This document shows, piece after piece, positions 1-31,875 of a stretch of DNA of 31,875 nucleotides (positions within the stretch are counted from its first letter, which is position 1; each line of letters opens with the position of its first letter). The position numbers were made by a program, and so were the translations under genes. The stretch is from a virus: the IMG/VR virus record IMGVR_UViG_3300037245_001097, positions 1 through 31,875 of that record; one strand, 5' to 3'. A model generated the notes under the pieces. That model searched no databases, had not been told where the DNA came from, and saw nothing but the letters and a program-made list of their open reading frames with translations.

Positions 1-198
1 GAACATCCTTTTAACAAACGCTCTATCATAGGCGCGACGTTTGCGGTATTTCAGGCTTTGTGTTGGTAGCTGAGAGCCTGTAGCGCGATCAAATACGACC
101 TCACAAGAACTGCAAACCCCCTGAACACACCGCCCTTTTCTTATCTTGTAGGGTGATAGGGCTTTGTCACATTTAGGACAATCATTCATCAGCGCCAT
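1..198 (-). CDS. Partial small zinc-ribbon protein (runs off the left edge)
   Basis: An open frame starts at 198 and continues to the window edge, giving 66 codons with no stop. The start is chosen because a GAGGGG ribosome-binding site lies 8 bases upstream. An in-frame ATG at 189 would be too far from it. Residues 7 and 10 form a CPKC knuckle, and cysteines near 24, 29 and 32 (CVQGVCSSC) complete a likely zinc ribbon. The tail of the visible part is rich in Arg/Lys/Tyr, which would suit nucleic-acid binding. It is the first gene after the strong promoter at 257-285, so it begins a transcription unit separate from the lysis genes. The function is unknown. The role suggested here is inference from the Cys pattern only. 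Confidence 0.7.
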   Translation of the reverse strand, partial: MALMNDCPKCDKALSPYKIRKGRCVQGVCSSCEVVFDRATGSQLPTQSLKYRKRRAYDRAFVKRMF

Positions 199-256
199 GT
201 GCCTGCCCCTCTCGTTTGCCCTGCGCTCCGTTGTGTGCGTCCCTTAACATAATAAT

Positions 257-285
257 ATCATAACACAAGATATCCAGCTTGTCAA
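257..285 (-). promoter_or_regulatory. Strong sigma70-type promoter for the leftmost gene
   Basis: On the minus strand TTGACA (280-285) is followed by exactly 17 bases and then TATGAT (257-262). It sits in an AT-rich gap after the lysis cassette and reads into the zinc-ribbon gene starting at 198, leaving a leader of about 50 bases with a normal ribosome-binding site. A second TTGACA lies upstream at 321-326, but its -10 partner (ATTAAT at 298-303) is poor. Confidence 0.8.
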
Positions 286-386
286 GGGTTTTGTTTGATT
301 AATCGAAAATAGATTGAAATTGTCAATAGGGGTGGGACCGCCCAGGCGTTGGCGCAAACCTGAACGGCCCCATGCGGGGGGAAGCA

Positions 387-414
387 TCCCGGCCCGGAGA
401 GGGGGAAGCCGGGA
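387..414 (-). other. Inverted repeat just after the lysis cassette
   Basis: Seven-base arms TCCCGGC (387-393) and GCCGGGA (408-414) flank a 14-base loop, four bases past the stop codon of the lipoprotein gene. There is no T-run on the minus strand, so it is not a typical intrinsic terminator. It may be a weak or Rho-assisted stop or an mRNA 3' end. The rest of the 199-418 gap holds only the promoter region. Confidence 0.3.
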
Positions 415-418
415 ATCT

Positions 419-661
419 TTATTCGACAGGCGTCGTCTCGGACTCATCTCTGAATTCCGTCTCGACGACGATTGACACATTGGCAACCGGGGTGTGAACC
501 TGTACGTTCACATCTGTTTTCTTCCCATAGATAGCGTTCGCCTCCGCTATCCTCGCGATTGAGTCCATGATGGTTGCGCTGCTACCATGAGCACAGCCGG
601 CAAGCGGTAGGACACAAAGAAGCGCGACGATCATCAAAACGATACCCATAATCATACGCAT
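419..661 (-). CDS. Small secreted lipoprotein at the end of the lysis cassette
   Basis: This 80-residue protein starts at 661, where AGGAG lies 8 bases upstream. It begins inside the last codons of the phosphoesterase gene. The N-terminus is a hydrophobic signal (residues 4-20) ending in a lipobox, Leu-Ala-Gly-Cys, with Cys23 as the lipidation site. The mature part is only about 58 residues: a short helix-like segment and then a Val-rich stretch likely to form beta strands. Small outer-membrane lipoproteins in phage lysis cassettes are often outer spanins, while others (the T5 Llp and Cor types) block superinfection. No separate inner spanin is seen, so the spanin role is open. The lipoprotein call is well supported. 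The function is inference from position. Confidence 0.75.
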   Translation of the reverse strand: MRMIMGIVLMIVALLCVLPLAGCAHGSSATIMDSIARIAEANAIYGKKTDVNVQVHTPVANVSIVVETEFRDESETTPVE

Positions 662-1419
662 AGCAATATCTCCTCTGGCGTGACGATCCCGAAAGTCCCG
701 TGCTCGACCATATCCCCAAGATTGAGGACTGTAAGCTGGTGCCGCGCATCGTGGTGAAGGCCGGACTTGTGGGTATGCCCGCAAATCAGGAGCCGGAGCC
801 CGCGCTTTTTCAGCTCGGCTTTGCCGCGTGCGATCATCTTGCGGTTGCTGAAGAATATGCGAGATATCCGGTCTCCTACGCGCCCTTGTTCGGGGCGATG
901 CCCGAGCTTCTGCCCCGCATAGATAATCGGTTTACCGACTAGCCAACACCAACGCCCGTAGTTGGCCCAATAGTATTTGTGGCCGTGATGGATGAGCGTC
1001 TTGCCATAGACTACTTCGGGGATGCCATCCCAGTCGTACGCGCGCTTGTCGATGATACCGTGGTCGTGGTTGCCATGTAGCCAGACCGCCCCATTCTCGC
1101 GCTCGATCCGGTAGGTGTTCAGCTTGCGTATCTGCTCTCGCCGAGGTTTGATTATCTGCTCCGGCGTGAATCCCGCGGCGACATCCGCGAAATCGCCGAC
1201 CGACGCGATCCAATATTCATTGTCCATCGCCCAGTCGGTCAGGTTGCAGAGCTTCACATACGAGCGCATGCTTGCGTCGTTGTCGCTCCCGTCCATCGAA
1301 TGCACATCCGAGAAGAGTAGAATCTTCCGGTCGATCACAGGCCCCTCGCCACGGGGGACGATGCTCGACATACTTAATCGGTTCAATATCTTTGTGCCTT
1401 CAGGCAGGGTCGTCATCAT
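652..1419 (-). CDS. Calcineurin-like metallophosphoesterase (LpxH-like motifs)
   Basis: The 255-residue protein carries the full motif set of binuclear metallophosphoesterases. These are DVH (Asp38, His40), GDFAD (75-79), GNHD (116-119), an IHHGH histidine cluster (143-147) and GHTH (214-217). The layout resembles LpxH and related pyrophosphatases, which act on UDP-diacylglucosamine in Gram-negative lipid A synthesis, but the substrate cannot be read from sequence. The start at 1419 has GAGGAG 7 bases upstream and overlaps the preceding hydrolase gene by 20 bases. It lies in the lysis cassette and has no signal peptide, so it should be cytoplasmic. Possible roles are envelope-precursor degradation or nucleotide or RNA phosphate hydrolysis. 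The family call is firm, the substrate unknown. Confidence 0.85.
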   Translation of the reverse strand: MMTTLPEGTKILNRLSMSSIVPRGEGPVIDRKILLFSDVHSMDGSDNDASMRSYVKLCNLTDWAMDNEYWIASVGDFADVAAGFTPEQIIKPRREQIRKLNTYRIERENGAVWLHGNHDHGIIDKRAYDWDGIPEVVYGKTLIHHGHKYYWANYGRWCWLVGKPIIYAGQKLGHRPEQGRVGDRISRIFFSNRKMIARGKAELKKRGLRLLICGHTHKSGLHHDARHQLTVLNLGDMVEHGTFGIVTPEEILLCV

Positions 1420-1981
1420 TCCATATCTCCTCTACAAGTTGACTCTCCAGCAGATCGCCGGGCGTGACAAAGGAATGATTCTTATCGAGAAACAAGCTCT
1501 CGCTCACAAGCGGCCAATCGAGCAGACCTTCAGGCGCCCACGATAGAGATACCAGCTCGGAGCACATAGTCCGACTCGTGCTATCGGGGATGAATCTCCC
1601 GAGTCCTATCGGGCGTAGAATGATGCCTGCGATCGATCGCCAATCATATCGCTGGCCGACGAGCTTTGAGGCCCGGAGTCCGACGACGGCCCCTGCGCGC
1701 TGGCGGGCGGTAGGGTTGGGGAAGATGTCTGCCTTGACCCGGACAATGAACCGCACACCTTTCATCACTTTCGAGAGCGGCTCCTCGACGACGGACGGCT
1801 TGATGAAATACCACCCGTATTTCGCGTGAATAATGTTGGCGGCGCCATCATCCTTGACGACTATCAGTCCGGCGTGGCTGGCGGCCTGGCGGGTAGCCCA
1901 TCGAATCACTATCTGGAGGGGGGTCTTGCTCGCCCACAAAGCTATGTCGCCGGTTTGCAGTTCTGGCAGAGGTTTTTTCAT
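1400..1981 (-). CDS. Permuted papain-like (YiiX/NlpC-P60 type) cysteine hydrolase
   Basis: This 193-residue protein opens with the GDIAL strand (11-15) and has a catalytic-type His in SHAGL (His36). A Cys at the start of a helix, CSEL (Cys140), comes late in the chain. His before Cys is the order seen in circularly permuted papain-fold amidases of the YiiX/NlpC-P60 group, which cleave amide bonds in peptidoglycan peptides or lipid-linked substrates. A YDW motif at 112-114 is also typical of the group. No signal peptide is seen. It lies directly downstream of the M15 peptidase and overlaps the phosphoesterase, which supports a role in envelope breakdown. The third catalytic residue cannot be assigned. 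Family membership is likely, the exact substrate open. Confidence 0.75.
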   Translation of the reverse strand: MKKPLPELQTGDIALWASKTPLQIVIRWATRQAASHAGLIVVKDDGAANIIHAKYGWYFIKPSVVEEPLSKVMKGVRFIVRVKADIFPNPTARQRAGAVVGLRASKLVGQRYDWRSIAGIILRPIGLGRFIPDSTSRTMCSELVSLSWAPEGLLDWPLVSESLFLDKNHSFVTPGDLLESQLVEEIWNDDDPA

Positions 1982-1993
1982 TGTCTATCTCCT

Positions 1994-2425
1994 TTAGAAC
2001 AGATAATCATATCTGCTGCCGCCGCCATCTTTCGGCTTCCATATCAGCAACGGCCAGCTTCGAGGTTTGACATCAATATGAATCCCCCAAGGGTGTACTC
2101 CAAGGCCCGTGGCGCCTTCACGCAGAGCGCAGGCGGCCATATCGGCTACGATGTGGGGGGATATGGCCTTATGATGAACGTCAGCCCCGCAGGCGCGATT
2201 TGCGGCCTCGTCGTAAGGATCGTCCTGAGAGGGCAGATCATCCCAAATGGGCAGATGCGATGATGTCACGGAGCCGCCTACTTCGGAATTATGAGTCTTG
2301 CACCTCGTCAGCGATTCGACATAAGCGTCGGGGAATCGCGCAAGAAGAACTTCGAGTATCGCGATCAAGCGAAAGCTCGGGCGATGCAGCCCGCAACCGC
2401 ATTTACATGGGGGGTACTTGCTCAT
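1994..2425 (-). CDS. M15-family D,D/L,D-peptidase endolysin
   Basis: The 143-residue protein has the metal-site pattern of M15 peptidases. SSH (His57) and GADV (Asp82) match the SxHxxGxAxD zinc motif, here stretched by an insertion. GIHID (His116, Asp118) matches the final HxD pair. These enzymes cut peptide cross-links or stem peptides in peptidoglycan. The N-terminus carries a CKCGCGLH cysteine/histidine cluster (residues 7-14), which is not part of the catalytic domain and could bind another metal. No signal peptide is present, so release would need the holin-like protein encoded just upstream. The ribosome-binding site is weak, which fits translational coupling to the neighbour ending at 2430. 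Confidence 0.8.
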   Translation of the reverse strand: MSKYPPCKCGCGLHRPSFRLIAILEVLLARFPDAYVESLTRCKTHNSEVGGSVTSSHLPIWDDLPSQDDPYDEAANRACGADVHHKAISPHIVADMAACALREGATGLGVHPWGIHIDVKPRSWPLLIWKPKDGGGSRYDYLF

Positions 2426-2429
2426 CGTG

Positions 2430-2729
2430 TTAATTTCCCGCTAATACGGTTTTCCCCAAGTACGCGAGAAACGAAAGCGCCTGGACAAGAATGACGCCGA
2501 AGATCCACCAAAGCCTGTTGCTCTGCGAATCCAGCCGCTTGTCCACTTTGGTGTCACGCACAGCAAAGGCGTTTTCGACCTTTTCGACAAAGTCTGACAT
2601 AGCATCGTCCCTCTTTTCCATCGACTCATTCATGTTGGTGTATATCTCCGATTTCAATTCTCCCTTTGCATCTGACAGCGCCTTGCAGCCGTCGCCCATT
2701 GGATCGCATGGTAGTTTACCGTCGCCCAT
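2430..2729 (-). CDS. Holin-like single-span membrane protein
   Basis: This 99-residue protein has a charged, helix-forming N-terminal two thirds and one hydrophobic span near the C-terminus (about residues 73-95, starting at Leu-Trp-Trp). This architecture is common in phage holin or XhlA-like proteins encoded next to endolysins. A CysxxMetGlyAspGlyCys stretch near the start is unusual. A GGAGAC ribosome-binding site lies 6 bases before the start. The downstream gene is the M15 peptidase, so it probably controls that enzyme's access to the cell wall. Upstream, the operon is interrupted by the opposite-strand SGNH-like gene. The call rests on topology and position, not on a recognised family. 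Confidence 0.5.
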   Translation of the reverse strand: MGDGKLPCDPMGDGCKALSDAKGELKSEIYTNMNESMEKRDDAMSDFVEKVENAFAVRDTKVDKRLDSQSNRLWWIFGVILVQALSFLAYLGKTVLAGN

Positions 2730-2769
2730 TGTAATTGTCTCCGATGGTTGTGGGCCAAAAAGAAATTAC

Positions 2770-2798
2770 TTGACAAGCCCCCTTATGTGGGATATAAT
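2770..2798 (+). promoter_or_regulatory. Perfect consensus sigma70 promoter for the SGNH-like cargo gene
   Basis: TTGACA (2770-2775), a 17-base spacer and TATAAT (2793-2798) match the sigma70 consensus exactly. The ATG at 2805 begins seven bases after the -10 box, the usual position of the first transcribed base. The transcript would therefore be leaderless. It is the only clear plus-strand promoter found in the window. Confidence 0.9.
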
Positions 2799-2804
2799 GA
2801 ATCT

Positions 2805-3305
2805 ATGAGAAAACTACAGTCGATCGGCGTATGGTTCATCATCTTTATCTGCCTGTTCATCTGTGGCTCCTATACATATCCATTAGCTAAGACTCCCTCA
2901 ATACTGCCACCTCGCGCCACTATTGCATTTGGCGACTCGTGGTTGGAACTCTCGCAGCTTGACGCCGAAAAGCATGTCGTCTACAGTGCATCGTTTCAAG
3001 AAATCGAATATCTGATCGACAGCCACCGTGGCGGTGATTATAAGACTGTAATTATTCTTGGTGGTATCGTGGAGCCGTTCTTCAACAAGCTCTCCCTTGA
3101 TGAATGCGCCGAACGTCAAGAAGCGATACGCAAACGAGTGCGCCGTAAATTCCCGAACGCCTCTATCATTGTTATCCCTATGAAGCATATGCTTGAGACC
3201 CTTGCTATCTACGACCTTGATGGAGCGCATATCACGCTCGATGGCTACCCTTACCTGTTCGATAAATACGACGTGAAGAAACCCGCCTCATGGTCATCGC
3301 CTTAA
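2805..3305 (+). CDS. Membrane-anchored SGNH/GDSL-like hydrolase, cargo gene
   Basis: This is the only convincing plus-strand gene. The 166-residue protein has an N-terminal hydrophobic segment (about 6-24), either a signal peptide or an anchor. A GDS block follows at 43-45 (candidate nucleophile Ser45), with an Asp-Gly-Ala-His pair at 139-142 followed by LDGY, as in the last SGNH block. The middle block, usually GxND, is here GGI with no Asn, so the oxyanion hole is altered or the enzyme is atypical. SGNH enzymes remove or transfer acyl groups, often on cell-surface sugars. ATG 2805 is preferred over an ATG at 2748, which lies upstream of the promoter. Its stop overlaps the convergent fibre-region gene. 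A lysogen surface-modifying role is inference. Confidence 0.7.
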   Translation: MRKLQSIGVWFIIFICLFICGSYTYPLAKTPSILPPRATIAFGDSWLELSQLDAEKHVVYSASFQEIEYLIDSHRGGDYKTVIILGGIVEPFFNKLSLDECAERQEAIRKRVRRKFPNASIIVIPMKHMLETLAIYDLDGAHITLDGYPYLFDKYDVKKPASWSSP

Positions 3306-4069
3306 CGACGTATAATAATTATCGCCGCCCCCTCTGCTTCCACTATGTATGTGACCTTTAGGTACGGACGGAGATTGGCGGTCGCGTTCTCCGATGAGGC
3401 AAACGTGATGTAATTGTTTGAGGTCGTTGTGGTGTTAAGGAATAAGACTTCAAAATCGTTATCGACCAACTGCCCTTGTAGTGCGGCAACCCCGGCCCCA
3501 TTAAAAGTGAATGTCTTTGTCCCAGTCGTCGAAATTGCTGGATCGTTTGAAATTACTGTGGTAATAAAGTCAGTGGTGCCAGTTTGTAATCCTGGGGATC
3601 CAGCCCATTCAGTGATATTCTGATAGGCATAATCGTTCCAACAAGACGAACCAGCCTGGGTAGCGCCATTGGCAGTGCCTTCCACCCAATCGTTGTTGGC
3701 TGTAGCAATCTGGCGAAGCCGGACAGTATCGCCACTGCCATTTATTATCGTAGCCTCCATGACGATTTCCGCTGATTGGATAGTCGCGCTGTCAGGGATT
3801 GGGGCTATATCGTAGCGTTGTATGATTCTGGTCCTTGACGGCGCCGTAAAAGTAGTTTCGCCAACCGTGTTTGTCGGTGCCGCCCCATAGTTGAAATTGA
3901 AAATATTAAAAGCTGATGAGCCTTGAATATTGTTATCCTCGCAGCTACCAACATGGCTGCCGCCCTGGTCGCTGATGAAGATATCTATGGCGTGAGCCGG
4001 GACACTCGCGGCGAGTAGCATTGCGACCGCCCACAAAAGAATGTAGAAAGGAATGGCCAGCTTTCTCAT
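3302..4069 (-). CDS. Secreted DNRLRE-type beta-sandwich protein
   Basis: The start at 4069 has GGAGGAGG upstream and gives 255 residues. Residues 1-27 form a clear Sec signal peptide ending Ala-His-Ala. The mature chain resembles DNRLRE-type carbohydrate-binding or stalk domains: an Arg-Ile-Ile-Gln-Arg-Tyr-Asp-Ile strand, a SAEIVM strand, a DWVEGT loop and a final LRPYLKVTY strand. Such domains are usually found in secreted surface proteins. It begins two bases after the fibre gene stops, so the two are probably co-expressed and may form one host-binding assembly. The C-terminal Ile-rich tail (AAIIIIRR) is odd. Its stop codon overlaps that of the opposite-strand cargo gene. The DNRLRE call is from pattern memory and moderately sure. 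Confidence 0.65.
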   Translation of the reverse strand: MRKLAIPFYILLWAVAMLLAASVPAHAIDIFISDQGGSHVGSCEDNNIQGSSAFNIFNFNYGAAPTNTVGETTFTAPSRTRIIQRYDIAPIPDSATIQSAEIVMEATIINGSGDTVRLRQIATANNDWVEGTANGATQAGSSCWNDYAYQNITEWAGSPGLQTGTTDFITTVISNDPAISTTGTKTFTFNGAGVAALQGQLVDNDFEVLFLNTTTTSNNYITFASSENATANLRPYLKVTYIVEAEGAAIIIIRR

Positions 4070-4071
4070 AA

Positions 4072-6570
4072 TTAATCCTCCTCCGGGTGAAGCCAAATCT
4101 GAATAGTAAAATCATCGCATGTTCCTTCAGGATCGCCGCCCCATAGCAGATACCAAAACTTGCCATTTGCAAGGGCCGCGCCACCATTAATATTCGCGTC
4201 GGTATCCTCAGATGAAGTTCCATTAGTCGTGTCGAGAACATCCATCAATGTCGCGTTCGCCAGCCCGATCTTGTTGTCTGCAAAATACATATCCAATAAA
4301 ATCTCGACATCTGGATCAACATTGCACTCACATCTCCATTCATCGATAATGATTCCATTAGGAGCTTCATCGCCGATCCAGCCAAGAGATATATATGTAT
4401 TTGAGAGGAATTGTTGCCCTGGATCGAGAGAAACGATGAATGTGATTATTCCACTTACCTGACCTTCGCCCTGTATCTCGCCGCCTGCGCCAAAATGTAT
4501 GGCAATAGCGTCATCAACTCCATCTACCGCCACCTGGCCGGCAGACGCCAACACTGCATTCCCTTCATTGAACTCAAGCCAGATACTACCTCCGCTATAA
4601 TCGTAGGCTTGGGTGAAGTCTAAGCCTGCATCAATGTCTTTTCCATTAAGGTTTATTGTTATATGTGCGCTGGCGGGGGCAAGATTTCTAAACTGGAGAT
4701 CTACTCCTGCCTTTGTATCAAACACACCTACCCCATCTGTACCTTGATTGCTACCTGTGTTTGTTTCTCCGCCTGCAGCCCCTGCCGTTGTTTCCACCCA
4801 GACCGCCGCTCCATCCGTATTGTCGAGACAAACATATGATTCATCATTTGTAGTATCATGCCAATACGATCCAACCACGTACCCCTCATCCACATCATCA
4901 TTAACAGTCGGAGCTGCCCCTGCTGCAAAGTTGCTTTTCTTTACATAAGAGTGGTCATCCCCAACAGAGCTAATATGAATTGTGTTTGTAGCTACGTTTG
5001 AGTGGTCAGAGCCATCTCCTGCTGTAATGTCCGAATGAGCAAGAATGGCCGATTCCCAAGAATCCCCATCAGCCCGAAGCACATTTCCATCTGTAGGAGT
5101 AGTAACGCCAACGTCAGATAAATCAGATAGCTGGGTTGCTCCAGTGTTGATGCTGACGATCCCGCCACCATCATCTATGACTGCTCCATTGGGGAATTTT
5201 ATCGTATTGACATCCGGCACACTCGGAGATGAATCCTGCTCCTCAACGGTAAGCGAGCTTCCACCGCCTGCGCCGCCACCAGTCGACGTTCCGGGCGGTT
5301 GGCCTCTAAGATCGATTTCTCCATCGGCGACCAACGAGAATGTGCCGCTGCCAGCCGTCTGGAATTTGAGCACATACTTGGCAATCAGGAACGCCGCGCC
5401 CTTATAGATGGCTGGAATAGAAGTATTCGTGAACATCGACGAATCCAGCAGTGCGGCCGTGCTGTTACCGTAGATGCCCGATGGCAGATTCAGGAACAGC
5501 TTGCAGTCGGCGGCATCCTCAGAGACGACAGCCCATATCGTTATAGTAAAGTAGTCGTTGTTTGTGAATGCGTTTCCTTCGCTGTCCTGAGTCAATTGGT
5601 TGATGTCAGTGATGACATTATAAGGCGTTCCAGGTTCATTAAACACATAAATATCTGGCGTGCCCGTGAACGCCGGGAAATCGTGGGGATGCAATTGGTA
5701 CACTTCGCCCAAGGTGCTGGTGAAGATAACCGTATCGGGCTCGGGTCCTGTTTCGATGGTCAATGTTGGGGAGACTCCACTTTTCCAGGTGGCATGCTGC
5801 CCACGAATCCAGTCGGCAATATCGGTCTGGTGCCCCTGGTCGTTGGAATCCTTAATATGATCTGTCCATACCTGGACTTTATATGGCCCATCAGTTGCCA
5901 CGCTGGCGGCGCTCTGAACGACGACCGTAGCGATAGGCGCATGCTCGGCGTCGGGCCAACCAACGGCGCTTGCAGTCAGCACATCGCTGCTCTGGAGAAT
6001 ATATACCCAATTCCTTACGGGAACCGTATCCGTCCCATTCGCCAGCGCGACAGAGGCCACAGGGTCAGTCGAATCAAAGTCGTGGTGGCCGTCGGAGAAG
6101 TTCAGAGTCAGATCGCCGCCGCCCTCTGCCTGCAATTCCAGCGATACCGTGCCGCCGGCTTCAACTATATCGACATCGACGGTCTCGAGGATTGTACCAT
6201 TGAAAAATTCGAGATAGCCAAACGTGTTCGTGCCGGAGAACGCTTCGGTCGCAGTCGGCGGATGGCTGTCGCTGACGGTAGCATGAGGATCGTTCGTCAA
6301 GCCTCTATGCGTGGTATTCAGAGGGACGTCCGTCGCCACATCGATTCCATCGTGGCCTGAACTGTCCATCGTATGCGTTCCGGACTTGAACCCGCCCGTG
6401 CCTCCGTCGGCAACATCGCCGGTAGGCTTCGAAGTCGATCTTCCGTCTACCTGCGTAACTCGCACTGTTAGATCGGTCGCAAAGGCGCTTGTAAGTGGGA
6501 CCGCTTGTAGCAGCAGCAGGCTCGCAGCCGCCGTGGCGATCATCGACAAAACAAAATTCTTGGCGCGCAT
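4072..6570 (-). CDS. Large tail-fibre-like protein with a Sec signal peptide
   Basis: The 832-residue protein starts with a classic signal peptide (basic MRAK, hydrophobic 7-26, cleavage near SAFA at 31). The N-terminal half is His/Asp/Gly-rich. A Gly-rich linker near residue 435 leads into a module common in environmental phage fibres (LTVEEQD followed by a PNG turn). Next come LSDVGVTTP, HSDI and a DTTNDESYVC segment, all typical of trimeric fibres. The C-terminal 200 residues form an unrecognised domain, perhaps the receptor-binding tip. The second half (4072 to about 5260) is visibly AT-richer than the first, which suggests a module swap at the linker. The fibre assignment is fairly secure; the purpose of a signal peptide is not known. 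Confidence 0.75.
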   Translation of the reverse strand: MRAKNFVLSMIATAAASLLLLQAVPLTSAFATDLTVRVTQVDGRSTSKPTGDVADGGTGGFKSGTHTMDSSGHDGIDVATDVPLNTTHRGLTNDPHATVSDSHPPTATEAFSGTNTFGYLEFFNGTILETVDVDIVEAGGTVSLELQAEGGGDLTLNFSDGHHDFDSTDPVASVALANGTDTVPVRNWVYILQSSDVLTASAVGWPDAEHAPIATVVVQSAASVATDGPYKVQVWTDHIKDSNDQGHQTDIADWIRGQHATWKSGVSPTLTIETGPEPDTVIFTSTLGEVYQLHPHDFPAFTGTPDIYVFNEPGTPYNVITDINQLTQDSEGNAFTNNDYFTITIWAVVSEDAADCKLFLNLPSGIYGNSTAALLDSSMFTNTSIPAIYKGAAFLIAKYVLKFQTAGSGTFSLVADGEIDLRGQPPGTSTGGGAGGGSSLTVEEQDSSPSVPDVNTIKFPNGAVIDDGGGIVSINTGATQLSDLSDVGVTTPTDGNVLRADGDSWESAILAHSDITAGDGSDHSNVATNTIHISSVGDDHSYVKKSNFAAGAAPTVNDDVDEGYVVGSYWHDTTNDESYVCLDNTDGAAVWVETTAGAAGGETNTGSNQGTDGVGVFDTKAGVDLQFRNLAPASAHITINLNGKDIDAGLDFTQAYDYSGGSIWLEFNEGNAVLASAGQVAVDGVDDAIAIHFGAGGEIQGEGQVSGIITFIVSLDPGQQFLSNTYISLGWIGDEAPNGIIIDEWRCECNVDPDVEILLDMYFADNKIGLANATLMDVLDTTNGTSSEDTDANINGGAALANGKFWYLLWGGDPEGTCDDFTIQIWLHPEED

Positions 6571-6584
6571 TGACTTCTCCCTAT

Positions 6585-7328
6585 TTATCCGTAGATGTAA
6601 TCAAGCGTTGGATTCACGAATATCCTATCCGTATCCATTACAAATCCGATAATTGATATAATGGCCTCGGCCGCCGGTCTGGTCACTGTCATATCTCCGG
6701 TCGTGCTGAGATATACCGGCTTGTTTCTGTCGCCGGTCGCCCATGTTCCCGTGACGAGCGAGCCATGAAATATCACGCCGCCGGTCGCGCCATTGGCAAT
6801 CGATTCTGTTGTCACGCCTCTTGCGAGGGCCGTCCCTGTGGCGGCATTGCTTGCCAGTGCGATCTCGAGGCTGCCTGTTGTCGCCATATAAACAGCCTTG
6901 CCGGCCGCAATGAGAGCGCCGGTTTCGTTGTTGAGCTGATATTCGGTGTTGTTTGGATCGATGCCCGAACTCCACCCGATATTGACAACGGCGTAACATT
7001 GCCCGGCGCCGGGCGTGCCGACGGAACTGCGTGCGCGGGCGAAGATGCCTTCTTGCCATGTGTCGACTCCGATGGCCTGGCCGGCGACGGTATGCGTAAC
7101 GAGATATTGGTCTCGCGCGGTTCCGGCCGCGACGTTGACGATCACGAGGTCGCCGTCCGATTCGACGATGGCGGGGTTGCCGGACGCAATCGTTTCGGAG
7201 CAGACGCCGGCGACATCCGGCGAGGAGGCGTCGGTCGTGGTCTCGACGGAATTATCATTATCCGCGTCGAAGATTACGACATCGCCGGGGATGACGTTCG
7301 ATTGTACTGTCGGCTTCCAAACGGCCAT
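6585..7328 (-). CDS. Two-domain beta-rich tail/fibre-associated protein
   Basis: This 247-residue protein appears to contain two related beta-rich halves. Each has a strand set followed by a Gly turn and a VAGV or ALARGV segment. The second half ends with a VYLSTTG loop and a final strand-turn segment around IGFVMD. Such repeats are seen in phage capsid-decoration (DUF2190-like) and tail-fibre shoulder domains. There is no Cys-rich site, no catalytic motif and no signal peptide. A GAGGAG site precedes the start. Position between the hub-like gene and the fibre gene favours a fibre adaptor or baseplate component. The exact family was not recognised. Confidence 0.55.
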   Translation of the reverse strand: MAVWKPTVQSNVIPGDVVIFDADNDNSVETTTDASSPDVAGVCSETIASGNPAIVESDGDLVIVNVAAGTARDQYLVTHTVAGQAIGVDTWQEGIFARARSSVGTPGAGQCYAVVNIGWSSGIDPNNTEYQLNNETGALIAAGKAVYMATTGSLEIALASNAATGTALARGVTTESIANGATGGVIFHGSLVTGTWATGDRNKPVYLSTTGDMTVTRPAAEAIISIIGFVMDTDRIFVNPTLDYIYG

Positions 7329-7339
7329 TATCTATCTCC

Positions 7340-8818
7340 TCACAATATATCCGTATCGGGAACGTTCTCGATGATTACATCGGCGATGCTGGCCCATCCG
7401 GTATCATCGGTTTCGATCGTGCGCACGCTGTCAGCGTTAAACCATATGTTCGATGCGTCCGAGTTGATCTCGTTCACGGCGCCCGCGAATGCGAGCGTCT
7501 GTCGGTCGATGGTTCGTTCGGCAACCAGCAGATCGCCGGTTCCGGCCTCCAGCGCCATCAGCGTCGTGTTATCATCTAGCGCGAACAGGATTCGTTTATT
7601 CGTATCATCCCAGGATATCGGGTTCTCGGCCGCGTTGGCAAGCGACTCACGCATACGTATGCGGCCGGTAATCAATACCCGCGGCGTGCTGACCGCCGTG
7701 GTCGCGCCCTCCGGCGTGCTCGACGTATCGCTTGCGGTGAATCGCATCGTCGGCACGAGATCGCCGCCCGCTGCTTGTGTCGCCAGTATGCCGGCGGCGC
7801 CGGTGAATAGTAATCCGGCCTGTCCCGGACTCCATTGGAGGTCTCCGCTCTCCGTCCACGTCCAGCGGTAGGGCTCGAGCAGTACGGTTATCTCCATCGT
7901 GAACGGTGTTCGGTCGTTAGTGTCGCCGGCCTGAAATGAGATGGCGACGACCAGCCCTTTGGCCGATAGCAGATTCCATTTTGAATCGGTAATCGTGAGG
8001 ATATCGCCGCGCTCAACGTCGTAGTTGGCCGGCAGCGACGAACGGAACGAATAGAAGTAGCGCGGGTCTTTCATTTGTGCGAGCTGATAGTCGGCGAGAC
8101 TTTGCGCTTCGCGCCGGTTGCGGATCGCCCACGCCTGGACGATAAGCTCTTTCACCCCGTAGGTCGCCTGCGAGATGGTGTCCTCGGCCGTGGCGATGTA
8201 ACGGAACGGGTTGCTATCGCGGTTGTAATCCTCGCTGTATTCGATGACGATCCGGTTATAGATGTTGTCGGTGCCCATCGGCATGAGCTTCGTTGAGCCG
8301 GGGAAGAAACCCGTTACGCCCGTATCGCTAATCGCGCGATCGGTCGCGCCATAGATCGAGGGCCTGCGCACGATTTTGTAGCTGGTTCCCTCGGCGAACA
8401 GGTAGCATCGCGCCTGGAACGCCAGTTCCGATAGAAGCTGCGACGAGTCTTTGCGATCACGCAAAGAGAATCCGAAATCGACATCCGATAGCTCGGCTGT
8501 CACGGCCGCGAACGAGGGAGCGTCGACTTCGCCGTCCGTGAATCCGAGAAACGTTTTGAGGATCGCTTCGATGACGAGCGCGGGATTCTCTATGAGCGCG
8601 CCGGCGCCGTTGTTACTGTCGTCTACGCCCTGTAGGAACGCCGACACCTGCTCGCCGATAAGGAACGTGACGGGCAGATACGTGACTTCAAAGAACGTGT
8701 TATAGACGCGCAGGGTGCCGTCGTATCCGCTTGCATCGATATCGATGTTGCGGTCGTTGAGCTGGAGCCATTTCTGGGCTCCCTGCAAATCTAGGTCTCT
8801 GTATTCGATTTCAGGCAT
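7340..8818 (-). CDS. Tail hub/baseplate-type protein
   Basis: The 492-residue protein has the layout of siphovirus tail-hub proteins. Near residues 105-150 is a segment of the type DFGFSLRDRKDSSQLLSELA, followed by LFAEGTSYKIV. Later comes an NRIVIEYSEDY strand and a long helix with REAQSLADYQLAQMKDPR, then a YDVERGDILTI barrel strand. These resemble gp27/hub domains that close the tail tube. The last 120 residues form a separate domain with repeated short strands. Position between other tail-tip genes supports this. No peptidase motif is seen. The family name is uncertain; the structural role is likely. Confidence 0.6.
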   Translation of the reverse strand: MPEIEYRDLDLQGAQKWLQLNDRNIDIDASGYDGTLRVYNTFFEVTYLPVTFLIGEQVSAFLQGVDDSNNGAGALIENPALVIEAILKTFLGFTDGEVDAPSFAAVTAELSDVDFGFSLRDRKDSSQLLSELAFQARCYLFAEGTSYKIVRRPSIYGATDRAISDTGVTGFFPGSTKLMPMGTDNIYNRIVIEYSEDYNRDSNPFRYIATAEDTISQATYGVKELIVQAWAIRNRREAQSLADYQLAQMKDPRYFYSFRSSLPANYDVERGDILTITDSKWNLLSAKGLVVAISFQAGDTNDRTPFTMEITVLLEPYRWTWTESGDLQWSPGQAGLLFTGAAGILATQAAGGDLVPTMRFTASDTSSTPEGATTAVSTPRVLITGRIRMRESLANAAENPISWDDTNKRILFALDDNTTLMALEAGTGDLLVAERTIDRQTLAFAGAVNEINSDASNIWFNADSVRTIETDDTGWASIADVIIENVPDTDIL

Positions 8819-8854
8819 TGGTTTTCACCGAGAGAATTTGATACGCAATCTCTT

Positions 8855-9760
8855 TCAAACACTATTTATTGTCCATCTAACATCAAAATTGATATCAGTC
8901 ACTGCGTCGTTAATCGGAACCTGAACTGTCTCGACACCTAAACCAAAGGATGCCACGTCGATTTGCAGCGCAACTAAACTTCCCCCAGCTACATTCAACT
9001 GTATCGTTGTTTGTATGCGTAACCAATCATTAATTGGGTCTGTTATGCCAGGAAAAATAAAGCTCATTACTCCAAAATAAGACTCGTCTTCTCTGGTACA
9101 TTTATGGTTATATGTAAGATCAACCGCTGAATTGTTAAATGATAAAGTACTGATCCCCGCATCTAAAATATCCTCTACTCCTGGGAAGGCCTCATCTGTT
9201 ATAGAAGAATTATTAGCACCTGAAAGATCAAACAAAAGTTCCATTTGGCCATATACATCTGTCAAGTCTGTAATAACAGAAGAGCCTAAGCCATCTCCGC
9301 CAAAAAAGCCGCCTGCTCGGTGCGATGTAACGTCCGCACTCGTAATGCTTAACTCTTTCCTGACCAATGACCATATTTCAGTAACCTCTAGCTCTATTTT
9401 CTTAACGCCATCGAGGTACCCTTTAATAATATAATCAATTATCTGTTCGCTAAAAAAAAAAGATTCATCTTCGGCATTAAAAAATAACGATATTTTATCC
9501 TCCACAGAGAGCACAGCAGTTCCTATATTATTAACGGCCAAGTGTTCTATTTCTGGAGATATATCTACCCCATCGCTATCCACTTCTACGCAGTCGTATG
9601 AAGCTCCCTCGTCATTAACAAAAGTGATACGACAGCCGATGGGGTATCTATCCCCTCCCCCGCCACCCCGCCCGATCAAGCGCCGTTCTCTCGTATCGTC
9701 GGCGGGCTTGGCGTCGCCGCCGTCCGGGGATGCGAGGCTACCGCTTGCGGTTGCTCCCAT
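8855..9760 (-). CDS. Tail-tip region protein of mixed origin, AT-rich body
   Basis: The 301-residue product starts at 9760, behind AAGGAG. The first 30-35 residues are polar, charged and encoded by GC-rich DNA. They end in a run of five glycines (33-37), after which the DNA becomes markedly AT-rich through to the stop. The body has alternating hydrophobic strands and acidic loops, but no family was recognised. It lies between two tail-tip proteins that keep the usual base composition. Gly linker plus abrupt composition change suggests that a conserved docking peptide has been fused to an imported receptor-binding or accessory domain. The function is unknown. Confidence 0.6.
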   Translation of the reverse strand: MGATASGSLASPDGGDAKPADDTRERRLIGRGGGGGDRYPIGCRITFVNDEGASYDCVEVDSDGVDISPEIEHLAVNNIGTAVLSVEDKISLFFNAEDESFFFSEQIIDYIIKGYLDGVKKIELEVTEIWSLVRKELSITSADVTSHRAGGFFGGDGLGSSVITDLTDVYGQMELLFDLSGANNSSITDEAFPGVEDILDAGISTLSFNNSAVDLTYNHKCTREDESYFGVMSFIFPGITDPINDWLRIQTTIQLNVAGGSLVALQIDVASFGLGVETVQVPINDAVTDINFDVRWTINSV

Positions 9761-9772
9761 GTCAGATGCTCC

Positions 9773-11044
9773 TTAAATGTCGCCGACTATAAAGTCGATC
9801 TGGTCGACAGTCGTGTTGTCGCTGGCCTCGGATTCTATTGCCCAGCGCGCCTTCACGATTGCGCCTTTTGAATCGTCGAAGCCCGTAAGGTCTGTACGCA
9901 TATTCAGGCTCAATGGCGTATTCACGGAGTCGATAACCGCAAAACTATTATTCTCGATCTCGTCCCATGCGTTCGCTGGGTCGGTCGCCGAGTTATCGCC
10001 AGCGGTCTCGGTCGGTAGAACATTGAAAATTTCGGACGCGGAACTGAATACCCGATACATCGGCGGTCTCTGGGTAAACGATATGAATGCGGACAGCGAG
10101 CTTGCGTCGCGGCGGAACAGCGTGTTGGACCTCTCAATCTCGTAGGCCGACGCCGGTAGTCGGCCCTCGACCCTCGGCGAAAACATCCCCACGCAGGCGT
10201 GATCGGCAAAAATGAAATAATGCGTTGTCGGTACCTGTATCTCGTCGCCATCCGAGTGAGCTATCGCCGCCGTCGAGTTGAGGCCGCGCGTGCAGCCGAG
10301 CAAGGCCGAAACCACGTCGTCGGCGTAAGGGTAATTCTCCGTCGTGCCGCCGTAGCTGATTTCCTCGGTGCCGATCAGCATCCTTCCGGCCGGGGGGATA
10401 CCGATAAGGTGCGTTATCCGGATGGTCGTATCGTCTTCGGTATGCGGATCGACTATCCTCGGCGCATCGATGCCGACCGTATACCCTACAATAGGGATGC
10501 CAGGACAATCGCGCACGCCGCCAAACACAATCGGGATCATCCGACCGATAGAGGTTTCGGGGGCGGACGGGAACCTGTCGCGGTTGATCTCGCGCAATGG
10601 CAGTTCCCGCTGCTTGCGTCTGCCGAACTCGACGCAATCGATCCGCGTACCTCGGCGGCTGTGCTCCGCGATTTTCAGAATGTGGCCGGCAAACAGCCAT
10701 GTGATGTCGGCGGTCGCCAACCCTGCGAATATGAAGCCGACGCGGATGGGCTTGCCTTCGGCCTCGTTGTCGACGGCAAGCGTCCAGAATTCGGTAGTAT
10801 CATCATTCTTCATCACGACACGGAAATCGTCGGTGCTGGCGATAGAGATTACATCGAGCGATACGCGCGCGTCTTTCCAGCTCTGGACGTATGGTAGATA
10901 GGCGTTGCCGCTGATGCTTAACGGCTGGTCGGCGTATATGCCCGTCCACGAATCATCGTTATCCCAGTCGATCTCGACAATGAAGCGGGGGCTATTGGCC
11001 TGGAGTAGGCGCTGCGTCTCGGCGTTGGCTGTCAGAGTTTTCAT
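9773..11044 (-). CDS. Tail-tip/baseplate structural protein
   Basis: The 423-residue protein begins with a domain containing FIVEID and SWKDARVSLDV, similar to distal-tail or baseplate domains that ring the tail end. A central segment (about 215-265) has an IGTEEISY strand, then LLGCTRGL and AHSDGDEI. This is a small beta module often found in phage structural proteins. The C-terminal part has a jelly-roll-like strand pattern. No enzymatic motif is seen. The start at 11044 has only a weak ribosome-binding site and follows the previous stop closely, so translation may be coupled. It is probably a tail-tip component assembled after the tape measure; the exact equivalent in lambda is not clear. 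Confidence 0.6.
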   Translation of the reverse strand: MKTLTANAETQRLLQANSPRFIVEIDWDNDDSWTGIYADQPLSISGNAYLPYVQSWKDARVSLDVISIASTDDFRVVMKNDDTTEFWTLAVDNEAEGKPIRVGFIFAGLATADITWLFAGHILKIAEHSRRGTRIDCVEFGRRKQRELPLREINRDRFPSAPETSIGRMIPIVFGGVRDCPGIPIVGYTVGIDAPRIVDPHTEDDTTIRITHLIGIPPAGRMLIGTEEISYGGTTENYPYADDVVSALLGCTRGLNSTAAIAHSDGDEIQVPTTHYFIFADHACVGMFSPRVEGRLPASAYEIERSNTLFRRDASSLSAFISFTQRPPMYRVFSSASEIFNVLPTETAGDNSATDPANAWDEIENNSFAVIDSVNTPLSLNMRTDLTGFDDSKGAIVKARWAIESEASDNTTVDQIDFIVGDI

Positions 11045-11050
11045 GGCGCT

Positions 11051-11407
11051 CTATTCGTATTCGAGTTCGATCGTGCCGCTCCATCTATCCTGCGACGTCA
11101 TCTCAAAATCCCACGGATTCAGCCAAGTGGCCGTATGCTCGACCGTATCTACATCCGTGAACGTGAACGTTTGCATCATGCCGTCGATGTCGTCCTTGAA
11201 AAAGTCGAAGAGATTGTCGCGATCCGTGGTGCTCATGTTCCGGAACTGAAATGCATAGCTATCCGTAGGGATAGCAAGCTCCTGTTTGATTTGCGTGTTG
11301 CCCGCCGTCCGGGTGAGCACCTGGTGTCTATCGTGGACGGGTCGATACGGGAATAGCGGATTCTTAACGGTGAAATCGGTGCCGCCTTTTACGAAGCGAA
11401 CTGTCAT
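11051..11407 (-). CDS. Minor tail protein next to the tape measure
   Basis: This 118-residue protein starts with a TAATG overlap with the tape-measure stop. It has the look of lambda M-type or distal-tail proteins: strand-rich, with a central NMSTTDRDNLFDFFKDD helix and C-terminal strands from TFTFTDVDTVEH onward. Proteins in this position cap the tape measure tip and nucleate tail-tube growth. The pattern is consistent with that, but no family was firmly recognised. No signal peptide or metal site is visible. Confidence 0.6.
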   Translation of the reverse strand: MTVRFVKGGTDFTVKNPLFPYRPVHDRHQVLTRTAGNTQIKQELAIPTDSYAFQFRNMSTTDRDNLFDFFKDDIDGMMQTFTFTDVDTVEHTATWLNPWDFEMTSQDRWSGTIELEYE

Positions 11408-13419
11408 TAATTGGATATCCCCGAACGAGAGAGTCGCTCTATCTCCGAGCGGATCGCTTCCGCAATTTCGGCTGCGTCAACGGGCGCGCCTCCGGTGTCG
11501 ATGTTCAGTGTAATATTTATACGCTGGGAAATACGCGCGGCGCGTTCCGCACGGCGGTCGATACCGGATTGGATACTCTGACCTAACTGTGAGGCCGGAT
11601 CGATGCCGCGCTCCTGGAACGAAGCCATTCTTCTGGCAATATCTACCTGTATTGTCGCAAGCCGGTGTCGCAAGTCTGCTGCTTCAATGATCGCTGCGGC
11701 CCTTTCGTTGACAACCGCCGCCTTTTCCGCAAGGTCACTAAAGTGCTTTTTTATCTCCTTCGACTTTTCGACGACATCGGCCCAGTCCCGCTTCCAGATT
11801 GCTCCTGCTTCCTTTATAGCTATCTCCAGTGGGGTTGTGCCTAGTCGTGCGGCTTCTTTTCGCTCATTTCTGATATTTATGCGCTGATTCAGCGCGCGTG
11901 TTTGTATCTCACGGCCCGCCTTGCCTAAGCCCGGTATGCTCGCCAGGGTCTGCCCGAGGTCAAACTGAATATTTGCGATTTCTTCGCGTAACAATAAGAA
12001 CATAGGCTTGAATATGAAGTTGATGCTGCCCCTCACGAGAGTTGCGAACGCCTTCCACGCTACCTGCAAGGCCGTGAACAGGGTCTGTCCTATCGACTCG
12101 AAAACATTTCCGATAAATAGCGGATCATTGACGATGGCCCGGATTATACCCCAGGCTTTTCTTACTTCGGGAATAACGATATTCTTAATATAGTTCACGA
12201 ATCGTTCTAACCCGTTGATTCCCTTTTCAGTCCACTCTTCGAGCTTGCCGCTGTCGGCGATCTTGTCGACTTCGTTGCTGATACGGGTAAGAGCCTTGCG
12301 AAAAGCATCTGATGTAATTATAACTCTGCCCATTCTTGTGAAGGTGCCGATGATCTGCTCTTTTAACTTGCGCATATCAAGCGCGGGATTATTTTCGCTC
12401 ATAATGGCGAACGCCTTGTTGACCGATCCGGTCGAAGCCCCAAGAACTTTCATGGATTCTTTTAGGATGTTGGCATCGTTCGACATGAGGGCGAGGGCGG
12501 GGCCGAGCCCGCGGACATTTCCGAACAGCAGGGCGGTCGCCTCAGTATCAATATCGGCGTTTTCGGCCAACTCCTGGAGTATCCCTGCGAGACCTTTTGC
12601 TTTCAGCGCGGATGCTCCCCATTCGATTCCGAGTCTTTTCGCCGCCGCCGTAGCTTCTACGCTTGGCTTTAGCAGCTGGGTTATCATTGCCTTGACGCCG
12701 GTGATAGCCAAGGTGGTTGGTAGACCGACCTTTGTTATTCCCGCGATGACGGCCATCAACTCTTTTAGGCCAACGCCGCCGGCAAAGGCGAGGGGTGCAA
12801 CTGTTCCGATGCTCTCGGCGAGTTCTGCGAATGTAGTTTTGCCAACTTTGATCGCGCCGAAAAAGGCGTCGGATACAAAGCTCGCCTTTTCCGCGCCCAA
12901 CTGGTAGGCGTTGAGCACAGACGTTAGGGCGTCCGTGGCGGTGCCGATGTCTGTTACCCCGGCGATGGCTGCCTTGGACGCATCCTTCAGGAACGCGAAT
13001 ACCTGCGATTCTTTTATCCCTGCGGAGATCGCGTCGTAGTAGGCTTTGATCGTCGAGGTTTGTGTCTGGCCAAAGGTGGCCGTCAAGGCCAATACCTCGT
13101 CCCCCAAATCACGGATGGACTTGGCGACGCCGAGGGTCTTGATTTCGAGCAAGCCTTCTCTGAATGCAGCGGTAGCGAAAATCATTTTGCCGATAGCAAT
13201 GGTGACAGCGGTAATAGCGATAAGGCCTATCTTCGCGGCGCGTTTAAGCGCCCGGAATCCCGCCTTGGCAGCCTTACCGACGGCGACAAATCCCATCTTG
13301 ATAAACCGGAAAGCCCCGGCAAATTGACGCTTCATGAACTTGACGGTCTTCTTGACGCCTTTGCTAATATTGTCGACATATGTGCCGGTGATAATTATGC
13401 GATGTGTCTTGTTAGCCAC
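11407..13419 (-). CDS. Tape measure protein, TP901 family
   Basis: The 670-residue protein sets tail length and is ejected with the DNA. Residues 30-60 are basic and amphipathic, then a hydrophobic span lies at about 64-85. The core (about 130-300) has the TP901-type sequence: a TDALTSVLNAY helix, TTFAELAE, VAPLAFAGGVGLKELMA and a G-L-P-T loop. The C-terminal third is a charged helix region. The start at 13419 overlaps the end of the frameshifted chaperone by 8 bases, the usual arrangement. Residues 37-59 are closely copied in the small membrane protein beside the portal (25211-25279). At about 1.5 angstrom per residue the tail would be near 100 nm. Confidence 0.92.
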   Translation of the reverse strand: MANKTHRIIITGTYVDNISKGVKKTVKFMKRQFAGAFRFIKMGFVAVGKAAKAGFRALKRAAKIGLIAITAVTIAIGKMIFATAAFREGLLEIKTLGVAKSIRDLGDEVLALTATFGQTQTSTIKAYYDAISAGIKESQVFAFLKDASKAAIAGVTDIGTATDALTSVLNAYQLGAEKASFVSDAFFGAIKVGKTTFAELAESIGTVAPLAFAGGVGLKELMAVIAGITKVGLPTTLAITGVKAMITQLLKPSVEATAAAKRLGIEWGASALKAKGLAGILQELAENADIDTEATALLFGNVRGLGPALALMSNDANILKESMKVLGASTGSVNKAFAIMSENNPALDMRKLKEQIIGTFTRMGRVIITSDAFRKALTRISNEVDKIADSGKLEEWTEKGINGLERFVNYIKNIVIPEVRKAWGIIRAIVNDPLFIGNVFESIGQTLFTALQVAWKAFATLVRGSINFIFKPMFLLLREEIANIQFDLGQTLASIPGLGKAGREIQTRALNQRINIRNERKEAARLGTTPLEIAIKEAGAIWKRDWADVVEKSKEIKKHFSDLAEKAAVVNERAAAIIEAADLRHRLATIQVDIARRMASFQERGIDPASQLGQSIQSGIDRRAERAARISQRINITLNIDTGGAPVDAAEIAEAIRSEIERLSRSGISN

Positions 13420-14073
13420 CTGTAGGCTCCTCTACGGCCTTCGATTCTTCATGCTGAATTATCAAGAGCATGAGGTCTGTTTCCCTGAGCGAATATCCAT
13501 AATCGACAGTCGGATTGAACTTAATCCGGGCGATACCCCTTATGAGCTGCGAAACATACGCGGCATAACCCGGCGAGAATTTGGAAAACGCCTCTTCATA
13601 ATGCGGGCATTCCTCACATTCTCCGCACGGCTCGCCTTCGCTATTCTTGCATTCCTCGGAGCGGCGAAAGTAATCGGCATCAAGGAATGCGATTATTTTT
13701 TTCCTTCGCGCGCCTTTTTCTGGACTGCTTCGCCGCCGATGAAATAGCTGGCGGCCTTGCGTTTCCAACTTGTCGGGATGCGTTCTTTCCAGTCCTTGAA
13801 TTTCTTGGTGTCGAGAGCGACGGCCTTGCCTTCGTGCATGACTTCGATTTTGTCACACCCGACAAGGCGGTCATTGATGAACTTGATTTCGAGGTCGTAA
13901 TCGATCTCCACGTCGAGCTTGCCGTGGCGTTTGGGTACTATCTTCGTCCGGTTCCGCTCGAATTCATCGACTGCCTGATCGGATGGAGCGGTAAGAATCA
14001 AGACCGGGCAGGGCTCTTCTTCCGTCTCTATTTCGATTTCAATCAGATCGCCTTCATTCAGGATTAGCGCCAT
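13412..14073 (-). CDS. Tail assembly chaperone GT fusion, made by -1 frameshift
   Basis: Translation starts at 14073, slips back one base on the run of seven A (13702-13696) and continues in the -1 frame to 13412. This gives a 220-residue product: 126 residues shared with the short form, then 94 more. The extension includes a Cys-rich CGECEEC cluster and a helical YVSQLIRGIARI segment. In lambda, G and GT keep the tape measure soluble and recruit tail tube subunits. The extension has no convincing start of its own, and it ends 8 bases inside the tape-measure gene. Position, slippery site and frame all agree. Confidence 0.85.
13693..14073 (-). CDS. Tail assembly chaperone, short form (lambda G-like)
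   Basis: The 126-residue unshifted product is acidic at the start (EIEIETEEE) and basic at the end (KKAREGKK). It stops at TAA directly after the slippery run. It lies between the tail tube gene and the tape measure, the standard place for chaperones of the G type. The excess of the short form over the GT fusion is set by frameshift efficiency. Several AAGGA-type stretches lie before the start, so initiation should be efficient. The sequence itself is not strongly family-diagnostic; the assignment depends on position and the frameshift. Confidence 0.8.
   Translation of the reverse strand: MALILNEGDLIEIEIETEEEPCPVLILTAPSDQAVDEFERNRTKIVPKRHGKLDVEIDYDLEIKFINDRLVGCDKIEVMHEGKAVALDTKKFKDWKERIPTSWKRKAASYFIGGEAVQKKAREGKK
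13696..13702 (-). promoter_or_regulatory. -1 programmed ribosomal frameshift site (A AAA AAA)
   Basis: On the minus strand the zero-frame codons are GGA AAA AAA TAA, so the heptamer A AAA AAA lies immediately before the stop. A -1 slip yields ATA ATC GCA and continues for 94 residues. An imperfect hairpin (AATCG-CAT / ATG-C-CGATT, loop TCCTTG) starts one base after the stop's first T, and a Shine-Dalgarno-like AAGG lies just upstream. Both could stimulate slipping. Confidence 0.85.
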
Positions 14074-14113
14074 TTCCTTTTCCTTTTTCCTTTCGTTTGT
14101 CTGTGCCTGTTTT

Positions 14114-15172
14114 TTAGGTTAGCAACGAAACCGCCTTGGTCGTGGCGACCGCCCTCCAAATTGGGAAGTCGTCGACCGAAACGTCTTTGATCGGGCGGAT
14201 ACTCAATGTGGCAATCTGCGTCGAGCCGTCCTTGTCGAGCGCGGTCTCGACGACGCGGCACACCGGGAAGAACAAATCGTAGGTGTAAAAATAGGCGGCC
14301 TCCACCCCACCCATGCTCGCGCCGGTGAACGACAATTCCACTACGAATTCGGTTTCGGCGAGCAGATAATCGAGTTCGGTCGCGTCGGCCGGTTCATATT
14401 CAAGCTCAATGGACACGATATCATCGGCCTTGAGGTCGCCTTTGACGATGTTGCTGGCGAAGATGTCGCCCTCGCCAAACTGAAACTCGCGTTCGGCATT
14501 GTTCTTAATCATTACTGTGCCGCTGCGGATAATCGCCTTTTTGCTCACTCCGGCCGCGACACTCCCGATGCTATCCGTCTCGGAATAGACGCCGCCGAAG
14601 AGTACATCGACATCGCCGTATCTCAGGTAGGCTTCCGCGCTGTCAGCGGCCCCGATGCCGGAGAGGTCGTCGCCCGCGGCCTCAGACCCGTCGCCCATGA
14701 TCGTCGCGGACAGATTGCAGAATTCGCCACGCGCGAAGTCGACCTCGATCTGAGTGCAACAGATCCCGGCGAATTCCTTGTCGCCGTAGGATTCGGTGTG
14801 CTCCCACATGGTCACGCTCTTGCTTTCGAGCGCGGTCAGATCGTCCTTTATCGCGTGCGTGTATGCGTCGGTCGCCAAGAGCTGCGCGGATACAACGCTG
14901 CCGCCTACGAGCGCGGTAAATAGGGCCGCCTCGCGCGGTAGCAGCCGGCGGTTATGAACGAGATCGACACCCTGTTTGAGTGTCAAATGCTCCGTCCGGT
15001 GGACTTTGCCGGTGTATTCATCGTCATCCGTTTGGGCCTCTAGGATCGTCGCCATCGTCGGTACATCCATGAAATGGACGATATTGGTTGCGGCCGCCTC
15101 GGCGGTTCCGAAGGGGTCTTCGGCGGTCTCACAGAATCCTCGATATGTTGGTTCTGCATACTTGCGAGCCAT
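14114..15172 (-). CDS. Major tail tube protein
   Basis: The 352-residue protein matches the two-part tail-tube layout (Phage_tube_2 type): an N-terminal region with HLTLKQGV and a first beta domain containing ESKSVTMWEH. Another element follows with QIEVDFARGEFCNLSATIMGDG. The C-terminal half repeats the pattern with VSIELEYEP and a TQIATLSIRPI strand. Hexameric rings of this protein would stack around the tape measure. It starts at TAATG shared with the preceding stop and is followed by the chaperones, as expected. It is longer than lambda-type tube proteins, which fits two fused tube-like domains. Confident on role, less so on family name. Confidence 0.8.
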   Translation of the reverse strand: MARKYAEPTYRGFCETAEDPFGTAEAAATNIVHFMDVPTMATILEAQTDDDEYTGKVHRTEHLTLKQGVDLVHNRRLLPREAALFTALVGGSVVSAQLLATDAYTHAIKDDLTALESKSVTMWEHTESYGDKEFAGICCTQIEVDFARGEFCNLSATIMGDGSEAAGDDLSGIGAADSAEAYLRYGDVDVLFGGVYSETDSIGSVAAGVSKKAIIRSGTVMIKNNAEREFQFGEGDIFASNIVKGDLKADDIVSIELEYEPADATELDYLLAETEFVVELSFTGASMGGVEAAYFYTYDLFFPVCRVVETALDKDGSTQIATLSIRPIKDVSVDDFPIWRAVATTKAVSLLT

Positions 15173-15411
15173 TAGTCATCGCCTCCGTTCTTGGCTTTGG
15201 GTTCCGGTTTATTCTTGGGAGGCTTTGGCGGTTCGGCCTGGGCCTCGACGCGCTCGAAGTCGTGTTTCCATTTGTGGGCGAGGAACTTCTCGGGATATGT
15301 CTCGCCCTGTTTATACTGGCCTTTGTGTTTTCCATTGAAGATCTGGAAACCTTTGAAATCCTTTCCTTTGGCGTCCTTCAAAGGCTTGTCGGCGATACAT
15401 TTGCTCGGCAT
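15172..15411 (-). CDS. Small basic Lys/Pro-rich protein of unknown function
   Basis: The 79-residue product is mostly Lys, Pro and Gly, with a compact N-terminal half (a DFKGFQIFNG turn and a Tyr-Pro-Glu-Lys-Phe motif). A disordered PPKPPKNKPEPKAK tail ends in GGDD. Its stop and the tail tube start share a base, so the two are translated together. The N-terminal half resembles small head-tail proteins with a single beta-barrel, but this is only an impression. No metal site or signal is seen. Confidence 0.55.
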   Translation of the reverse strand: MPSKCIADKPLKDAKGKDFKGFQIFNGKHKGQYKQGETYPEKFLAHKWKHDFERVEAQAEPPKPPKNKPEPKAKNGGDD

Positions 15412-15441
15412 GTTCTTGCACTCCCTTCCAAGTAGAATCCG

Positions 15442-15750
15442 TTAGCAAAGAATCTCTTCATAATCGCGGCGGCTATAGGGCTGAAAAGTATTTGTCGCCC
15501 ATTCGGCGGGCGTAGTGTGCCATGTGGTCGGCGGTAGCTTGCCTGCACCTTTGCAGACCGGACAGATCGCGGCCACGCCGTAAGTCGGCGATACCCATCC
15601 TTTGCCGTCGCATCCGTGGCATACGGGCTCGATATATACGTACCATCTATTGCCGCGTTGGAGCGTGCCGCCGCCTGCGTCCTGATTGATCGAACATATA
15701 TCGCACGCTTCGGTATTAGCCATTGAACAGTTGCAAGAAGTCATATTCAT
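15442..15750 (-). CDS. Cys-rich protein with DnaJ-type zinc-finger motifs
   Basis: The 102-residue protein has CHGCDGKG and, after a spacer, CPVCKGAG. These are paired CxxCxGxG elements as in the DnaJ zinc-binding domain, and the N-terminus carries more Cys (CNC, CDIC). Its start overlaps the stop of the tail-completion gene as ATGA, so it belongs to the structural operon. The zinc fold is well supported. A role as an assembly chaperone or nucleic-acid adaptor is inference. A similar CxxCxGxG pair occurs in the small protein at 30600-30992. Confidence 0.7.
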   Translation of the reverse strand: MNMTSCNCSMANTEACDICSINQDAGGGTLQRGNRWYVYIEPVCHGCDGKGWVSPTYGVAAICPVCKGAGKLPPTTWHTTPAEWATNTFQPYSRRDYEEILC

Positions 15751-16244
15751 ATCCCCTCGATGTCGGTAATTTTCAGAATCTCAAACGTGATCTCGGCCTC
15801 GCCGATATAGTTGTCGCCCTCCTTGTACAAGGTCGGTTCTGTGCGTATCGTTGGAACCTCCGTTGTGGCGAGGGCTGTCCCCCAATCCTGGCCGCTTGCT
15901 ACCTGTTTCTCGATCACACGCTCAAGATTCTCGACAAGCGTTATGCGCGCGGCCTTGGCCGTGGTTCTCTTCAGGACGGAGGTAAACGCCATAACGGTGA
16001 TGGGGATAAAATTGTCATGCTCGCCGGTCGTGATCGGCACCCGTCTTGCCGTTTCCGCGTAGACGATAATGCCCGGCAGTTCCGTATCGCGCGCGAGCCC
16101 CCAAATGAGGGCCTTATCGGTATCAGCATTCTCGCGGACGCGCGCCTCGATGACCTTGACGTTGCCCGCGACGATCTTCAGCCAATCGTCGGCCGCAAAT
16201 ACAGCAACGATTGCGTCTTCTATGGCGGAATAATCAAGACTCAT
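15747..16244 (-). CDS. Tail terminator/completion-like protein
   Basis: The start at 16244 (ATGA overlap with the preceding gene, GGGGAAGG upstream) gives 165 residues; an earlier in-frame ATG at 16277 lacks support. The N-terminal helix (DYSAIEDAIVAVF), a central strand with LPGIIVYAE and a C-terminal strand (YIGEAEITFEIL) resemble small tail-completion proteins of the Gp37/DUF1834 or DUF3168 type. These cap the top of the tail tube for joining to the head. Position between the gp10-like protein and the tail tube gene agrees. The family assignment is tentative. Confidence 0.6.
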   Translation of the reverse strand: MSLDYSAIEDAIVAVFAADDWLKIVAGNVKVIEARVRENADTDKALIWGLARDTELPGIIVYAETARRVPITTGEHDNFIPITVMAFTSVLKRTTAKAARITLVENLERVIEKQVASGQDWGTALATTEVPTIRTEPTLYKEGDNYIGEAEITFEILKITDIEGI

Positions 16245-16810
16245 ATTACGCCTTCCCCTTCGAACGTTTTTCCCCAAAGCGCGTCAAGGTCTCGATTAAT
16301 CTGTATGAGGACTGGCCCGCGTGTGGCTTCAACCGCGTCCGCAAAGAACGGCTGCGCTGTCATGCGCCCGACAGATTTGCCTGTCGACTTATGGAACCGC
16401 TCGGTCGTGCCGTCGTGGACGAGGTGGTAATGTGGCGCCTTGTGATAATCCTTCTTGAATCCGCGGCCCGCGAAAACCTTCCCTAAAACTTTCGTGTTAC
16501 CTTCACGTATCTCCTTGCGCTGTGATCTTGTCCTTATCCTCTTCGCCATGATCGCGCGCTTTAGGTCGCCCGCTTTATGAATTGTTGTTACTGCTTCACG
16601 AACGAGCCCGAGAGAGCGCGTCTCGTCGCGGGTGCTGCTAAAACTCTTGCCCTTGGGCGCACGCTTGCGGGCTTCCTTGCGGATCGTTCGCGCGCCCGTC
16701 ATTAGAATATCCTCGACCGGCTTACCCCCGAATTTGTCGTTCGCGCGCACGATCTTCCTTTCAAGAGCGTCCATCTCGCGCGTATCCATTTCAAATCCTG
16801 AGGTGCTCAT
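16241..16810 (-). CDS. HK97 gp10-like neck/tail component
   Basis: The 189-residue protein shows the gp10 pattern. It has an early helix (MDALERKIVRANDKF) and a GARTIRKEARKRAPKGKS segment in which the Ala-Pro-Lys-Gly turn is typical. Later come a HLVHDGTTER strand and a C-terminal AQPFFADAVEA helix. HK97 gp10 family proteins sit at the head-tail junction or in tail completion. The start overlaps the preceding stop as ATGA. The protein is longer than average, owing to a basic insertion near 85-120 (RIRTRSQRK). Confidence 0.8.
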   Translation of the reverse strand: MSTSGFEMDTREMDALERKIVRANDKFGGKPVEDILMTGARTIRKEARKRAPKGKSFSSTRDETRSLGLVREAVTTIHKAGDLKRAIMAKRIRTRSQRKEIREGNTKVLGKVFAGRGFKKDYHKAPHYHLVHDGTTERFHKSTGKSVGRMTAQPFFADAVEATRGPVLIQINRDLDALWGKTFEGEGVI

Positions 16811-17010
16811 TCACTTGTTTCCCTGTATACTGTCAACCCGCAATCGCATAAATCTTGGCGGCCCTCTTGGGTTTTCGCGTAATGTTTTAACACCGCGCAC
16901 TCATAACCAATGCCGTCGTAGCCTGACGCGTGACCGTCTATACCGTGAGCCTCAGCCATCTGTTTCAATGCTTTCGCAAGCCGCGCGTTGGACGGGGATG
17001 TCTTACTCAA
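16807..17010 (-). CDS. Small protein, TTG start, coupled to the connector gene
   Basis: The 67-residue product starts with TTG at 17010, four bases overlapping the connector stop (TTGA), with GGAGG 8 bases upstream inside the connector gene. Its own stop overlaps the gp10-like start as ATGA, so three genes are linked by overlaps. It contains an Ala/Lys-rich helix, then a Gly/Tyr-rich part and a CDCGL element. No family was recognised. The tight coupling suggests a head-tail joining accessory protein. Confidence 0.6.
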   Translation of the reverse strand: MSKTSPSNARLAKALKQMAEAHGIDGHASGYDGIGYECAVLKHYAKTQEGRQDLCDCGLTVYRETSE

Positions 17011-17906
17011 AGCCCATACCTCCGGTAGTTGCTGAGGATATTTCTGACGGCAAACGGCATGTCGCCGGTAAACTGCGAACTGAATGTGGTACCGTCGACG
17101 GCCTCGACTTCGGATGAGATATGCTCTTTGCCGGCCAGGCTCCTACGCGCGCTCAGAAGCATGTAGGCCGCCGTCTTCAGGTCTTCCTCGATGTCGGCCT
17201 CCGCCCAGCCGCCGCGATAGATTAGGCGAACATTCTGGAGGCCATCGGCAAAACGCAGGCCGTCAAGCTCGATGCGATATCCGTCAGTCGAGATGACATA
17301 ATCAGTTGAATCGATTTCGTCGCCGCTATCCGTGAACAGGCGATCTATGTCATCGTACAGCGACGTCACGGATGTAATGGGAATCCGCGCGGGCCGGATT
17401 TTGGATTCTCCACCACCGTCAAACAGTTCCGTTTCATCGACGCGCACGCCGAGCGTAACGGCGGTCTCCTCCGTGAGACACGATTGCACGGGCGCGGGCG
17501 TGAGATTAACCGATTCAATCGTACCGTCAACGTCAGCGTCAATCGTGGCCGTCCAGGCGTCGAGGGCAGTGATCGCGGCCACAAGCTCTGTCAGCGTGTA
17601 AGTCGCAAGCGTGAAGTCGGTCGTGCCGGCCGCGAAGTTGGTTCCGCCCACAGCAACGAGTGACAGCGTTGTCTCCGTGACGGCCACGGTTGCCGCAGTC
17701 GGCGTTCCAGTGTCGGAGCCAAAGAGCGTGAACGCCGCCTCTTCATACTGCCGGAACTCGCGGCCGCAGTATTGGCGGACGCTCTTATCGACGCTCGGTA
17801 TCCACAGATCGATCTCGTCGTCGAGGTTGGTTGCGTCGGGATCTTTCAGGAACCGATAATACCCCGCGCGCGTGATGATCTTGGCCGGATATGAGATGTT
17901 AGGCAT
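17007..17906 (-). CDS. Head-tail connector (gp6-like) with inserted domain
   Basis: The 299-residue protein has the features of phage gp6-like connectors. Its N-terminal helix has a DLWIPSVDKSVRQYCGR motif (33-49). After a break there is RIPITSVTSLYDD (173-186), then DYVISTDGYRIEL and a helix with LKTAAYMLLSARR. Connectors of this type bind below the portal and close the head. Residues about 64-158 form an extra Thr/Ala-rich, beta-forming domain not present in the usual 100-200-residue family, inserted between the helical and the strand parts. Neighbours on both sides are neck genes. The family call is good; the inserted domain is not recognised. Confidence 0.75.
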   Translation of the reverse strand: MPNISYPAKIITRAGYYRFLKDPDATNLDDEIDLWIPSVDKSVRQYCGREFRQYEEAAFTLFGSDTGTPTAATVAVTETTLSLVAVGGTNFAAGTTDFTLATYTLTELVAAITALDAWTATIDADVDGTIESVNLTPAPVQSCLTEETAVTLGVRVDETELFDGGGESKIRPARIPITSVTSLYDDIDRLFTDSGDEIDSTDYVISTDGYRIELDGLRFADGLQNVRLIYRGGWAEADIEEDLKTAAYMLLSARRSLAGKEHISSEVEAVDGTTFSSQFTGDMPFAVRNILSNYRRYGL

Positions 17907-17909
17907 CGC

Positions 17910-18158
17910 CTACCTCTTGGGCTTGTCTGTCCGTTTCGGGGTAGCCTTGACCTCGGGTTTTTCGTCTTTCTTCTCCGGCTCGGGCTTGGGCTGCTCGTCC
18001 TTGACCTCGGGTTCACCCTTGATCTCTTCCGGCTTCGCAGCGGGCTTGACTTCCGGCTCGGGCTCGTCCTTGACCTCCACGGCCATGCCGGCCCGAACGA
18101 ACCCCATCGCTTGGCTTGCGGGGAGTTCAATAACGGCTGGTTCGAATCTGATCTTCAT
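17910..18158 (-). CDS. Small Pro/Glu/Lys-rich protein
   Basis: The start at 18158 is supported by AAAGGAGG nine bases upstream, giving 82 residues. The first 30 residues form a compact segment (IRFEPAVIELPASQAMGFVRAGMAVEV). The rest is a low-complexity run of Lys, Glu and Pro in KPE-type repeats, presumably disordered. Small proteins of this form are common beside capsid and connector genes and may be minor head components. No specific family was recognised. Confidence 0.55.
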   Translation of the reverse strand: MKIRFEPAVIELPASQAMGFVRAGMAVEVKDEPEPEVKPAAKPEEIKGEPEVKDEQPKPEPEKKDEKPEVKATPKRTDKPKR

Positions 18159-18177
18159 AACAGATAGCCTCCTTTTG

Positions 18178-18552
18178 TTATTCGCTAGTGAATCCTTCGA
18201 TCTCGATTGAAACTTGACCGGCGCCCGTAGCGTCGATCTCGATAGCTTTTGCGTCCGCAACGATTCGCGGAGCGTGCGAGAAATCGATATCGATAAAACT
18301 GTCGCCGCCCGTTGCCTGGAAATAGTAAATCTGCGTGAGAACGGTCGCGGCATCATCGGCAAGCCAGCACGCAAGCGCGACGGCCGAGCTGATGCGTAGG
18401 CGCGTGATATTCAGGTTCGAGCCAGCGGCCGGAGCCGCCACAAGCTCTTCCCCGGCCGACACGTTCGCGCTCGTGGCGCGGTACGAAAACTTAGTCAGAC
18501 CCGCCGTCGAGGTCGGGGGCGCGGTGGCTACTGCGACTGCTACTATCGCCAT
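18178..18552 (-). CDS. Putative head-decoration protein, copy A of a tandem pair
   Basis: The 124-residue protein is clearly related to its 122-residue upstream neighbour. Both start MAI-A-AV, contain PPTSTAG, an ITRLRISSAV or VTKLRLSSAV strand, an ATGGxSFI element, HAPR and a final VEGF or IEGF. The predicted fold is a beta-sandwich. The location shortly after the capsid gene suggests that they stud the head or neck, or form a hetero-oligomer. A good AGGAG site precedes the start. No signal peptide is obvious, although the first 10 residues are hydrophobic. Confidence 0.6.
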   Translation of the reverse strand: MAIVAVAVATAPPTSTAGLTKFSYRATSANVSAGEELVAAPAAGSNLNITRLRISSAVALACWLADDAATVLTQIYYFQATGGDSFIDIDFSHAPRIVADAKAIEIDATGAGQVSIEIEGFTSE

Positions 18553-18580
18553 GATGTTTCTCCTGTATGCTTGGGAACAG

Positions 18581-18949
18581 TCACGCCAGAAATCCTTCGA
18601 CCTCGACGCTGATAGCTCCCGCGGCGCCGTTGATATGTAAGGCTTTCGCGGCGACGAGATACCGTGGCGCGTGGGTGTAATCTACCTCGATGAAGGAATT
18701 GCCGCCCGTCGCCATAAAGTGGTACGTGGTCGTGATGACGTTATTGTCCTCGTCCTCGAGGTATGCCGAGCATACGACGGCCGAGCTGAGGCGTAGCTTT
18801 GTGACGGCTATCCTTACACCCGCAGCAGCGTTCGCCTTGAGTAATTCGCTCCCGCTTACATCCGCTGAGGTTGCGCGGACAACGAATTTGTCTTTGCCCG
18901 CCGTCGATGTGGGCGGCGCGACGTTTACTGCGACTGCTGCAATAGCCAT
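18581..18949 (-). CDS. Putative head-decoration protein, copy B of a tandem pair
   Basis: The 122-residue paralogue lies 28 bases upstream of copy A. The conserved points are the PPTSTAG loop, RATSA, the KLRLSSAV strand, MATGGNSFI, HAPR and VEVEGF. The variable points lie in the central loop (YLEDEDNN against WLADDAAT). The retention of both copies with divergence in one surface loop suggests distinct binding faces. The start at 18949 has GGGAGG upstream, somewhat far away. Confidence 0.6.
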   Translation of the reverse strand: MAIAAVAVNVAPPTSTAGKDKFVVRATSADVSGSELLKANAAAGVRIAVTKLRLSSAVVCSAYLEDEDNNVITTTYHFMATGGNSFIEVDYTHAPRYLVAAKALHINGAAGAISVEVEGFLA

Positions 18950-18967
18950 TTGTCATCGCCTCCCTAG

Positions 18968-19762
18968 TTAGTTGATCTGTACCGCGTGAAGCCTGTCGAC
19001 GAGCATCGCGTGTGCCGCAGCCTCGCCGGTCAGGAAATGGACGCTCGGCGTTAGCTCCTCGGCTGTCGGTATTGTCGTCGAATGCGTCGCCACGAGCACG
19101 CCGTCGACGTAGAACTTGATCGATGTATTCGATTCCATCCAAAACCCGAGCGTGATGTTGGTCGCGTCCGCCATCGTGCCCACGGCCAAGCTTTCTTCCT
19201 CGACCGAGTTCGATTCCGAGACGGCCGCAACCGACAGGCTTCCATCGACTTTTCGGTAGTAGATGCCATAGGTCATGCCGCCGAGCAGCGTAGTGTCCGT
19301 AATGCACAAGCCGGCGATGAAGTCGGACTCCGTCGCGTCGTCGATCTGCAACGTGATTTCGAAATACAACGGCTTGCCGGAGGCCGGCAGATACGATTCG
19401 CCGGTGAGCTGTATGTTCTGGCCGTCGTTCTCGGAATCATTGGTCAGGATTTTCCATACACCGCCTGCGGTCGTGCCGAGGCCCGCCGAATCTAGGCCAT
19501 CGACTCCGCCATCGACGAGCGTTGTCGTCCATTCGGTCGGATACGTCGTCACGTCGTCGGTCGGGAGCGATGCGAAGCCCTGTATGTACGAGGTTGTGTC
19601 GACGCCGACGACCTTCAGGACGCGCATTCGATATGGGGCCTGGTAGAACACAAGAGCGCCATTGACCCAATGCGATTCCACGTTGGCGACGGCGGCATCC
19701 GCGATCTGAGCCCCGCCGAATAGGACGGCAAGAATCAGACTTATCAGGATTATTCTTTTCAT
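18968..19762 (-). CDS. Secreted lectin-like protein, paralogue 2
   Basis: The start at 19762 (GGGATG-type site upstream) gives 264 residues beginning with a Sec signal peptide: basic MKR, hydrophobic 4-17, cleavage near ADA (about 23). The mature part starts with the AVANV segment shared with its neighbour, followed by PYRMR, a GVD turn, QGF-SLP and PTEW. Near the C-terminus is FYVDGVLVATH, typical of concanavalin-like (LamG) sandwiches, which bind sugars or surface proteins. The position between capsid and connector genes would normally mean head decoration, but a signal peptide predicts export. A longer frame upstream of 19762 has no support. Confidence 0.65.
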   Translation of the reverse strand: MKRIILISLILAVLFGGAQIADAAVANVESHWVNGALVFYQAPYRMRVLKVVGVDTTSYIQGFASLPTDDVTTYPTEWTTTLVDGGVDGLDSAGLGTTAGGVWKILTNDSENDGQNIQLTGESYLPASGKPLYFEITLQIDDATESDFIAGLCITDTTLLGGMTYGIYYRKVDGSLSVAAVSESNSVEEESLAVGTMADATNITLGFWMESNTSIKFYVDGVLVATHSTTIPTAEELTPSVHFLTGEAAAHAMLVDRLHAVQIN

Positions 19763-19784
19763 TGTCTTGTCACATCCCTTTCTG

Positions 19785-20603
19785 TTAGCGGGGGTGGACC
19801 ACGTTGATCCAGTCGATATTTGCCGTGCGAACGACCGCGTCTCCATTTGTGAATTCGATTGTCGGCGTGATCTCGGTGTCGATGGTGATATTCGCGGCCG
19901 TGGTATGCTGCGCGACCTGTACGCCATCGACCCAGAACGTGACGGTTCCGGCAGTCGCATCGGTAGTCAGCACGCCGTCATAGTAGAATTCGTAGATGTG
20001 GTAGCTCGTATCCATGACCGCCACGTTATCGGTCTGCGTTTCGCCGGTGTCCTCGGTCACGGCAGAAACTCCTGTGCCGGCAGCGAGCTTTTCAAAGTAT
20101 ATGCCATCGGTGATTCCGTCAGACCATAGCGTATCCGTGATGCCCACGCCAATGAATAGCTCGCTTAGTGTGGCATGGGACATCTTGATCTTGATCCCGA
20201 AATAGAGGGATTTGCCATCTTCGCATTTGAACGATTCGCCTTTGAGCTGCATGTTGACGCCGTCATCGTCGTTGCCGGCGTTGGTTATCAGAAATTCGCC
20301 GCCAGCCACGGTAGTGATGACGCCGGTAGTCGTTCCCGCTCCGATTTCGACCGGGCTCCACGTCCATTCGGTCGGGTCGCCGGTCGTATCATCGACGGGG
20401 AGCGACGAGAATCCCTGCGTATATTGGATAGCATCGACGCCGATAACATCGAGCCAGCGCATCCGGTAGGGCATTTGGTAGTAGACCTGCGAGCCGTTGA
20501 TCCAAGTCGAGCCGACGTTTGCGACGGCGGCGGGAGCATCCCCCGGAATTGCGAGGGCGGCGAGCGCGGCAACGAACAGTACGATTACAAATAGCTTCTT
20601 CAT
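19785..20603 (-). CDS. Secreted lectin-like protein, paralogue 1
   Basis: The 272-residue protein has a textbook signal peptide (MKK, hydrophobic 4-18, APA cleavage near 25). It shares with the next gene the order AVANV, W-NG, PYRMR, GVD, QGF-SLP-DD, PTEW, and a late FWVDGVQVAQHT strand. The fold suggested is a concanavalin-like beta-sandwich. Cysteines near residues 123 and elsewhere are few. The gene follows a strong hairpin (20630-20663), which may set its mRNA level apart from the capsid transcript. Both paralogues may be exported surface or released proteins, or virion proteins with an unusual leader. Confidence 0.65.
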   Translation of the reverse strand: MKKLFVIVLFVAALAALAIPGDAPAAVANVGSTWINGSQVYYQMPYRMRWLDVIGVDAIQYTQGFSSLPVDDTTGDPTEWTWSPVEIGAGTTTGVITTVAGGEFLITNAGNDDDGVNMQLKGESFKCEDGKSLYFGIKIKMSHATLSELFIGVGITDTLWSDGITDGIYFEKLAAGTGVSAVTEDTGETQTDNVAVMDTSYHIYEFYYDGVLTTDATAGTVTFWVDGVQVAQHTTAANITIDTEITPTIEFTNGDAVVRTANIDWINVVHPR

Positions 20604-20629
20604 TCCTAATCCTTTCCGCCCCTTGGGGC

Positions 20630-20663
20630 CGCCCCCGGCCTGTCGGGTTATTGGCCGGGGGCG
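20630..20663 (-). other. Perfect 11-bp GC hairpin between decoration and secreted genes
   Basis: Arms CGCCCCCGGCC and its exact complement flank a 12-base loop. A second short palindrome (20618-20629, GCCCCTTGGGGC) adjoins it. No T-run follows on either strand, so it is not a standard terminator. On the minus-strand transcript it sits between the 20683 stop and the 20603 ribosome-binding site. It may protect mRNA ends, pause RNA polymerase or mark a processing site. The whole 20604-20682 gap holds nothing else. Confidence 0.7.
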
Positions 20664-20682
20664 AGGTTCTTGGTTATTCGGC

Positions 20683-21159
20683 TTAGGTTATGGCCGTCGG
20701 TGATTCTTTCGTCGGATCGCCCTGATGGCGCGAGCCGGTAAGAACTACCGTAACCGCAATCAGGCAAGCTGCGGCGGTATCCGTCAGAACGGCCATATAG
20801 TTATACTCGGCCGTCAGCTCGGAAGCGTCGACCTCGATGACGATGGTCGTCACGTTGTTCGTGCCAGTCTGGATTCCAGAGCTGGCCGTAGTCGTCCGAG
20901 CGCCGAGCGTATCGCCTCCGGCTGTGGTTTCCTGGTAAGACTGGAACGACTTAAACTGCTGGACTCCGCCCGCATTGTCCTTCGACTCATACAGCTTGAT
21001 GAGGCAGTCATTGCCGACGATGCCGGTCGTGATTATGATAGTAGCATGCGCGTAGTTGTTCATATTCCAGTAATCACTCGTCTTCGCGCCACCGGCCACG
21101 TCGACCGGCCCGAGCGCGTTGATGATGTGACCCTGTTCAGCTAATGTGATTCCCTTCAT
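20683..21159 (-). CDS. Putative capsid-associated protein downstream of the capsid gene
   Basis: The 158-residue protein follows the major capsid gene directly and has a good AAGGAG site. It has an N-terminal extension (ITLAEQGHIINALGP), then a beta-rich body. The body includes HATIIITTGIVG, CLIKLYES, an FKSFQSYQETTAGG segment and VTTIVIEVDASEL. A disordered C-terminal tail ends in PTKESPTAIT. Proteins of this size and place commonly decorate or cement HK97-type heads. It has no signal peptide, unlike the two genes after it. The family was not recognised. Confidence 0.6.
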   Translation of the reverse strand: MKGITLAEQGHIINALGPVDVAGGAKTSDYWNMNNYAHATIIITTGIVGNDCLIKLYESKDNAGGVQQFKSFQSYQETTAGGDTLGARTTTASSGIQTGTNNVTTIVIEVDASELTAEYNYMAVLTDTAAACLIAVTVVLTGSRHQGDPTKESPTAIT

Positions 21160-21187
21160 GTTCGTACTCCTTCCTTTCTATTCACCC

Positions 21188-22525
21188 TTACGATCTCGTC
21201 TCGAGGGTAATGAACGGGCTCAGTGTGTCTCCGCCGCTCTTGGGCGTGATATCGGAAGTCCACCACGGCTGGCCGTCGACTCGATATGTAAACCGGAAAA
21301 CGGTTTCGCCCGCGACGAACTCGACATGGATGCTGGAGTCGGATTGTATGGCGCCCTTGTCGGCGAGATAATACTGGCTGAAATCGGCGAGGATGATATC
21401 GCCTTCGGTTCCGAGCGCTTGACAATGCTCAACGGGCAGGACCGGACGCCCGAACAGCGAGCCATAGGGAGATACGCTTGCGCCGCCCGGAGGCATATAG
21501 ACCAGCTGCCCGCCGGTGCCGACCGCAAGATTCATCGTGAACAGCTGGGTGGTTATCGACTGATCGATCAGCCATACGGCGTTCGTGTAGCTGCTCGCGA
21601 TCATGCGAGCCCACATGGCTACGATGTTCTCGTAAATGAGCGTCCCGGCAAGCTGGCCGGCTTCCTTGCTCGCTGTGATATTGGACGGAGCGCCGAGAAT
21701 ACCCTGCGGCTTGCCGCTGCCGTCGCCATTCACAATCGCGTCGGCGATCATGAACTGGATCTCCTGCGTCGCCAGCGTCGAAAGCTGCTGATTGAGGACG
21801 CCAACATCTTCCAGCATTTCGTCGGTCGCGTAAATCAGCACGGCCTGCTTGTTGGGCGTGAGTTCGATGCGCTTGTAGCTGGGCTTCGACTTGGTGATGT
21901 CGGCGGCTTCGTCAACCCAGTATCCGAGGACTCCGCCCCGACGTGAACCATCGGCGCGGCTCGTTTCAGAGATGGCGGGGATCTTCATCGTCGACGTGTT
22001 AGCCCCCAATGTAAGGCGCTGGGTCATGCCAGGAATGTTGGACTCCTCAAAGACGACCGACAGGATGTCTTTCGAGAATTCATCCTCTAGCAGCAGCCCA
22101 CCGCCGGACGGTACGGCTTCGCTCAGGCCGGTAGCGGCGGCCCTGAAAAGTCGAGGGTCGGTACCGCGACCGACGGAATGGCGAAATACGGCCATGCACT
22201 GCTCGCCGAGACTCCCGAACATATCCTTCGGGTTGGGCGGTGACTTCTTGGCGTCCGCGATGAACCGGGAAGCGCCGGGGCGGTCGTCGGGATCGGGCCT
22301 ATTGGGCTCGCCGACCGTTGCGTCGAGGCGGGTACGCATTGCATCGCCTTCTTGGTCCAACTGGATGCTCGCTTCGAGTTCTTTGATCTCCTTATATATC
22401 GCCGTGATACGGACTGCATCGTTAGGATAGAGTTCGCGACTCGCGGCAATTGCGGCGTTTCGCAGGTCTTTATCCTCGTTTCGCAGGTCAGTTATCATGT
22501 CCTGTTTTTGGCTAACTGTTTTCAC
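21188..22525 (-). CDS. Major capsid protein, HK97 fold
   Basis: A GTG at 22525 with AAAGGAG eight bases upstream is chosen over an ATG at 22582, which would sit far inside the protease gene. The product has 445 residues. Residues 1-100 are a charged, helical delta domain that acts as scaffold and is normally removed by the protease. The core contains GGGLLLEDEF, an IPAISET strand, the long spine helix and a NGDGSGKPQGIL loop, followed by FGRPVLPVEHC and a FRFTYRVDGQP strand, all as in HK97 capsids. Delta residues 17-54 are copied in another protein of this window (30618-30731). Confidence 0.93.
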   Translation of the reverse strand: MKTVSQKQDMITDLRNEDKDLRNAAIAASRELYPNDAVRITAIYKEIKELEASIQLDQEGDAMRTRLDATVGEPNRPDPDDRPGASRFIADAKKSPPNPKDMFGSLGEQCMAVFRHSVGRGTDPRLFRAAATGLSEAVPSGGGLLLEDEFSKDILSVVFEESNIPGMTQRLTLGANTSTMKIPAISETSRADGSRRGGVLGYWVDEAADITKSKPSYKRIELTPNKQAVLIYATDEMLEDVGVLNQQLSTLATQEIQFMIADAIVNGDGSGKPQGILGAPSNITASKEAGQLAGTLIYENIVAMWARMIASSYTNAVWLIDQSITTQLFTMNLAVGTGGQLVYMPPGGASVSPYGSLFGRPVLPVEHCQALGTEGDIILADFSQYYLADKGAIQSDSSIHVEFVAGETVFRFTYRVDGQPWWTSDITPKSGGDTLSPFITLETRS

Positions 22526-23330
22526 GGGGGATACTCCTTTCTCCGTATGATGTGTCAATTCGTCTCTTGTCTCGGCTTTCAAAGTTGTCGGGATGCAGAG
22601 GTGAGTCTTCCGTCAACGCAACTGCTGGCGGCTCCTGGAGCTTGGGCTCGGGTGGCTCGTCCACTTCGGCGGGCTTGGGCGTCGCCGGTTCTGATATCTT
22701 GTCGGGCGCATTCTGATATTTGAATTTTGACATATCGAAATGCGCTGCGATTTCGAGCGATTCGGTGAGTTGATCGGCGAGGCCGAATACGATAGCATCC
22801 TCGGCCGACATCCACGTTTCGGCGGCCATGAGCGCGACGATCTTTTCCTCGTCCACGGTCGCATGGGTCATGTAGGCTATGACGATTGAGTCATTCACCT
22901 TTTCAAGCGTGTCGGCGACGGCCCGCAGCTCAGAGGCCGGTCCGCACGCGCATGCCCACCCCTCATGAATCATCATCATTGCGTTTTCGGCGATGTTGAT
23001 CTCGTCGCCGGCCATTGCGATGACGGACGCGATAGAGGCGGCGAGCCCGTCGATAGTCACGACGATGCGCGCCTTGTGCTGCTTCAGCACGTTATAGATG
23101 GTATTGCCATCAAAGACATTGCCGCCCGGCGAGTTGATATGGACGGTAATAGTCTCGACGTCGCCGAGCGCGGCGACATCCTTCTGAAACTGCTTGGCGG
23201 TCAAACCTTCGCCGGTCCAGAAGTCTATGCCGATATCGTCATAAATCCAGATTTCGGCCTCTTTCTCGCCCTTGGCCTGTATCCATGTGCGCTTCGGCTC
23301 GTTTTTCGAAAACTGGATTATGTTGGACAT
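22512..23330 (-). CDS. ClpP-like prohead protease
   Basis: The 272-residue protein has the S14 signature: a HINSPGG strand, the nucleophile region GLAASIASVIAMAG with the catalytic Ser in AAS, and MMIHEG with the catalytic His. It would cut the capsid delta domain after assembly. The C-terminal 70 residues are Pro/Glu-rich and probably disordered, perhaps a scaffold-binding tail. Its start shares a base with the portal stop (TAATG) and its end overlaps the capsid start by 14 bases, so portal, protease and capsid form one coupled set. Confidence 0.92.
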   Translation of the reverse strand: MSNIIQFSKNEPKRTWIQAKGEKEAEIWIYDDIGIDFWTGEGLTAKQFQKDVAALGDVETITVHINSPGGNVFDGNTIYNVLKQHKARIVVTIDGLAASIASVIAMAGDEINIAENAMMMIHEGWACACGPASELRAVADTLEKVNDSIVIAYMTHATVDEEKIVALMAAETWMSAEDAIVFGLADQLTESLEIAAHFDMSKFKYQNAPDKISEPATPKPAEVDEPPEPKLQEPPAVALTEDSPLHPDNFESRDKRRIDTSYGERSIPRENS

Positions 23331-25030
23331 TAGGTTTGTCTCCTCGTTGTGGCGCAGGTAAACGTATCGACGGCCTCCGCGAATGCCACGATCTCGCGGT
23401 CCGCAATTTCATCTGGTCGGTTCTGCTCCCATTCGTCCATCAGCGTCGGGATTGCGCCATTGGCGCCGCTTGCTCTAATTTTGGCGCGGGAATCTCTAAC
23501 ATGATTTTCCCCCAGCGTCTCGGCATATACGCGGATGAACTCGGTGGCTCCGGATTGTCCTGATTCGCCCTGTATCGCGCCGGCGTATGCGATCAAGGTT
23601 GGCCGAATAAGATCGGCGACGTATTCCGGGAATGTCTTATAGAATGCGTCGAAGGAGTTGCGCTGCTCCGATAACTTCCGAACACGCTTCGTCTCTTTTT
23701 GCGTGATCCGGTTTGCGACATCGTAAATCAGTGGGCGGAATTGAGCGGCGGCGGCCTCGGCCTGTTCGTCTGGCCCCTCGGTCTGCGGGGCTGGCGCGGC
23801 TGGCGGCGGCGCAGGAAGCTCTTTTGGCGCGCCCGCAACCGCCCAAGTTGAAGGGATGTGGTAGTCGTCGCCGCCCTGCTCTTTGGGGATCGGGTTCATA
23901 TTTTCGAGGCGGCGGACATCGTTTGGCTTTAGCACGCCGATTTCGCTCCCGATTTTATAGGCGCCCCATCGCTCGGTCGGATTGCCTCGGAGTAGCGCAT
24001 CGACGAGATGCTCGAAAAAGAATTTCTTGCGATCTTTGGCGTTAAGAAGCTGGGTATTTAGCGCCTGCTCGATCCTTACGAACCAGGGGAATAGCGTATA
24101 GACTACGAATTCGAGAGATTGCTCAATAATGTTCGTGTAGGTCGCGTGTTCAAGATCACCCGCAAGGTGCGGCGGGATACGATACATGCCGTAGATATCC
24201 TCATCCTGGAATTTCCGCGTTTCGAGGAATTGGGCGTCTTCCGGTGGAATACTAATCGGATTGAATTTCATGCCCTCTTGCAGTACCGCGACCCTATGCG
24301 CGTTGCTTAGGCCGGAATACGCGTCGTTCCAATCGCCCCGCAGGCGTTGTAAAGCCTCCGGGCTGAGGCTTTTGGGATGCTCAAGCACGCCGCCGGGCGT
24401 CGCGTCGTTGGAAAACAGGCGCGCCCCGAATTGCTGCGTCGCCTTGGCGAGCCCGAGCGATTCGCGGTTGTATCCGATAGGAGATAGGCCGGTAACACCA
24501 TTGTAGCTGAGGCCGGGGGTGTGAATCACTTGACCGCGGTGTAGAAAGATCGTTTCGCCGGTAGCAGGCCGGTATTCATAAGCGAGCGGGCCTTTGCCGT
24601 TGTCAGTCCTGAATGGCGTTACTCGATTTGGGAGCAACGGCCATAGCGCCTTGACTATGCCCATTCCGTTCATCTGCTTTTCTGCGTAGTGGTCGCCCCA
24701 TAGCCCGAGATGTATGATTTGGCCCTCGCGGTACTGCATCGAGGACATCTCGGGATTCGGCTGCGTGTGCATGAGGTCATAATAGGGATGGTTGGTGGCC
24801 CTGCTACGCGCGTCGCCATCGCGTTCGTATAGAATAAGCGGTAGAGACGCGATGGATTCGGCGAGGATCTTGATACATTTCCAGATTGCGGGGATTTCGA
24901 GGGCGTTGGCTTCATTTATCGCTAGGCCGGTTGCAGTCGCGCCGACGATGCCCCCATACCAAATATCGTGGCCGGGGGAATGTGCCTGGGGGCGCGTGTC
25001 GGCTTCCATCCTGCGCGTGAGAAGTCCCAT
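23330..25030 (-). CDS. Portal protein, HK97 family
   Basis: The 566-residue protein shows the HK97 portal layout. The early motif with IWKCIKILAESIASLPL leads to the clip and stem region, a long central part with GLSPIGYNR, and QFGARLFSNDATPGGVLEHP. Then come YRIPPHLAG and IEQSLEFVVYTLFPW. Residues about 1-410 cover the standard core. The last 150 residues are an extension with a Pro/Ala-rich linker and then helices, of unknown role. Portals form the dodecameric vertex through which DNA enters. The gene starts one base after the preceding stop and follows the small membrane protein. Confidence 0.92.
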   Translation of the reverse strand: MGLLTRRMEADTRPQAHSPGHDIWYGGIVGATATGLAINEANALEIPAIWKCIKILAESIASLPLILYERDGDARSRATNHPYYDLMHTQPNPEMSSMQYREGQIIHLGLWGDHYAEKQMNGMGIVKALWPLLPNRVTPFRTDNGKGPLAYEYRPATGETIFLHRGQVIHTPGLSYNGVTGLSPIGYNRESLGLAKATQQFGARLFSNDATPGGVLEHPKSLSPEALQRLRGDWNDAYSGLSNAHRVAVLQEGMKFNPISIPPEDAQFLETRKFQDEDIYGMYRIPPHLAGDLEHATYTNIIEQSLEFVVYTLFPWFVRIEQALNTQLLNAKDRKKFFFEHLVDALLRGNPTERWGAYKIGSEIGVLKPNDVRRLENMNPIPKEQGGDDYHIPSTWAVAGAPKELPAPPPAAPAPQTEGPDEQAEAAAAQFRPLIYDVANRITQKETKRVRKLSEQRNSFDAFYKTFPEYVADLIRPTLIAYAGAIQGESGQSGATEFIRVYAETLGENHVRDSRAKIRASGANGAIPTLMDEWEQNRPDEIADREIVAFAEAVDTFTCATTRRQT

Positions 25031-25303
25031 TTATTTCGGCCCCTGCTTTCGTTTGTGCCGGAGGATCTCTCCGAGGAACTCGCTGGCGACGCCGTAGACG
25101 ATGATGGTTGCGCCTGTGATGGTCAGAGATATCCGGGGGCTGTACATCCATAGCCCGCGTCCGAGCAGAGCGAAACCGACAACAAGCGCTATATCCGATG
25201 AGGTAGGCGGCTTGAGCGTCCGGAATGCCGCCGCAGTAGTCTTGCCGATGGCAACGAAGCCCGCCTTGATAGGTCGGAACGCCCATGAAATAAGGGGTTT
25301 CAA
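25031..25303 (-). CDS. Small two-span membrane protein with tape-measure-like N-terminus
   Basis: This 90-residue protein uses a TTG start at 25303, with GGGAG eight bases upstream. Two hydrophobic spans (about 37-53 and 59-76) end in a basic tail (RHKRKQGPK). Residues 9-31 match tape-measure residues 37-59 at 15 of 23 positions, ungapped, with DNA identity of about 50 of 69 bases. It is therefore a recent relative, with only the basic amphipathic segment retained. It lies after a strong terminator and directly before the portal, so it leads the portal-capsid operon. A role in membrane docking of the DNA-ejection machinery is inference. Confidence 0.7.
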   Translation of the reverse strand: MKPLISWAFRPIKAGFVAIGKTTAAAFRTLKPPTSSDIALVVGFALLGRGLWMYSPRISLTITGATIIVYGVASEFLGEILRHKRKQGPK

Positions 25304-25322
25304 GAATTCGGCTCCCTTGTAT

Positions 25323-25370
25323 AAAAAAAAGAACCCGCTCCGGAGATGGTTAGTCTCCGAATCGGGCTCT
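25323..25370 (-). terminator. Strong Rho-independent terminator inside the late operon
   Basis: On the minus strand a 17-base-pair-long stem (8 pairs, one A-G mismatch, 8 pairs; arms within 25330-25370) with a 7-base loop CTAACCA is followed by eight T (complement of 25323-25330). It ends the Com-like gene's transcript and lies only 20 bases upstream of the next gene start, in the path of any rightward-origin late transcript. Confidence 0.92.
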
Positions 25371-25414
25371 AGGGCCTCTCATTAGAATCGATGGGTCGGG
25401 CTCTCTGGCCTCTT
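25362..25414. repeat. Direct repeat near the terminator
   Basis: A 19-base segment beginning TCGGGCTCT and ending GGCCTCT occurs at 25362-25380 and again at 25396-25414, with few mismatches. The spacing is 34 bases. The first copy includes one arm of the terminator, so the second may be a remnant of a duplicated terminator. Confidence 0.65.
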
Positions 25415-25421
25415 TATGTCA

Positions 25422-25544
25422 TTATTTGCTGCGGTCTACATGAATAATTGCCTTGCATCTGGGACATGGGCGAGCGACACCCTTTGCGTTTTCGTCTTTC
25501 CAGCCGAGCTTTTTCCCGCAACTAGGACAGATCCAATCTTTCAT
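25422..25544 (-). CDS. Com-like zinc-ribbon protein, 40 residues
   Basis: The 40-residue protein has CPSC (Cys6, Cys9) followed by KKLGW, and CPRCK (Cys27, Cys30) followed by AIIHV. The spacing and the CPRCK element match the Mu Com family of zinc ribbons, which bind mRNA and activate translation of the mom DNA-modification gene. No mom-like gene is visible nearby. The start at 25544 has no Shine-Dalgarno site, and the -10 box ends 9 bases upstream, so the transcript is nearly leaderless. The gene is flanked by its own promoter and a strong terminator, making a single-gene unit within the operon. The target of the regulation is unknown. Confidence 0.75.
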   Translation of the reverse strand: MKDWICPSCGKKLGWKDENAKGVARPCPRCKAIIHVDRSK

Positions 25545-25553
25545 CACGCTATC

Positions 25554-25582
25554 ATCTTATCATCTATCTTGCGCTTTGTCAA
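25554..25582 (-). promoter_or_regulatory. Promoter with extended -10 for the Com-like gene
   Basis: TTGACA (25577-25582), a 17-base spacer and TAAGAT (25554-25559) preceded by TGA, an extended -10 TGn element. The predicted first base is about three bases from the ATG at 25544. The arrangement mirrors the leaderless promoter of the plus-strand cargo gene. Confidence 0.8.
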
Positions 25583-25609
25583 ATCGGGCCTCAAGATGTT
25601 GGGGGTCTA

Positions 25610-25837
25610 TTAATATACCGGCACCCGTGTATAGTTATGATCGGTGAGCGCTTCCTGGTCTTTCTTGGTCGGTAGGGCGAGTGCTGTGGGGGCTTCTGTT
25701 GGCCGGAGCCTCCACCATTGGCCTGGAGCGTGGCCGGCCGGGCCTCCGAACCAACTGTCTACGGGCAGGCAATCCTCGCACCAGCCGGGCGTTCGGCATG
25801 TGTTCGTGCATCCGGGTGAGCAGCATGGGTATTTCAT
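25610..25837 (-). CDS. Small Cys-rich protein of unknown function
   Basis: The start at 25837 has GAGGAG five bases upstream and gives 75 residues; an earlier ATG at 25870 would overlap the previous gene and has no such site. The N-terminal third has clustered cysteines in the order CC, C, C and CEDC, a likely zinc-binding module. The rest is Gly/Pro/Trp-rich (WFGGPAGHAPGQWW). The family was not recognised. It belongs to the series of small metal-binding proteins between the terminase and the portal. Confidence 0.6.
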   Translation of the reverse strand: MKYPCCSPGCTNTCRTPGWCEDCLPVDSWFGGPAGHAPGQWWRLRPTEAPTALALPTKKDQEALTDHNYTRVPVY

Positions 25838-25848
25838 GGCTTCTCCTC

Positions 25849-26256
25849 TCATCTTATCGGCAGCCTGCAATGCCCGCAGGTGTCGACGTCATTCGTTCGG
25901 ACGTTCACTGGATCGCTACAATGGCATCGGGGATATTCATTTCCCCCCTTGCTTTCCGGCCGGACAATTCCACGAAGGTCGGCTCCCTCGTCTAGGATGA
26001 CAACGCGCTCGACATCGACGTCGAGCGTAGCGGCGAGGTTTTTGCACATGTGCTTATACGCTTCGGGTGTTATCCGCCCCGGAAACGTGAAAACAATCGT
26101 GTCACCCGGATGCAGCTCGGAGATTCTACAGAGAGGGATCGACGCATCAGCCTCGCGGAACCGTTCGATCAGCCACATAGTATCTTCGCGAGAGACGGGA
26201 TATTTGTCAAGTATAACCTGTATCTCTTTCAACCGCTTCTCGTGCTCAGGTTTCAT
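25849..26256 (-). CDS. Small phage protein with beta core and C-terminal zinc ribbon
   Basis: The 135-residue protein starts with a helix (MKPEHEKRLKEIQVILDKY) and then a strand set: LHPGDTIVFTFPG, ITPEAYKHM and VERVVILDEGADL. This core resembles small, widespread phage proteins of unknown function. The C-terminus adds a CHC ... CGHC zinc ribbon. Its first 17 bases of sequence at the start codon are also found at the start of the gene at 26868-27053. GAGGGAGG lies before the start, and the gene overlaps its upstream neighbour. Confidence 0.6.
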   Translation of the reverse strand: MKPEHEKRLKEIQVILDKYPVSREDTMWLIERFREADASIPLCRISELHPGDTIVFTFPGRITPEAYKHMCKNLAATLDVDVERVVILDEGADLRGIVRPESKGGNEYPRCHCSDPVNVRTNDVDTCGHCRLPIR

Positions 26257-26881
26257 AATGCCCTCCCTCGTGAGTAAGTTGCTGCTCTATCTCTTCCATT
26301 TCTTTCTCCGCCTTGCGTAGCCGACTAATCAGCCAGGGGATGTCGCTACAGATCAACGACCACGGGATATTGCTCGACGGCGTACATTTCGATACATGCT
26401 CCTCAATCATTTGTACCCGTTCTTCCCCGTCGCACTCGGTGCCCCCGGATTCCGCTTCCCCGCTCCTTGGGTTCAGGCCGTCCGGCATATATTCGTGGGT
26501 TTCGGGGTCGGTGAATTCCTTGTAGCATGACGGGCAGAGTGTCGGCCACTCGATATGCGGCGAGGGCAAATCGCCATGTTCCGGATCTTGATTTATAAAA
26601 TACGGGGGAGCGGGTATTGACTGGCGGATGCTATAAAACAATTCTTGGAACTTCACGATCCACGCAACCTTCATGCGCCCGCGCAGATGTACCACCCCGC
26701 AATGGCCGCACGCCAGATGCGGGCTGCGATAGGGATTGGCTGGCCTTCCCGTAAGGAAATCGTTCTCGGCGAGAATACGGGAGGATATAGCGTCGGCCTT
26801 GGCCTTTATCTCGGCAGCCTCCCATGCGCCTGCTTTTCCGTCTCCCCATAGCTTGCTCCATATTGATCTAATCCAGTTCAT
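26246..26881 (-). CDS. Cys-rich protein of unknown function
   Basis: The 211-residue protein has two CxxC pairs, CGHCG near 58-62 and CPSC near 115-118, together making a possible split zinc site. A helical, charged C-terminus (SRLRKAEKEMEEIEQQL) follows. The N-terminus is a short amphipathic helix (NWIRSIWSKLW). It overlaps its neighbours on both sides (14 and 11 bases) and has an AAAGGGG site. No family was recognised; the pairing suggests nucleic-acid or partner binding. Confidence 0.55.
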   Translation of the reverse strand: MNWIRSIWSKLWGDGKAGAWEAAEIKAKADAISSRILAENDFLTGRPANPYRSPHLACGHCGVVHLRGRMKVAWIVKFQELFYSIRQSIPAPPYFINQDPEHGDLPSPHIEWPTLCPSCYKEFTDPETHEYMPDGLNPRSGEAESGGTECDGEERVQMIEEHVSKCTPSSNIPWSLICSDIPWLISRLRKAEKEMEEIEQQLTHEGGHYET

Positions 26882-27053
26882 GACTTTCCCCTTTCTCGGT
26901 CCACATTGGGCATTCCCCCGGCCTCATTAATAGGAGGTCTTCGTAAGGATAAATACCGCATTCCACTATGGGCATCCCAAGCCATTCGCCGCGCGTTACC
27001 CCATGGCCGCATTCGTCGCAATCGGCGTTAAGGATTTCGTGCTCAGGTTTCAT
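26868..27053 (-). CDS. Small Cys-rich protein
   Basis: The start at 27053, behind GAGGGGAGG, gives 61 residues; a longer frame starting at 27101 has no site. The protein has CDECGH, then a second Cys pair (VECG ... ECP), so it could hold one metal ion. The opening MKPEHE is shared with the protein at 25849-26256, including the DNA around the start. Function unknown. Confidence 0.6.
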   Translation of the reverse strand: MKPEHEILNADCDECGHGVTRGEWLGMPIVECGIYPYEDLLLMRPGECPMWTEKGESHELD

Positions 27054-27342
27054 CGTCAGCCTCCCCTCTTCGGATTGCCTCGCGCGCGGATAGGGCCGCA
27101 TTCTCTGCTGCGGTCTCGGCTGCCTCTGCTACTTCCGAGGCTTTCTCCATCTCTGCCATCGCTCTACCCTTGGCCCTTTCGGCTTCGGCTTCCGCAGGGG
27201 CGCATTTTCTGCGGCATTCGGCTTCCGCGAACGCCTCGGTTCTCTTATATTCGGCCCTCGCTATCTGCGCGTCATATTCAATATTCGCCAAGGCTATGGC
27301 CGTGTTGTACTTGACGTTCCCTTTCCTCTCGTCTGTATTCAT
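27043..27342 (-). CDS. Ala/Glu-rich coiled-coil protein after terminase
   Basis: This 99-residue product is mostly Ala, Glu, Arg and Lys, with no Pro beyond the CAP at its middle, so a long helix or coiled coil is likely. It starts behind AAAGGGGAAG, 15 bases after the terminase stop. The heptad-like sequence has no marks of a small terminase (no helix-turn-helix), and it lies downstream rather than upstream of terL. It might still be a packaging or scaffold partner, which is inference. Low-complexity composition makes homology uncertain. Confidence 0.5.
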   Translation of the reverse strand: MNTDERKGNVKYNTAIALANIEYDAQIARAEYKRTEAFAEAECRRKCAPAEAEAERAKGRAMAEMEKASEVAEAAETAAENAALSAREAIRRGEADDET

Positions 27343-27357
27343 GCTCTTCCCCTTTCA

Positions 27358-29181
27358 TTATCCCAAGACCGTCAGCCCCTGGGATTCGTAGATGCTCGGG
27401 CCTTCCTGTTCGGCCATTGCACGGGCAAGGGCCATGATCGCGGCGACTATACCGTCGATCTTGTTCTCGTCTCGCTCTTTGGATGGGTAGAAAAACTTGG
27501 TCTTTGAGGATTTGAGAATCACGTTCGCGGCCTGCCATGCGAGGGCTGGGTCGCCGTCGTGGAGCAGATTGCCGGACGTGTAGAGCGCTTCGAATTCTTT
27601 CATCGGCTCGGATATATGGGCGGGCGCCTGATTGATCTCGACGCATGGGAACCCGACTATCTCTCGGATTTGCTGCATTAGCATTTCGGCCTCGCGCGGA
27701 TCGTAGGCGAGTTCCTGAATGCGCAGGGCTTTGCGGACTTCCTGCTCGGCGATCTCGGGGTATTCAGGATCAAATGTTGATTCGCATCCGCCCTTTTCTT
27801 TTTCGCAGAGCCAGCCGAGATCGTGCATAGGCGCGAATACGGCCAGTTGACCGCATTCGGGGCATTTGCGAGCGGCGTCCCTATCCCATTCCATAAGGTC
27901 GTCCATGAGGTACCGGTAATCGGTGCGCGCGCCGGGCGTGGATATGAGATGTCCTTCTGCGAGCCAGCGCCGATAGTGATCGTTTTGCGGAAGCTGGATA
28001 GTCTCTTCGGGCAAGTAATATTTGCCGAATATATAGAATGCGTCTTCGCGCCGGAATAGGAACATCATGGCCGTAAGATCGATCTTGGATGCGAGGTCAA
28101 CGCCGATCCAGCATGGTTCGCCCGCGAAATCGCTCATACGGATATCGCGCTTGTTCTTTTTCCATGTGACCATATTGATCCAGGCCGATCCGGCGGCGGC
28201 CCAGATATTGAGGTGCTTGCATTTCAGAATGTTTTGCTGGCTGGCGATTGCGATGGCCTCTTTGCGCGCCGCTTCGAGAAAGTCCTCTTTGACGCTGATG
28301 CCGTAGTTGGGATTAGCCTTCTTCCATGTAGCCTGCTGCGTCCAGTCGTCGCCGTCGTCGATGGTATATATGATTGCGAACAGCTCGTCGTTTTCCATTA
28401 CGCCGGATAGGATTTTTATAGCCTCATCACGCTTGGCGTAGCAGGGCCCTGACGTGTCGATTCCGGCGGTGGTGATGATAATCCGCATGGGTTGGCGGCG
28501 GTTCCCCATGCCGGTCTTCATGGTGTCATACAGGGCTGATGTTTTGTGTTCGTGGTATTCGTCGACGATGGAACAGCTTGCTTTTGCTCCGTCGCCGGGG
28601 TTGCCGATGATGGGCTCGAATTTGCTTGCGTCTTCGAGACACGCGAGGTTTTTGGCGCCGACATAAATACCGAAATGTGTGCGGAATAGCGAATTATTTT
28701 TGACCATGAGGCGCGCAGGCCCGAACACTTCCCACGCCTGCTTTTCAGTCGAGGCGCCCGAATAGACTTCTGCGCCGGGCTCGCCGTCGGCCCACGCCAT
28801 GTAATGGCCGCTAATTGCGGCCATTGTCGATTTGGTATTTACGCGGGGCACCTCTAAATAAAGCTCGCGGAATCGGCGTAGCCCGTCGGCCTTGCGAAGC
28901 CATCCCCATCCGCAGGAATATAAGAATATTTGCCACGGCTCGAGCTTGATCTTCGTCCCCGACCATTCGCCTTTAACATGCACCATGTTTTCGGCGAACC
29001 GGCACATCTTGGCGGCGGCATCCTTGTCGAAGCGGTAGGGGTAGTCCGCGGCCTTAGATGCCTCGAGATCGTCGAGGTGGCGCTGGCACGCCTGACGCAC
29101 GTAGAGACATGCGTCGGTTTTGCCGGATATGACTGACCGGGCGTATCTGTTGGCGCGCGCTGCGTAGCTAGGAGCGGTCAT
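27358..29181 (-). CDS. terL: Large terminase subunit with an inserted zinc ribbon
   Basis: The 607-residue protein is a Terminase_1 (HK97-type) motor. A Walker-A-like EVPRVNTKST lies at 110-119 and a Walker B SIVDEYH at 204-210 (Asp207, Glu208), with a coupling-type motif IIITTAG at 234-240. The nuclease has Asp362 in GVDLAS, Asp494 in AYDPREAE and Asp576 in KIDGIVA. Between nuclease strands at 440-466 sits CPEC ... C ... C, a zinc ribbon insert that most family members lack. The start at 29181 is preceded by AAGGA at a long distance. The first codons recur upstream of the next gene (29537-29553). No small terminase is recognisable. Confidence 0.93.
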   Translation of the reverse strand: MTAPSYAARANRYARSVISGKTDACLYVRQACQRHLDDLEASKAADYPYRFDKDAAAKMCRFAENMVHVKGEWSGTKIKLEPWQIFLYSCGWGWLRKADGLRRFRELYLEVPRVNTKSTMAAISGHYMAWADGEPGAEVYSGASTEKQAWEVFGPARLMVKNNSLFRTHFGIYVGAKNLACLEDASKFEPIIGNPGDGAKASCSIVDEYHEHKTSALYDTMKTGMGNRRQPMRIIITTAGIDTSGPCYAKRDEAIKILSGVMENDELFAIIYTIDDGDDWTQQATWKKANPNYGISVKEDFLEAARKEAIAIASQQNILKCKHLNIWAAAGSAWINMVTWKKNKRDIRMSDFAGEPCWIGVDLASKIDLTAMMFLFRREDAFYIFGKYYLPEETIQLPQNDHYRRWLAEGHLISTPGARTDYRYLMDDLMEWDRDAARKCPECGQLAVFAPMHDLGWLCEKEKGGCESTFDPEYPEIAEQEVRKALRIQELAYDPREAEMLMQQIREIVGFPCVEINQAPAHISEPMKEFEALYTSGNLLHDGDPALAWQAANVILKSSKTKFFYPSKERDENKIDGIVAAIMALARAMAEQEGPSIYESQGLTVLG

Positions 29182-29574
29182 TTCTTTTCGAAGTCCTTAC
29201 AGTTGACGGGTTATTGGGCATTCGGTCGTTCCGAATCACAAAAGTTCGTGCAGTTGGCAAACATTAATGACCATGCCATCCTCGTACCAATCTTCGCCCC
29301 GGCCTTGGCAGTACGCTTTATCTTCGGAGTGCGGGCGGAGCACGAGGTCCATCCCTGGTAGCGGCAATGTGCCTCCGTCAATAATAACCAGAATTGAGAA
29401 GGCGAGGCCGTCACATCTTTCTTTGGCGGATAACTCTTGCGGTAAACTCCAATATTCTGCCGCCCCTCTTATTTGGTTCATAAACTCAGCCCTTACCTGC
29501 TCGACCGTTTTAGCCTCTGGCATGATTCGCCCTCCTTTGGCGCGCGCTGCGTATGATTGTTTATTGGGCATTCG
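29150..29574. repeat. Split direct repeat flanking a small gene before terL
   Basis: A 17-base sequence (TTGGCGCGCGCTGCGTA) is present at 29150-29166 and 29537-29553. A 14-base sequence (TTATTGGGCATTCG) is present at 29211-29224 and 29561-29574, in the same order. The gap between the two is 44 bases in the left copy and 7 in the right. The left copy covers the terL start. The right copy reads SYAARA in another frame, the start of TerL. The 95-residue gene lies between. Confidence 0.9.
29236..29523 (-). CDS. Small protein inserted next to terL, unknown function
   Basis: The start at 29523 has GGAGG eight bases upstream and gives 95 residues; a longer frame from 29571 reads through the duplicated terL start and is rejected. 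The sequence begins with a helix (AKTVEQVRAEFMNQIRGAAEYW). Then comes a CDGLAFSILVIIDGG strand-turn and PGMDLVLRPHSEDKAYC. The last motif suggests a small alpha/beta fold as in other phage accessory proteins. The flanking repeats mark it as a likely insertion. Function unknown. Confidence 0.6.
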   Translation of the reverse strand: MPEAKTVEQVRAEFMNQIRGAAEYWSLPQELSAKERCDGLAFSILVIIDGGTLPLPGMDLVLRPHSEDKAYCQGRGEDWYEDGMVINVCQLHELL

Positions 29575-30190
29575 CTGGCTTCTGCCTGTGGGCCTTTTCG
29601 ATTGCCCGGATCATCGGCTCGTTATATCTGCACGTTGGGCAGTTTGAATCGGGGCAGCTACGGTGTCTGCTGACAAGGTCGATTTCCTCAAGGTATCTTT
29701 CGTATGCGGCGGCCTGCTCGATGGCGTCGTGGATAGGGCCGAGGAGCGCGTCGCTCACGCGGGGGTCTACAAGGTTATAGGCGTGGTTGCAGTCGTCGCA
29801 GATGGCGATCTCTTGGCCAGCCATGTTGAAGTGATTGAGATTGGCGCGGTGGTCGGCGTCTTCGGCCTGGTAGTCGGTTCCACATTTGAGGCATCTGTCG
29901 TGTGGGTCATCCCTGGGCTCGCGTTCGTCGGCTTGTTCCACTGTTCCGTCCGCTGTGATTATGACGCCCTCCATACCTTTGCCTTTGCCCGGTATCATTT
30001 TACCGATTGCAGCCAGTATACGCTTGACGGTTCCCTTTTTCGCGGCGAAGTATTCGCAGTCGACTCCGATTTTGCGGACTAAGCCAATAATGAGGCCGCA
30101 GCCTTCGTGGCCAGTCCAAGGAGAAATATAATGCAAACATTCCGTGCAGCTTGCGACCTCCATCGGGAACTCATTCCATATGTCGCTCAT
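29561..30190 (-). CDS. Multi-zinc-finger protein upstream of terL
   Basis: The 209-residue protein has several Cys pairs: CTEC near 15-18, a CLKC near 99, CDDC with His nearby, and the cluster CPDSNCPTC near 185. A basic middle part (KKGTVKRILAAIGKM) separates the first from the rest. Several zinc sites without catalytic motifs suggest a nucleic-acid or protein adaptor. Its position would suit a terminase partner, but there is no helix-turn-helix signature. The start overlaps the previous stop as ATGA. Its last codons sit in one of the repeats described at 29150-29574. Confidence 0.55.
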   Translation of the reverse strand: MSDIWNEFPMEVASCTECLHYISPWTGHEGCGLIIGLVRKIGVDCEYFAAKKGTVKRILAAIGKMIPGKGKGMEGVIITADGTVEQADEREPRDDPHDRCLKCGTDYQAEDADHRANLNHFNMAGQEIAICDDCNHAYNLVDPRVSDALLGPIHDAIEQAAAYERYLEEIDLVSRHRSCPDSNCPTCRYNEPMIRAIEKAHRQKPANAQ

Positions 30191-30603
30191 GAGTCACTCT
30201 CCTTTTGCCGGTAGAAGCGGTCGGCACGCGCTCGCCGATCCTCAGCCGACGTCTCCATCATCATACTGTCTACGGCCCTATTGCCGGCCTCGCACGCCCC
30301 TTTAAGAATATCATTGTCCGTCACGGGCTTTGCCTTGGGCTTGCGCGACCTCTTGAGCTTGACGACGTGGAGCACGCCGGGGCCACGCTGCTTTTTGATA
30401 AGCCGGAACACGCCTTCAGGGCCATCCTCGTAGGGGGTGACGCATACGCTCGTTACGACGCGCTCGAGCCTATCGAGACCCCCCTCGTCGATCTCAATGC
30501 TACATCCTTGGGTTTGAATGACGATTCGGCCTAGCGATATTCCTACTACTCGCGGGGAGTTCCCCCAGTGGAAATAGCGTTTCAAGCGGTCAAATAGTCT
30601 CAT
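30187..30603 (-). CDS. Small basic protein of unknown function
   Basis: This 138-residue protein is rich in Arg and Lys, with two strand segments (VVGISLGRIVIQTQG, VFRLIKKQRGPG) and a C-terminal helix with Arg/Asp pairs. Its start overlaps the zinc-finger gene upstream (ATGA), and its stop overlaps the next start (ATGA), so the three are translated as a chain. The fold appears small and alpha/beta. No family was recognised. Confidence 0.55.
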   Translation of the reverse strand: MRLFDRLKRYFHWGNSPRVVGISLGRIVIQTQGCSIEIDEGGLDRLERVVTSVCVTPYEDGPEGVFRLIKKQRGPGVLHVVKLKRSRKPKAKPVTDNDILKGACEAGNRAVDSMMMETSAEDRRARADRFYRQKESDS

Positions 30604-30992
30604 GCTGGGTTCCTTTCTATTTTGGCTTCGAGCTTTTCGATTTCATTGTGGATCGCCCGGAGACGAGACATCTCGATCATTGAAAGCTCGCGTTTCATAT
30701 CCCTGGCCGCGTTTCTCAGGTCGGTGTCTTCGTCGATCAGTTTAACGAGTCGCACTTGCATTCCGGGTGCCGCTCGACTTCTCCAATTACTGCTGGCCAC
30801 CGTTCCATTATTCGGGATTTGCAAAGCGGCCCGAGTCAACTCTGCGACCTGCGCCCTGAGCCGAAGCACTTCGGCGGACGGCTTGGCGAAGGAAATCACG
30901 ATCATGCCGCGCCCATCGCATTCCTCGCAATCGCCGCAAGCATCGATCATGCCGGTACCATTGCAATATTTACACGGTGCTATCGGTATCAT
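30600..30992 (-). CDS. DnaJ-type zinc-finger protein with a capsid delta-domain copy
   Basis: The 130-residue protein has two parts. At the N-terminus CKYCNGTG (7-14) and CEECDGRG (22-29) form a paired CxxCxGxG zinc site, as in DnaJ. At the C-terminus residues 88-125 align without gaps to residues 17-54 of the major capsid protein at 20 of 38 positions, mostly in charged helix positions. The middle is a linker. It is likely a zinc adaptor that mimics or binds the capsid scaffold region. It could regulate assembly or protease action; this is inference from the duplication. The start is behind GGGAGGGG and its stop overlaps the next gene. Confidence 0.65.
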   Translation of the reverse strand: MIPIAPCKYCNGTGMIDACGDCEECDGRGMIVISFAKPSAEVLRLRAQVAELTRAALQIPNNGTVASSNWRSRAAPGMQVRLVKLIDEDTDLRNAARDMKRELSMIEMSRLRAIHNEIEKLEAKIERNPA

Positions 30993-31045
30993 GTGCCCCT
31001 CCCTGGTATACCCGTAACGCGCAAATCCTCAGAAACTTGTGCCTT

Positions 31046-31276
31046 TCATTTCTTAGTCTTGACTTTCTTAATAACGAGTTCCCTGCCATCCTCTAGTCGG
31101 ATTACGCCATTCATCTTATTGTGTCCACAACAGGACATAGTAGTGATAATGTTTGCTGCGACGAGCGCTGTGACTAAATCTGCGATACAATAATCTATGT
31201 CCTGCCTGCGACCTGCGATTGGCATGGGTGTTTGGCATTCATAGGTGCCAAGTTTACAACACTTCATGTTATTCAT
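31046..31276 (-). CDS. Small protein with SCCGH motif
   Basis: The 76-residue protein has an N-terminal Cys-containing start (MKCCKLG), a helix and the motif SCCGHNK followed by VIRLEDGRELVI. Many phages encode short proteins with this layout near DNA-processing genes, function unknown. The Cys-Cys-His group could bind metal. The start at 31276 has AAGGAGG eleven bases upstream. An in-frame ATG nine bases later is an alternative. Confidence 0.6.
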   Translation of the reverse strand: MNNMKCCKLGTYECQTPMPIAGRRQDIDYCIADLVTALVAANIITTMSCCGHNKMNGVIRLEDGRELVIKKVKTKK

Positions 31277-31292
31277 TTGTCAGCATGCCTCC

Positions 31293-31577
31293 TTATGCTC
31301 CAGACGGCGGTATGCCAGCCAAGCGCAAGTCCTCGTTGACGCCGGAATCGCGGACGCAGATCGCATACTGGCCGGGCGTGTGCTCCATGACGAGTTCCAG
31401 TTGTTCCTTCGAGTCCATGCCGCTTACGGCCATGTATACGTGAGAGAATATTTCTTTCCTGTTCATAAATGGGACCGTTGCGCGTGCGAGTTCGTCCAGC
31501 CGGGTCAAGCTCAGGTGGTCGAGGACTGCGGCGAAATCCTCGTCGGCTCTGGCTTCTGCTGCGTAATCGTCAGTCAT
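31293..31577 (-). CDS. Small acidic protein of unknown function
   Basis: The 94-residue protein has an acidic helical N-terminus (TDDYAAEARADEDF), then helices with LARATVPFMNRKEIF and a short C-terminal strand (QYAICVRDSGV). AAAGGAGG lies six bases before the start, a strong site. No known family, signal or metal site was recognised. Confidence 0.6.
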   Translation of the reverse strand: MTDDYAAEARADEDFAAVLDHLSLTRLDELARATVPFMNRKEIFSHVYMAVSGMDSKEQLELVMEHTPGQYAICVRDSGVNEDLRLAGIPPSGA

Positions 31578-31590
31578 GTCAGGCCTCCTT

Positions 31591-31851
31591 TCAATAATTC
31601 TGCATCAGATCGTAAAGGTATACCCGATATTCTTTATCTGTCTCCACGTTTCGCACGCGGCAACTGTGATCGTGATGCCATGTGCTCCCCCAATCAAGTA
31701 TCTGCACTTCTCTGGCCCCGCGCCCCTTATAGAAAAAGGCGGAAGTGCCTACTGGGAACGCGTGGGCGGCGGTTTTGCCGATCTCTTCATTGAGTGCCTC
31801 CCTTTGGTCGAGCAATTCTCTGACCTTCGCCATCACCTCTATCCTCGTCAT
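31591..31851 (-). CDS. Small protein at the right edge, unknown function
   Basis: The 86-residue product starts behind GGGGAG. A helix with REALNEEIGK is followed by a strand-rich half (VGTSAFFYKG, AREVQILDWGSTW) with a possible HHDH metal cluster. The first gene in reading order here, it is likely part of the same operon that continues to the right outside the window. No operon promoter is visible to the right. Function unknown. Confidence 0.55.
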   Translation of the reverse strand: MTRIEVMAKVRELLDQREALNEEIGKTAAHAFPVGTSAFFYKGRGAREVQILDWGSTWHHDHSCRVRNVETDKEYRVYLYDLMQNY

Positions 31852-31875
31852 CGTTCAACTCCCCTTTTCTGAATG

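Follow-up and report, generated by a model that had tools for sequence, protein, structure and literature searches.

The scaffold of HK97-like phages is built into the shell protein, which makes it hard to study or use alone. In HK97, the delta domain of the major capsid protein (MCP; mcpN residues 2-66) assembles into trimeric coiled coils that surround the portal and bind both it and each other, while delta residues 76-103 dock under the capsomers, at the capsomer floor (PMC10275583). SaPIbov5 encodes Ccm, a homologue of capsid proteins that has its own delta domain and redirects the assembly of phi12 (PMC8569155). CpmB of SaPI1 shares the capsid protein (CP)-binding motif of the scaffold (PMC6893505), and the internal proteins of T4 reach the scaffold core by means of a capsid-targeting sequence (PMC3012670).

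Here we describe Z, a 130-residue protein encoded in a viral DNA stretch of 31,875 nucleotides, the whole of which we refer to as the window. Z resembles the delta domain of HK97-type MCPs in sequence homology, in its helix boundaries, and in an R-x-L-T/S-x-x-E turn. It differs in that its hairpin is C-terminal, covers only the first ~52 residues of the domain, and comes without the docking part or the shell domain; it does not occupy the position of an HK97 delta, which is N-terminal to and fused with the shell. Like Ccm, Z is a second delta-domain protein besides the MCP and is likely derived from an MCP. Yet Ccm retains the whole HK97 shell fold together with its delta domain, forms pentamers, and is satellite encoded, whereas Z, at 130 residues, is a hairpin plus a zinc module with no shell fold. 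The window in which Z lies has terL, portal, protease, MCP, and further genes in an order common to L085, its closest relative.

CpmB is also a small helical protein bearing the recognition part of a scaffold, but it mimics a separate scaffolding protein by means of a short C-terminal motif, is satellite encoded, and lacks a zinc module. The internal proteins of T4 are comparable with Z in the role proposed below, since a short tag directs a non-shell protein to the scaffold core. To our knowledge, that tag does not originate in an MCP scaffold domain. Small phage proteins with DnaJ-like CXXCXGXG motifs (phrog_8027; in the window, a second such protein at 15442-15750 on the minus strand, phrog_9961 and phrog_3931) share the N-terminal zinc pair with Z but have no delta hairpin, and zinc pair and hairpin occurred together in none of the loci searched. 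In the open-licence literature we found no description of a delta hairpin on a separate non-shell phage protein.

Genetic context and architecture of Z

The following features are used throughout.

21188..22525, minus strand: MCP, 445 residues, HK97 fold (PF05065, E 3e-41)
22358..22513, minus strand: N-terminal delta (scaffold) hairpin, MCP residues 5-56 (helices 4-27 and 34-69), homologous to Z residues 76-127
22512..23330, minus strand: ClpP-like (S14) head maturation protease, upstream of the MCP (PF00574, E 8.9e-31; phrog_94)
23330..25030, minus strand: portal protein (PF04860, E 3.8e-108)
27358..29181, minus strand: terminase large subunit (terL), downstream of Z and in the same direction (PF20441, PF03354)
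30187..30603, minus strand: 138-residue protein of unassigned function, its start overlapping the stop of Z
30600..30992, minus strand: Z, 130 residues (DnaJ-like zinc pair, middle helix, delta-domain hairpin)
30906..30974, minus strand: two CXXCXGXG motifs, Z residues 7-29, visible in the sequence (PF00684, E 0.0015)
30612..30767, minus strand: delta-like helical hairpin, Z residues 76-127 (helices 76-98 and 105-127, pLDDT about 96-98)
30618..30731, minus strand: Z residues 88-125, matching MCP residues 17-54 (20 of 38 identical)

The MCP starts at a GTG codon at 22525, preceded by GGAGAAAGGAG, and the ClpP-like protease encoded upstream is expected to be the remover of its delta domains. Within the MCP delta domain, an exact 13-nt direct repeat (22456-22489) with a spacing of 21 nt, or one heptad, encodes DLRNEDK-DLRNAAI and represents a local heptad duplication in the scaffold helix. 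Downstream of the MCP, two neighboring minus-strand genes (18968-19960 and 19785-20603) both match a single L085 gene, at 45% and 43%, a pattern suggestive of tandem duplication of an accessory gene for the head or tail.

The ATG of Z is preceded by a strong Shine-Dalgarno sequence, GGGAGGGG, and the gene sits within a tight minus-strand run that leads into terL, as the sequence-only reading of the window had placed it. The stop codon of Z and the start codon of the gene that follows overlap in an ATGA, and Z and the 138-residue protein are likely to be translationally coupled. From the end of the window toward terL (27358-31875), Z is followed by genes of 138, 209, and 111 residues, all of unassigned function. 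No match to the P27-type small terminase family (PF05119) was found for Z or anywhere else in the window, and Z was rejected as a P27 small terminase, although L085 and the three other relatives examined all have the family. Its replacement may be encoded by one of the genes in this run or beyond the end of the fragment.

At its N terminus, Z carries the motifs CKYCNGTG (residues 7-14) and CEECDGRG (residues 22-29), which would be expected to form one DnaJ-type zinc site. Against the Pfam DnaJ central zinc domain (PF00684), Z scores 19.2 bits, below the cutoff of 32.7, and it has two motifs rather than the four required; we therefore speak of a DnaJ-like zinc pair and not of a DnaJ domain. The sequence-only reading is supported in that a relative of the delta domain is joined to a DnaJ-like zinc module. 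The C-terminal hairpin turns at R101-x-L-S-x-x-E107. Since Z has no match to the shell-domain profile PF05065, it is a relative of the delta domain rather than an MCP. Pfam matches to Csm2 and DUF3972 fell under the cutoff and were taken as generic helices.

Homology of the Z hairpin with the MCP delta domain

Z residues 88-125 (30618-30731, minus strand) align without gaps to MCP residues 17-54 (22364-22477, minus strand), with 20 identities in 38 positions; the sequence-only reading had reported precisely this match, and every figure was reproduced. It had also asked for an alignment with shuffled controls, and the match between Z and the MCP lies above all of them. The Smith-Waterman score of 89 was reached by none of 20,000 plain shuffles (highest score, 65) and by none of 5,000 shuffles that kept the pattern of residue classes (highest score, 75). 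When core (a/d) and other positions of the coiled coil were shuffled separately, 200,000 trials gave a mean of 5.4 identities and a maximum of 15, against the 20 observed, 12 of which fall outside the core. The fairest control for Z is offered by other phages' delta domains, which have the same fold. In a comparison with 58 MCP delta domains, the window's own MCP shares 20 residues with Z and that of L085 shares 18, while the others share at most 13 (median, 8).

Evidence that bypasses the window's MCP points the same way. From relatives gathered in IMG/VR (80 by terL and about 80 by MCP), we built a delta-domain profile from 57 nonredundant MCPs of other phages, excluding that of the window, and used it to search 161 sequences, or 30,967 frames. 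Z was the top non-MCP frame (21.5 bits, E 3e-4); the nearest to it was a truncated MCP fragment (L022), and the next non-MCP frame reached 10.1 bits (E 1.1). An earlier profile, from a more distant terL-derived set, likewise placed Z over all non-MCP frames except that MCP fragment. A plain BLAST of Z against the collected frames gave two significant matches, to the MCP N terminus of L085 (43% of 49 residues, 1e-6) and to L087 (40% of 50, 5e-4), with weaker matches to the MCP N termini of L108, L150, and L151. In a maximum-likelihood tree, Z, the window MCP, and the L085 MCP group together with support of 97/96; the alignment is short and leaves the order within the trio open.

AlphaFold models of the single chains place the hairpin helices at equivalent boundaries (Z 76-98 and 105-127; MCP 4-27 and 34-69), at an offset of 71 residues. 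This agreement supports homology, though not fully independently, because the alignment used for Z held MCP fragments. Overall, the models and the sequence comparisons make it well supported that the C-terminal hairpin of Z shares ancestry with the MCP delta domain of the lineage of the window and L085.

A chance convergence of two amphipathic helical hairpins is almost excluded. Both hairpins do have hydrophobic seams, and structure searches with the Z model returned only generic helical hairpins, none with an E value under 0.001. Yet shuffles that preserve the register never exceeded 15 identities, foreign delta domains of the same fold share a median of 8 residues with Z, and the independent profile and the tree tie Z to MCPs. 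The MCPs of other phages recognize Z independently, by profile and by BLAST.

Age of the copy and constraint on Z

The two coding stretches had been described as still visibly alike at the DNA level, with the implication of a recent copy. The likeness holds, at 69 of 114 nucleotides over Z 88-125 and MCP 17-54, but recency does not. Synonymous sites in this stretch are saturated (pS 0.74; pN 0.30), and among the 20 identical residues 9 use identical codons, against 7.6 ± 2.1 expected from the codon use of the phage. The DNA likeness is therefore a by-product of protein likeness. Saturation likewise rules out a recent duplication or gene conversion. Z, the window MCP, and the L085 MCP are roughly equidistant (22, 20, and 21 of 50), and alignment scores put Z as near to the MCP of L085 (102) as to that of the window (89). 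Saturated synonymous sites and equal closeness to L085 together indicate that Z did not arise recently from the present MCP. The split between Z and the MCP is old: it has about the age of the split between the window and L085 MCPs, or the copy was taken from a third relative. An assembly artifact is unlikely, as most codons differ between the copies and neither reading frame is interrupted.

Z might also be a recombination relic, in which delta-coding DNA became fused to the gene for a zinc protein and has persisted without a selected function. We regard this as quite improbable. Z is known from a single genome, as a relic could be; however, the retention of the protein pattern at saturated synonymous sites (pN/pS about 0.4), the intact frame, good ribosome-binding site, and overlapping downstream start speak for selection. 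The Z protein has been conserved while its synonymous sites became saturated. In this regard, the turn motif R-x-L-S/T-x-x-E, shown by most MCP delta domains and near-invariant outside this MCP, is present in Z as RELSMIE, whereas the window's MCP has RELYPND (residues 30-36, 22418-22438). Since Z retains a turn that its own MCP has changed, it appears to be constrained on its own account.

Distribution among related phages

L085 is syntenic with the window across the head and tail genes. Z is absent from its 46-kb record, which matches Z in the MCP alone. When whole records of relatives were searched with Z or its hairpin, only the MCPs of L085 and L087 were recovered, plus weak matches elsewhere; the window and many of these records are fragments. 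Of two profile scans for relatives of Z, one returned nothing and the other the L085 MCP only, and tblastn of the hairpin against 50,697 phage records gave no match. No whole-length relative of Z appeared in the viral and genome contigs of IMG/VR and GTDB, where the scans use short exact peptide patterns that can miss distant relatives. The family phrog_31949 (E 0.0016 to the hairpin) was considered as a free-standing delta-like family and rejected, as its only other hit in 32 records was an implausible short frame in the record of L005.

Within the searches made, Z has so far been seen in one phage. With no second Z found, there is no conservation of the pairing between Z and the MCP to cite. 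The sequence-only reading had held that absence of the pairing from related phages would mean convergence. Related phages do lack Z, but that conclusion does not follow here, since convergence is still excluded by the profile and BLAST matches to foreign MCPs.

Possible roles of Z

The sequence-only reading had suggested that Z could join or limit prohead assembly, feed the protease, or act as an anti-assembly factor. The part of the delta domain present in Z is the counterpart of the tower part of HK97 (residues 2-66), and the capsomer-docking part (residues 76-103 in HK97) is not in Z. A protein with the tower part and without the docking part should be able to join delta bundles but not to hold an MCP subunit alone. 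We therefore favor, at a probability of roughly 40%, the reading that Z enters these bundles during prohead assembly, as a tag or partner, and that the protease clears it afterward; Ccm, CpmB, and the capsid-targeting sequence of T4 are precedents. The hairpin of Z would still pair with the delta coiled coils of the MCP, or with their portal-contact site, while the prohead forms; acting as a tag, it would deliver the zinc module to the interior or the edge of the scaffold core, and the ClpP-like prohead protease would then remove Z. A fuller and slightly more tentative form of this reading is that the phage's own MCP scaffold domain became a detachable capsid-targeting tag on a zinc protein, so that coiled coils between delta domains may draw a protein that is not part of the shell into the prohead, probably at the portal vertex, or may tune assembly.

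In the main alternative, the delta hairpin could be a captured oligomerization module, with Z acting as a dimer or trimer in a nucleic-acid- or host-directed zinc task and now unrelated to proheads. Zinc pairs of the DnaJ type are seen repeatedly among small proteins of phages, such as that at 15442-15750, the neighbors of Z are small genes of unassigned function, and the closest relative, L085, manages without Z. On the other hand, the 12 of 20 MCP identities outside the coiled-coil core exceed what a mere oligomerizer would need, and we consider this explanation unlikely.

An effect on assembly in the opposite sense is also conceivable, with Z poisoning or capping delta bundles, either to delay assembly or to spoil the proheads of a competing related phage or satellite. 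There are precedents: Ccm brings its own delta domain to the redirection of phi12 assembly (PMC8569155), and CpmB, through the C-terminal CP-binding motif that it shares with the scaffold, is thought to compete with it (PMC6893505). The presence of the tower part without a shell domain would also suit such a factor. Both precedents are satellite proteins, however, whereas the phage of the window has its own terL, portal, protease, MCP, and structural genes common to L085, and there is no sign of dose or timing control. An anti-assembly or size-limiting role is therefore distinctly unlikely.

We regard Z as an accessory protein derived from a scaffold, set apart by its zinc module and by being encoded by the phage itself. 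If the targeting-tag reading is true, Z would be a self-encoded counterpart, within a phage genome, of the assembly piracy that satellites practice with Ccm and CpmB. A natural protein with the tower part only would reveal which part of the delta domain suffices for entry into the prohead, and Z could mark a cargo route to the portal vertex. Z would also illustrate how separate scaffolding or cargo proteins originate from a fused scaffold domain.
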